Origin: Paracamarosporium sp. OC-R06-R3
Taxonomy: Eukaryota > Ascomycota > Dothideomycetes > Pleosporales > Didymosphaeriaceae
NCBI GenBank assembly: GCA_019828545.1
Contig: JACVRA010000340.1
Span: forward strand, 1 to 64,000
Length of the DNA stretch: 64,000 nucleotides
Direction: 5' to 3'
Made by a program: the position numbers and the translations under genes. Positions 1 through 64,000 of the stretch are shown here, piece by piece. Each line of letters begins with the position of its first letter. Positions within the stretch are counted from its first letter, which is position 1. Under the pieces are notes generated by a model. That model saw nothing but the letters and a program-made list of their open reading frames with translations. It searched no databases and had not been told where the DNA came from.

Positions 1-311
1 GGAGCAGCCTCAGAAGCCTCGGCCTCACGCTTAGCCTTGGAAGACGAAGCCCAGACGTATGCAGGAGCAGCCTCAGCAGCCTCAGCTTCACGCTTAGAAG
101 CTGAAGCCCAGACGTAGGCAGGAGCAGCTTCAGAAGCCTCGGCCTCACGCTTGGAAGACGAAGCCCAGACGTAGGCGGGAGCAGCTTCAACAGCCTCAGC
201 TTCACGCTTAGAAGCTGAAGCCCAGACGTAGGCAGGGGCTGCTTCATTCGCTTCACGCTTGTGTTTGCTGGAGGAAGCCCAGACGTAGGCGGGTGCTGCT
301 TCGCTGGTTTC
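1..311 (-). repeat. Tandem repeats of 17-21 codons encoding the core peptide
   Basis: Units by codon: 311-255 (19 codons), 254-204 (17), 203-147 (19), 146-90 (19), 89-27 (21) and 26-1 (cut). The core APAYVWAS is identical in all complete units. The tail alternates ASSSK / ASASK, so units pair into a roughly 114-bp higher-order period, which suggests spread by duplication of two units at a time. Confidence 0.9.
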
Positions 312-410
312 ACGCTTCTCGATTCCATTCACTGGCTTCTCAATGGCAGCGCCCGATGCAAGAAGAGGAAGTGTGGCGAGCGCCTGAATGGCGACTTCGG
401 TGAACTTCAT
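1..410 (-). CDS. Kex2-processed repeat precursor peptide, dikaritin (UstA-like) RiPP candidate; C-terminus outside window
   Basis: ATG at 410-408; the frame stays open to base 1, so 136 residues are visible and the C-terminus is missing. Residues 1-22 form a signal peptide (MKFTEVAIQ start, hydrophobic LATLPLLASG, AA after it). A short pro-segment ends in KR at 32-33. The rest is a tandem array: each unit opens with E-A type dipeptides (EAEA in most), continues EAAPAYVWAS, and ends in SK plus KR (sites at 51-52, 68-69, 87-88, 106-107, 127-128). Five units are complete and a sixth is cut. KR followed by EAEA is the Kex2/dipeptidyl-aminopeptidase arrangement of yeast alpha-factor. Together with the three neighbouring UstYa-family genes it is the layout of dikaritin precursors (ustiloxin, phomopsin, asperipin). 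The invariant Tyr in YVWA would be the expected cross-link residue (inference). A mating pheromone is less likely: no WxxPGxxC-like core. Confidence 0.85.
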   Translation of the reverse strand, partial: MKFTEVAIQALATLPLLASGAAIEKPVNGIEKRETSEAAPAYVWASSSKHKREANEAAPAYVWASASKREAEAVEAAPAYVWASSSKREAEASEAAPAYVWASASKREAEAAEAAPAYVWASSSKAKREAEASEAA

Positions 411-1532
411 GGTTGAAGAGGTGGTTGGCTTGAACTTCGGTGCTGGTATTGGTGTTGCTGGTGTCGCTGTTGGAGCTGCAGAAGAGGTTACTGAGTGGTG
501 GTGCGATGATCTTTCGAGCTGTTACCTGCCATGATCTTATACTTCTCAGTCCCGGAATTTGCGGCTATACCTAACACACAAATGGTTACGCTCAAGTTCT
601 GAGTTGAAGATCAACGGAGTACGGAATACTCGCACGCTCATGACAGCAGGATACCATGCCGTGAACCACCATACAAGACAAGAGCCCTTGGGTACCAGGA
701 TACGCTCTGTGGGGGGCAGAAATGCCTAACCTTGGATTCAGAAGTCCGTAGAACACATGAGTGGCTGGTATGTCTTTGTGCATATTCGCTTGCAGAATGT
801 ATGCTTCCCCACAACTATGGTCAGCCTCGTTGGACCCCACGTTTCCAATACACACATAGATAATTCTACGCTGTCAGTTTCCAAAAAAGGCTAGTAATCT
901 TTAAGAGTGGGATAGAATAACCCCCACGACATCAGGTACCTTGGGCTACTAGTCTACGGCAGCTCCGCTGTCAGCTTGCCCTACCCTCGTCCGCTATATC
1001 TTGTTTTTTGCAAAGGATTCAAACTTTCTGCCAAGGGCTATTCTCTCCTGAGGGAAGTCCTTAATCTAGGCCTTCGGATACCAAGTCGATGAGAATTGAC
1101 TCCGTCGTATAAGATACGCTAAACATTTTTAGAGTGTCATTTCTCCGTGAGGCCTTGTGCAGAGATAGTGGCGCTGGTTAACCTTGTTCTTGGCACGGAC
1201 TTCCAGCTTTGTGCTTGACTGTAGCGCTGTAAGATTCTGGATGAAGGATTTGGTGTAGGGAATGCTCCGCAATTGCTTGTGCGAAGTTGATGGCGCTTGG
1301 ATTTGGGGGGACGACGAGAGATGGGTGCGGGTAGTTCGTTTGTACAGAGGCATGCGTGGTGGGATGAATGCTGACAGCATTGTACGAAGCAGTTGCTAGG
1401 AGATCTAGCAAGACAACACGGTCAAAAATCTTCAAACACAATGTTGGAAGAATCTAGAGTATGAACATATCATTTCGCTACTGACACTGCCAAAACCACC
1501 ATTCTCTATAGATCTCATCATCACAAAACCAC
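411..1532. other. Intergenic, upstream of the precursor gene
   Basis: No supportable gene. It holds the promoter of the leftward precursor and the 3' flank of the leftward oxygenase. A TGTGGGGGGC decamer at 708-717 recurs in the 2445-2895 promoter. Small reading frames here lack coding character. Confidence 0.5.
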
Positions 1533-2444
1533 TCAATCACTCTGCTCCGGAACCCACCCATCCCTCCTCGTAAAAATATTCAACCCCACCTTCCTCCCTT
1601 TCTTCACCGGCATCCCCGCATGCCAAACCCCTGGATGCCCTGTCCCATTCGGATACAAATTCCCCCAAAACACAGCATTCCCAACCAAAGGCCTAAACGC
1701 CACCCCGCCCGCCCCAGAATCATCCTCACAATCAATAAACTCACACCACTTCGCCGAAAACCGGCCTTCATAATGCGGAAACTGCGTAGCGCCGCCCTCG
1801 CACTCGGTCCCGTCCACATCGTCGCAAGCAAGGTACACGAAGAACGTGGACAGCCGCGGATTCGTCATGCCCTCGAACCAGTCGAAGTGCGGACGGAAGT
1901 GGTCGCTTGCGCCGTACTTGACGACCTGGATGTCCTCGAGGTGCGACACGGGGAGAAAGCCTTGGAACTCTACGCTCCGCGCTTCGATGCAGGATACCAC
2001 GGGGTCGTCGGGGACCACGGCCGACATGGAGGACCGGATCTCGCGGTCGTACGTTTCTAGATCGTACCCTTTTGATACCGGGGATTGGCGGTAGTAGGGT
2101 ACGGCTAGGTTGAGCAGGTACGCTGTTTCGGCGGGGCTGACGTAGTTTTCTACGTAGATTATCAAGGGGTCGGTGGAGAAGATGTTCGTTTTGTAGGTGT
2201 GGGGTGGGCAGCTTTCGGCGTATTGGGTGGCCATTCCGGAGAAGGAAGGGCTGGGGGTTGCTGGGGCGGGCTGGGAGAGGAATGGGAGGGGGATGTCGAG
2301 GTTGCTGAAGTCGATCTTTGAGCTGAGGTTTTGCCATTGGAGGAAGCCGAATGGGAGGAGGGGGAATAGCATTGCTGCGGCTGGGAGGGGCAGCTTAGAA
2401 GGTGTCTTGGCAGCCTTCCGTGGTGTTGAGGCGGTCTTGGCCAT
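1533..2444 (-). CDS. Prolyl 4-hydroxylase-like 2-oxoglutarate/Fe(II) dioxygenase, membrane-anchored
   Basis: Single-exon, 303 residues, start in a good context (caacaATGGCC). A basic N-terminus (residues 1-17) is followed by a hydrophobic stretch at about 18-37, read as a type II membrane anchor or uncleaved signal, so the catalytic part would face the ER lumen. The C-terminal half is a P4Hc-type double-stranded beta-helix: HFD at 186-188 supplies the first His and Asp of the iron triad, His275 (GVWHAG) the distal His, and Lys285 (KVGLN) the 2-oxoglutarate anchor. The CEGGATQFP segment at about 215-223 is typical of the family. Such enzymes hydroxylate prolyl residues in peptides. It sits next to the precursor, whose repeats contain one Pro per core (APAY), so peptide hydroxylation is an attractive but unproven role. 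It could also be an unrelated neighbour. Confidence 0.85.
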   Translation of the reverse strand: MAKTASTPRKAAKTPSKLPLPAAAMLFPLLPFGFLQWQNLSSKIDFSNLDIPLPFLSQPAPATPSPSFSGMATQYAESCPPHTYKTNIFSTDPLIIYVENYVSPAETAYLLNLAVPYYRQSPVSKGYDLETYDREIRSSMSAVVPDDPVVSCIEARSVEFQGFLPVSHLEDIQVVKYGASDHFRPHFDWFEGMTNPRLSTFFVYLACDDVDGTECEGGATQFPHYEGRFSAKWCEFIDCEDDSGAGGVAFRPLVGNAVFWGNLYPNGTGHPGVWHAGMPVKKGRKVGLNIFTRRDGWVPEQSD

Positions 2445-2895
2445 TGTTGAAGAGGCGCGATAGAGGGAATGTGTGTGAGGTGAAGAAAGTCAGAGGTGGT
2501 TGCGCTTTTCGTTGGGGTGGTCGCAAGTATAGGAATACACAAGATTGTTTTTTCTGGTCAATCAATTTCAGGATGCATTGATCCTGAGCTGGATGCGTCT
2601 GACTTGGTGGTCACTTCTTGTCAGCGCTCACATACCATACCCCTGCCACCTACTTCTGACGCAGGGGCCGGTCTCTGTCAGTATGTGGGGGGCTTTTACC
2701 GGCACAGTCGTGCTACCGCTTAGGCGCATTTGTACACAGATGTTGAAGACGTGGGGAAGCAGTGGCATGATCGGACATCCTTTTGACGCGCTTGATCCCC
2801 GAGTTCAAACATTAACGACATTTCATCTTTGTTTCGTGCCCTCGACTCTGCCTGCGCATGAACACGTCTAATACCTGATTTCTCACATCGTCAAG
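2445..2895. promoter_or_regulatory. Divergent promoter between oxygenase and first UstYa gene
   Basis: 451 bp between two start codons that face apart. It contains ATACCCCTGC (2637-2646), also found in the other divergent promoter of this cluster at 6212-6221, and TGTGGGGGGC (2684-2693), also present upstream of the precursor at 708-717. These G/C-rich runs resemble stress-type (CCCCT) elements; function is inference. Confidence 0.45.
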
Positions 2896-3722
2896 ATGTA
2901 CACCTCTTCTGAAGAACAGCTGTCGAGCATCGATGATGATAAGCAATTCTTGCTTGAAAGCAAGCGTGGCTTTGCCATTCCCAGAAAGACCAATTTCTGG
3001 CCAAAATGGAAGAATGCGCTACTCATCTGCAATCTCATTCTATTCATCGGCGGGCTCTCCGTTTGGGGCCACGTTTTGGTCCTACTCAAGAGTCTTCGAT
3101 GCGACACGACACCTGAGACGGACCATTTCGAGCCGGACCGTAAGTATACCTACAGTGGTCATGTCGACCAGAGACGTTGACAATACCAGTGTTATACAAC
3201 AGCCGCGTGACTTTCCAACCTCACGCCTACTTTGGCGGGCCGCCCTCAAATGCGACCGACGAGATGTGGCAACGATTGTCGCCTCCGGGTGACGGCATTG
3301 TGGAGATCCCCAACGAGTTTACGGCGAACCTCCCGGCCTCGCTTCCAGCACCAAACTCCCCTAACACAGCCAAGGTCTACGGGATATCCATGTTTCACCA
3401 GCTGCACTGCTTGAATTTCCTCCGCTTTGCGTACTACCCTGAAGGTATCACCGGAATGTCTGACCAGGAGATAGTATATCATCGCGACCACTGCCTTGAC
3501 TATATTCGCCAGGCCATCATGTGCGCCGGTGACACGACCTTCGAGCCTCTGACCATGGTTGGCATAAACGGTATGGGTGCTACTCACCAGTGTCGCGACT
3601 TTGAAAGGGTGTTCAGCTGGGCGTACGAGCATCGTTCTGACAAGGTGAATGGATCGGGTTACACGGGAGGCAAAGTTACTCATACCCCGGGCCAGCGGAA
3701 CTCCTTCGACAACGAAGAATGA
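2896..3722 (+). CDS. UstYa-family (DUF3328) oxidative cyclase-like protein 1
   Basis: Exons 2896-3139 and 3190-3722, 50-bp intron (GTAAGT..CAG), 258 residues. An acidic cytoplasmic tail is followed by one membrane helix at about 41-64; the rest should be lumenal. The family signature is complete: HxxHC at 151-155 (HQLHC) and again at 179-183 (HRDHC), followed by DYIRQAIMCAGDTT. A YF..PP...D.MW..L segment at 95-111 is also typical. UstYa proteins catalyse oxidative ring closure between side chains of dikaritin precursors (ustiloxin, phomopsin, asperipin, victorin pathways). Divergent from the oxygenase. Its intron lies before the W..L segment, unlike the two paralogs downstream, so it is the more distant member. 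The tail after residue 225 is polar and of unknown role. Confidence 0.9.
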
Positions 3723-4401
3723 AGATGGAATAAAGACTTGAAAGTTCATCCTGCGTTGTACATAGCCATATACCCAATAAAAAGAACCTGTCATTGCGTG
3801 ATAAGACCGTCGAGTCAGGCGCATGTCTACAATGAGAAACAATCTTCACTCGCCTATATAATGACACTATCTAAGAGGCATCTTACGCGCGTACTGTGGC
3901 ATAGACTGTTCATTTCACAATACGAGCTCCCGACGTACTGATAAGCTTTACCATTGGCTCGGCGCTGGGAGTGCAGAGATACCAACTGCACTTGTGTCTG
4001 AAAGCAGTTAGACGTATCCGTTAGACGTCAATTGCAACGGCATATGTACCTTATTTGACCTCTAGTATAAGATATACGTCAAGAGTACTGAGATGTACGC
4101 GTGCCTTTATGCGCTAGTCTGACTAACTTATCGCCCCCCACAGGAATACTAGCCTCGCCTAGTGGTAAGGCCAGGCTCACATATTCCCCGGGACTAGACT
4201 ACGTTCTCGAACCGCGGCTGGCTTTCAACTCAGATCTTCCGACAATCATTGTATGATTCCCGGTGCTTCCTAGCAATACGGCTCAACACTCATCAAATCA
4301 CATCCACTCAGCTACTGGTACTTCCTTGTAGTGATAACTGCTTTTGAGATCACGCAGGCACTGTATGGTCCTGACAACGAAGAAGAAAGAGGCTCATCGG
4401 A
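3723..4401. other. Intergenic
   Basis: 3' flank of UstYa gene 1 and promoter of the GNAT gene. No gene recognised. A stretch near 4150-4230 has tRNA-like words but does not fold as a tRNA by eye. Confidence 0.5.
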
Positions 4402-5037
4402 ATGATGGATCCGAACTTCCACATAGCTACGCCACGCCTATATCTGTCCTACTTGCAGCCTTCTAATCCCGCTCACTGCGATTTTCTTGTCACTTTGTAT
4501 AACACCCCTGCCTTTATCGCCTCTATCGGTGGCAAACCTACCAAGATAACGACGCCGGACGCCGCCGAAGCCCTCCTTTCTGGTCGATTCCGCGCGGAGC
4601 ACGCTCGCAATGGCTACGGGACCTATCTTGTCAGCCTCATGCCCCACGTCCCCACGAATATACCCGACGAAGAGACCACACCATTTCCTGAGCGCCTTGC
4701 CGCTTGCAAGCCCATCGGAACCGTCTCCCTCATGCGAGGCGAGCCACCCAATGCATATACTGTGCCGGATCTAGGATTCGCAATACTGCCCGAGGAGACC
4801 CGCAAGGGGTACGCACGGGAGGCATCTGAGGGCTTGCTAGCTTGGGCGGAGAAAGAGCGCGGCGTGCATGAAGTGCTCGGCCTTTTCGACCCGTCCAACG
4901 AAGCGTCCAAGGGCGTGTTTAGGAGCCTCGGGTTTGAAGATAGAGGGATTAAATCACTGAAGGTGTTCGGAAATATCGAGGGCGCCGTGTGGGTGAAGAA
5001 GGGGATGGCAAGTGACTTGAGCGTCTATGGTATCTAG
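4402..5037 (+). CDS. GNAT-family N-acetyltransferase (RimJ/RimL type)
   Basis: Intron-free, 211 residues, two adjacent Met codons at the start. It opens with TPRLYLSYL, the usual first strand of Acetyltransf_3 proteins. LGFAILPEETRKGYAREA at about 124-141 carries the acetyl-CoA pyrophosphate loop (R-K-G-Y-A). The FDPSNEASKGVFRSLGFEDRG segment at 162-182 is the conserved C-terminal N..S..V...LGF signature. The family transfers acetyl groups to protein N-termini or small amines; the substrate is not readable from sequence. It lies between UstYa genes 1 and 2 and its stop codon is 58 bp from that of UstYa gene 2 (convergent). Position suggests a tailoring or self-protection role in the cluster, but similar genes are common elsewhere. 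Confidence 0.85.
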   Translation: MMDPNFHIATPRLYLSYLQPSNPAHCDFLVTLYNTPAFIASIGGKPTKITTPDAAEALLSGRFRAEHARNGYGTYLVSLMPHVPTNIPDEETTPFPERLAACKPIGTVSLMRGEPPNAYTVPDLGFAILPEETRKGYAREASEGLLAWAEKERGVHEVLGLFDPSNEASKGVFRSLGFEDRGIKSLKVFGNIEGAVWVKKGMASDLSVYGI

Positions 5038-5095
5038 GTATCAAGACTTCATTCATACTGATAAGCTACGTGCTACTGGAACGGCATGCGCGCTT

Positions 5096-5965
5096 CTAGC
5101 TTTCCTGCCACGTCAGATTGTACTTCGCTTCCTGGTCGATCTGGAACTGCCTCAGACGCTCGAAATTAATGCAGTCGTGCTCAACGCCCCATCCTGTCAC
5201 TGACGTCGCATGGCCTTTGCCGACTTTGATGGGGCTGTTGCCCTCGAGGATAAGATCTCCGCCACAAGAGATGCCCTGGCGCAGGTACTCGAAGCAGTGT
5301 TCCACGTGTACCTTCCACTTGAAGGCATCCGGATCTGCTGAAGTGTCGACGCGATTCTTCTCTTGGTAGTACTGGAAGCGCACCATGTTCTGCGTTAGTG
5401 TTAGTATTTGTTCGGTTTCAACAACGTAGCTGCATAACCTACCAGACAATGCAGCTGGTGTAGAATCGAAATCACATAAAAGTCTTGCGGCTTGGGGACA
5501 GGCGTGTTCGGGTGGTCGTATGGTGCGATAATACCTTCACCCAATCCCCACTGGGACGGGTTTTCGAGCCAGACCGCGTCGTGCCCTTGTGCAGATGTTA
5601 CATGTGTTGATCATTCATGATTCAGGGGGAGACGTACCTGCTACAAGATTATCCCAGTGGTGGTTGACTTCGGGTCCGTCTCCAACGTACCTCACATCTT
5701 CATCGAAAACTTTCTTCACGGGCTTGAAAACTTCCTTCGGTATGGGCGTTCTGGTATAAACATGCAGTGGCCCGTTATTTTGTGGTCGATTACGGTAGCC
5801 ATATGCTACCGTAGCAGTCCATCCAAGAATGAGAGTTGCAATGAGTAGGTATAGCCATTTGTTAGGCTTTTGAGCTCGTGGGACGATTCTTCTTTCCTCG
5901 CCAGCTTCTTCGTCTAGAGCAACCTTTTCATACTCATGCTTGGGGTTGATGGTGCTACTGGCCAT
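5096..5965 (-). CDS. UstYa-family (DUF3328) oxidative cyclase-like protein 2
   Basis: Three exons on the minus strand: 5965-5638, 5585-5443, 5389-5096; introns of 52 and 53 bp (GTACGT..AAG; GTAGGT..CAG with CTAAC branch-like words). 254 residues. I start at 5965 (MASSTINPKHEYEKV), not the upstream frame extension. Membrane helix at about 37-56. A PIPKEVF segment and an HHWDNL segment precede the two family motifs: HQLHC at 152-156, interrupted by intron 2 right after the next codon, and HVEHC at 185-189, followed by FEYLRQGISCGGD. The C-terminal GVEHDCINFERL block is also usual. Shares the W..L-adjacent phase-1 intron with UstYa gene 3, so the two are probably duplicates. Divergent from gene 3. 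Confidence 0.9.
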
Positions 5966-6508
5966 CGTAACAACCATAAAGGGAAGACAATCAATTAGGA
6001 TATCTAAGTGGTGTTGAATTTCAGCTTGAAAAGTGGCGAAAGGAGACACAACTGAATTGCTCGCAAACTACTTCCAAGCTGTAGTCTTCGTTGCGGCTCT
6101 CCGTTCGGGAACTGACGTCCAATCACTAAAATTGCAGAATTAATTTTCCCGATAACGCAAGTAGAAGTCAGATTTTACAATCCTTCAGTCCGAGGTCTCG
6201 TGTCACACCAGATACCCCTGCTTGTGGCACACGTGACTAGCATGGTATCCATGCACCATTTTTGGTGACCACACACTAGGAAAATCTGCGGACAGGAGCC
6301 TGTCATCCGGGAATGCATCAGTATGATGTCTACCAGGGTTTGTAAGATGGGGTTTCTGATGGCAAGGATGGTAGTTGACTTGGCCTTTTTGCTGGTATTA
6401 TCACGCGGTCAGACAACCGTTAGAGCTTTTGTCGTCTACTACTTGTTCCGTAGAACATTCTTACTCACTTTCATTATTCGAGGGGAAGGCTACTCATACA
6501 AGCGAACA
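5966..6508. promoter_or_regulatory. Divergent promoter between UstYa genes 2 and 3
   Basis: 543 bp separate the two start codons. It carries ATACCCCTGC (6212-6221), shared with the divergent promoter at 2637-2646, and a CACGTG E-box just after it (6230-6235). An alternative, upstream ATG for UstYa gene 3 at 6323 is judged less likely because it adds an extra hydrophobic segment not seen in the family. Confidence 0.4.
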
Positions 6509-7387
6509 ATGCGACTCGTCAAAGATTTTAGAGGGGAAAAGGACTATAATCAGGTTGAACAACATAGCTTCCTACCAACCGAGGACCCCTGGCAGAAGCC
6601 CAAAACTTCTGGACGATTCAGCTGTCGAGCATGTAACTTCTTCTACACTTCACTTGCGCTTTTTAGTCTCAGCCTCGGTTTGATCATCGGATATGGATGC
6701 CGCGCTGTTGGTGAGCCTTCTTCACTGGCAAGTTTCGGCATCGATCCCAACACGCCTATACCGAGGGAAGTCTTCACTACTCGTCATGACGTACCATTCA
6801 GTCCGGATTCGAGATATATGGGCCCGTCTCACGAGGTAGACAAGAACTGGGAGAAGCTTACAGAAAGTACGCCTCACCACTTCAAGCGAGCTATTTGGAA
6901 ATGAATTAATACTATTTTTCTAGGCTCCGACTCGATTTACATCTCCAACCCTTCCCGCTACAACCTTCAAGACCCAGGAATCCACGCGCCATTCTTCTTA
7001 TTTAACGAACCTCCGGCTTCAGCCAAAGCGCTCCACAACATCAACAACTTCTTCGTCTTGAACAATTTGCACCAGCTACATTGTGTCAACATGGTACGAA
7101 AGCGCTACAACACGCTCGTCTATAGACCCCAGGATGTGAACCCTTTGGCCAAGACACCCATCGACGAGGACTGGATCACGCATCTGGAGCACTGCTTTGA
7201 GTATCTGCGATTAAGCATCACATGCGCAGACTATATGGTGTTTGAGACCGATTCGCCACCGGGTAGTCCGGAAGAGTACTGGAAGGATGGGTTGAGCTGG
7301 GGAGTCGTGCACTCTTGTATTGATTGGGACAGGTTAATGGAGTTCCAAAAGCAACAAGTTGTGATGTACAATAGTACCTGGAGTTAG
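6509..7387 (+). CDS. UstYa-family (DUF3328) oxidative cyclase-like protein 3
   Basis: Exons 6509-6866 and 6924-7387, 57-bp intron (GTACGC..TAG), 273 residues from the ATG at 6509 (MRLVKDFRG). Membrane helix at about 44-64. PIPREVF and a VDKNWEKL segment match the same places in UstYa protein 2. The two HxxHC motifs are HQLHC at 169-173 and HLEHC at 206-210, followed by FEYLRLSITCADYMVFE. The C-terminal GVVHSCIDWDRLMEFQ block closes the domain. It is the rightmost recognisable gene of the cluster; about 1.8 kb without genes follows. Expected to act in the secretory pathway on the Kex2-released peptide; the three UstYa proteins may act as partners, as UstYa and UstYb do in ustiloxin synthesis (inference). 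Confidence 0.9.
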
Positions 7388-9158
7388 GGAAAGCAGCACT
7401 TGGACGAACAAGACATTTTCAATTGAATTTCAGCTCAGTGAATCAGTTGCAGAAGGTAATCTTGACGTACTCCATAATATTCTATAGGCCCTTCTCAAAC
7501 TTCGAGTATTGCACCCTTTTAGCGGAGTGACCCATCAAGCCGGAGCTGATTTATTTGAATCATTAAAGGGCATCTAGAATCTGTTGTCCATAGGTTTTTC
7601 CAAGCCCTTCGGGCAAGCAGAGCATATCTGGTCTACATTGGCGAATCTCGTCATGCAAGGCACCAAATGATTTAAGTTCCCCAAAAGACCACATCGGTCA
7701 TTTCAAAGTCCTTTTGGTCTCCCATATCATGATGGAATCGCATGTAAACACCCCGATGTTTCGGGATCGATAGCTGGGTACACCTATCTATAACCCTTCT
7801 CGCCTTCCAAAGCGCACATAGAAAGGGTGATCACCCTTTTGAATTTGCGACCGCCGTACCACAAACCCCGGCTTTTCTCAAAACCGATCCAAGGCAACTT
7901 GACATAGGTTTATTCTCGTTGGTTTCCGAAAGTACCGGACCTGCATTCCTGTCGTAAGGGTGTTGTTCTCAGATCTTCCAATGCACACATATTGTTGTCC
8001 ATGTTCTTTTTGGTTAGTCAATACTCAGTCGAAACACATCAAGGATACACCATTTCACTTTGTCGTCTAACACAATCTAACATTCCACTCATCTAGCCCT
8101 TTTTAAGCCCACAAAAAGACGAGCAATAGTTCCAGTAACCTATGTTTTATGTCCACAGAGCAACAAAACATATACGTATTGCGAGTATTGTGGGCTTCCA
8201 TTAGGAAGAAGTCGTGGTACTTTGAATCAATCTTTTCGTACCGCAGTCCAGCATCTAGACATTCCATCATAGTTTTGAGAGAAGCACACCTAAAACTCCA
8301 TTCAAATTGAGTGGCGCGTTTTAGTTTTTTCAAAGCAATCCATCATACAAGCAAGTGACGCAGATTTTAGACCCACAAGCGAGCGAGCGGCAAGCCTCAA
8401 AGTCTCTGCATGGGCTTTGTAGCACGCACAACTTCACATGACGTCCCAATACTGTCATTTTGAAAGAATTAGCGAAGAACACATGTAAGTTCATGTTGCC
8501 GACTTTGCAGTATTCTCCATGCACAACGGCAGAGCGGATTTTTGAAGCCACAGGAGAGAAGACATGACATGCTACGTAATATGTCTGAGCCAAACAGCGC
8601 CCCATGTGTGTGAAAGGAGCTCTTTTGGACAAGCACGGGCGAGACATGAATTGTAGCGTCTGCCTCATTATTCGGGTCTCCGGAGAGAAAGGACATAGAA
8701 ATGTGTTCTTTGGGTTTTAGTTCCACGAAACGTCATGCGATCGGTTGACAAGATTTTGAAGGGAATTTTAGGAACACATATGTACATAGGATCCATATTT
8801 TAAAATGATCGGATACCAAGTGCAGCTGTGTGGAGGATAGAAAATAGAGGGAAGAGAGGCGATATATATATCCGAGGGTCTGCTGGGGTGAGGTGGGATA
8901 TCTTGTGCACGTGCTAACCCGTTGACGGCGCCTATCTCAGGTGACTCAACAGTACTGACATCACAGCCGTTCTCTATCATAACTTAGAATCGGTGAAATC
9001 TGACGAAGTCACTATCATTCTATTGCTCATCCTGGATTAAGACATGATCCTTCAACACCACCAGATATGTCTCAAAGTCAAAGCCATAAACCAAGGGTAT
9101 CATCCGTAACGCCAGGAAGTGCAAATCTCAAAGCCCCACCGTGACTCCACTCGACGAT
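7388..9158. other. Gene-free stretch at the right border of the cluster
   Basis: Only short, unconvincing frames on both strands (for example 8330-8668 minus). No transposon signature seen. Contains the palindrome listed separately. Confidence 0.5.
7822..7839. promoter_or_regulatory. Perfect 18-bp palindrome
   Basis: AAAGGGTGATCACCCTTT is fully self-complementary about its centre. It could be a dimeric regulator site or a chance inverted repeat; it lies about 435 bp past the stop codon of UstYa gene 3. Confidence 0.4.
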
Positions 9159-9983
9159 CTAAGCGTCATCTAGTCCGCGTGCAATATCCAAGATGTTGGC
9201 GAAAGCACCGCGTCGCTGACGGAGCCCACTGCGACGGCCGCCTCTACGCGGAAGATGCGACATTGTAATGGCTTCGTCGGTCTTGTAATCGTGCTCCTAC
9301 AAGGCGACGGATTAGCATATGCGCTTCGATAGGTAAAATATTTCAATTACATACCCAGTACAATTGGTCTTGAGAACGGTCCATAGCGTTGCGGTTGGCG
9401 ACGTAGAGTTTGATCTTGCCTCCTCGCAGAACCACCTTCGCATACGTGTCGAAGCCGAAAGAGCGCATGAAGTAGCAGAGCTCGACGACTTGCTTTGCGG
9501 AGGGACCGGACTCCTTGGGGCTCGCGTTTTCGGTGAAGAAGCGTGCTTGCGCGGCTGTGAGCTCGTCGGCGGCGTGCTCGTCAAGGTACTGGAGGATTTG
9601 GACTGGGAGCGTTAGTCGTGTTGCTCCAGGATAAGCTTTCGAATATTGAAAGTCCCAAATTGTAAGGATAGCGAGTTATTCCAGGATAGGTAATCCAGCA
9701 ACCGACAAATTTCAGATGTCTGTGCTCATCGGTCCTCGTATTGATCATCCTGAGGTAACTCGCGTCCGGATACTGTGTTTAAATAGAGGTGGCATCACTC
9801 ACGCTGTACAGCGAGGTACTCGTCGGAACGGCGCTCTTTGGGCTCCCACTCTTCCTTGTAATCGGTGGGACGGAGCACGGAAGAGACGGTGAAAGGCACT
9901 TGGCGGTTGCTGAGCTCCTGCATGACGGTGTCCATGACGGCACTGAAATCGAAGGGACTGGGAGAAGTAGACCGGTCAGACAT
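9159..9983 (-). CDS. Conserved-looking hypothetical protein, 188 residues, Arg/Gly-rich tail
   Basis: Three exons: 9983-9803, 9602-9355, 9296-9159; introns of 200 and 58 bp (GTGAGT..CAG with CTAAC shortly upstream; GTATGT..TAG). Codons read smoothly through both junctions. I do not recognise the family. Residues 1-60 are acidic and helical, about 61-143 are a compact folded-looking region (QILQYLDEH, VVELCYFMRSFGFDTYAKVVLRGGK), and the last 35 residues carry RRGGRRSG and RQRRG, like nucleic-acid-binding tails. The first intron is long for this window; another small exon inside it cannot be excluded. Confidence 0.65.
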
Positions 9984-10250
9984 GGCGCTTGAGTTGGGTC
10001 GATTATTTCTTTGTATACAACCACTGAAACGACACGTGCGCAAACGTAGTGCTGAAGTGAGAAAGGGGGTTGATTTGGAGCAGAGGGTGTCTAAATAGGC
10101 GCTGTCTCGCCTTGAACCGGGGTGAATAATAACAAGTGCTGGAAACACTACGTGATCATACCTTTCCAGAACCTACCATTTTTGTCGCAAACACAATCGC
10201 CTTTGCGCAACTAATCCTGTCCAACGGCCTTCCGCCTCATTGCACGCTTT

Positions 10251-10598
10251 TCACTTCAGTCTCTTCCCGATGTAGACGGTACGGTCCCACGTCGGCTTCT
10301 CCGCTGTCTTTTGGAGAATTTTACCAAGCCCTTTGATGCTATCATTGAACCAGCGAGCATGTCCAGAGCCGTCAAAATCGAATGCGACGTCGCCGTCTTT
10401 TGCCGTGCGCACCCTCAGCAGGCCTTCCGGGAGCGGCAGAAACACCCATTTGGAACTCTGATCAGGGAGAATGCGACCTTGCCGGACTTTGTCCTGGAAC
10501 CAGGAGGCCTCATCGGCAGAGTTAAACACCAGGACCGGCTCGAAGGGTTTAACAGAAAGAAAGGCCGTCTGGATCGTGGGAGGTCCCGGTGGCGCCAT
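10251..10598 (-). CDS. Hypothetical protein, 115 residues
   Basis: Open frame with stop at 10251. I choose ATG 10598 (acaacATGGCG) because an intron with GTATGA donor and TTACAG acceptor appears to lie just upstream, in the 5' leader, which would remove the earlier in-frame ATGs at 10655 and 10643. The protein is a single compact region with many aromatic residues (ASWFQDKV, SSKWVFLPL, HARWFNDSI). No family recognised. Confidence 0.55.
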   Translation of the reverse strand: MAPPGPPTIQTAFLSVKPFEPVLVFNSADEASWFQDKVRQGRILPDQSSKWVFLPLPEGLLRVRTAKDGDVAFDFDGSGHARWFNDSIKGLGKILQKTAEKPTWDRTVYIGKRLK

Positions 10599-11166
10599 GT
10601 TGTAAGATGGATGGGAGTGTGACTGTAAGGTATCAGTACTCATTCTCTGACGCATGCAGTAGGGTCATACCTGATCAAAAGGGGTGCGTGAAGTTTGTAT
10701 TGATAGCGTTACGATGCTCTCAAACACACTACGGGGATGGATAAGATTACAGCACGGCGAACGTCCGCCTATTTATCTACAAACTTCTCTGGCCCCGCAC
10801 TGGGCCATCGGATCATACGGAGCATCTAGTATCCCGCCCTTTTACACAGAAACTAGAGAGAAACGCCGCCACACTTAGCAAACAAGGCGGTGTGCATGCG
10901 TTTGGGCTGATGGCGCAGTTTACGCCCACGCCGTCGTCCCAGATGGAAAAGTAAGCCATTGCTTGGGCATCACCCCATACTGCACAGCCTTGTCTAGCTC
11001 TTCTCGGGACGTCCCACACGCCTAATGATGCATTAAGGATGGGCCGTCGAAATCGCCAAGACATAAAGTTTGGGTATCGATGGCTTAGTCATGCAAGCTA
11101 GCTCAACCTCACGTCTCGCGAAGCAGCTACCTCCGAATAGCAAGACCCCACACTTACACCGCGACC
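10599..11166. other. Divergent intergenic region
   Basis: Promoters of the 115-residue unknown and of the complex I subunit gene. No further gene seen. Confidence 0.5.
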
Positions 11167-11952
11167 ATGGCTTCTGGATACGGATTGGCCGGCGGTACGT
11201 ATCTCTACGCACACCAATTGCACCCGGACGAGAGCGAGAGGAAGAACGAGGGCTGGGGCGGCGACAATGGCGGGCGGCGGCGAGGTTGCGACAAACAGCT
11301 CATGCGACGGCGGCGGCGACAACGGAAGCTCGAGATCACGTACACCATGCGCAATGCGAACGGATACACCTAGGTTGAATATCTATACACGCCAGAGCTC
11401 CCCAACGAGGTCACCGCACCGCACCGCACCGTGTCCCGTCCACCCGTCCTCCACCGCAAGCCGCTCTCCTCCGCACCCGCTGCTCTCTAAATCGAATCCC
11501 TCCGCTCCGAACCCACGCCTCTACCAGCTTCACTAACTCTCCACAGGCCCCTCCCGCTGCTTCCCCTTCTGGCAAGAAGTCCTCGCCTGCTACGTCACAA
11601 ACACCTCTCCCGACAACGACAGCGGCAAGATAAAGTGTCAGCCGGTGCTCGAGGACTACTACGAGTGTCTGCACCACAAGAAGGAGGTACGATTCCTCCT
11701 TACTCCTAACATCTTCCTCACTTTACGACCTCCCACTTCATAACCTACGACCCCGAGCCTCACACGCTGACGAACCTAAAGGCCGCCCGCACCCTCGCCC
11801 TCCAAGCCGCGTACCGCAAAGCCGAAGCAAACATTAAGCGCGACGACGCCCCGTCGGCAGGCGAGATACGGCGCCTCGGCGTCCTGGATGCGCCGCTTGA
11901 GGAGAAGAATCTCAAGGCGAGCAAGTGGTTCCCGCACAAGGAGATAAACTAG
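11167..11952 (+). CDS. NADH:ubiquinone oxidoreductase subunit NDUFS5 (15 kDa, complex I)
   Basis: Exons 11167-11194, 11547-11686, 11782-11952; introns of 352 bp (GTACGT..CAG) and 95 bp (GTACGA..AAG). 112 residues. Start MASGYGLAGGPSRCFPFWQ matches fungal orthologs as I know them. Twin CX9C motifs are visible: C14-C24 around FPFWQEVLA and C-(QPVLEDYYE)-C followed by LHHKKE. These Cys pairs form disulfides when the protein is imported by the Mia40 pathway into the intermembrane space, where it joins the membrane arm of complex I. The long first intron splits codon 10. Confidence 0.92.
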
Positions 11953-12484
11953 GTTTGCTGCTTGTTGTGCATAAAGCGGGAAGCACGGGATCAGGGTGGG
12001 AAGAAAGTCTAGAGGGAAGGAGAGGGGAAGTGTGTACGAATGATAGTTATCGCACTGCGAGGCGTGTACAGGATAGGATAGGATAAGTTAGTCCAGGAAT
12101 GAGAATCGTGCTGAACCAACGTGACAAGACGAGAGTGGATTCTGTGATGTGCCGTGCTGTGCTATACCCGAGACAACTCCATCAAAACCTACGTATACCT
12201 ACCGCCTCCTGACTCGCTCCCCAGCACTATCTCACATCCCGACACACCTCCACCCAACCAACTTAGACACCTTCTTACACCTTTCCTCTCAAAACAACCA
12301 CTCAATCACCCTAATTCATCTATCCATCCCCCATCTCACATCCCCAGCTCCAGCTCTAGCTCCAACTCCAACTCCTCAAATCCACACAATCAACCAGCCA
12401 CGACCCAACCCATCCCAACCCAACCCATCCATCCAACCTCACCAGACAAAACTCAAATCCAAGACACTATACTACATCCCAAGC

Positions 12485-12531
12485 ACACCACACCACAACA
12501 CACCACACCACACCACGCCACGCCACGCCAC
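12485..12531. repeat. CCACA/CCACG pentanucleotide repeat
   Basis: Imperfect tandem CACCA units that change from CCACA to CCACG toward the right. Confidence 0.85.
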
Positions 12532-12537
12532 GTCGTT

Positions 12538-12559
12538 ATTCCCTTCCCTTCCCTTCCCT
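12538..12559. repeat. CCCTT pentanucleotide repeat
   Basis: Four tandem copies of a CCCTT unit. Confidence 0.85.
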
Positions 12560-12785
12560 CAAACCCGCACAACAAGAAGAAATAAAATGAGACGAGACAA
12601 AATAAGACAGAGCGACGAGTACACCCGATAGATTGATACCTATACATGCGCTACGATACACAGACAGGCAGACAGACAAACCGATAAACGGCTAAGCATA
12701 AGCCTAGTCCTAAGCATAAGTCCAAGCTTATCCATCGCACTTCGTACCCACCACCCACAATCCACGACGCAGACCAGACGCAGAC

Positions 12786-12805
12786 GAGACGAGACGAGAC
12801 GAGAC
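12786..12805. repeat. GAGAC pentanucleotide repeat
   Basis: Four tandem GAGAC copies. Confidence 0.85.
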
Positions 12806-13472
12806 CATACGCCTCACGCACGAAACGCAGAAACGCATTTTCAATCGAGTCGAATCGATCGATCGAGTAGAGCAGAGCAGAGTAGAGCATATCCTTCCTT
12901 CCCACCTCATCTCAAAAAAACAACCACCCACATGCGCACAAACAACCCCCAACCCCAACCCTCAGGCGCGCAAAAAAGAGCAAAAAGAAGAAAAGACCAG
13001 AGAACAGAAAAAAAACTCATAACATCGTTGACATATGTTGAAAAAAGGACAAACCCCAAAGAACAGAGCAGAGCAGAACAGAGCAGGACAAAACAAAACA
13101 CCGCAGAACATACCGCCGATAAACCCTGTCCGCGCTGTAAGTAGAAGAAGAAGAAACCCGACCGAGCGGCATCTCCATGCCGCACGGGATAGGACAGAAC
13201 CGCTTTTACGCCTTCCTCTTCGCCTCGCCTCGCATCGACGCGTCGAATCGAATCGAAGCGAAACAGAGAAGACAAGACAAGACAAAACAAGCCCATACAA
13301 CAACCTCCTCCTCTTCACCCTCGAACTTCCTTCCTTCCCACACTGACTAATACTCCTCCATACCCATACCCAAACCCATCTGCGTCTGCGCCTCCCAGGC
13401 GAACCCCCTCCCACCATCCTCCCAGTTCTCCTTCACCCGCCCAGCAGCGCCGCGAAATTGACGATCCACCTC

Positions 13473-16093
13473 CTAAATGCCCGTCGATACGCTAGTGCGA
13501 CTGCTCACAGGATCCTGACTCTGCGACCCGGCGCGGGGCCCCACGACGCCATGCGCCTGCGCGATACTCCTGTGGAAAGATCCGATTTTCTGGAAGCCCC
13601 TTTGATGCTTGTTAGTTTTTATTTGGCACACAAGATGAGGGGAAAGACTTACTTCGACAAATCGAAGCCCTCCTCCTCAGGCTCCTCTTCGAAAGAGCCC
13701 AGACTAGCCCCGCGCACCATGCCAGGCTTAGCATCGAAGCCGTTGACGTTCGAGTTCGAACAGGAGCGCTGGGCGCCGAGGTCGCGGCGGGAGACGGGGC
13801 GGGAGACGGTGCGCGAGGGGCTGTCGGGCGGTGCGTCCTCGTCGTCGTCGGGCTTGTCCTCGGCGTCTTTGTCTTCTGGCGAGCCGCTGCGGTCTTCGTC
13901 GTCGTCTTGGATGAGCGGTGGCGAGCTGGGCTGCGGCATCTCGTCGTCGCCGTCTTTTTCGACGCCAGGGCGTAGCTTGATTGGGCTGAGGTCTAGTGGT
14001 TGTCTGGCGGGCGTGCTGGGCAGGTCGATGTATTTCCAGAAGGGGGCTGGGCTGGAGAAGTTCATGTACTGGCTTGGGACCTGGGCGGTGGAGGGGGGAG
14101 CGAGCCGCGGCGCATGGCGGGTAACGAGGGGCGTGACCAGCGGGTTCATCCTAGACGAGTCTTGCGCACCGGTCGAATTGTTGGCTGTGACGTCCGAATA
14201 GAGCGTGGGTGGCGAGTTGGCTGCTTCACCACGTAGTCCACTTACATTGGGCTTGACGGGGTCCACGGACGGAGACGATTCTAGTCCTCGGTGAGGGTCT
14301 TCAGCACCTTTGATGAAGGTTGGTCCACGCGTCTCGTCCTCTCCATAGATTAGTCGTTTGGCAGGTGTCACGAAACGATCGTTGGCGAATTTGGGAGACT
14401 GTTTGAGAATTCCGCCTTGGTTCGGTGCCCGGGGACCACGGTCAGGGGTGTAGGACTCATTAGCCATCGGAACAGACGACAGTGGAGGCGTTGTGGAACG
14501 TGGTGGAGACTTGATGCGGCCTGCTGCTTCCTGTCTGCGAAAAGCATCCTGCTGTCCAAGAGCACCCTGGAGCCGTTCGGAAGCCTGCAAGGGGTTCTCT
14601 CGTTGGTCGCGCGGATCACGGAACTGGCCTATAGCGGGTGAGCTCGGTCCGGAAGTGTCCATGCGGAATGCCCCACCGCCTTTGCGTGGGTTGAGCATCT
14701 GCTTCTTCATGAAGTCTTCCTTCTCGCTGTCTGCAATCTTCCACTTCATGCCCTTTCCGGGCTCGTCGGTGCGGCGGGCGACCTTTTCAAAGCACTTGTT
14801 CAATGACAGATTGTGACGGATCGAGTTCTGCCAGCCGCTGTTGGTATTTCGAAAGAAAGCATAGTGGTCTTTGATGTACTCGTAAATGTTGGCGAGTGTA
14901 AGCATCTGCTCATCGCTTTGTAGGATGGCTTGGCCGATTAGTTGAGCGTAACTGTGGGGTGGCTTGATGTCCTTGGCAGAATCCTGGCTGTAATCGATGT
15001 CTTCAGTAGAATCGAGCATTATGCCCCGGGGGTAAGTTGAAGGCGAACCTTTGCTTCGGGAGAATGTGACTGGCGTGCCTGGCATTGGGCGGCCTGGAGT
15101 GGATGTCAACTGGCTGCTGTAGGGGTGGGCTTGCTTGCTGCGTGATGATGTAGGCGGAAATGGATCGTACGGCTCTCGTTTGGGAGTTGGTCCATTGGGA
15201 TGTGCGTGTGGCGGCACAGTGCGCGAAGGAGGCTGGCCATCTTCGTCGTCGGACAGACCCGCATTGCGGTTAGTTATCGTCTGTCGCCAGATCATCGGAT
15301 GGAACACATCCTCTCCGTTGGCCAGCAGGAAAAGCATCTGCGTGCCCATGACCTGGATGCAGATGCCCGAATGCAGGGGTTCGCGTTGTCCTTTGGTCAG
15401 GCTTCTGTCGTCCAGCTTAAGTCCGTTGCGGCTGTTGCAGGTAAGGTACCACACCATGTCGTCGCCGTCGTATTCGATATCGGCGTGGATGCGTGAGACT
15501 TGCCGCTCGGGGCCCAGATCAATGTCGACTCCCCACACATTCGGCTCGCTCATCTCGTTGTAGTGTTGACCATTTGCAGCCGTGGGACGAGTCTGCGAGC
15601 GGGACGCGGCGTCTGCCCGGCCGATGATGAAGCGCGTCTTCTGCGCAAAGAAACACCAGTCGCGCGCTGCGACCTTTGCAAAGGCCGCCACATTGTTGCC
15701 GATGGCCTTTCGCATCTGCAGGTCGTTTGCGAAGTCGATCGAGGCATTGGTGGTGTATCCGGGTATCCGCAGGTGGTTGATGAGGTGGTTCTGGCGCTCA
15801 ATAGGGTCTATGGGTTCATCTGCGTTTGCTTCCGGTAGCGTTGCGTTGGAGTCGTTGCTTCCTATAGAGGCCCTGCGGCTGTGGCCCACAAGGTCAGCGG
15901 AGGCGGCTTGGTCGGTACCGTTCAGCGGCGCAAACTGGGCGTTCAGCTTCGAGGGAGAGGCATGGGCGCTGCCGACCTTTCTGCGCTTGCGGGAGGGCGT
16001 GGCGATCGAGTCTGGCGTGTCTGCATCCGAGTGGAGGGCGTCGGCCTCGCGGCGGGAGCGCAGGCCGGCTCGCCTGGTCGCCGAGGGCGGCAT
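13473..16093 (-). CDS. Forkhead transcription factor with FHA domain (Fkh1/Fkh2 type)
   Basis: Exons 16093-13653 and 13599-13473, 855 residues. Start MPPSATRRAG; the open frame upstream has no ATG. FHA domain at about 145-257 with IIGR (156-159), SRIHA (200-204) and NSRNG (220-224), the phosphothreonine-binding loops. Forkhead domain at about 377-461 with WQNSIRHNLSLNKCF (421 onward), the DNA-recognition helix. FHA plus forkhead in this order is the Fkh1/Fkh2 architecture, cell-cycle and developmental regulators in fungi. The tail is acidic and SP-rich. A stop appears right after LSK if the frame is read straight, but it lies inside a good intron (GTAAGT donor at 13652, ACTAAC branch, AAG acceptor at 13600) after which 42 more codons (SKGFQKIGSFHR..) follow to TAG 13475-13473. 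Confidence 0.92.
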
Positions 16094-17347
16094 CGTGTGC
16101 AGGCGGCAGGCGAGAGAGGGAGAGGGACCCGGGTGCGTGTTCGTTTGGACGGGGCCCGCCAGGCGTGCGAGGACGGGAGCGGACAAGGCGATCTACCACG
16201 GAGGACGGGTCGTTGCTTCGCCCCACCCAGACTCGAGCGGGATGGGCTGGCGTCGCGTCCGGTCAAGAGTTCCTCGTCGGGCGTGGGTGCGTGCAAGTGG
16301 GCAGCAGGAGCGGCGGCGGCGGCGGCGGCGGTGGACGGGAGGAGGGGGCTGGTTGTAGCTTCGGTGGTGGTGATGTGGAGGAAACGGCGCGTGTTCTGGG
16401 GCCCAGGGTCGTCTTGTTTGTTTTTCGCCCATGCGCGACGAAGCGGCAGCGCTGCGTTGGTGTCGGTAGGGCCGGCGGGAGTCGTGGACACAGAGGAAGA
16501 CAACACGTCTCGCCCATACAAGGATCACGAAGACGAGCAGAAAGGACCATGGCGGCTCAATGGCGTCTATTCTTGGCCGTGCACCACCCGTCAACGGTCA
16601 GCGCACGTGACTTCTGGCGCGTCTGGCCGTGCGTCACCTTGCGACCAGGCCGACCGCTCTGCATTCTTCAGAAGCGGAGTCCCCGCTCTACATCAGCCCA
16701 GGGCAGAGCATTCCCAGAGACACGCCCGATCGCCCGCTGCCGGCCATGACGCCCATTGTTATTGCGGCCGAACGCTCTCGGACAAGCGCGCTTCGTCATC
16801 AACGCGAGGAATCGATGCGCCCTGCGGCCCACCGACCAGTTCGCAGCAAGCCCGCCAGCAAGCGAGCGACCGACCAGCAAGCGTCTCTTCCCCAGAGGCG
16901 ACACGGTGGCCTTGCATCGCAAACCCAAACCCAAATGCTGCGCGTTCTGTGCGAGGAAAACTTTTCCCAGCGCGCACCTGACGCTACACCAAGACACAAC
17001 GGTAAACAAAAATCTCACCCCAGTGTGTGATCCGGCCCACATGACATCATCACTCCAACCACCCCCATTTGCCCACCAAACGCCATTCCGCTCTAGACCG
17101 TTTCGTCGCTTCGTGCGCTAGACGCGTGCCATACGCGCTGTGCTCCCTGACGTCCGCCGCATTCGCACAAAACAAACAACGCCTTGTCGTCGCAGTGTCT
17201 CGAAATTAAATATTTGCCATTATGTGCTGTGCTAAGACTTGATATCCATGTCCATTATTCATAAACCCACCGCGCTCGTCCCATCCAACCCTCAACAATT
17301 CAATTCATGAAACAACAACAATAGCAAACCAAACAGGGCTTTCGCAT
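16094..17347. other. Intergenic, GC-rich forkhead promoter and GH3 3' flank
   Basis: Long open frames on both strands (up to 366 codons on plus at 15881-16981) are a by-product of high GC and overlap the forkhead N-terminus antisense. No gene supported. Confidence 0.55.
16310..16331. repeat. CGG trinucleotide repeat
   Basis: Uninterrupted run of GCG/CGG triplets in the forkhead 5' region. Confidence 0.85.
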
Positions 17348-20191
17348 CTACAAAGACAGCTTCGCGCTGAGCGGCAGCGTCCGCGACGACGACCCGACGT
17401 GCACCGTCTTGGTGTAGTTGGTGATGACCCAGTTCTGGCTGACCGTGTCCCAGTTGGACACATCGCGCCGCGTAATATCCGCGTAGAAGGTGGCGCTCTG
17501 CCCAGCCGCAATGCTCAGGCGGTCGAAGTTGCGAAGGGCAACCGCAGGGTCCGAGGGGCCACCCAGCGAAATGTAAAGCTGGGGTACCTCGTCTCCAGGG
17601 ACCGTGCCGTTGTTGGTGATGGTCGCAGTCACGGTGAAGAGCACGTCCCAGAGCTGCGGGTTGCCTCCAGGACCTCCACCCGCGGCGATGCGCGGCTGCG
17701 GTGATCCGTCGGTGACGCCTTCGGGGTACGTGTAGTTGACACCGTAGTCAGGGTCCTGAGATGCCTCTTTGAGGCTGGTTGAGTTGAGATATGGGTAAAT
17801 GTAGGCATTGACGTAGGTCAAGTTAGCAGGCCACTGGTATTGAGAAGCATCGTTGCTGGAGTTGCTGAGCACTGGTGCTGCCTGAGTGAGGCCAGTCGTA
17901 GGAGTGTAAGGGCCGGCTGGAACTTTGGTGACGGTCAGGTTGGAGTAGGAGAAGGTCGTGTATGACAATCCGAATCCAAACTCGTACACTGGGGTGATGT
18001 TCTTCTGGTCGAATGCGCGGTAGTCGATGAACACGCCCTCTTCGAAGTCATCCTGAGGGCTGTCATGGCCGTTGGTCGGCTCGTAGATCAAATCAGGTCC
18101 ATATTCCGATGCGTTGGTGCCAATGGTGAATGGCAACTTGCCACCTGGGTTGACGCGTCCGTAAAGAACATCAGCAATAGAGTTTCCAGACTCTTGACCA
18201 GGGAGTCCAGCCCACAGTATGGCAGTGACGTTCTCGCTGTCGGAGAACGAGTCAACGAGGACAGGGCCGACGGAGTGAATAACGACAATAGTGTTGTTGC
18301 AGTAAGCAGAGACGTTGCGCACAAGCGTCTCGCCCCCTTGCCAGATGGTGAGGTTGTTTCTGTCACCCACATTACCATCGACAGGTATATAGCCCTCGCC
18401 GGAGTCGGCGTTCACGAAAACGATGGCAACAGCCGCTTGCTTGGCAAGCGCTACGATCTGAGTCCATGCGTAGTTGTCAGTAACCGACTGAAGGATGCCA
18501 CCGTTGCCAGCAACTTCGTTCTTGATGGCGTCGAGAGGGGTCACAAGGTAAGGGAAATCGGATGTTCCGGATCCCCAGCCCATAGCAAGAGTTCCGTTGT
18601 CACAGCCACGGTCAGCGCAGCCATTCGGACCGTACTGGTTGTCACCAGCATCTTGGCCGAAGACGGTCGTGGTCTTCTCATTGCCTTTGAGCGGGAGCAC
18701 GCCGTTGTTCTTCAGGAGAACAGTGGACTTGGCAGCTGAAATGCGGATGGATTTGTAGTGGTCGGCTCGTACATCAACGTGCTGGTTGATCAAGCCATAA
18801 CCAGTCTCGGCAAAAGCATGCTGATGTCCGTACGTATCGCGCGACCAGCTGTTGAAGTTCACCGGGACAGCATGGCGGTCGCGGCCGACGAGGTAGTAAG
18901 CAGACATGATGCGCGTCGCCATATCGTCAAGACGCCACTCGGGAACAGTCCCGTTGATGATGGAGAGTGTCAGATTGGGGCCCCAGAATGAGCCTCCACT
19001 GTCGAAGTCGGTGTCTCCCTACGATTCCAATTCAGTATTGGGCTTGATCAATGGCATGCAGCAGCACTTACGGGCATGGTCATATCGAGACCGGCAAATG
19101 TAGAAGCCACACCAGAGTGTTGAGCATCCCAATCGGACATGATGAAACCCTGGAAGCCAAGCTCGCCCTTCAGGATGTAGTTCTGCAGGTACGAGTTCTG
19201 GCAGACCTGCGAGTTGTTGGCTTTGTTGTAGGAGCACATGATACTGCCAGTGCCGGCGCGGACAGCGTCGGCAAAAGGCCACAGGTACAACTCGTGAAGG
19301 GTCTTGTCGTCCACATTGGAGCTGACGGCGTCAACGAAGCCGAAATCCTCAAACGTTCCCGGCGAACGGAAGTGCTCCTGCTCGTTCAGAATGTAGTGCT
19401 TGGTGCAAGCAATGACACCAGCATCTTGGATACCCTTGATGGTTTCGGCGACGGCGATTCCGGAGAGAACTGGATCGGGACTGAAGCCTTCCCAGTTACG
19501 TCCACCCTTGGGATTGCGACCAAGAGGGCCAACAACGGGACCGAGCTGAACATCGACGCCCTTGCCGCGATGCTCGACACCCATTTGGTAGCCGCGACGG
19601 TAGATCTCGCCGCGATCCCATGAAGCGGCAATGGTGCCTCCAGCGGGGAAGGCGGAAACAAAGTCCGCGAACCGAACACCCAAGGGGCTGTCCTGCGTGC
19701 AGAAGCCTGGGAAGCCCAGGCGAGGGATGGATCCGGTGTTGCCCACACTTGTTGGGTGAGCAATTGATCGAGGAGGAACGTTTGGGAAGCGACTTACCAG
19801 GCCTCGCCTTCCCAGCCGACACCGGTGGTGAGATTGACCTTCTCGAGCAGGGTCAATTGGCGTACAAAGGCTTGAGCTTTCGCCACTGCGTCAGACCAGC
19901 CGGGTGTCGAGGCGTCGACCCACGGGCTGGGGTAGAATGGAGGGCTGTAGGCATTGTCCTGCTTGTTTACAGTCAGCGCAGGTTGATAAACAAGGGCGGA
20001 AATCAGACATTGGACAGTCGGAGAAAAGGGAACAGCGATAAAAAGAAGCTCGCCACACCAGGCGTCATAGGTGCAGCTTCTCGCGGGTTCTCTCATGTAT
20101 GTGATGTTGTGGTGGGTGTGTAGGGGCAAAACGTTACCTGCGAGTGGACGAGGGGCAGCAGTGCGGATGCAAGCCACGCGCGGTGCAGCAT
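17348..20191 (-). CDS. Secreted beta-glucosidase, glycoside hydrolase family 3
   Basis: Exons 20191-20138, 19958-19798, 19747-19072, 19018-17348; introns 179, 50 and 53 bp. 853 residues, normal for fungal GH3. Signal peptide 1-17 ([17 protein letters not shown]). GH3 N-domain motifs: [41 protein letters not shown], and the nucleophile Asp277 in [10 protein letters not shown]. The C-domain follows ([13 protein letters not shown]) and then a fibronectin III-like domain at the end ([12 protein letters not shown]..). It would release glucose from cellobiose and other beta-glucosides outside the cell. Many N-glycosylation sites (NxS/T). The acceptor of intron 1 may also be four bases earlier in sense direction, adding one Gln. 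Confidence 0.93.
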
Positions 20192-22437
20192 GACGTCTAG
20201 GAATGCTCTTCGCGGGCGGGAGCTGTGGCTGACAGGCTCCCGGTGAAGATATGAATTTCAGAAGGCGAAAGCTAGGGCTACTGGTCAGCCTGAGGGTGCT
20301 CGCAGGGGAAAAAAAAAAGGTACCAGGCAGGGCCAGCGCCCTGGGTTTTTATTCACAGCTCCCAGGCTTCTACCCCGGACGGACGCGGACCCCTGCCGTA
20401 GGTTGCGGGGGCTACTCACGCCCAGGCACACGCCTGCTGATCAACGGCCAGTCTTGTTTCTCCCGCCAGCTCCACAGCCAGCCTCCGCTGCTCAACGGGC
20501 GCCGAACATGCGCAGGCGACGCGCAGTGCTCGCGACCAAGCCCGAGTCCTTGCGTCAACGACGGCTTGCTGTTGCTTTGCTCCCTCTCCCTTCGCACGCA
20601 TCCCCACGGTCGCTGCGTCATGGCTCGGCGGCACATCATCATCTCCCGCGGCCGTGCGCGGCTCCCCCAGAAACGCCCAGCTGCCCAGCAGCCCAGAAAA
20701 GCCCCAGCCGCCATCCTTCGCCCCCCGGAGGTCCCAGATGGCGCGCCGCCGTCGACGGGTAGCCTGCAACGATGTGAGGAGATGCGGGGTCGACGTTGTA
20801 CGCCAGCGTTGCTTTCACCGTTTTCCTGGAAGGCACAGCTGCTCCTCCAACGCCACACCTGGTTGCCGGTTCGACACGACAACGCTTTCCTTGTACCAAC
20901 CTCTGGCATTATTGCACTCGTCACCTTGTCCTACACCTCCTCTCTTTGCACCTTCTTGCAGACGCCAGACACGGTGCTCCATACTCCGCACAGTACGCTG
21001 ACGAGCCGGCCCGCCATCGCTTTTACGTCGGCTCTCATCCCGGTCCCCGCGCAGTCAAGCTACATTCTACCCGTCCCTCATCCTGGCAAGCCTTCTTGGT
21101 TCATTCTTCGAATCGGGAAGGTGCGACCAGCTGCACTCACGTCACCAGACACAAAGCCCAACCACCAATATCCATCCCAAGAGACAGCCCTCCGACAGCC
21201 TTCTTGCTCTGTCTCTCGTCTGTCCCGCTTCGGCTTTGCGACATTGGAAGCACCTTCCATTCCTCCAAATGCACCTGATCTCATCAACGACATCGCCAAG
21301 AAATAGACATTCCACGACATCAGAATACTGCGGGCCCACTTGTACTTGTACATGTACATGCAATACTTCCACCTATCGTGCCCATCAATGCGGGGTCTAT
21401 TGTTGAAGGTTTGCGTCGAGGTACCGAGGTACCTCCACCATCACCACACTACGCTCCAGCCAATGCCCCGATTACTATGCCCTAGTTAATTGTCCAATCG
21501 CTAAGCCCACTAGCGTAACCGTCAGCCTCTGCGACATTTAGGCTCCATTGTGCGAGATGCATCTGCCGGCAAGAACAGTGCCTTCATTCCTTGCTACTCG
21601 AATTCGTTCACGCCAACATTCAAGTTGATTTTTAAAGTCTTCACTTTACGGAGAGTTTCGGGAATGTTTTTTTTCCTATTATAGTTGAGATTACATTCAA
21701 GTTGGAACGAGAACGATTCCATACCCCATTCCACAGATTCTGGGACCCTACTTCATATTCTGCCACCACGTGCGGAACGAACTGCGCAACCCACTTATGC
21801 CTCAGCTCTTTCCATCTTCAGCTCCCGATTATAGCAGTCTTAAACCACTCCCATATGGATGTGTCGATTGCTTGCGTCGGTCCAGAGTGGGTCAAGAGCC
21901 AGGAGCCTATAATTGTGCCATCCATATCTGCCACGACCAGTCCGATCTCTGCTTTCGGTGGTCCATTGCGCCTTATTTTATTCTCGCGCAAACGTGCGCT
22001 TATCTCCCCATTGACCGAGGATGTATCAGCCAGGCCTGTTCGTCTGATGTTGAAAGTCGTATGCAGGCAATTTTTATGCTTTCCACCTCGATTCTACGTT
22101 CCAACAAATACAGGCTTCTAATATGCCTTTGCGCCACTTCTGGGTTTGTGTTACGGCTCGGTGAACGATGGTTGAATATTCGGTCCTCGAGTTGATGGAG
22201 CTCCCTGCTCGTAAGGCGATTCGGAAGAACCGTAATAGATCTGCTGGTAATTGCAGAATCCGAGCTACAATCGAAAGATTGACGGCAGCGATCAGAGATA
22301 CGACTGCCGTTGACGTTGTGCTCTACCTGTCGACCAAAACCGGTCTTTCCCCCTTCTTTCCCTTTTGTCCTTCGGTTTTCCTGTCTTGAAGTGGCCCTCC
22401 ATGGCCGTTTCATCTCTAGCAAGCTTGTCTGTCGTTC
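20192..22437. other. Intergenic, beta-glucosidase promoter
   Basis: No gene supported. A 351-codon plus-strand frame (20251-21306) has no recognisable domain and biased composition, and is treated as chance. Confidence 0.5.
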
Positions 22438-24548
22438 TCATACGAACGAAGGCATTCCCATCTTTTCATCAACCAACTCCCTCCAGTCCGCAATCCTTGC
22501 ACTCCCATCCCTGCCCTCATCACATTTCAGATCTCTTCTTCTCCATATCACTTTCACTAAACCCATGATCACATCATAATTTCCAACTCTTCGTTCCCTG
22601 GACCCCTCTTCAAGTATTCTCATCACTTCGATCCGATCCCTATCCTCCGTCACATTGCACGCCAACACGAACAATGACCAGGGCGAAGTGCATACGTTCA
22701 TCTGGTCGAGCAGCATAAAACACTGGCGAACAAGATCTGGAACACTGGGGAATGGGTGAGGTGAGTTTGGTGGAGTAGATGTCGAAGGGGCTGGAGCGGC
22801 TGCTGGATACGTATTGTACAAGTAGAGCATGGTAGCTATGCGGTAGAACTCTGCCGTAAGGTGGATACGCGTGTGAGATATATTACCGGAGGACTCGTCT
22901 GGATAGATGGATATCTCCTGCCGCAGATTCAAAAGACGCATTCGAAGATGTATGGCCAGGGCCGTCAGGTCAGACTCCGAAGCGCACATTTCCATGGTTA
23001 GCAGAGTGCGCAACTGGTTGATACAAGCAATCAACCGCAACAGCTCGGTCGAGCATCCCAACACCCCGGAAATCTTGTTATCAGCGTCAGTTTCAAGGTG
23101 GCACTGGTAGCTGGATATGTGAGGTCCACGTACTCTTCGGTCGCAAGCGACGCTCTCCGGGATCAGGATATCATGTACCGACGGTGACGTCGTGGAGAAT
23201 CGAGATGGGTATGCGAATTCCGAGAAGGTGTGGTGGTACTCGTACCAGTCCTTGAGGAAAGGACTGCATCTATGTTCGTCGGAGGGTAAGACGCGGCGGT
23301 AGCTGGCGACGACATCGCGGGCGCCTTGGAGGTGAGTGTGCCAACTTGTGTCCGAAGCGTCGAAGACCTGGAGAAGGGTCAGTATCTCGCAACCAGAGGC
23401 AGTGCAAGCCGTCCGATCAAGTGGCGCGCAAAGAGGAATGCATCCCATTCACTCTGTTCAAACGGGTAGAACACTCACGCTATATACGCAAAGCATCATA
23501 CACGACGCAAACTGCGTTAGTCGATTCCTCTCATCTGGAGCCGACCCACCATGGAAACTCTCCGCAAGTGCCTTTATAGCTCTGACCTTGTGGCTAAGCG
23601 CTTCATCGCGGCAACCCAAATGGAAAGACGTCAGTGCTAGCGTGGCCTGCAGGAGGCTTGTTGCAGCTGCGTCTGTCGACGTCAGCGCCATTGGCACCAG
23701 CTCAAGACGAAAACCATTCGTGCTATCATCAATTGTCGTGAGCATTCGTGCAACAACCGTATCATCTGCATAAGGTCAGTGTTAACACAACCAATCGTGG
23801 AGGTTCAGCGACAGCTAATCGAGCACCATGCGACCCTTGGCGCGATGCCACCGCAACGAGGCAATGGTATGCGAGCTGGGCTTGATCGCCCTTCCCGTCC
23901 AGTGCGATCCGTGCGAGTACGATACCCGGAACGCCCGACGATTGGAACACTCACAGTAAGATAAAAGCGATCCCTCGCGCTCGCCCAGATTCAGGTTCCA
24001 GAACTCCAGACTCGGCACGCTGCTTGGTGCAAAAAAGTCAAAGGTTGGATCACTCAATGCAACCAGATCTCGCACGTTGTAGACCTGTCCTTCTACGTCT
24101 GCAATACCTGTGTTAAGGAAATAGAATTCGCCAAACTTGGTCACATAGTTGGTCGCACTGGTATCGGGCTCCGCCTGGTACTTCTTCTGTTTTCTCCGTC
24201 CATCGTACTTATCAGGCCATGCAAGCTTCAATCCATAGCCCTTGCATTCCCTCTTCGCACGCGTACAGTTCGCGCATGCTGGCAGGGCACGATCGCATCC
24301 AACTTTGCGTTCTGTAATTTGGTAAGCAAAAACGTACAAGCGAACCGCGATATGTACGACAAGAGATGTACCAAGGCGGCGTAACACGCAGGTGTATACC
24401 TCAAGGTATATACGGCCGTAAACGCTCGCCAAGGTGGATTGGGGACCATGGGAACGACGAACTCTGGGTTGAGCATACGAATTGAAACAACATAACACAA
24501 CATACCTTTGCATGTCCAGCAATTACTCTTAGCTGTCGGCACATTCAT
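22438..24548 (-). CDS. Zn2Cys6 transcription factor
   Basis: Exons 24548-24506, 24311-23955, 23765-23479, 23367-22438; introns 194, 189 and 111 bp, all GT..AG and in frame. 538 residues. The first intron splits the zinc cluster: Cys10, 13, 20, 27, 30, 37 give CX2CX6CX6CX2CX6C (CWTCKERKVGCDR, ACANCTRAKREC). After a basic linker (RRKQKK) the rest looks like the Fungal_trans_2 type of middle domain (LLQATLALTSFHLG, FAYPSRFST, LTAEFYRIATMLYLYNT). Nuclear DNA-binding regulator; no local cluster tells its target. The three introns are longer than average here, so a small missed exon is possible. Confidence 0.85.
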
Positions 24549-27500
24549 GCCTTCCACATGATGGCTTGCTCCACTCCGAACTCACTCTCAGTGCCGTTCT
24601 GGCAAACTTCAGCGAACGGTGCGGCAGCAGCCCGGATTCGAAAAACGCAGGTTCGAGTCGGGTAATACTTCGCAGACAAGGCGACGGATGTAGTAGCCTC
24701 ACGTACGGTCCATCATTGCGATTGGCCCTAGACCACTTTATCTATGAGCTTGCGAGCCAGTAAGCCGGTATATGAAGGATGAAGGTGGTGGACATACCAC
24801 GGAGTCTTTGGTAATAGCAGGAGTACGCGAAGCTGGAACCGTCATAGCCCTGGCTTTCGAACTGGCCCGTCGCACCTCCACAATCCTCCTTCCTGTCCTA
24901 AGCCATGCTGGACAGCCCCTTTTGAAAATCCTGCCATCACAAGATTTCAAATCCAAGGGCGCAGATACTTTCGACACGCGGCATCTCTCCCCTCCATTCA
25001 CATAATCCCGAACCCGGTCCCCCCATTGGCGGGCTTACTCAGTCTGTCTCGGATACTCCACTCTAATTGGCTCCGCCGTTTCCTGGCTGTAATATGGTTG
25101 GTCGGTTCGTATCCTTTTAAACTTGCAGCTTCTTCTCGCTTAACCTATTTGAGGCAGTAATCTAGGCTTGGCAAACGGAAATAGGAACCCAGGGCAGATC
25201 GCGCTACTATAGCTGTGGACCCAGTAACGCGTTAGCCACGATCTCGACTGAAATTAAGCATAACTGCCTCCACGGCGGCGTTATGCAATTCAACCTAACG
25301 GCCTCGAGGTAGCCCCCACAAACCAGCCTCACATTCAAAGGTTGGTGAACTTGCCACGTGCTCGGTTGGCCTTCGCAGACGCAGCGTTGGTATGACCGAA
25401 CAACCGCAGGAGCCCGCAAGCGAATACACATCAATCCGCCATAGTCGCCTCGCGTCGCAAAGTACGCATCCTCAGGCCATCGCCATACATCATACTAGGC
25501 AACGACATCTCCGGTAGCTTCCTGTCCGACGCCGGGGAAGTTCAGTTCCGATTGTACGTGCTCCTGCATGTTCCGACAGCAAATCGTAAATTGCCGATGT
25601 CCTATTCACAGCATCCACGACAACGCCGTACGCAGGTCCGCTATGCAAATCCCAACGAATGGCCCACCTCAACCGGTCTGAAGTGCAACTTTGCATGCAC
25701 AGATTGACGCCGGTCGGCCCGAACCAGAAACTTCCAGCTAGTTCCGTGGTGAAGATCTTCCCGTGCTGTGTTTGGGAAGGTCAGGGATATGGGTACCGCT
25801 ACCGGCTTGTGCGTAGTGATATGCAGCATACCGTTAGCCATGGATCACGGCTCGAGCGGTGCCTCCATTGAGATTAAAGCGCAGCCTGGAACTCATCCGA
25901 TCATACGAGTATACCATGTTTCTGGAAGCGGTTAGGGCCGTTTCGATTCAACCTTGCGGTTCTAAAATAAGGTTATGCAGGCGGAATCAACACCAGCATT
26001 TCACGGCAAGTTTCCACGAAAGTCTCACAGGGCTGCATACATACGCGTCTCCCATCCAGTACCTGTACGCTATAAGTCCGCGGCTCCGGCTTGCTGCTTA
26101 GGTTGCATGTCGGCAATTTGCACCTCGCGTTGCCTTCTGTTAGAAGCTAGCACCAGTATGCCTCCCGCTCCTCCCCATCCATCCAAGAAGCACACCGTCG
26201 ACCTCACACACGCCACTGCTCCCTCCTTCCATCCATCTAAAACACGTCAGTCACGCTGCCAGCAGCAAGTCTGTGCTTCCACGACACCCCCAAAGATAAG
26301 AAGTACGTAAGCACAGTGCACATCCACGCCCTACAGCAAATACCACATCTTAAACCAACATGCATGTTTCTAAGCAGCGGCGTCATCTCCGTGGCCCGCT
26401 CCGACTTGTGCGGTTTCGCCGCCCGCCGGATCGAGATCTATATACGGATGGATAGCTAGATAAAGCTTAACTCGCCCGGTACTCTTATCCCAACGTCAGT
26501 TGCCGTCGGACCGGACCGGGGCCTTGAGTAGGACCTCGCGGAGCTCCGTAGTAGACTTACTCGTAGGAGCCTTGCGCTGTGTAGCTTGATAGTTGCCAGC
26601 CTGCACGTGCTCGTCACACGATGCACAGAGGCTGGAGGTGGCGCCTCGTGCGGAGCATGTACGACGCCACGTCCATCCTGATGGCTCGCCAGCACCACCG
26701 CTCATTGCATAGCAGCGTACCGCTACTCCTTCACCTTCTCCACACTCGCCCACACCAGAAACATAGCAAACCACCGCCCCGCGTCTCGACCATGCCCATC
26801 CCCCATCAAGCAAAAAGAACCACGCTTCCCAAGCCCCACGTGCATTATCTACAAACCTACCTACCCTGCCGGAAGACGATATGGTAGTCCCACCGCATAC
26901 TCGACCAACGCAACCCAAGCATGACAGCACCGCTCACTCACCCGCATCGCCTGATTCCCCCGCGCGGTCTAGCGCGCAGAACGTACCCGATGCAGTGAAG
27001 TGTGCGCGCGTGCGTTGGGGGCTGGGTCGGGTCGGCGGCCATAGGATGGGGGCCGCGACCTAGTCTAGTGGCCCACGAGGCGAGGCAAGGCGGGGCGAGG
27101 CGAGGCGACTTGTGCGCGGCGACAGGCTCCGCCGTGGCATTTCGTTCCGTTCTGTCCTGTTCTGTTCTGGCCGTGGAGCAGCAGGTTTAATATAATCCTT
27201 GCATTGCTGCCTGGACTGGGCTAGGCGGTATGTACGCGAGAGTGGGCCGGTGTCTACTGCAGCGGTGCGAGCGGTCTTGTGTGCATGCGTTGTCTTGCCA
27301 TGGTTGTAATGCGAGGGAGATAGTGAGGTCCAACGGGCGAATAGGCTTCGTTAGCGCGGTTAGCGTACGTGCTGCGAGTACGGTAGCTAGGTAGGCGGAC
27401 GGAGACGACGAGATGAGATGAGATGGCCCGGTCGCCGTCGCCGTCGCCGTCCCGGCCTCTGTTCCGCCGCGCAGAGCGTGCGTGTCGAGACCCCGTGGGA

Positions 27501-27832
27501 GTTAGTCTGTTTTGGGTGCGGTGTGTATCGCACGCTTGCGCCCGGGGCATATAGGCCCATGGTGATAGGACGTCGTGGGAGGTCGTCTTCCTCCGCATAC
27601 CTACCCGTGGACGCGAGTGCTATGCATCCGTGTACGTGTGCAAGATTCCTGAAGCATGCGCACGTCGTGTCGATAAGCATGCGCCCGGATTACTATACTC
27701 TGCTCTCTTCTGCACCGCTCTTGCTAAGTGTCCGATTACTCTCTACACCACTCTGCTCTGCTCAGACTGACCGATAAACCCCCTCTCTCCCTCCCCTCCC
27801 CTCCATGCACAACGCTGCACCACACCACAGCT

Positions 27833-27853
27833 CACCACCCACCCACCCACCCA
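27833..27853. repeat. CCCA tetranucleotide repeat
   Basis: About five tandem CCCA/ACCC units. Confidence 0.8.
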
Positions 27854-30084
27854 ACTAACCCATGGACCTCACTTACCCCCAGACGGACATGCAAGTGACG
27901 TACGCACGCAGTCAATTAATTAATCAATCAAGCACAGAGCGTCGTTTTTAGACTACGGGCACGTACAAGCCCCGCTATCTACGTATCTATCCGCCCCTCA
28001 GTCTGCCTCCCAGTCTGCCTCCCAAAACGCCTACCAAAACGCCTTGTCTGCGATGGACGGCAATGACGCCGCGGCAATGCGTTTGTTGCGGCGGGGTTTG
28101 CGGCGCGGTGTGCGCGGTGTGTGTGCGGGTGATTGAGGGGGAAGGGATGTGGGGAAGAGGCGTGCAGAGCCAAGTTGTGGAACGAGAGGGCGGGCTGTGA
28201 AGGTGGTTAGGGCCGGGCTGGAATTTATCTTCGTACATGTACGGCGCGGTGTTTCTGTGTAGGACAAAATGAGCTCGGGTGCGTGAGTGGGTAGGGAGGG
28301 GTGAGCGTGGTAGAGGGATGTCCGGGTGCATATGCTTTACACGTTTCGCTACACGGTGCTAGAGTATGGAAGGAGCTGGGTGGTGATTCCAAGAAGAGGG
28401 TGAGGCGTAGAGTGTCGAAGTTTTGGCGTGGGAACGAGCTTGTTGGGAAGTAAGACATCTTGTCTTCCCTAGGGTCCTATGCGTGATGCTTGGTAATCGT
28501 GGAATCAGACTCTGTTTCTTCCTTCGTGCTGGAATGCTGGCCTGGAGCGTTTGTGCAGCGCGTTGGGAGGTTCGTGGTGAAGCTGGGGCTCACGGGCTAC
28601 GCGCTACATACCGCATTGGTATCCACAGTCAGACTGACCGACTCAGTCAAACGCACCCCGCAAGGCGACCTGGCAATTAGTAAAGCGCCCGGAAGACATC
28701 CGCCTCGTTGTCTCAAACCACGCACGGCACAATCCTCGAAGCATCGGATCGATCGGTCCACAAATTGTTCCGTTCCGCCTTGCTCATCCGATCGGCACCG
28801 TCTGTCTCGCCCCGACCACCTTTACCACGCTCATCCGTCTAGTCTAGTCTGCCTGCCGCGGGTGGCTTGTGCTTCCTGGCATACCAGCACGCACATGCAT
28901 ACACGGGAGTATACTAGGAATCCTTTGAATCCCGCCTAAAACCGTAAACGCCGTTTCTATTCTAAGGTCTTATTACCGCGGGAGTCTGGGCGTCCGTGGG
29001 TGTCTCGGCCTTGGGCGCTCCTGCGGGTTGTTTGGTGGGACTAGGGAGGAGGAGGCGTCTGGTATGTAGGTCTTTCTGGTCGCCAGGCAGCCTGATGATA
29101 CCGCTGTCAGGAGACGCAGGCTTAACAGTTGGAGGATTAGGTTCGTTTGTTAGAAGGATGAAATGCGGGATGGATTGGGGTACGACATATGCTGTTCGAG
29201 GATATGGACGATGGTGGTGTGAGCGCGTAGGAGGTAGATCAGCGGTGTGTAGACGGGTGATTGGAGACGTCGGCGATGTGAGTTGTTCTGGATCAGGATG
29301 GCAGATGGATGAACGAAAAGGGTTCGATACTGTGCTTTGCATTGCATGGAAGGGATTCAGTGCCTAGGAATCATAGGATCAAAACTCCATGGGTAGCACG
29401 GCTCGGGTTTTCTATCTGTTGTTGGAGCGGACTGTATAGTAATCAACAGTCGTACGTACACCAAGCACATAGTCTGAAAGCGAGTATGCATTGTGCTACA
29501 CAACACAAGGCTCTTTTGGAATTTGTGTCTCAATCAACATGTTCACTCCTTTTCCACAATCATTCACTCAGAGCAGAACACACGCATGCTTTGAAATCAG
29601 ACATACACGCCTCACCCATCTAGTCACTCAAAGTCTACAGTCACTTCCCCAAGCCAATCTCTTCCTCGAACACACCACCGTTTGTCCAAACTAGACACAC
29701 TTCAATCCAACTACTTCCAGAACCCTCATCTCGAAACAGAAACACATCCCCCTTCCGACGAACCCACCCGCCACCTCAATCACTCCTCCAAACCATGTCC
29801 CTTCTCCCTAACCCTCATCCGTCAACACACCCCTATCCCGCACCAACCATCCTCGATCCAGCACCCTCAGCCAGCCACCTCTCACCACCTACTGTAAACA
29901 TAAACCAACCCACCGGAAAGTTAACATTCCGTCCAGAGTAACACACACAGAGCTACCACACGCGGACAGACACACCACCCACCTCCCTTGACCCTCATCC
30001 TCGCCCTCAGCCAGCCAGCCACCCATCCCTCACCTACCCCAAACGCAACCCCAATACCGGGAACTTACCATCCCGTCCAGACCA

Positions 30085-30108
30085 ACACACAGACACAGAC
30101 ACAGACAC
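30085..30108. repeat. ACAGAC repeat
   Basis: Tandem ACACAG/ACAGAC hexamers. Confidence 0.75.
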
Positions 30109-30448
30109 CCACTAGCTACCCGCTGCCGCCCCAGCCAGCCAGCCACACCCATCCCACCTCAAGCTACACCATCCTTGCAAACACCCCGACCGCACCCCGG
30201 GCGTTCCAGACGACAAGACACACAACGTCCACCCGTATACGAACGGATATCGCGCATCCGGATCCTTTGCCGAGACAGACAGGGGAGGGTACGCGTCTTC
30301 CCTCCCGCACGACGTTCAGGTGCTGTATGAGTATTCACGCCGTCCCAGCGAGTTCGGGCGTATAATGCGGTTTCTTTGCAGGGAGAAAGACCTGGTGGAG
30401 GGTTGATTGGAGGGTTACAGAGGCTGAATGGGCTGTGGAGATGTGCTT

Positions 30449-30468
30449 GGTGGGTGGGTGGGTGGGTG
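30449..30468. repeat. GGGT tetranucleotide repeat
   Basis: About five tandem GGGT units. Confidence 0.8.
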
Positions 30469-31375
30469 TATGGATGTTAATGTGGATTTGTGCTGCGGGA
30501 TGGGATGGGGCGAGTCGAGACGGGATGGGATGGGATGGTAGGATTGCTGGCTGGGGTGGGAAGGAGATTGGGATGCTCGTGTGAGGTGAAGTGAGGTGTG
30601 GCATGGTGTAGGGGGCGTGTATGTGTAAACCAGGGGAAGGAAGGAAGGAGTCCTTCTAGTCGGCGACTTGCATGTCATGCCATGCCATCCATGGAAGTTC
30701 GCTACAGACAGACACCAGACACCCACACGGATGTGTTTTTTCCAGCGCAACACACCAGGCACGCAGATGAATTCTTCAGCACAGGAAAACAAAGCTCATG
30801 GTGGAGAAAAGGCGAAGATAAAACAAGGCTCGCTGCATTCGCGCCGACCATACCGAGAGCGTACATTACATACCATAGCATACCATCCATACCCAGACAC
30901 CTCAGATGCTAAATCCCTTTTGTAACCCCTGATGATGCAGACAGACACGCTAACACTGACAATGCTAGAAAAAGCGAACAAACGACGACAGCGTGCAGAA
31001 CAAGCTGCTCGTGCGGAACTGAGAATACGGAGGAGGACCACTGCGAGTCCACCTGCGGAGAAGAAGAAAAAGAAGGCGTATCGAATAACCTCCGCAACGG
31101 AATAGCGTGACTGACTCCAAAATGTGCCCAGCCTGGCCTCGCCTCAACAAACGCGGCGGGTGGCAGAAAGAAGACGTACCGCACCGACCGTGCTCCCCAA
31201 AATGCGTATACCCTTCATAAAAGCGTTGCCTAACGCCGGCGCTTCCACAATCCTTCCTGGATAACAGACACCCTGCATGACGCCAAATGACAAAGTTAGG
31301 GGGTATATGTAAAGCGCAATCCTCATGATGCGCCAGGACAAAAGAAGATTGTTGTTCGTCCACCGAGCGCTCGCC

Positions 31376-33968
31376 TCATTCTCCTGCGTTCGGAACACGT
31401 CTTCGGTTCAGACTGGCGCTGCGTCCCAGGGGAAAGCTTCCTCCTACCGAGTTTCGATTCGAAGCAAATTGCGTCCTGGACACCGGAAGCTTGTCGTATG
31501 CAGATGCAGGAGAAGTCTGACTGCTGAGTCCGAACCGTCGAGCACCGATGGTGTTATCTTTGTCTCGGTAGAGAAGGTTGTTCTCGTTCCCGGTCAAGGT
31601 CGTTCGTCGTGTTGAGGTTGTTTGAAGAGCGGGCGAGGGCTTCAAATCTGGCATCGGCTCTTGAGAGGTGTATTCTCTGCTGGAGCGCGACTTGTGTGCA
31701 GAACGCATCTCCCGAAAGTCGGTGACCGCTCGCGAAGGTGCCCGCAAGGTCGGGTCATCGTCCTCCGGTTCGCTTTCACGTCGACGGTATAGACTGGTAT
31801 TGGTTCGGTCCAGACGAGCGTCCAAACGAGACGGAGCTTGCGACTGTGACGGCATTGGTGGCTCTTGACTCGTCTCGCGCCGGTTCAACACACTGGTTCG
31901 ACGCGCTTCTATGCGACTCATGGCCCTGCTCGGACTCGAACGCGGAAGGACGTCGCTTTCTGGCTCGATACTTTGACGAATCGTCGGTGATTCGCCGTTT
32001 ATCTGAAGACTGGGTCGACGTGATACCACTGCAGCTGATGATCTGTGTACGGCTGGACTTATGAGTTTGGGCTTGCTGTCATATAGCTCAATGCAGAGTT
32101 CAGTCAGATTACGACACTAGTTTTGCAAGTCAGTTGGGCTACGCGAATGGAGCAATACCTCGGTTTACGTACAATGTGATCTGCCTTTCGTCGAACCTGC
32201 CGGTCAGGCAGGGATGGGCCACCCAGAATGGAATTGGTTGAGTGGAATGTTCCTTGCGGGCCCCCGCTTCCCGCCATCTCAGCCAAAGCAATGGCTTCTG
32301 TAGCGGTTGCTTCAAGCGCACGATAAACCGCAGGTGTAACGTGCGGCTTCACTTTGGCCAGCGCTTCATGCAATAGTGGGTGGATTTTGCTCGATGTTGA
32401 AGCGGGCACGATGGGCTCGGCAGAGGTCGGTTTTCTTTGCTGCTTTGGAGACGAGGACACGGTAGTGGCTGCGGTATTCGCTGTCCGCGGGCGTTCCGCA
32501 GAGGCTTGGGCGACTGCTGCGCCAGAGGTAGCCGGTATCTTCCCACCCATCTCCAACCGTTTCATCCTTGTCTTCAGTTCGTCCAATTCGTCCCACATGG
32601 ACGTAGCGGGCCCGGTACTGCCATGAGATTCTGTGCCATCGTACCGCGATCGTGCCTCAGGCGGCGTGTCGACGTGTGGAATAGGAACGCTAGGATTGTC
32701 GCGCGAAGAGGAATGGTAGTGCAGATTGGAGGGCTTAAACGCGCCGTTGCGGTTATTCGGTGGGGTTTGGAGCGCATCTGGGTAGGAAGGGCGCCGCTTG
32801 CCTGCTTCAAGCTGTGCCAGGAATTCTTTGGGTGATAAGGTAGAGTCCCGATGCCGCGTCTTGACCGCTTCAATCTGTGCTAGGAACTCCTGCGGTGAGA
32901 AGTTGGAGTTGGTGGTGGTTTGTGCCTGTGCCTGGAATGCATGTGATTCTTGGTCTCTGTCCGGTGCCAGCGAGGTAATCGAACGCCTGGTCCTGGGCGA
33001 GTACTCTTGGGTACGTGTGCGCGGTGTCAAGACGGGATTGGAAGGTGTCAGCGGGGATTGTTCTCGTGTGGACCTTGTCGAGGAGGGCAGGAGCGACGAG
33101 CGGCGGTACTGGGAGCTTGCCTGGGTATCAATTGCGGCGGGGATTCTGGTGCCGTTCGGCCTGGTCAGGTTGGAGGTCGCCGGCGACGATGATGGTATGG
33201 ACGAGGGCAGCGATTGCCGGTTGCTGCGGCCTATGCGTGACTGGTGAAACAGGGTCAGTGTTTGTTGATAGTGCTGGGACATGGCGCAAGAGAAAAAGAA
33301 CCTACCCGCACTCTGTCGGATCGTGATATAACGTTCGCCGTAGTGTCTCTCGCACTGTCCTCGGCAATGTTCAGGAACAGATCCTCCCCGCCATCGTCCT
33401 CAGCGCCCGAGGTGTCGGTGTCGCCATAACGGCTGTCGCCGGTACGCCGCGTGTGCAGTCGCGGGCGTGTGACGGAATCGAACGAGGACGAGGCGTCGCT
33501 GAAGCTCGCCATGCGGTCGGTGGGGATGGAGAACGAGCGAGATGGGGTCTCTTGTTTGGGCCAGGTGCCAGACGCGCTTATCGGAGGCCCGCGCGACGTA
33601 TCGCCATAGGCTTTGCCGAACGAGCTGAAGGAGGCGGGCGGGCGTCGGGTTGTTGGCGAGCGCACTTCCTTGCCGGCGGAGGCGTGCTGGGGAGAAAAGT
33701 ACGAGGGCGTTGTTGCGGGCGTCGCCGAGGGAGAAGCCTGGCTGGTCGGCGTGCGCGCGGGGTTTGAGGCTCTGCGAGAGCGTGCCGACGTCGCTGCTGA
33801 GCTCGTCGAGGGGAGGCGCAACAGCGAGGGCTTGTCGGAAGGCGATTGAAGCTGAGAATGTTTGGGTGTCGTAGTTTGCGCGTCAGCCATTGGGCGCGTC
33901 ACTCTAGAGTGCGAGGCTGGCGGGCCGGTGTCCACGGCGCCGGTGGAGCTGCGTTGGCGCATATGCAT
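31376..33968 (-). CDS. Low-complexity Ser/Arg/Pro-rich protein, unknown function
   Basis: Exons 33968-33306, 33240-32173, 32116-31376; introns 65 bp (GTAGGT..CAG, CTGAC branch) and 56 bp (GTACGT..TAG). 823 residues. Start taken at MHMRQRSS; a second ATG follows two codons later. Most of the chain is disordered, rich in S, P, T, R. Ordered islands: a doubled motif SPxEFLAQxEAxK at about 336-368, a short coiled coil MWDELDELKTRMKRLE at 436-451, a helical segment HPLLHEALAKVKPHV..ALEATATEA at about 508-537, and LTELCIELYDSKPKLISPAV just after the second intron. These islands look conserved-protein-like, and similar proteins are usual in Pezizomycotina, but I can give no function. Confidence 0.8.
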
Positions 33969-34940
33969 GGGGGATTCCAAGGTTGTCAGCTCAGGTGCAG
34001 CGTGCTGGGAACTGGCATCACCACGATGAACAGGGTCGCCGTTTGGGAATCGACGCTGGCATGCGCCTAGAGGTCTAGCTATCTTGATGAGGGACGGACT
34101 ACCCGTCTTGTATCCTGGCCAGGAGTCGAACCATGTTCCCCAGCCATCGACTTCTCAAGCGAGCTAAGACCCGCCGCCCATGCACCGTCTGTCACAGTCA
34201 CCACGCTACGTTTCGACGGTGACGTGCAGCGACCGCCTAGTCTGCCTCTATCCAACGGCTCCCTGGACACTTCTTCTGGAAGCTTTCAGGTGCCTGGCTT
34301 GACGTCTGTGCCTGGGAGCAAAAAATTGCCATACTAACTTTGTGTCCAGGGATCTCTGTCGCCGCTTTTGGACTTACTCGTACCCAAATCCTAAGCCTTG
34401 ACCCCTATAACCTTGTTAGCTTTTCTTATCTAGCGCCTGTGCTACCCTATTCTTATTTTGTCGCTGCGCAATCAACTGGATATCACGTGACAAGAATTAG
34501 GTTTACGTCCCGGGCAGTTCACAGACAGGTGCTTGCCAACGAAGATGGGCCTAATAACGTACTTGTACACTACTTGCCTAGGAAGTACAATAACCCATAT
34601 ATATCTGGCATGTTTTAGTAATTATACTTCTGAACAATTTCCATTCCCAGGCACACTGCTAAGCTCTCATATAGGGAGTCTTCGTTCCGACGACCAGAAG
34701 CAAATAAGTCGTGTGGATGATACCTTCTAGAAAGCTGGTCTTACACGTCTGTCGTTGATTTCCGTGCTGACTAGGTTAAATTGCTCGACCAATTCTCGCG
34801 AGGAATCTACTACGCCGCCCCCTCCTCAGCATGGCCCCAGCATGCGGCACAGAACTGTGTTCTTGTAGAAATGTGCCACCCCTCTTGTTCGGTATAGCAT
34901 TAGCTTTGAACTTCTCATCATCTTATAGACTCCTAGCATC
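33969..34940. other. Divergent intergenic region
   Basis: Promoters of the Ser/Arg-rich protein and of the P450. A stretch at 34110-34175 has a tRNA-like T-loop on the minus strand but its stem does not pair. No other gene seen. Confidence 0.5.
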
Positions 34941-36747
34941 ATGATCAAGCCCTTTCTCATCCTCCTTAATGGTCTCTCGCTAAGCGTGTTGGCTTGGTTC
35001 TGCCGAAACATCGACAAGCATCTACGTAGTATCAATACCGTCTCCAGTATACTTCTAACTGTGCTTCCTTTGCTAATTTGGCAATACGTACGTTTGAGCT
35101 TACTCCTTGGATATACCGACGGCTGACCCATTCAAGTTGCTCTCAGTCGCTACCTATCGAGCCTTCTGGCACCCACTTGCCAAGTGGCCTGGACCAGGTT
35201 GGGCGGCTCTGACAGATTGGTATACCGTCTACCATCTCGTCAAAGGCGATCGGCATCTGGACTTCTACCGCATGCACGAGAAATACGGCAAGATTGTCAG
35301 ATTCGGTCCACGAAGGATTTCTGTTCGGTCCGCAACAGCACTCAAAGACATCTACAGCGTCACGTCCAACGTCAAAAGATCGCAGGTCTATGCCTCGACG
35401 GCTGTCGTCTTTGGTGGGACGCCCTCGTCAAATACCACGCCCGACATGAAAGAGCATGCGTTCAGGCGCAGGGTCAATGTTCGTGCACTTACTCCAGCGA
35501 ATATCAAAGGCATGGAGGGGCAAATTTTAAAGAACATTCGATATTTCTGTGATCAGCTGGTTGACGGTGACAGCACTGAGTGGAGCTCCCCGCACGATAT
35601 GAGCAAGCGGATTGGTTATCTTGTATCAGACATCATGGGAGATATCACGTTTAGCAAGAGTTTTGATGTCCAGAGGAAACCTGATAACCGTGATCTTTTG
35701 ATGTCTCTGCCCCAGGCTGTCGCTGGTATTCATTTAGTAAGTAACAGGAACAACTACCATTTGAACTAAAATTGTACCGCTCCATCAGTCGATTAACATC
35801 ACGGACAGATCGGCTATATGCCAGAATTGATCACATTTGGGCTCCACAAGATCTTATTCCGAAATTTAATCGCTGGCATCGCACGATTCATCAGTCTCAG
35901 TGCATCAACCTTCCAATGGCGCTTCGCACAAGAAAGCTGCAACGACTTCTTCTCTGCACTTCTCCAGGCACGAGACGACAAGACCGGGCAAGGCTTCTCA
36001 ACAGACCAGCTAGTTTCCGAAGCAGGTCTTCTCACTATCGCCGGCTCAGACACCACCATCACCGCCACAACAGCCATATTCTTCTACCTCTCCCACTACC
36101 CTTCGTGCTACTCGTGCCTAGAGAAAGAGATCCGCAGCACATTTTCCAGCGTTGAAGACATTCACATCGGCGCCCGGCTTGCCTCATGCCACTACCTCCT
36201 CGCATGCATCGAGGAAACGCTCCGTCTAAACCCGCCAGTCGGCTCCACGCTAATGCGCGAGGTACTCCCAGGCGGCCTCACTGTCGATGGGGAATGGTTT
36301 CCGCCAGGAACCGACATTGCAGTGCCGCACTACGCGCTGCACCACGACGAAACCTACTTCCCCGAACCTTTCGTCTTCAAGCCGCAAAGATGGCTCTCGA
36401 AGAATTCGTCTAATCCCGTCGACGTAGATATACATCTTGAGACGCCGGAAGAGACACAGGAGAAGGCTTCGCGTCCCGCAGAATCACTTGCTGCTAGTGC
36501 TTTCACGGCCTTTGGTGTCGGGAGGACGTCTTGCATTGGGAACTATCTCGCGTATCAAGAGGTTTCGCTCATAGTTGCTCGCACTATTTGGCTCTTTGAC
36601 ATGCGTGTTGAGCCCGGGTCGACGCTTGGGGAGGGAAGTGGAAACCTGGGCGCAGGAAGGAAGAGACGTAAGGAATTCCAGACTTGGGATCGGTTTGTGA
36701 GCATGCATGAGGGGCCGGTGATGCAGTTTAAGCGAAGGCAGATATGA
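34941..36747 (+). CDS. Cytochrome P450 monooxygenase
   Basis: Exons 34941-35087, 35137-35736, 35809-36747; introns 49 bp (GTACGT..AAG) and 72 bp (GTAAGT..CAG). 561 residues. The first exon adds a hydrophobic N-terminal anchor, followed by YRAFWHPLAKWPGP, the usual hinge. I-helix AGSDTT at 327-332, K-helix EETLR at 384-388 (ExxR), FKPQRWL (PERF-type), and heme loop FGVGRTSCIG at 484-493 with Cys491 as heme ligand. An insert of about 30 residues precedes the heme loop, as in several fungal P450s near the isotrichodermin C-15 hydroxylase group (similarity by memory only). ER-bound oxidase needing a P450 reductase; substrate unknown. No backbone enzyme nearby, so it is not obviously part of a cluster. 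Confidence 0.93.
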
Positions 36748-37470
36748 ATCGTGCATGCTGTCACCAGGGTGAGTGAATTGATTGAAGTCAGCACTTTTGA
36801 AGCGCGCATTTGTATGGATTCTTTATCGTGCAGCGGCTAGCTAAAGATTTAGAGTTTATAGCCTCCATATTTGGATCACTTTAATAATGTTATTCTGTAC
36901 GATAAAGTAAGTATGAAAAGTAGCGACTAGAAGAGCATATTCTTCAAACTCTTGGGATATTGCATGTAGCTAAGCAAGGGATTGCGCTGAACCCGAAAGG
37001 AAGTTCCCTGAACAGAAATTACCCCCAGAAAGCGTCCCAACGACGGCTGAAGGATCAACACACTCTGAGACCCCTGTCCTCTTGCATACCTAGAAAACCA
37101 GCAATTCTGTCGATCTTTGCGTCAAGAGCCGAGGCTTGCTCCACATGCTCAAAGGTGATTCATGTGGCATCTTTCTTTTAACGTTGATCTGTTGTCCAAA
37201 GAGCCAATGTTCTCTTACCATCGATCAAGTATGCAATCGTCTGTTCTCGAACACGTGTGCTTGCTACTGTTCACGACTGCAAGATAAGGTTTGAGTGTAG
37301 ACTCAATGTTGAGTTTGGCCCTAGTACGAGCAGTGGTCAACCGATGCCATAGCTACTCTCGCTTGCGCTTGTTGAAATTCGGGTGGCTGGGCTGGGCCCG
37401 CAGGCTTCTAGCTTTCACGTGACCTTTCTAGCGTACGTCGGAGAAACTAAGTTCCCCATCCCGTCGATAG
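36748..37470. other. Intergenic
   Basis: P450 3' flank and Prp45 promoter. Nothing else recognised. Confidence 0.5.
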
Positions 37471-39213
37471 ATGGAAAGTTTCGCCTCGTCGTTCGACGTC
37501 AACAACCACCACATCACACGCCAATCGCCCAACATGTCCGTCGCGACCCTCTCAAAGTCTCTGCCAAAGCCGAAATATGCGGGCGATGCAGAAGAACTAG
37601 ATACCTCACGAAACACGCGCGTGCTCCCCGAACACTCGACGCAACTCACAAAACGACAAAACGGACCGCCTCCGTACGGCCAGCGCACAGGATGGAGACC
37701 CCGTACGGCAGAAGATTTTGGGGAGGGTGGCGCATTTCCTGAGATACACGTCGCGCAATATCCGCTTGACATGGGGAGGAAGGGCACCGCCAGCACATCG
37801 AATGCGCTTGCGATGCGCGTGGATAACGAAGGCAAGACAAAATACGATGAAATTGCCCGGCGCGGGCATGGGGAGTCTCGCATCGTTCAGGCTAGCTTCA
37901 AGGACTTGATACCATTGCGACAGCAGGCGAACGCGGGAGAGCTGGACTTGGACCGGCCAAGTCAGGAGATGGTACAGGCGACCAAGGAGCGGACACAAGA
38001 GGCGCTCAACGCGCTGATTGCGGGCCAGACCGCGGCGCAGAAGCCCAAGAATGTGAAGGGCAGAGGAAAAGATGAGCCTACTTTCGTTCGATATACGCCT
38101 ACTGCGCAGATGGGCGAGGCACAAGGGAAAATGCGCATCCTCAAGATCCAGCAACGGCAAATGGACCCGATGGAACCGCCGAAATTCAAGCACAAGCGCA
38201 TCCCACGCGGCCCTCCCTCACCTCCGCCACCAGTCCTGCATTCACCTCCAAGAAAACTCACCGCAGAGGACCAAGAAATGTGGAAAATCCCCCCTCCCAT
38301 CTCGAACTGGAAGAACCCCAAGGGCTACACAGTCCCTCTGGACAAACGTCTCGCAGCTGATGGCCGCGGCCTCCAAGACGTAACCATCAACGACAAATTC
38401 GCGCAATTCGGCGAAGCCCTCCAAGCCGCCGACCGGCACGCCCGCGAAGAAGTAAAGCAGCGCGCCATGATGCAACAGCGGCTCGCCGAAAAAGAGAAGC
38501 TCCAAAAAGAAGAGCACCTCCGCAACCTCGCGCGGCAAGCCCGCGAATCGCGTGCCACGAACTCCCGACGACGCTCCTCGAGCGTCTCCTCGTCCGCCTC
38601 CGGCTCCGACGCCGAAGAAGAAGCCATCCGCCGCCGCGAAGAGGCGCGCAAAGAGCGCCGCCAAGAATTTCAGCGCGAGCTCCGTCAGTCCCGCATGGGC
38701 ACGGAGCGCAAACTCCAAATGCTCGCCCGCGAGCAGAACCGCGACATTTCGGAGAAGGTCGCCCTCGGCCTCGCGAAGCCCACGCAGAGCTCAGAATCAA
38801 TGTACGACTCCCGCCTTTTCAACCAATCCTCCGGCTTCGACGCCGGCTTCAACGAAGACCAAGCCTACGACAAGCCCCTGTTCGCTGCGCAAGATGCCAT
38901 ATCGTCTATCTACCGCCCGTCGGTCCAGCAGGATGACGGCGAGGACGAGGGCCAGACGTACGATCGCATTACGAAGAGTAGTAAATTCGAGATTCTGGGC
39001 CGCGCGAAGGAGGGCTTCAAGGGCGCAGATTTGCAGGAGCAGAGGGAGGGCCCTGTGCTCTTTGAGAAGGACACAGATGATCCGTTCCAGATTGATAAGA
39101 TGATTAAGGAGGTGCGGGGGGAGAAGGCGGGGGAGAAGAGGCATGGGTTGCAGGAGGCGGAGGCGGAGGGGAGGTCGGCGAAGAGGGCGAGGGTCGAGGA
39201 GGATAGCGAGTAG
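37471..39213 (+). CDS. prp45: Pre-mRNA-processing protein 45 (SNW/SKIP family)
   Basis: Intron-free, 580 residues from the first ATG. The ATG at 37534 (cccaacATGTCCGTC, MSVATLSKSLPKPKY) is an equally good start and gives the N-terminus usual for the family. SNW domain about 200-360: FVRYTP, RILKIQQRQMDPMEPPKFKHKRIP, and the name-giving SNWKN at 278-282 followed by GYTVPLDKRLAADGRGL. A charged helical region rich in E, K and R follows, then a C-terminal part with FNQSSGFDAGFNEDQAYDK. SNW proteins belong to the activated spliceosome (NineTeen-associated) and stay through both catalytic steps; nuclear. Confidence 0.95.
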   Translation: MESFASSFDVNNHHITRQSPNMSVATLSKSLPKPKYAGDAEELDTSRNTRVLPEHSTQLTKRQNGPPPYGQRTGWRPRTAEDFGEGGAFPEIHVAQYPLDMGRKGTASTSNALAMRVDNEGKTKYDEIARRGHGESRIVQASFKDLIPLRQQANAGELDLDRPSQEMVQATKERTQEALNALIAGQTAAQKPKNVKGRGKDEPTFVRYTPTAQMGEAQGKMRILKIQQRQMDPMEPPKFKHKRIPRGPPSPPPPVLHSPPRKLTAEDQEMWKIPPPISNWKNPKGYTVPLDKRLAADGRGLQDVTINDKFAQFGEALQAADRHAREEVKQRAMMQQRLAEKEKLQKEEHLRNLARQARESRATNSRRRSSSVSSSASGSDAEEEAIRRREEARKERRQEFQRELRQSRMGTERKLQMLAREQNRDISEKVALGLAKPTQSSESMYDSRLFNQSSGFDAGFNEDQAYDKPLFAAQDAISSIYRPSVQQDDGEDEGQTYDRITKSSKFEILGRAKEGFKGADLQEQREGPVLFEKDTDDPFQIDKMIKEVRGEKAGEKRHGLQEAEAEGRSAKRARVEEDSE

Positions 39214-39859
39214 CGTGGGTCATGGGTTGTATGTGGGAGTATATGCTGAGCATTCAGATTGGGGCATGGCTTTTGGGCGTGTGTTTGCATTAGCAGGAGT
39301 TTGGCATGGCTTTTGGTTGAGCTCAAGTGCACTCTTCGAACACATCACTTGATACTATATTGCATGTTAAATCGATTAACGTGTCATGTTTTCACTATTC
39401 GTACCGCTATGATTACTTTTTTCTGCTCATGTGGCAAGCGTAGGGTATCCCATCCATCCATCCATCCATCCAACCATCTCCCATCCCATCTCATTCCTAA
39501 TGTGTCAACTTTATCCCTGAACCCCAAAACGCCGTGCCGTGCTATGCAATAATCATTGAATTTCCACCATCCTCAGTGAACATCCCTGACCGGTCCACCA
39601 GCCTCGTACTCAAATCGAAGATCTTAGAGCTATTTCTCATTACTGGAGATGCGCGACTGGCGGAGGCATGTTTTGACTTTGAAGAGAGAGAGAGGAGGGA
39701 GGGAGAGCCGTTGATCGAGTGGCGGTCTCAGTTCTTCTAGGAATAGTGGAGGAAGATGTGTCGAGTGCTGCAACGTAGAGGTACGTATGTTGATGATGAC
39801 GCCTCGGACAACGACATCTCGCATCCAACGTCCAACCATCATCACCCCTCGCAAACCCC
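39214..39859. other. Convergent intergenic region
   Basis: 3' flanks of Prp45 and TAF11. Contains a CCAT repeat; no gene seen. Confidence 0.5.
39449..39471. repeat. CCAT tetranucleotide repeat
   Basis: Five CCAT units followed by an imperfect sixth. Confidence 0.85.
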
Positions 39860-40861
39860 TCAACGAAACAACCTCCTCCCTCCCGTCCTCGCCAACGTCC
39901 TCTCTGGACCCTCCAAGCTCAGCCCCGCAAAACCCGCTCCACCACCCTCCCGATCCCTCTTATACCGCCTCAACGCCTCCCTAAGATGTGCCGGTGTCAA
40001 CGGGCCCTTATCCTCCTCCTTCAGTCTATCCTTCAGACTCGCATCTCGCGGTATCTCCTTCCAAAACCCTTCCTCTTTGGGAACTTGGTTGATATACATG
40101 CCTGCGTTCTGGACATGTTGTGCCGAGGGCTTGCTTCGCGGTCGGTGACCAAATGGCTCTTGCAGACCTTGTTGCAGGACGGCAGGAGGTAGGTTAGGGT
40201 TCGGGTTGTGCGTGCGGGCAGCGGCCCATTCGTCGCGGACGATGAGCGCGCGGTCGATAAGCTCGCCGACGAAAGCTTTGCTGTACGATGTAACGGCGAT
40301 AATGACATTCGGCGGGACGGACTGCGACAGCGTCTGGTTGACCAGCTTGCGGACCATGGAGGTCTTGAGCTTGACACGGCGGTACACGGAGTAAGCGTTT
40401 TGCTGCGATTCATCCATGGCTAGCACTAGCATGCGCTCGTTGTGGGCAGCTTGCTGTTTGGCTGCTTCAGAGGGGCGCTCGCCTTCGAGTTTCGTGCCTT
40501 CATCGTCGTCCTCGCCGTAGTCGTCTTCCTCTTCTTCTTCTGCACCAGCAGCTCCATTTACTGAGGTATCGTCTGGGCGAGCGCCGCGAACAGAGCTGCC
40601 GGCAATGCTCACACCGTCGTCATTCTTGCGCTTTCGCTTTCTACCGCCTGCACCGTTTGCGAGAGAGGCTGTGTCCACACTGCCAACTGAAGGTGAGCGG
40701 CTGTGACGTAGTGGCGAGGCGACTGCTGATTCGGTGTCTGGATCGAAGGAGTTGCGGAGGTTGGAGGGTTTCCGTTTCTTTGCTTGTGAGGAGACGCTGG
40801 AGATGGAGCCGCGCTTGCGAGGATTGGGGACGATGATCTGGGGCGGCGGCGGTGACGCCAT
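39860..40861 (-). CDS. taf11: Transcription initiation factor TFIID subunit 11 (TAF11)
   Basis: Intron-free, 333 residues. The N-terminal 140 residues are disordered with basic (RKRKRK) and acidic (EEEEEDDYGEDDD) patches. The TAFII28-like histone fold starts near 142 (NERMLVLAMDESQQNAYSV) and contains KLVNQTLSQSVPPNV followed by IIAVTSYSKAFVGELIDRA, the diagnostic stretch. A C-terminal extension (PLTPAHLREALRRYKRD) is typical of fungal members. TAF11 pairs with TAF13 inside TFIID and helps place TBP on promoters; nuclear. Confidence 0.93.
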   Translation of the reverse strand: MASPPPPQIIVPNPRKRGSISSVSSQAKKRKPSNLRNSFDPDTESAVASPLRHSRSPSVGSVDTASLANGAGGRKRKRKNDDGVSIAGSSVRGARPDDTSVNGAAGAEEEEEDDYGEDDDEGTKLEGERPSEAAKQQAAHNERMLVLAMDESQQNAYSVYRRVKLKTSMVRKLVNQTLSQSVPPNVIIAVTSYSKAFVGELIDRALIVRDEWAAARTHNPNPNLPPAVLQQGLQEPFGHRPRSKPSAQHVQNAGMYINQVPKEEGFWKEIPRDASLKDRLKEEDKGPLTPAHLREALRRYKRDREGGGAGFAGLSLEGPERTLARTGGRRLFR

Positions 40862-42265
40862 TTCGGACGCTGAGTGTGTTATCGCACAGAGGGGGATCTT
40901 GATCTCCGTGACGCTGGGCGGAAGTGGTGATTTGTGGAGAGACGGCTGTCAACTTGAAGTAGAGAAAGCGGGAGCTCAATGGCGCGCCGTTTCGCGAAAA
41001 CCGCGCTAGTGACGCTGGAGCGCACGGTCACCATTTATGGGTCTCTTTCACCAGACGCAAGTCGTCTCACTTTGCACATTCCTACTTTCTCCTAATAACA
41101 AATGATCAGCTGAGTTTGTACGGGAAACAGGTTCTTGGTCTAGTGTATCTTCATCAGCCATCTTGAAAATTGTATCGGTTACGTGGCATACCAATTCAGT
41201 CTGGGGTAAAGGCTCTCTCACCCACCACTATCACTATCATGTGTCCTTGATAGATAGCGTTTCACTCTCCTACATAACTTCAAATCATTGTTACAATCTC
41301 TACCTAACAGTCAATTATCCAACTTCTCTTGCCTCAATCAGAACTCCTACCGTACAAACATATCTTACTACAAGCATTCCACAAACCCCTAAAACGATGC
41401 ATTCCACCCACTTACTATCCTTCGTGATATACACCAAAAATCAATACGTTACTAGATAAGAAATTAGGCTACAATATATTAAATAGCAGTAAACAAGTTA
41501 TCATTATTTTGATTACCACTACGGTGCAATGCCCAACGACTGTAATGAGATAACTGACTTAATTTCAACAGCGGTGGTAATATACAAGAATTCCACATAC
41601 GGTATACCATGAGAGAACATCTCAAGCGTAGGATATCATGATATTATTCAAGATGCAAGAGCAAGGAAAGCGATGATAGTATGAGTGCGTGATCCTCGTA
41701 CATTTTACTACCTCACAGCTATATGGGAGTTGTATAGTGACTTTGGTACATATCCCTCAAGATAACTGTATCGTTTTGTGGACTGATAATGGATGAAGAT
41801 ACTGTATCTGGCCAGCTTGTAGTACGCCTTGAGTGATGTATGGCAGATTGAACGAAGAACGATACTCTGACGACGTAATTGTCTACATGCTACAACTCAG
41901 GCAGCATTTTTTGAAGGACAGCATCTAGTAGTTGGTACGCACAGTCGACTCGGAGATACACATTTCTGGTTGGATATTATGCTTTGTCTCATGATAGCCT
42001 GGAAATATAGCTTATGACCGCTTGTCGTCGAGGGCTTATTGCTCAGGAAATGCAACGGAAGTAGCGTTGGCTTTGCTAGCTCATGCAAACGAAGGAGTCT
42101 CACGGTCATCACAAAAACACACAGAACAAAGTTGAAGGTGGAGAAACCCTTCTCGGGTATATTTTGTGTGACAGCTACATTAAGCCATCACAGCGTACAC
42201 CAGCCATTGAGCGTCATGAAGAAACCTTGATAAGAAAACCCAGAACCAAACCCAAGCGCCTAATT
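40862..42265. other. Intergenic, AT-richer
   Basis: TAF11 promoter (right of 40861) and RPL4 3' flank. From about 41.2 to 42.0 kb the sequence is distinctly AT-rich with only short frames. Confidence 0.5.
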
Positions 42266-43773
42266 CTAGTTCTCGTGAAGCTGCTCGGTGAAGCCCTCGC
42301 CCACACGCTCGGGCTTGCCGCTCTTGACAGACTTCTGGCCCTCCTTGTTCTTGGAGAAAGCAGCCGCGTAGGGGTTGAGGCGGAGCTGGACCTGGAAGTT
42401 GCGGAGCGGGTTCTTCTTCTGGACGTTGGTGCGCTTGCTGATGGCACCGCCACGGACGGGGCGGAGCACCTTCTGCACGTCGCTGGAGTTGATGATCTTG
42501 CTGAGGTCGGGCTGCTTCATCACGGTGGAGGGGAGGAGGTAGTCCTTCTTCAGGGCTGAAGGCTCGGTGGTGGAGCCGTAGACCTTGTCAAGGGCAGCGA
42601 AAGCCGAGGAGGTCCAGACGATGAAACGTCCAAGGTGACCACCAGGGGCGAGTTGGAGGAGGTTGAGAGAGTAGACGGACGAGGTCTCGACACCGGGAAG
42701 GTTGCGGAAAGCACCAACGAGCTCCTTGCCATCCTCATCGGGGTTGTAGATGACAAGAGGACCACGGCGCTGCCTGTAGCGGCGGCCCCTGAGCTTACCC
42801 TTACCGGCACGGACCTTCCTGGACTTCTTGACCTTCTCGAGGTCAGCGCCAGCACCGACAGCCTTGAGCAGAGCAAGGGCCGCGGAGGTCTTAGCGATGG
42901 CAGCGTCGGCGAAAGCGGTCGAGGAAACAACGAGAGGAACCTCGGGGACGGTGGAGACGTTGTGGCCACGGGCAAGGAGAAGAGCAGCGCTGGAAGACGC
43001 AGCGAGAGCGGAGGCGGTCGCGAAGCGCTTCTGGTTTAGGTTGATCTTCTGGTGCCACTTCCTCCAGACCTTGGTGGGGGCGAACATGCGACCGGAACGG
43101 CACATGTTACCGAAAGCAGCCTGACCGGCACGGTGAGTACCACCACCAGAGACACGAGGAATACGGGCGACGGCACGACCGGTACCCCAAGACTCGGCGG
43201 ACGTCTGGTGACCAGCCTTCTCGGAGCTGCAAAGGTCAGCTAAGAGCATACGTGGTGCGCTTGACAACACTTACACAGCGTACGGCTGGCGCTTGTTCTT
43301 GTTCATGCCAGTGTGGACCGACTGGACGATATCCGGGCGGATGGGGCTCTATTGGAAAGTCAGCAATTGAACTTGTTATACTGAATCTGCAGCATTGCTC
43401 TTCGAAAGTGCACTAAACACGACCTTCAGTCTTCAAGGACACACTGGAGAGCAGAGTGGTCCTCGAAAAAATGGAGACCATGTTTTCCTGCCAGCGCTTC
43501 GCCGAATTCTCATCCGCGCATATCAAGCTGTCGACGACGCCTGTGAAAGTGTACGATTGAAAACTCTGACAGTGTCCCCTTTCTTCGTATTTCCAGCCGT
43601 CGACTGCAGATATGCGCGGATTCGGTGGTCGTTGCAAGGCGGGGTGTGCGATTCGGACGGAGCTGCGATTGCGAAGACGTCGTGAGACTTGCCTTGAAGA
43701 CATTGGGGAGAGGAGCAGTGTCCTTGGAGGCCTCTCCGGAGCCGGAAATGATGGTGACGGTAGGCCGAGACAT
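42266..43773 (-). CDS. rpl4: 60S ribosomal protein L4 (uL4)
   Basis: Exons 43773-43693, 43348-43275, 43226-42266; 371 residues. [16 protein letters not shown] | [14 protein letters not shown] | [24 protein letters not shown], then [22 protein letters not shown] and [12 protein letters not shown], all hallmarks of eukaryotic L4. Core of the large subunit; its extended loop lines the exit tunnel. The C-terminal extension is the eukaryotic one ([20 protein letters not shown]). Intron 1 (344 bp) begins with GCAAGT after AAG, a GC-AG intron: no GT donor restores the conserved VFK-SPIRPD junction. Intron 2 is 48 bp (GTAAGT..CAG). Confidence 0.95.
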
Positions 43774-46417
43774 GGCGGTCGTCTTGTGCTGCAGGTTAGT
43801 ACGCTGTGTTGAAGTCCAAGTTCTGAAGTTGCAGAGTGGATTTTTCGGTGTGCGCCAAGACTGCGCCTGCCCCAAAACCTAAGCGAACGTTAGCGCAAAA
43901 GCCCTTCGCGCTTTCGCGCTAGCAAGACAGGTACTGTTCATGCAACGACGAGAAGAATTTATGCCGCCGGCAGTTGGACCAAGGTGTTGGTGATGGAGAT
44001 CATGCGTTCTGGAAATTAGGGAACAAAGACTCGCGCATGCTTGCAAGGATGGTCGACTACTTTACTCCTCTAGCTCAAACAGTGATTTATGGAACCCGTC
44101 ATTGTTATAGTATACCATGGATAACGGCAAAGGCCAGATATACGAAGTCTGCAAGGGCAGTCTTCAGATCTGTATATTGTAGATCTCAAGGTGTGATGGT
44201 AAATCCTGAAGGCTGCAAAGTTGTACCCAATCTGTGGGTGTACTATATGACCACAGACTTGATACAAGTGTGCTGCAATATCTCCAAGATTGTAATCACT
44301 TCGATATACATTTTCAATGTCTTGTATAGACTTCAAGAACTCAACGCTGCATATCTTGTCGTCGAAATGGTGTGCAGTCATTGATTGAGTAGAGTGAAAC
44401 AGAACTTGAAGCATGGACGTTGATGGGATTTAAGGCTACAATGGCAACATAATCTGAGCAGAACAATACAAGATCTTGCGCGATGGCTTTTCAGACACCT
44501 GTACTTTTCATGAGCAACGAGCCGAAGCCTCGGACAACTACATGATCCCCGTGGCTCCTAGTTCTGCTCCTACGACGCCTCGCTTCCGTAGGCTGTCTGT
44601 GCGCCGTTGTTTAACGTGTTTCAACGAGTGTTGCTAGGATTCGACGCTGACATCGCGGGTTTCAGAGCTGGACGGTAATCTACCTATTCAGAGATGATTG
44701 TACGTTGCAGCTCAAGAGCGCTCCAAGATATCGGTGAGTGAAAGTCGCAAGCGGGCTACACAGCATGAACCACGAAGCGATGTACCAAGTGTTCCAGGAT
44801 TTCGCAGACTGATACAAGGGGGCTGCTGCCATTGATCTGGCTGTGGGGGATGATTGGGACCAGAGAGCAAGAAATGTCAGTTTGCGCGACAGCATTTTCT
44901 TCCAAAGAGCATCTGAAACTGGCGGTCAGATGACCGGCGCTGTTGCAAGTTTCGAGTACTCACCCCGCCAACCAGCCTGATGTTTCACAATCACCAGTGA
45001 TGTCGGACAATTTGCTGGTGACCAGCGACGAGGCCAATGGCGCTGGAATCGAACGAACGAGTCCGAGAGCCAAGCAGAGCGTACCGTGGGTTGGCACGGA
45101 GTCCTACGAGGCTGCCGGACCCCGTGCGTAGCAGAGCCTCAAGGCGCACGTTCGCGACGGTGACAATTGCTCTCGGACGAGAACTGGCATTCTCCTGGGA
45201 CGAAGAAGGGCATGCCAGCTGTTGCGCGTCGCGTGGGCCTTGCGCTGTAATAAAGGTTGTTGTTGATGGGGGGCCCGGGTGGTGTTGCCACAGGAGCGAG
45301 CGCGCGGGCGAGTGCGGCTTCTATAATTAGATGGGGTCGGCTCATTTGAACAAAGAAGTCGGTCGCAAACATCGCTCTGCGCACGCGGAGCTTGCAGAGG
45401 CGTCGCAAACAGCGTCGTACGAAGGCGAGACTCGAGCTGCAATTTCAACAGGGTGCGAACGACGCAATGTGCGTGCAGAGGTAGGCTGTCAGGCCGAACG
45501 CTTCCCGCACGGTCGCCCCTTCCTTCTATTTTTGGGCGGTCCTGCGCGCGTCTCGCCGCTGTGATTGGTCGAGGCTAGGCGCTGCTTCCACAGGCCGTCC
45601 TGCTCTCTGCTCTGGCGACACCCATCCTCTTCAACCACAGCGAAAGCGCCGCACCGCGCAACCCCCCACAGCAACCTCGCCCAAGGCGCTTGACCGACTT
45701 CCTCGCCCGCCCCCAAGTCGGTCGCACTTGCCCCCATCACCCTCGAGGAAAGTTCGCTCCTGCCTCGCTGCCGCACATCACGACACCCCGACCGCTCCTC
45801 CCACGGCGCTGTGCATACGACCCGTCGACGTCGATTCTACTTCCTCCACACACTTTCGGGTACTTCGGGCCCAGTCGCTCCCTACTGCGCTAGTCGAGAA
45901 TCTGGTATTCTCGTTTCAAGTCAACAACACAGGTCCCTCCTGCTGTTGGCCGTCGGTGCGTATGCCTCCGCTGCCCTGGGCTGTTGTTTCTTGCCTTCTA
46001 CACCCTATGCTGTACCCGCTTTACTCTCCTCTGTATCTGTCAATTCGAGGCGAGGCGCACATTCTGCTGCGCCCTCTGTCACGCTGCCTGTCATCACTGT
46101 CACTATCCTCCTGCGCCTCAGCGCCTAGCCTGCCTCACCACGACCACCAGCGTTCCTTCTACCTCTCGGTACTTCCATGTAGCTTTTCGCTCGCGGGATG
46201 TCAACGTTGAGACATGACGACTATGCCAGCACTCCATAATGCTGACCATTAAAAGGGCACTACATACACATAATATTTCCTTTCTTTCGAAAAGGCTCAA
46301 GCGCACGCCTCCGCAACGACCCTCGACATTCCACACGCTCAGTCTACCACCGTGGCCCATTGAACAAAGTAGTCGTTCGCCCAAGTTGGGCCCGCCTGCC
46401 GGACCCGCAGACCCAGT
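43774..46417. other. Divergent intergenic region, RPL4 and phosphatase promoters
   Basis: No supported gene. A 100-codon frame at 46239-46541 (plus) starts upstream of, and overlaps, the phosphatase start in another frame and may act as an upstream ORF unless it is removed by splicing. Confidence 0.5.
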
Positions 46418-49400
46418 ATGCAAACAAGCCCTAGATCGTTTGCGATGCCCTCGTTCGGCTCGGTTTTTGGAGAAGACGCACGCAACACCCACCTCAGACC
46501 ATTGCCCAGCGCCGACGGCACAAGCGCACATGGCACAATAACCAGGCCGCATACCAGTGGGAGTCCCCACAGCGCTGTCCCTTTCTCTTCCTTCCACATC
46601 CACCGCGACAGTCGGGACAGCACATCAACCGCATCGTCGGACAACTCGCCCACGACAACTATATCCACCATGGACTCCTCCTCGGTAACAGACCCATCAC
46701 CTGGACCATCGCCCGAGTCACCAGTTGCGAAGACGGTATCTTCGTCTTTTGTTGCCGATTTCCGGTCGCGCAAAACCGACAATGGCTCCCAAGATTCGTC
46801 ACCGAACACTTTCTTCGAGCTCCAGAGGCCTACGACACCAGCGAAGAAACCACGAAATCTCAAGAACCTTGGGATCAACACCTCCACATCCCTAGGCAAC
46901 CTACGCTTGAATCCCACGGCCACTCTTCCAGCGGTAGAAAAGCAAGAGAAAAACAGCTCGGCGCCTCCTTCACCCTCCTTTATTAAGCCTCCGACACCCC
47001 CAAGACGACGACCGTCTAATCTGAGCTTGACCATATCAACACCTGGGAGCCAAGATAACAAGCCTATGCGGTTGATCATACCGTCTACGCCTTCGTTTAA
47101 CCGCCCTGCGCTTCGCCACTTCCAGTCTTCTCCGTCATTACCGCTGTGCTCACCTGCTGTGGGCCCGTCTGGCGGAATGCAACTGCCGTCTCTTCGCCCA
47201 ATCAAAGCGAACCCCCGTGGGCTGTCAGAAGTTCCCTATGAGATGGAGGAAGAGGAAGACCAAGAACCCAACTTCGACATTCCTCAGTCGCGGGAAGAGA
47301 AGCCTGCAGCGTACCCGAATGGCCCTATCCAGATCTATCCCTCGGGAGTTTTCCTCTACTTTGAGCCTACTGCGGAACAAGCTTGCACTTTTGACGTTAT
47401 CGTCAACGTTGCTAGCGAGGTCAAGAACCCTTTCACCACATCGGCTTCCGCCTCTCAAAAAGACCTCGACGCTCGTCGACTAGATGGCCCGCCTGCTGAA
47501 AATCCGGATTTTGCGTCAATCCTCAACAACCCCAAACCAGCTTCCGAACAGCAGAGCGGCAGCTCGCCTACAACGCCAAAAGCCACGCCTGTATTCGAGA
47601 GTCTCCATCCTCCTGAGTATGTGATAGACGGAAAGACACAAAAAACACCCGAGTATATCCACATGATGTGGGAGCACAACACCGACATCGTTTCTGATCT
47701 GTACAGACTGGTGAAGACCATGGATGAGCGAGTACAGCAAGGCAAGCGTGTTCTTGTCCACTGTCAATGTGGTGTTAGCCGCTCGGCTAGTCTGATTGTA
47801 GCCTACGGTCTGTATAAGAATCCTGGAATGAGCGTTCAGGAAGCCTACGACATTGTCAAGAAGAGAAGCAAATGGATAGGTCCTAATATGAACCTCATCA
47901 TGCAGCTTCAGGAATTCCGGAACGGATTGCTCAAAGCCAACGAGAATCGGTCCTTCAACCCTGGTTTTGGTAGACGATCTGCAGGCCTGCCCACAGGTGT
48001 CTCTGTTGCTACAAACCGTCATTCTCCTTTCGACAGAAGCATGCCTACTGGCCCCCGGACTCCTCGTACTGCGCCTTTGCCACCTGAGACTGATATGAAC
48101 CTGCAACGCGCCAGCACTGGTAACATGATTGCGATATCGCCTGGACCTCTATCCGCACCCTCTGGTTCCTCACTCTTCTCCCCCGGATTCCGTCAATCAT
48201 GGGCAGCAAGCCAGACTCAGTTCGATCTGTCGCCTAAATCTTCTCCGGCCGCCACACCGTATGTCGACCCCAAAGGTCACATTGTTCCGGTGTTGGCCAT
48301 AACGGACAATGATGCCTCGGTAATGGACACTTCACCCCCGTCGATGGAAGAGGCGAAAGCACAGCCAAGTGAGGATGAGGCAGGCCTCGAAACACTACCT
48401 GTGCCAAACTTCTCCCGGCAGCTACCTTTTAGGTTATCAGACAGCACTCCTAAACTTGACCGACCTCGCACGTCGCCAAATCTCAGCAGTTTGCTTGCTC
48501 CTTCGCAAGACCATGGCTCGGCTCCTCTGCGGTCTCCTGCTGTGGCAACCTTCAATATACCTTCGCTTGCCCCAGACCATGCGCTAGGTGTCCCGCTGAG
48601 GTCGCCCGCAAAACCAGAGTTTAACCTAAATCCATGGCCAAAGGGTTACGACTCAGATTCTTACTCAAGATCTGACTCGCCGCCACCACCGCCTTTGTCA
48701 CCCAGAACCTTCGATTTCAATGTTCCACACCTAAGCGAGCAGGAAACGGCTGAGTCAAACGAGTGGCCCTATGACCGGCCCCCGTCGACATCTGGGATGC
48801 CTTCTACTGAGGCAAGCACTAAAGATGAAACGGGACCTGAGATAATATCTCCAGTTCGAACGGAGTTCCCTTCAGATGCTTTTGGGCGTGCTACGGATGT
48901 GGTAGAGCAAGAACTAACATCTCCGCGCGCGACTGAGTTCCACATGACACCGCTGAAGCCGAGAGTCGCAGATGAGGATCCGTTTGGCCTTGCATCTCCG
49001 AGAAACTTCGAGTTTCCTAGCAGTATCTTCAAGCATCGCACTTTCGCCCTACGTGAAGCAGAGCTTGAAGCCGACAGTCGACGGCCGTCTTTTCAAGCGA
49101 TTTTGCCGCCCTCTAATTTGGCGCAGCCTGAAAGTGTCAACGGATTCGCTTCATTGAACAGCACGGCACAAGGGCCTCCGGTCATCCATGTACCTGGTTA
49201 TGGTCGACCCAGAAGCGGAGAGATTGATGCCCGTATTGATAGTGTCAGTCCCACAGAGGATGTCGCCTTCTCGGACAGTCCTTTGCCTGCCCTAAAGGCT
49301 TCTCCCCAAGAACCTCCAGTAACTCCAGAGTCTTCAACGCACCCATACCTTTCTACTCCTTCCAAGCAAACTGGTATTCGATCACGATTCTCTTCACCGA

Positions 49401-49741
49401 ACCTCAGAGATCAGCGGAAGCTGCACAAGCTGCAGACTGAGATGGAAGCCATGCTCCCTACTCGCGCTCCTCAACCTACGCAAACTATGGATGACTTAGA
49501 TGCTCTAAAGTCTCCACGTGCAGAAGAATTCACTCGCAACCCGTTCCATTTCGATCTGCGATCTCCAACTGAAGAAGTCAGTCCAGCATCATCGAACGAA
49601 ACGGTCAAAGATGGCCAAAATCGCACCGAGTGGATAGAGAAGCGCCAGTGGACACCACAAAAGTCTCTAGATGAAGACCCACGAAGCCCAGTTCAAACAG
49701 GAAGCAGTCCCATCGTGCGAAATATCTGGGATGTACTCTGA
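46418..49741 (+). CDS. Dual-specificity protein phosphatase, possibly MAP kinase phosphatase (Msg5-like)
   Basis: Intron-free, 1107 residues; an internal ATG at 46445 is an alternative start. Residues 1-290 are disordered and SP/TP-rich. The catalytic domain spans about 300-505: the first strand (IQIYPSGVFLYF.., DVIVNVASEV) is separated by a roughly 70-residue insert (340-410) from YIHMMWEHNTDI, where Asp423 is the likely general acid. The P-loop HCQCGVSRSAS at 448-458 gives Cys449 and Arg455 (HCX5R). AYDIVKKRSKWIGPNMNLIMQLQEF closes the domain. The C-terminal 600 residues hold seven copies of an SP-x4-F motif, one with FEFP (864-867), which fits an FxFP-type MAPK docking site. Role in turning off a MAPK pathway is inferred from this and from the fold. 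Confidence 0.88.
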   Translation: MQTSPRSFAMPSFGSVFGEDARNTHLRPLPSADGTSAHGTITRPHTSGSPHSAVPFSSFHIHRDSRDSTSTASSDNSPTTTISTMDSSSVTDPSPGPSPESPVAKTVSSSFVADFRSRKTDNGSQDSSPNTFFELQRPTTPAKKPRNLKNLGINTSTSLGNLRLNPTATLPAVEKQEKNSSAPPSPSFIKPPTPPRRRPSNLSLTISTPGSQDNKPMRLIIPSTPSFNRPALRHFQSSPSLPLCSPAVGPSGGMQLPSLRPIKANPRGLSEVPYEMEEEEDQEPNFDIPQSREEKPAAYPNGPIQIYPSGVFLYFEPTAEQACTFDVIVNVASEVKNPFTTSASASQKDLDARRLDGPPAENPDFASILNNPKPASEQQSGSSPTTPKATPVFESLHPPEYVIDGKTQKTPEYIHMMWEHNTDIVSDLYRLVKTMDERVQQGKRVLVHCQCGVSRSASLIVAYGLYKNPGMSVQEAYDIVKKRSKWIGPNMNLIMQLQEFRNGLLKANENRSFNPGFGRRSAGLPTGVSVATNRHSPFDRSMPTGPRTPRTAPLPPETDMNLQRASTGNMIAISPGPLSAPSGSSLFSPGFRQSWAASQTQFDLSPKSSPAATPYVDPKGHIVPVLAITDNDASVMDTSPPSMEEAKAQPSEDEAGLETLPVPNFSRQLPFRLSDSTPKLDRPRTSPNLSSLLAPSQDHGSAPLRSPAVATFNIPSLAPDHALGVPLRSPAKPEFNLNPWPKGYDSDSYSRSDSPPPPPLSPRTFDFNVPHLSEQETAESNEWPYDRPPSTSGMPSTEASTKDETGPEIISPVRTEFPSDAFGRATDVVEQELTSPRATEFHMTPLKPRVADEDPFGLASPRNFEFPSSIFKHRTFALREAELEADSRRPSFQAILPPSNLAQPESVNGFASLNSTAQGPPVIHVPGYGRPRSGEIDARIDSVSPTEDVAFSDSPLPALKASPQEPPVTPESSTHPYLSTPSKQTGIRSRFSSPNLRDQRKLHKLQTEMEAMLPTRAPQPTQTMDDLDALKSPRAEEFTRNPFHFDLRSPTEEVSPASSNETVKDGQNRTEWIEKRQWTPQKSLDEDPRSPVQTGSSPIVRNIWDVL

Positions 49742-52700
49742 GCACACATCATCACGTCAGCGCCTCCCAGAACCGTTCCAGACTAGTAGTTACGAAAAGT
49801 AGCTGCGGTTCTGCAACGGAGAGATGTACAAGTTGCGACGTCACCTAGGTGATTTCCCGGCAGAACACATGCTGTAAAGAGGAGCTACAGACCGCATTGC
49901 TCAAGTTTCTTGACCGACGGCACGCGCATTATCTTTTGTTGGGGATCAATGCAACAGTCCTCGGTTGTTGACTCCAAGCCACCAACACAAGGCGCTCACA
50001 TCCTCCGTCACTACGAAGCATCGGTAGATAGAGAGAAGTCGCGTGCATCGTGGTATTCACACAGCTCTTGTGCACAGAAGCCGCTCGTCACATTTACATT
50101 GCTTTCGCATAGCGCAATTAGCATTTTCCCCTTCTCCTTCGATTCTTCTATGAATTTCCTCTTTCACATTTTTTCTTATGGAGGTATAGCAAAGGCAAGG
50201 CATACACCCTTACTTAATGTTCTAGTATCTAGTCTCTAGTACACGCGAACCTCCACCACGCTCTTTACGCCTTTCACACCAACATCATCTCCTACCACAC
50301 ATACACACACATTCTCTGTACCTCTCCTACCCGAACCATACTGTCATACCCTCTGTCATCAACCACTTTTCTCTGTTACGAAGTTTACGCTGCGCTACGG
50401 CGAGCAAAGAAGACGCACCAACCTGTGCTTTCTCTTCAACCTCCGACCTGTATATACGGTGCGCGGGATTGATTTGGGCGCAACGGGTGGACTGCACTCT
50501 TGCATCTCTTATGTCGTTTCTTTCCTTTCACTTGTTCACGTTTGGATCGCGCATTGATCGTCCCAAGGGACCGATCAGGAAGGCTTTGGATAGCCTTGGA
50601 GTACGCTGTTGGATGGGCAACGGATTTGGTGATGGGTCGGTCCCCGAAAAGTACCCCACGTTGAGGCGAGGGTGTCTCACGGAGCTTCTTTTTTGGGCTT
50701 CTTTTGTCATGTGAATTCAGGATTCGGGGACTCACTCCATCGGTATAGGTGATTTAATCTATACTTCAGTACATTTTAGTGCTTTGTTGTGATGGGTGTG
50801 TGTGATGACATTGCTACCGTGAAATGTGATGGTGATGGACAGAACCGTATCCTGGGTAATGATGAAGAGGTCCATCATCACGTTCGTTTAGGGCGCTGTC
50901 GCGTAGGTGGACCGGCGAGGAGCTTGCTTCAGCTCGTAGACGGAGCAACAGCAGGAGCCGCGCCATAGGCTGTGGCATCGTCTTTTCGATCCTCAGGCGC
51001 CATCCGATGGCATTCGTCTAGTTTTATTTCGCCTCAAGGCTGGTCGTGCAGGGAAGAGCTAAGTAGAGACTCGGGAGGTTTTTATAGCACAAAGCCATCG
51101 GGGTCCAGAACTTATAATTTGGAGATTATCGGCTTGATAAACATTTTTCCGTCTCCTAGGTAGTGGCACTGCGTGGTCCCACACGTTTAAGCTTCCATGT
51201 TTATCTTGCGATTGTAGTTTGGGCAAGGGTGCCGCGAGGACATATTGCGACGAATGGGCAGTTTTGGTCGACGAGATACCATATACTCATCGGTCATTTC
51301 TTTTTGTTTCTTTATTCGGGTGGTTGGTTGAGTGGTAAGGAATAAATCCAGAAGCTGAATGTTTGAGAGGCAAGAAGAGGACGAGCATGTATCCAGCTTT
51401 CGATAATGTTGTTGTGTGGCCAGTTGGGTGTGGGCACACATACGTCGTCAGGCTAGAACTTTTGGGTGGTGGGATCAGGGTGTTTTATTGGAAGGCGAGG
51501 CAGACACATGAACGTCTTGTCGCAGGGCTTTTAGAGAGCGCATTTGTTGTTGGATTCCATTGTTTTAGACAGAGATTACTGTGGAAGCGTAAAGAGTGAA
51601 CTGAGGGCGAAGGAGGTGGGTTTTATAGTGTTGTTCGTCTAATCTTTGTGATTTTGTGACGGGGCGGAGGGACATAGCCAGTCCGTAAGTGAGTTTATCT
51701 TTATCGCTGGGAGAGATGTTCGAACGAGGGGGGGTGAATTCATGGACGTGATGTTTGCCTGTTTCGACTTTTTCTTCTTTCTTTTATGAGCTTGAGGATA
51801 CACATCGTTATGGAATATAGAGCTTTCGAGCAAAGCTCGTGAGAGCTAGCTGCTGGATATTTTAAATAGCTGGTGACTGCTGCATGTAATTGTGATTCGC
51901 CAATGTATTGCTACATGTCGAACTTTGTAATCCAGTGCCATCCAAACAAGCATAGAATTGATCGATTGGCGTTTTCGTATGTTGGGAAAGTATTTGCAAT
52001 TAGACTTTGCAAACCAACAGAGAGGTGCTCATGCAGCCTGTGCACGCCCGTTTTGTGATTTGTTTTTGTGATGCAGCTAATTCACAACACAAGAACATTG
52101 AATTTATCAACAAGAGCATGCTGGGAGAGAACATCAGAGTCTCCTTCATCCATTTTTTCTCGAATATCGAGTTGAGGAGCTGTGAGGAAGAGAACGACTT
52201 CAACTGAAGAGAGTCCCCATCATAACTGTTAAACTTGACTTGAAGTTACTTTGGATGGAAGTCTCCATGTATTTAAAGGATTGATGTTTTATTTCCACTG
52301 TCATAGACCCATTGCTGGTTGTTCGAACGCATCAAAAATAGATTTCTCTATTTTTGAAAGCCGCAACCAAGGCACATGAAGTCTCTTCGATCTCCTTTCG
52401 GGACAGGGAACATGCTGACTCATGAATATGTTTACAATCAGAGTCCAAGCTGCGAGGTGGTGTGTGGAATATTCCTTCGTGAATTGGGCAGTATTTATAC
52501 TCCAGCGTCGGATCTCAATTGATTCGCACGATATAAAATTGTCTTAAAGGTGTTTTTCGACAGATCGGTCTGCTCTATAAGACCTTGGCTTTCAAACCTA
52601 TCGAAGATCATGATCTCCAGCTTGTGAATGGCCCAATCCACCGAGAAAAACACGTTTTGTATGTCCGCAACGAATTTTGACAGACCATACAGTCCTGGTC

Positions 52701-55700
52701 GTCCGGGGTTCATTCCAGTTGGACAAGGATGTGTGGAGTAGTATGAAGAACACTTGGTGAGCACAACGAGTGTTTTTATACCTTTTTGTGTTTTGTATGA
52801 GGTAAGCTATAATCGTGTCTTTGCTCATTTGACGAGTAGTAGATGGCGAGCTTCATCTCCAACACCAGTCTATAGATAGTAACTAAGGATATCGCGTATG
52901 GCGTTCTCTGATTGACTTGGATCGTTAACACAAACATTATGGCTCTTATCTATATGCAGTGCTTTGACACACTAGGAAGTGCGGCGCGACGAGACCTTTG
53001 TGTTGCGCACGCAGTAATAGCTCGGTTCGAGTATTTTACACGAAGATAGTAGTCTTCTTCGCAGAAAATGACTGAGTTTGGCAGTCATCGACAAAAATCG
53101 CATAACGTGTACGTCAATTGGTTTCGGAAGCATTTGTATTCATGTACATGTAGAACAAAATTTAGGAGGGAAACGTCATATATCTCGAGCATCACTTCCA
53201 GTGCTGCCCATAGGAATTGCTATAGTGTAAAGAAGAGAAGACTATGAAATTACTAAAACTATATATCCACGGTGAGCACGGGCTCTGGTGCACGTGAAAT
53301 GTGCTTAACAAGCTCTAGCTCGCAGTTTCTATGAGCCTGGAGTGGCGAGTTCACATTCCTCTGTCTGTTTCAAATATCCTACAAGCAGGCGTCATGTGGA
53401 CTCATGTTAATCGAAATTGTTCTTCAGTTCCTATGGTAGAGATCATGAATGCGTATGTCCGCGTTTCACATGCACACGCAGCCCGTCTTCTTTGAGAAGC
53501 GGAAAGCTCCTGGCTATTTTAAGACCTAAGATAAACTTTCACAGCTATGTAAAAAGAGATTTGATTTAGGAACATGAAAATAATGCTCTTCACACTTCAG
53601 AGCTCAATGAATGTTGCAAGTTGCGTGTACTTGAAGACAAGATTTAATCCAAGTATTTATACTTGAACATCATACGAAATTGGGTTGAACTAGACATTGC
53701 GTATTTACACCGATATATTACGATGATATGGAACATCATCGTTGTTCGGCCATTGCCACAGTTGAATTGGGCTTGGAACACCCACCGGAAAAACACATAG
53801 CCAATGCAAATGTGAACTTGACGCATACCTAGACTTTCTACTGCTTTTGAAAGCGCGAAACCTCCGACCGCGCCTATAGTCTTTCGCCAGACCAAAGGTA
53901 TTGGATGAGGTTAGTGGCAGTGAAATACACCAACAACCAATACTAATCTTACTATCCTGGCACAATTGCAGAAAACTAGGGCGTGGAGCAAGACACGGCA
54001 CCCCCGTAGGCCTTCGATGCTGTCGTTTCTTCGAGCACTTGTAGACCGAAGGCTGGAGTTGTGTGTGGACGAAGAAAGGGAGTTGAACGAGTACTAAACT
54101 TCATCCACGCAAAATTAATGCCTGAGTGTGAAATAAACATTCTGCGAAGAGGCTCAGTAATGTTGGTTCTGGTACTGCTGTCAACGATGATGATGTCATA
54201 GAGAAATGCAAAAACTGCGTGGCGGTCCGCATGTAGCATCATGATATACGTAAAAGGGCTGCATTTTCTGAGTGATGATTGATTCGTAGCTCCACCCACT
54301 CTCCAACAAATTTCCGTGTACGAAACCGTCATATACCGCTTACCAGCCCATGTAGTAAGCATGTTTCAACCTGAGGTCTTTAGAACTGGAACTGAAACTT
54401 GTGTAAGTTTGAAGAGAACAAAGTAGAAATAACATATGTAAACTGAACTATGACAGTGCGAGATAACGATAATGATTGGAAAAAAAGTATCTCTCGTGTG
54501 GCTTATAGCATCATCATCGAACCTAGTCCACAACGCCGGGATCTCAAGCATGTAGAACATGCAAAGCAGCTACCAGAAACCTGACATTGCATCATATGTG
54601 TATTTTCATGCCTTCATCAGACCTGCAAATACTACTATCACAAATAGGGTAATCGCCAGCTAGGAATGCGCCCAAGGCTTCACTGGAGTATCGTAAGCCC
54701 GTTCCGCTTGGTTATACGTGTATAAATACCACTTACTTCTGCCTGCCTGGTTCTGAATTACACAACCTCCCGTTCGTTTCCATGTTGGAATTGGAATAAA
54801 AACTCTAGGAACAGACCCCCGTGTGAGATGGCTCCATCTTTGAAACCCGAGACAAGCACGGAGTATGTGCTTGGGAAGAACCTCTGCCTCCTCACACACA
54901 CAAAACCCACGCACTCCGCTCGTGTGTCTTCTTGGGCCAACTTAGCCCAGCACCAGAACCGCACTAAAAATAGGTGATGTGAGCTAGACCTCTTTGTCAG
55001 AGAAAAAAGAGGCAGGTACAGAACTGGTTCATCGAGAGACTCTGCCTGCTTGTCGCCTAGGCATAAAAACCACTCACTTCTCTCCTTCTCTCTTTAGTTC
55101 TAAGCCACACACCTTCTACATCCCTATCCGTGGCACTAAAACACACCCACTGATGAAATATGTGCTTTGGAAGCGTCTTAAAAGAAATGAAACTCAGATC
55201 TACATATTCTTTTCGAAAGGAGGACTTTATTTCACACATGCAAGAACCGCCCGCTTGTGCTCTCACGTCTTCTCGAGCCATACAACCTGCCACCTCCCTT
55301 AGCTCATCCAAAATTAAAGACAGACTATTGTCTACATGCACTGGGAGCAATTCTTCGAGGCAAAAACCATGATGTGGAGTCTGCTCCCCTGAAGAACTTT
55401 ACCTCATAAAGCATGTTCCAAAACCCAAATTCTCCGTTCATATCCTCCTGGTTCACAATCCTTACCACCCTCAGTACAACGTACTAAAGTTCCAAGATGT
55501 CCATTATATGTGCTCTGAAAGCGTTTCTTTCAAGATGAGAGCTAAGACAGCCATGTTATTGGGTTAGAACTCCACAACCATATAAAAATACCCACCTTTT
55601 CCTCCATTCTTCGGGACCGAGCCGCAAAACCTCCTACCTTCCTCAGCTCGCCCCAACACTAAAACCTCACTGCGAACAAAACCATGTGCGCTGGTCCCGC

Positions 55701-56879
55701 TCTTAAAACCAAAGGCAGGTCACAAACACATCCATGGGGAGAGACTCTTTCTACTGGCGCAAGTTTAAAAACATTGCTGGCACGCCTGCATGTCTTTCTG
55801 GGCTTCATAGCTCTACGTCGTTCAGCACAGCAATACGACAAAGTCAAGGGGTTTATGTCCGCGGGAGTTCTCATTTACTTCACCATTATCCTAAGCCAAA
55901 AGTCCTAAAATGTATCGATGATGTGCGCTGGATCTCTCTCCCGAAATGCAGACAAGAAGAAATATGTCCGCCGGCACCAGCTTTTGGCTTTCTCAATCAA
56001 ACTGGATAATCATCCATGCTCGGTGGAGCGTCTCCCTTCCCAGCACCACAACGGATACATCACCACAAATGCTAAATAAAAGTTCGAACGGGACATTAAC
56101 ATTTGCCGGCGGCACCTCTTGCCCACCACACTCAAAAACTTACTAAGCACTCTACATGCCACTGTCCCATTCAACACAAAAACCCAAACAAGATAACGAT
56201 CCAGAATTCGCAAAATCGTGGCTAATGTGCTGGGGTCCCGCTCGAAAGACAAATATAAACAAGCGATGTTTCGTCGGCAGCAGCAGAGAACTAAAACCCA
56301 ATCGCAGAGGGGGAATGTGCGCTGAAGCCGTCTCTTGGACAAAGCAAGAACACAAATACAAGAAAAACGTTCCGGGAGGACTCGACTTGCTCGTGTATGA
56401 AAAAGCAATCTATTTGCATTTAACTCCCTGTTGCAAAGTAAATGATCTTTGTGTCATGCGTGCGGCAGATTGGGATTTTCGTAGGAAGGAGGAGGGGTGT
56501 TCGTGGTGCTGTGATGTGCTTCATCATTACTGGATGATGAGTGTTATGGACGGTGTATGTGGCATCTAAATACCTACACCACGCCCTAAAAGCTTGTTGG
56601 GTTGGGGTTGTCATGGTCAATTGAGGCTCACTTCACGTACTTGCACATTCCATGCACGCTCTTGATGTAAGAAAGAGATAGATATATATGTCTTCTTCTC
56701 CGTCTGCAATCTCGAAACACGATCCGTGTTCCATAACGCGGTAATACCATAGTAAAATCCCTTTTCGCCATCACGCACCCTACAAATACAAATTCAATAT
56801 TACACGCCTACGCCCCTACTCCCAACTCAATCCTAGGATATCGTATCACCTCCCTATTCACTCATCCATCCACACCAAC
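49742..56879. other. 7.1-kb gene-poor stretch
   Basis: No frame with recognisable domain or splice structure on either strand. From about 51.8 to 54.7 kb the DNA is AT-richer than the genic parts. The right part holds the degenerate tandem array listed separately. No transposon protein recognised. Confidence 0.5.
54970..55930 (+). repeat. Degenerate tandem array, period about 172 bp
   Basis: A landmark resembling ATGTGCTTTGGAAGC recurs at 55160, 55336, 55508, 55684 and (weaker) 55855, spaced 176, 172, 176 and 171 bp; a related one lies near 54977. About 50 bp before each is a second landmark resembling ACCTCCTACCTTCCTCAGCTC at 55111, 55286, 55458 and 55629, spaced 175, 172 and 171 bp. Two landmarks moving with the same period argue for old tandem duplication. 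Less regular copies of the first landmark continue at 55921, 56228 and 56318. Confidence 0.5.
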
Positions 56880-57502
56880 CTACCTATCCAACGCCGCCCA
56901 AACGGCGCACAAAACGCCCACACCCGTAACCGCCGTCCGCCCCAAGTGCCACACCGTCCACCTATCAATCAGTCCCTTCACCGAGTCATTCTCCGCAACA
57001 CCCACTTTGTCGTCCAGCGCAAGGGTATCCACTTTGCCGAAGAGCTTATCGTTTATGGGCCCGAGAAAGAAGAGAGTGTACGGGATGATAGAGGGGAAGA
57101 TGAGGGTAGCGGCGACGTTGAGCTTGAAGGGGAGGGAGGAGGAGTCTTCTGTTTGGGATGTTAGTTTTGCTTGTTGAGAGAGCGGGAGGGAAAGACACAT
57201 ACGGTTATATGCGACGTAGGCGGTGGATGCGGCTGCGAGGAGGGAGCAGGTGATGCCGAAGTTCTTTCCGAGGTTGAATACTTTCTTCCATTGGCGGGCG
57301 GCGAGGGGGGCCGGGGCCTCGAGGACGGCGGGGATGGCGACGAAGGCGATGGTTGCGTTGCCGCCGAGGAGGTAGGTCGATGTTGTTATTCCGATGCTGC
57401 GGGGTGTTAGTTTTATCGGAGGGGGTGGTTGAGAAGGGCGTCGTACGCTTGGGCGATGAGGATCCCCGTTGGGGGCCGCTCGTTGAGGAAGATTGCTGCC
57501 AT
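56880..57502 (-). CDS. DUF1772 (anthrone oxygenase-like) integral membrane protein
   Basis: Exons 57502-57447, 57396-57203, 57148-56880; introns 50 bp (GTACGA..CAG) and 54 bp (GTATGT..CAG). 172 residues with about four hydrophobic segments (roughly 12-45, 66-83, 94-112, 150-170). GITTSTYLLGGNATIAFVAIP, ARQWKKVFNLGKNFG, IFPSIIPYTLFFLGPIND and the C-terminal RWTVWHLGRTAVTGVG follow the DUF1772 pattern. Some members of this family are noranthrone oxygenases of polyketide pathways (HypC-like), but most have no known role, and there is no polyketide synthase in view. Confidence 0.85.
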
Positions 57503-58056
57503 TGTGAGCAGTGGAGGTTAGTTTGTAGAAGATTGATTGATGGGTGTTTGAGCAGAGGAGTTCTTAGGGTTGCTTATGGCTCCCTTGGTGGTTGATATGG
57601 GGCCTGGTAATTGAAGCGGAGGTCGGAGCGCGCTAGATACCGCGCGACGTCATTCGGCTCCGATGGTACGCGACGACTACGCGATTTATCCCGCAATAGG
57701 GCATGGGTGTCTTGCTGTATGCTGCATATCGTCTAGTTTGTACGCATGTAAAGAGGGCGGCGAGACTGCGCGCATGCTCGGTCATGGCGTCGATGTTGGT
57801 GCCTCAAAAGCGTCGCGCATTTGAAACGAGCGCGTCGGAAACGCATGCGGAGAGACAGATGGTGTCAAGAGCACACATCGACGCTTCGAATCTACTTCAT
57901 CGCTTGCGCAACAAAGGTCATAATTTGAAATAAGATCGGAGTTTCGCTGTTCAGGTCAGCAACAGCATTTCCAACACAGCCACGCCGCGACTCCGAGATC
58001 AACGACCCATAAGGTCGATTGCGCACCATCCCGACCCTAAGAATTGAGTAACAAAC
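57503..58056. other. Divergent intergenic region
   Basis: Promoters of the DUF1772 gene and of the following small gene. No other feature seen. Confidence 0.5.
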
Positions 58057-58634
58057 ATGTTTTGTAAGTCACGACTCACTCCGAAGACCTGGGCGAAGCT
58101 GACGTTCAAGCGTTCAACACAACGGCAAAACTGCACCACGTCACGCCTCTCCCGGCAGGCACGTCGTTAGAAGCGGCCATCGAAAAGCTGCAGAACCACG
58201 ATTTGCTCTTACACCTCGACCCCGAGTTACACCACTACGAGACATTACCGGTCGACGATGCAGCGCCAAACACAAAGCGATACAAGGTGACGGACCACAT
58301 GCACACGCTGCCGAAAGGGCTGTGGGACACGACCGTCACATTTGAGTCGCAAATAACCAACACGGAGGACGGCGTGATATGGGTGATCAAGGCTCCACTG
58401 GGACTCGTGCAGCAGACTAAGTGGACGATAATGAGGAACGCAGACGTAGGCAAGGGCAAGGAGAAAGCGGTCGACGACGACGAGGAGAAGAGCGAGTGGA
58501 GCCTGGTAGAAGAGGTCGAGATCAAGGCGTCGAGGCTGCTGGTCGGCACGGTCAAGGGGAAGTGCGAGGAGAACTGGAGAGGGATCCACGGCAGGTTTGT
58601 CGGGCATTTGCAGGGTGTGCCGGTGAAAGGCTGA
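58057..58634 (+). CDS. Small conserved-looking protein, DUF7053-like
   Basis: Exons 58057-58063 (only 7 nt: ATG, TTT and one base) and 58111-58634; intron 47 bp (GTAAGT..AAG, GCTGAC branch-like). 176 residues, MFSFNTTAKLHHVTPLP. The short first exon is needed because an in-frame stop at 58065-58067 precedes exon 2 and its first internal ATG falls about 70 residues in. The body alternates strands (YKVTDHMHTLP, WDTTVTFESQI, GVIWVIKAPLGLVQQTKWTI) and ends in a helix (CEENWRGIHGRFVGHL), like the START-related fold of the fungal DUF7053 family. Family assignment is from memory; function unknown. Confidence 0.7.
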
Positions 58635-59535
58635 GGGAGGTTGCGCTCATCACGTTAGAGATGGCTGAGGACGTTGATTGGCCGGTTCTGCTAACCTAAG
58701 CTTTGAAGGTCGCGATGAATAGCTCGCTTTGTGCGGGGCCTGGGGTGGCGCTGTACATTACCCCTATAGACGCGGATCGAGTTACCTGAACATAATAGAC
58801 ATTGCAGTAACAAGGAGAGAACATTCAAGGATTTGCGAGAAGTCCTCATTCACTCATGCTTAAAATCGTTATGTCCAAAGTTATCCAAACCTTCTTAGCA
58901 TACAGAAACACTCGGGAATTGGCGATACGTCCCTCGCAACAGCTGAGCTAGGAAGCCTGAAGTTCTAGCGTAGAACATCCATCTGATGCAAAGATCCGCG
59001 GAAAAGCTTGGCACGCACTGGAAACATCTCCCAAAGTATCTTCCATTTCAACGTCAACCAACTATCCCCACATTTTAAGTCTTTCAGACCTCTACATTCA
59101 ACAGTTACGCTCAGAAAGACCATCATCAGGCATGCTAAACACACGACGGATACCTCCCTACTTTCTACCGCTTGCTTATACACCCCATTACCGTATTAAG
59201 CCTTAGCCCGCCCTGGTCATCAGAAATACCTACGACCGTTACTGCACGTAAATACGTAGGAGTTAACGAGGGAACCCGCCCTAATCATCACGTAAAAACC
59301 GAAAGCACCGAATTCTTCCAATCCTGCGGAATACAACTCTCGCCTATTGGCCGTACTGCTAGACGTTTCCTATGTGCCTGTAGTAGTCATGCTGGTGAGA
59401 GCGTTCGTCTGGCTGGGGCTACATCCGACCTTAAAACCGTAGGTAAAATGATTGGAATATTTAAAGCACATACGGACGCCGTTCCAAGTCTCAACAACAG
59501 CAACTCAAAGACAAACTTCCCACATCCTATCCACC
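58635..59535. other. Intergenic
   Basis: Promoter of the alpha/beta hydrolase; nothing else supported. Confidence 0.5.
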
Positions 59536-60507
59536 ATGATCTTCCCCGCACACGCACTCATCGGCTCCGCCGCCGACATCCCCGTCACCCCCCCAACACC
59601 CACCGTCTCCTTCAGCCCCGTCATCCTGCACATCCCCACACGCCCAATCCCAGACCTCCAGCTCCGCGTGTCGGTCCCCTCCACCGGCTCCAACCTCCCC
59701 ATCGTCATCCTCTCGCACGGCCTCGGCTTCTCCAACGCCCTCTCCTCCCTCGAGGGCTACGCCCCCATCTACGACTTCCTCGCAGGCCACGGCTTCGTCG
59801 TCATCCAGCCCACGCACCACGACTCAAAGTTCTACAGCCTGACGTCCTTCCCGCCAGACGACCAGTACCACTTCACCTGGCGCCCGCGAGACATCAGCGC
59901 CGTCATCGACGGGCTTTCGACGATTGAGGACGCAGTCCCGTACCTCCGCGGCAGACTTGACAAGACGCGAATTGCGGTGATCGGGCACTCGCTCGGCGCC
60001 ATGACAGCGAGCCTGGTGCTAGGCGCGACGAACAAGAACCCCGCGACCAACGCGACGCTCGCGCCGTACGACGCGCGCATCACGGCGGGCGTGCTCCTCG
60101 CGGGCAACGGCCTGGGCGACAACATGAGCGAGATCGGACGTGCGCGCGCCTCCTTCTGGAACCCGGACTTCAGCACCATGGCCACGCCCACGCTGGTCGT
60201 CTACGGCGACAACGACGTCAGCCCCATGTCGAACTACGGGCCTGAGTGGCACGTCCACCCGTATACGCTCTCGCCTGGCCCCAAGGCGGCGTTCAGTGTC
60301 AAGGGCGCGGGGCATATCCTGGGCGGGGTGAGCGGGTGGGATTCCAATGAGACGACGGATGAGAGTCCTGAGAGGTTGGAGGCTGTGAGGCGCATTACGT
60401 GGGCGTATTTGAGGAGTGCGCTGTACGAGGGGGATCCGGCGTGGGGGGAGGCGTGCAAGGCGATGGAGGGCCTGGGGAAGATTGGAAGTGTGGAGAGCAA
60501 GGAGTGA
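59536..60507 (+). CDS. Alpha/beta-hydrolase (chlorophyllase / PAF-acetylhydrolase-like)
   Basis: Intron-free, 323 residues from ATG 59536 (ccaccATGATC); the frame extends upstream without an ATG. LPIVILSHGLGF near residues 54-65 supplies the oxyanion-hole HG. GHSLGAM at 150-156 is the nucleophile elbow with Ser152. YGDNDVSP contains the likely acid (Asp225 or Asp227) and GAGHILGG the catalytic His260. The GFVVIQPTHHDSKFYSL stretch fits chlorophyllase-like and platelet-activating-factor acetylhydrolase-like enzymes that cleave ester bonds. No signal peptide is evident; the N-terminus (MIFPAHALIGSAADIP) is short and mildly hydrophobic. Substrate unknown. Confidence 0.87.
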   Translation: MIFPAHALIGSAADIPVTPPTPTVSFSPVILHIPTRPIPDLQLRVSVPSTGSNLPIVILSHGLGFSNALSSLEGYAPIYDFLAGHGFVVIQPTHHDSKFYSLTSFPPDDQYHFTWRPRDISAVIDGLSTIEDAVPYLRGRLDKTRIAVIGHSLGAMTASLVLGATNKNPATNATLAPYDARITAGVLLAGNGLGDNMSEIGRARASFWNPDFSTMATPTLVVYGDNDVSPMSNYGPEWHVHPYTLSPGPKAAFSVKGAGHILGGVSGWDSNETTDESPERLEAVRRITWAYLRSALYEGDPAWGEACKAMEGLGKIGSVESKE

Positions 60508-62303
60508 TGGGGATGGGTGGATGGGGTTTCTTTATGAGGGCCACAACCGGGATCTCTGTCTGGTTTTCAAAATCCTGTTGTTATGCTTGGAATATGGCGA
60601 GAATGTTTTGGGATTGTAGCCATGCCTGATAGGTATAAGATGGTTAGAACTGAAATTGCTAAAGCTTCTCTGCCTGCTTGTCCGCGTGATAATATCTGTC
60701 CGGTCGTTCGGAAACATTGCTGATTGTTGGAATGATGGCAACTGTTATGGTAGGACTCTGTATAGATGTGATTGTATCTACAAACCATCACTTCTAGTCT
60801 AGCACTATGTCTGATGTAGTTCCCTGTCAGTGGTGCCAACAATATATGTGGGTAGGGCCTCCATGAATGTATGCAAATGTACCATGGAGTTGAAGCTTAC
60901 AGCACTTCTGAACACGGTCTTGCTTCGCATCGATATCATATTTTCCCTCTGGCCGAAACTATGGTCTGGCACCGGTCGGTATAAACCGTTCGTCTACTCT
61001 ATCTCTTGTGCGTCCTACATGCCTTGCAATAGTGTCTTTGGTAACGGGGGACACAAAGGGTCCAGGGCGTCTCCTACAAGACAGTACGAGTCCTTTTCAT
61101 GCCAAGTCAGCTAGAAGGAGAATGGCGAGCCTTCAGCTGGACCCTGAGGTACCGTAAGCGAGTACGCACGGCCCTACCTTGCTGAGGAAGGCGTGGGCTG
61201 AGAAGGGTGGGGCAAGCGCGCCTCTCTCGAAAAGATTGGCGACGGCGCGGCTGGTGATCAGCTTGGGGGCGCGGGTTGGTGGGCTTGTGTGTGCTCCTGT
61301 CTCGGTGTGCGAAGGGAGAATGCGCAGTTGGGCATTGCGTGATGGTGTTTAGAGATAACGGAATCTCGTCTCATTTGGAGCATTTCTGAGGAGGGGCATG
61401 TGGTCTCGAGGTTGCTCTGCACAAGGCCACAAGAGGGCGTGTCGATCCCGTTGGAATGTGTGGGCCTGGCGCTGGCGAGAGGCGACGTTGCGGCGCTCAT
61501 GTTCCTTCGGCAGCATCTGGTCGTTCGCTGCAGGTCCAGATTGGCGGGTTTCGTCTGCAATGGGCAGCTCGCCATGGCGACTGTTTGCCCTGCATATTGG
61601 GCGCACAGGGGGTCGTCCGGCTGCGGCTGGGAGAGCAGACGACGAGCTCGCGCAGCCTTCCCTGGTGATGGGCTTCTCTTCTGCAACAGCCGGCGTCTTC
61701 ACGAGGCGCGCGGTGCAGCCTTTGTTTCAGTGCACAGGTGGGCGGATGGTGGTTGTGGTCGCTTGACCTGCACTTGTGACGGGGCGGTTGATCGGGAAGG
61801 AACGCACGTGGACCGATATCGATAGCGATAACATGGCAACCGCGGCCAGCCCCGCGCAGCCGAGTGTGAGCTGTACATGGGCGTCGCCAGTATATACATG
61901 CTTCTGCTCTTGTCTCGCTCCCCCAGCGACGCCGCCGGGCTTCTTATGCTCGCCTTGTGCCGCTGAGAGCCCGTCTTTGCTCGCTTCCATTGTCTGGCCT
62001 CGAGCGCCCGCAACTCGGCGCAATAAGCACCGCCCCCGCATCCCCCTCTTGCCAGGGCGGGCTAGATCTCTAGTACACGCCTACGCCGTCGTGCACGTCA
62101 AAACCGCTCACCCACCCGGCAGCCAGGTCACGCCAAACGCGTTCCTCGCTCGTTTTCCTTTCGTTCGTCAACCTTCTCTGGGTTTGCCAATTCGGTTCGC
62201 TGGCAACCCTACCCAGAGGTCCCATTCTTCACTGCATTGTGACCCTCTCCCGCGTCCGACCCGCCCAACCTCCTCTATACCTCCACCCTCTCGACGCGTC
62301 ACC
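60508..62303. other. Intergenic
   Basis: 3' flank of the hydrolase and a GC-rich leader or promoter for the F-box gene. Overlapping frames on both strands at 61258-61825 reflect composition. No gene supported. Confidence 0.5.
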
Positions 62304-64000
62304 ATGGAGCCATTGTCAATCGACTCGGTCGTCGTCAACACGCCCGCCGACCTGACCTCGAGCGGTCCGCCCACTCCGAGCGAAGCCATTCAAATCGAGC
62401 GACCGAAGCTGAAGGGCCGTCAGCGCATTCTTCATGGGCTACAACGGATGGGCTCGTCACCCAGTCTAGCTGGTCTGAGCAGGTCACGCTCGCACAGCAT
62501 GCGAGGCCCAGCGAAAGCTTCCATGTCTTGTGTTTCGCTGGCATCGGGTGCCTCGCCCTACGCTCAGTCGTACGGCAGCTCCTACTCCTCGGAGCTCTCG
62601 GCCGGCTTCTCTACAGCTCCCACCTCGGTTGCGAATAGTCCCCCGGGCAGTCCTCTGTACGACGAGAGGGCACGCTTTCGCATGTTCAGCCCCGATGGGC
62701 CATCCTCTGTACCTCTTCCCTCGGAGTTTCGGCCATTGACCAAGGATGGCATCCAGGAGGAAGCCGACTACTTCTCCCGACCCGTCCGAAAACCAAGACC
62801 AAACTTCAACTTCTGGTCCGATATGCCTGCCGAGATCCGCATGCAGATCCTCCGCTATCTTGAGCCGAGAGAAATTGTGCGATGCTCCGCTGTGTCCAAG
62901 ACGTGGCACTCCATGTGCTTCGATGGCCAGCTGTGGAGCGATTTGGATACGTCTGGTTTCTACCGCGACATTCCTGCCCACGCTTTGGTTAATATCATCA
63001 CCTCAGCCGGTCCTTTCGTGCGCGACCTCAACCTGCGCGGGTGCGTGCAACTGAGGGAGCAGTGGAGCAAGAAGGGTCTTATCCAGGCCTGCCAGAACCT
63101 GGAGAACTTTTCCTTGGAAGGATGTCGAATTGACAGGTCATCGATCCACTGCTTCTTGCTCCAGAATAAGTCCCTAGTACACGTCAATCTATCGGGCCTG
63201 GCCGGTGCAACGAATGCGGCAATGAAAATCATGGGGACCCACTGCCCACGTGTGGAGCACCTCAATGTATCATGGTGCAACAACATCGACACTAGAGGCC
63301 TCCGAAAAGTTGTCGAAGGCTGTCCGAAGTTGAAAGACCTGCGTGCCGGTGAGGTACGTGGCTGGGACGATGTTGACTTCATGTTCGAGCTCTTCAAGCG
63401 CAACACCTTGGAAAGGCTTGTTCTCATGAACTGCGACAGCCTCAACGACGAATCCCTCACTGCGTTTGTCGAAGGTATTGATAGCGAAGTCGACGTTCTC
63501 ACCGACCGACCCATAGTCCCGCCGCGTCGGCTGAAACACCTAGACCTCACGCGATGTCGTGGAATCACCGACGCGGGTGTGAAGAAGCTGGCAGGCAATG
63601 TACCTTTTCTGGAAGGTCTTCAGCTGTCCAAGTGCCACAGCCTGACCGACGATGCCTTCACCACATTGCTACCTACACTCCCAGTGCTTACTAATTTGGA
63701 TATAGAAGAGCTGGATGGATTGACAAATGAGGTGCTGAAAACACTTGCTTCTGCAATGTGTGCACCCCACCTCAGACACATCTGCATGTCTTACTGCGAA
63801 TCGCTGGGCGATGCCGGGATGCTCCCACTCCTGAAAGCATGCTCAAATCTCTGCTCGCTGGAGATGGACAACACTCGAATCTCGGATCTGGTCCTTGCGG
63901 AAGCCGCATCATGCATCCGCGCCCGCAACCGCCACGCGCGAGCACTCTCTGGCTCGGAGCGTCCCAGCGTGGGTCTGCGCATTGTAGCCTACGATTGCGC
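62304..64000 (+). CDS. F-box / leucine-rich-repeat protein, 3' end outside window
   Basis: ATG 62304 (cgtcaccATGGAG); 565 codons visible without a stop or intron. Residues 1-165 are disordered and Ser-rich (RSRSHSM, SPPGSPLYDE). F-box at about 171-217: FWSDMPAEIRMQILRYLEPREIVRC.. VSKTWHSMC, the Skp1-binding motif. From about 230 on there are Cys/Asn-type leucine-rich repeats (RDLNLRGC, LENFSLEGC, EHLNVSWC, KHLDLTRC, EGLQLSKC, LRHICMSYC), the AMN1/Grr1-like kind that binds substrates. It should be the receptor of an SCF ubiquitin ligase; the target is unknown. The protein is cut by the window edge. Confidence 0.9.
   Translation, partial: MEPLSIDSVVVNTPADLTSSGPPTPSEAIQIERPKLKGRQRILHGLQRMGSSPSLAGLSRSRSHSMRGPAKASMSCVSLASGASPYAQSYGSSYSSELSAGFSTAPTSVANSPPGSPLYDERARFRMFSPDGPSSVPLPSEFRPLTKDGIQEEADYFSRPVRKPRPNFNFWSDMPAEIRMQILRYLEPREIVRCSAVSKTWHSMCFDGQLWSDLDTSGFYRDIPAHALVNIITSAGPFVRDLNLRGCVQLREQWSKKGLIQACQNLENFSLEGCRIDRSSIHCFLLQNKSLVHVNLSGLAGATNAAMKIMGTHCPRVEHLNVSWCNNIDTRGLRKVVEGCPKLKDLRAGEVRGWDDVDFMFELFKRNTLERLVLMNCDSLNDESLTAFVEGIDSEVDVLTDRPIVPPRRLKHLDLTRCRGITDAGVKKLAGNVPFLEGLQLSKCHSLTDDAFTTLLPTLPVLTNLDIEELDGLTNEVLKTLASAMCAPHLRHICMSYCESLGDAGMLPLLKACSNLCSLEMDNTRISDLVLAEAASCIRARNRHARALSGSERPSVGLRIVAYDC

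Follow-up and report, generated by a model that had tools for sequence, protein, structure and literature searches.

The dikaritins proper, ustiloxin and phomopsin, come from a precursor with a leader and repeated cores flanked by KR, accompanied by DUF3328 proteins (published statements, here and below, are taken from excerpts of the papers cited). DUF3328/UstYa proteins with two HxxHC motifs are regarded as the class-defining enzyme (as cited in PMC12048977), and DUF3328 proteins serve non-RiPP pathways too (PMC12048977). In a survey of KEPs, DUF3328 neighbours were found at 1758 of 7878 (Umemura 2020). The asperipin-2a cluster has no tyrosinase: its four genes (aprA, aprY, aprT and aprR; PMC6514808) comprise a Kex2-repeat precursor, one UstYa-type oxidase, a transporter and a reductase. 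Victorin, the product of a Dothideomycete (PMC12048977), is classed with the dikaritins and has a multi-core precursor that is likely processed by Kex2 (PMC9233826). Le Marquer et al. (2019; PMC6339444) described YVW[G/A][G/S], their motif 4, as a conserved KEP core in Pezizomycotina. In the excerpts of that paper the motif is not linked to UstYa or P4H genes; the main text there lacks "DUF3328" and has "ustY" twice, for Aspergillus clusters.

Here we describe a locus at one end of a window of 64,000 nucleotides (the whole stretch of DNA analysed, C163:1-64000). A Kex2-repeat precursor, a P4H-like oxygenase, three UstYa proteins and a GNAT enzyme all lie within 7.4 kb (Table 1); the six genes are present as the initial annotation had placed them, and each UstYa protein has both HxxHC motifs intact. 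We consider it likely that this is a dikaritin-type RiPP pathway without a tyrosinase, which would turn the repeated core into a secreted, modified peptide, because the Kex2-repeat precursor is combined with UstYa/DUF3328 proteins that carry both motifs. This part of the earlier interpretation stands. Its other part, a new core peptide, is not borne out as worded, since the YVW[G/A][G/S] core was published in 2019 and five database relatives have near-identical cores.

Table 1. Features of the cluster, in window positions
Feature	Position	Strand	Evidence or remark
Kex2-repeat precursor, 5' part (leader, six dibasic sites, five complete cores)	3..410	-	open at contig end
Core copy 1 (APAYVWAS)	273..296	-	sequence of precursor array
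Core copy 2	216..239	-	sequence of precursor array
Core copy 3	159..182	-	sequence of precursor array
Core copy 4	102..125	-	sequence of precursor array
Core copy 5	45..68	-	sequence of precursor array
Shared 10-mer TGTGGGGGGC, 298 bp upstream of precursor ATG	708..717	+	10-mer search
P4H-like 2OG-Fe(II) oxygenase, 303 aa, N-terminal stretch moderately hydrophobic	1533..2444	-	PF13640 35.9 bits, cut-off 27
Shared 10-mer in divergent P4H/UstYa-1 promoter	2684..2693	+	10-mer search
UstYa-1, 258 aa, HQLHC + HRDHC	2896..3722 (exons 2896-3139, 3190-3722)	+	PF11807 107 bits
Shared 10-mer, 260 bp upstream of GNAT ATG	4133..4142	-	10-mer search
GNAT-family acetyltransferase, 211 aa, lacking a clear membrane segment	4402..5037	+	PF13302 62.2 bits, cut-off 25.4; hydropathy
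UstYa-2, 254 aa, HQLHC + HVEHC	5096..5965 (exons 5965-5638, 5585-5443, 5389-5096)	-	PF11807 65.5 bits; introns hand-placed
UstYa-3, 273 aa, HQLHC + HLEHC	6509..7387 (exons 6509-6866, 6924-7387)	+	PF11807 67.3 bits; start codon is one of several

The precursor reads from an ATG at position 410 of the minus strand and stays open to window base 3, which makes 136 residues visible. Its array is a tandem repeat with a period of 57 bp, in which [K/R]R sites flank the APAYVWAS cores and the spacers have the form KR-EAEA, resembling Ste13 sites. The leader is hydrophobic (maximum 1.51, below the 1.64-1.98 of the UstYa proteins; the signal peptide is judged by hydropathy only). No Pfam family matches the precursor at E <= 0.001 and therefore MF_alpha does not match it either. 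The contig begins at window base 1, within the array, whose 3' end and stop were found on a separate contig, at C281:1-159. A single copy of the precursor's start is present in the genome, and searches placed the repeat at two sites, this one and the beginning of C281. In the seven visible cores, five on C163 and two on C281, all eight residues are identical (7/7), although different codons encode Ala, Pro and Ser and the spacers between cores differ. The initial annotation had suggested that more genes may lie left of base 1; the continuation on C281 reveals no further gene of this kind. We propose that the precursor is probably the left border of the cluster, because C281 has no UstYa or tyrosinase match among the matches listed and because, 2.7 kb beyond the array end, there is a MOT1-like gene.

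In all seven visible cores YVWAS matches YVW[G/A][G/S] exactly. As in motif 4, the repeats are of the Kex2-processed kind and the host belongs to Pezizomycotina, an assignment made through the relatives of UstYa-1. In five relatives from databases (P0001-P0005) the core is retained and the spacers are different. In IMG/VR, scanned for the precursor, eleven stretches fitted a pattern and none could be confirmed as a relative. A literature search for the exact core string gave no fungal-peptide paper among the matches listed, by title; the bracketed spelling of 2019 escapes exact strings. In the literature excerpts examined we did not meet a YVW[GA][GS]-type core linked to UstYa genes and a P4H-like oxygenase.

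The enzymes are encoded by intact visible reading frames with plausible introns, whose splice sites were chosen by hand from the sequence. UstYa-1 is divergent to the P4H-like gene and UstYa-2 to UstYa-3. All three UstYa proteins have a predicted membrane segment and scored above the PF11807 cut-off of 25 on their last-exon ORFs; after splicing, the two H..HC motifs lie at positions 151 and 179 (UstYa-1), 152 and 185 (UstYa-2) and 169 and 206 (UstYa-3). The exon-2 ORF of UstYa-1 has no solved relative by sequence at E <= 1. We make no claim about the fold of UstYa-1, because the predicted structure of its ortholog P0006 has a mean pLDDT of 66.9 and none of its 25 Foldseek matches at E <= 10 reaches E <= 0.001. 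For the P4H-like protein the nearest solved chain is 2jig (E 4.3e-14). Its HxD, distal H and K align with that chain, giving the HxD...H and basic residue of the prolyl 4-hydroxylase family, which we take to be the catalytic iron triad and the 2-oxoglutarate residue. Its hydropathy maximum, 1.48, is below that of the UstYa proteins (the leader is again judged by hydropathy only). Among the 9 cluster ORFs and the 10 flanking ORFs inspected, no S41 peptidase or methyltransferase, two further marks of the ustiloxin/phomopsin subgroup, was noticed.

Like asperipin-2a, this locus pairs a Kex2-repeat precursor with UstYa proteins and has no listed tyrosinase match. It differs in having three UstYa genes instead of a single one, in its core with one Tyr and one Trp, and in its accompanying genes, for a P4H-like oxygenase and for a GNAT enzyme, where asperipin-2a has a transporter and a reductase. 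From ustiloxin and phomopsin it is separated by a core not of their type and by its spacers, whereas a Ste13 signature is not predicted in their precursors (Le Marquer et al., PMC6339444). The Ste13-like spacers count against the dikaritin-type reading, as do the roles of DUF3328 proteins outside RiPP pathways. The ustiloxin tyrosinase, which had been reported as not in view, is likewise missing from the matches listed for both contigs: of at least 39 PF00264 matches in the genome, none falls on C163 or C281. Victorin differs in core and cross-link, a distinction drawn from published descriptions.

The host genome is Botryosphaeriaceae-like, judging by UstYa-1, which is 91% identical to a protein of Neofusicoccum ribis. 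Ten or more named genera have UstYa-1 relatives at 71-91%, and the proteins of Lasiodiplodia theobromae include a relative of the precursor (P0005) as well as one of UstYa-1 (P0008, 85%). None of 73 UstYa-1 relatives matched the contigs of P0001-P0005 by size (13,484; 3,075; 8,980; 1,385 and 2,274 bases), a weak comparison that covered one of the three UstYa proteins and misses intron-split genes. The search for a close UstYa-1 paralog in the genome (query N. parvum P0028) turned up none; after UstYa-1, the next best match was at 39%. As for RiPP work on Botryosphaeriaceae, in the excerpts of PMC8336260 the sole "ripp" string is "RIPper".

Genome-wide there are 75 exon-level UstYa matches, corresponding to about 52 UstYa genes (a rough count) in 43.1 Mb. 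Three within 7.4 kb would have a Poisson P of ~1e-7, an overstatement given that UstYa genes cluster. In fact, the pairing of precursor and UstYa genes is not rare in this genome, because 9 of the 20 other UstYa loci examined have a Kex2-repeat gene; a 92 kb control had 0 matches. This recurrence of the architecture supports the dikaritin-type reading. Of the seven PF13640 matches in the genome, only two have a UstYa match at a distance of 4 kb or less. The second of these, at locus L039, does not resemble the present one in sequence (E 0.14), and no Kex2-repeat gene was detected at that locus, so we rejected a general link between P4H-like and UstYa genes.

Three copies of a 10-mer that occurs 45 times in the genome lie in the cluster, in uniform orientation relative to the precursor, P4H and GNAT genes; the UstYa-2/3 promoter does not contain it. 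The 10-mer was spotted by eye and its statistics are post hoc: any such shared 10-mer appeared in 21 of 3000 random draws (a shared 9-mer in 247 of 3000), and with a cruder control the figures were 44 of 500 draws (10-mers) and 53 of 500 (9-mers). The shared 10-mer hints at co-regulation of the precursor, the P4H/UstYa-1 pair and the GNAT gene.

We envision the following pathway. The precursor would enter the ER, where the P4H-like enzyme, perhaps ER-anchored, could hydroxylate A-P-A-Y-V-W-A-S at its Pro or at a carbon next to it. Kex2 would cleave after each KR, the EAEA and KR ends would be removed by dipeptidyl and carboxypeptidases, and oxidation and cross-linking of the core would fall to the UstYa proteins. 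The GNAT enzyme, the least secure member of the cluster, may be a bystander or may acetylate the peptide at its N-terminus or at Ser.

Which residues would be modified? We expect Trp and/or Pro, not a Tyr phenol ether, because some relatives have Phe or Trp at core position 4, Tyr here, whereas the Trp of position 6 hardly ever changes. Among the 12 recognisable copies in P0001-P0005, position 6 is Trp in 11; position 4 is Tyr in 8, Phe in 1 (P0002) and Trp in 3 (all P0003), the substitutions being confined to two of the five proteins. A classical dikaritin with a cross-link through the core Tyr would agree with the invariant Tyr of this fungus (7/7), with its majority among the relatives and with the 65.6% of repeats in DUF3328-linked KEPs that contain Tyr (Umemura 2020). 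However, we do not favour it, because Tyr is replaced in 4 of 12 relative cores while Trp is so steadily kept; the lack of a listed tyrosinase match also counts against it, though asperipin-2a needs none, and we think such a product rather unlikely. It is a tentative possibility that the core Pro and Trp are oxidised and joined by the pairing of P4H-like oxygenase and UstYa, which would be a new chemical type on a widely conserved peptide.

Other explanations do without the pathway. The precursor could release a linear secreted signalling peptide, pheromone-like and trimmed by Kex2, Ste13 and Kex1, while the adjoining UstYa proteins act elsewhere; its KR-EAEA spacers are like those of alpha-type pheromone precursors. 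Filamentous ascomycete pheromones, however, have a two-cysteine pattern, which the core lacks, and MF_alpha does not match the precursor. Ste13 signatures in other KEPs too (PMC6339444), and the rank of mating factors and pheromones among the most widespread KEP types, would suit a linear peptide, but pheromone and mating-factor KEPs are, with three exceptions, without DUF3328 neighbours (Umemura 2020), and here three are packed together; we regard this explanation as improbable. More improbable still is a decaying cluster or a chance neighbourhood, in which the precursor, P4H and GNAT genes may not all serve one pathway. Abundant UstYa matches, frequent Kex2-repeat genes beside them and the linkage not found among the 73 relatives in other species would allow for chance, yet the common upstream 10-mer and the spread of UstYa-1 relatives over many genera argue otherwise; decay is at odds with intact frames, plausible introns and cores uniform in protein despite synonymous variation in DNA.

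Under the dikaritin-type reading, a published, unexplained conserved repeat peptide gains candidate modifying enzymes. For the UstYa oxidases, the cluster points to Trp/Pro chemistry over Tyr. This one Botryosphaeriaceae-like genome has at least 10 loci that pair a Kex2-repeat gene with UstYa genes, with different cores. If true, the Pro/Trp reading would give the orphan YVW[GA][GS] KEP family a pathway across Pezizomycotina.

At the end of contig C163, whose bases 1-64000 form the window, in an assembly of 43.1 Mb and 337 contigs, lies what is, judged by its sequence, a real and intact-looking dikaritin-type cluster (see table). The class proposed in the initial annotation is borne out by a Kex2-repeat precursor accompanied by three UstYa proteins with double H..HC motifs. 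Each UstYa, spliced by hand before motifs and hydropathy were read, carries two such motifs and, near its N-terminus, a single hydrophobic segment (hydropathy maxima 1.64-1.98); UstYa-2 and UstYa-3 resemble one another (35% over 230 aa) more than either resembles UstYa-1.

Genes of the cluster and copies of the upstream 10-mer
Feature	Position	Strand	Remarks
Precursor ORF	ATG at 410, open at contig end	-	hydrophobic leader (by hydropathy), six [K/R]R sites
2OG-Fe(II) oxygenase (P4H-like), 303 aa	1533-2444	-	PF13640 over cut-off
UstYa-1	2896-3722	+	PF11807 over cut-off
GNAT protein	4402-5037	+	PF13302 over cut-off
UstYa-2	5965-5096	-	PF11807 over cut-off
UstYa-3	6509-7387	+	PF11807 over cut-off
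10-mer TGTGGGGGGC	708-717		298 bp upstream of precursor ATG
10-mer TGTGGGGGGC	2684-2693		divergent P4H/UstYa-1 promoter, 240 / ~203 bp from the two ATGs
10-mer TGTGGGGGGC	4133-4142		260 bp upstream of GNAT

The assembly break falls within the repeat array of the precursor. The sole other place in the genome where the repeat was found is bases 1-159 of a second contig (C281), on the strand leading into a stop codon, and the 5' start of the precursor occurs only once; thus, the two pieces would most simply be one gene. We describe them separately and by their visible repeats. The leftward extension suggested in the initial annotation recovered the end of the array with its stop and, among the genome matches listed, no further UstYa and no tyrosinase on C281. 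A MOT1-like SNF2 helicase ORF of 1824 aa (DUF3535, SNF2 and Helicase_C domains) begins there at base 2820. On the other side, the stretch between UstYa-3 and 12149 contains no start of an ORF of at least 150 aa, in a scan that genes with short exons could escape. Given these features on either side, the cluster appears to comprise six genes and to be bounded on one side by the precursor.

The left-hand contig also bears ORFs (L012:2204-5516) resembling a silencing-type RNA-dependent RNA polymerase, of which we take their GGDLDGDTY motif to be the mark. A Zn2Cys6-type protein at 22438-24522, ~15 kb from the cluster (Fungal_trans_2, with a Zn_clus match slightly under cut-off), is a possible candidate for a pathway regulator. 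Cytochrome P450 ORFs at 35107-36747 (the first ORF scanned) adjoin the housekeeping genes SKIP/SNW and TAFII28 and are too distant to be assigned to the cluster.

Seven complete APAYVWAS cores are visible, five on the contig of the window and two on C281, and all are identical in their residues; the Ala, Pro and Ser codons vary among the copies, as do the spacers between them. Two database searches, which scored the ~8,000 candidates with the most shared words and may have left further relatives, yielded at least five relatives of the precursor, four in ENA and JGI assemblies (P0001-P0004) and one in Lasiodiplodia theobromae (P0005), with little likeness to it beyond leader and core. We recognised 12 cores in these relatives by a pattern with some freedom, omitting degenerate end copies of P0002 and P0005 and the cut-off end of P0001. 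The occurrence of Pro 2, Ala 3 and Ser 8 in 12/12 is partly by construction because the pattern itself fixes them. Elsewhere the cores have Ala (10) or Glu (2) at position 1, Tyr (8), Trp (3) or Phe (1) at position 4, Val (11) or Ile (1) at position 5, Trp (11) or Ser (1) at position 6 and Ala (11) or Val (1) at position 7. Since all three position-4 Trp are in P0003 and the Phe is in P0002, these changes count as two events, not four. In these sequences position 4 keeps its aromatic character and not its phenol, and the pattern of conservation would argue for chemistry at Trp and Pro. P0002 keeps three APA[Y/F]VWAS copies without dibasic sites between them, and is either decayed or differently processed.

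The proline adjoins the aromatic pair in all visible cores, which makes it the natural candidate substrate of the P4H-like protein. Aligned to chain 2jig, which we take to be the Chlamydomonas P4H, this protein matches the HxD, the distal His and a Lys; its N-terminal stretch is moderately hydrophobic (hydropathy maximum 1.48).

A query with exon 2 of UstYa-1 found 73 relatives among 78 candidates. The closest named ones are from Neofusicoccum ribis (91%), Macrophomina phaseolina (85%) and Lasiodiplodia theobromae (85%), which makes the host Botryosphaeriaceae-like. They are followed at 71-80% by Aspergillus clavatus, Pseudogymnoascus, Microdochium, one of the Xylariaceae, Penicillium, Sphaerulina and others. 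The group extends to 55%, and a second set then lies at or below 44%, except for two matches covering only 18% of the query. Across 44 aligned members of this set of 73 (numbered after the ortholog P0006), the motif residues H164, H167, C168, H192, H195 and C196 reach at least 90% conservation, and two further residues, H227 and C229, do not vary. The retention of UstYa-1 at such identities in fungi of several classes suggests that its substrate, too, is conserved, although the listed match in N. parvum reaches only 71%.

UstYa matches outside the cluster were grouped by hand into 47 regions, and ~10 kb was examined around each of the 20 with the strongest matches and one more. By a script calling at least three dibasic-separated fragments with a common 5-mer, nine of the 20 contain a Kex2-repeat reading frame (L019, L021, L022, L024, L028, L029, L031, L037 and one further locus), as against none in the additional region; 92 kb of the window and C281, run as a control, gave 0 matches. 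Thus, the cluster is one of at least ten such loci in this genome. The nine cores are unlike one another and unlike APAYVWAS; examples are QWYDLTYID (L019), AFPTWI (L031) and IWLW (L028).

The three copies of TGTGGGGGGC in the window keep a constant orientation relative to the precursor, P4H and GNAT genes, and the UstYa-2/3 promoter is without it; the shared 10-mer would hint at co-regulation of the genes beside it. The 10-mer includes a match to SYGGRG, which we take to be the CreA consensus. Its signal is post hoc because it was first noticed by eye, and with 45 copies genome-wide against 38 for a reversed control pattern it is not enriched overall. In same-sized, non-overlapping stretches drawn from 293 kb of genome, any 10-mer was common to three of four stretches in 21/3000 draws and a 9-mer in 247/3000; a cruder control permitting overlap gave 44/500 and 53/500, respectively. 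With one mismatch allowed, the window holds 7 matches vs 5.0 expected, so only the exact 10-mer is unusual.

The initial annotation had called the core new. In fact, its YVWAS fits YVW[G/A][G/S], one of the conserved Pezizomycotina cores of Kex2-processed repeat precursors (KEPs), defined as present in at least four species, in a survey of the secretomes of 250 fungal species (Le Marquer et al. 2019, PMC6339444), and near-like cores occur in P0001-P0005. Moreover, 1758 of 7878 KEPs adjoin DUF3328 genes, and pheromone KEPs almost never have such neighbours (Umemura 2020, PMC7329392). Clusters of this kind are thus well established, and cores of this type are already on record. The available text of Le Marquer et al. 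gives YVW[G/A][G/S] no specific function, and the term 'DUF3328' is absent from its main text. Among the titles and text passages covered by our literature search was neither a core of this type combined with UstYa genes nor a KEP combined with a P4H-like gene. Nothing in the sequence data shows the product to be a toxin. The interest of the cluster lies in the candidate enzymes that it supplies for a conserved core hitherto an orphan.
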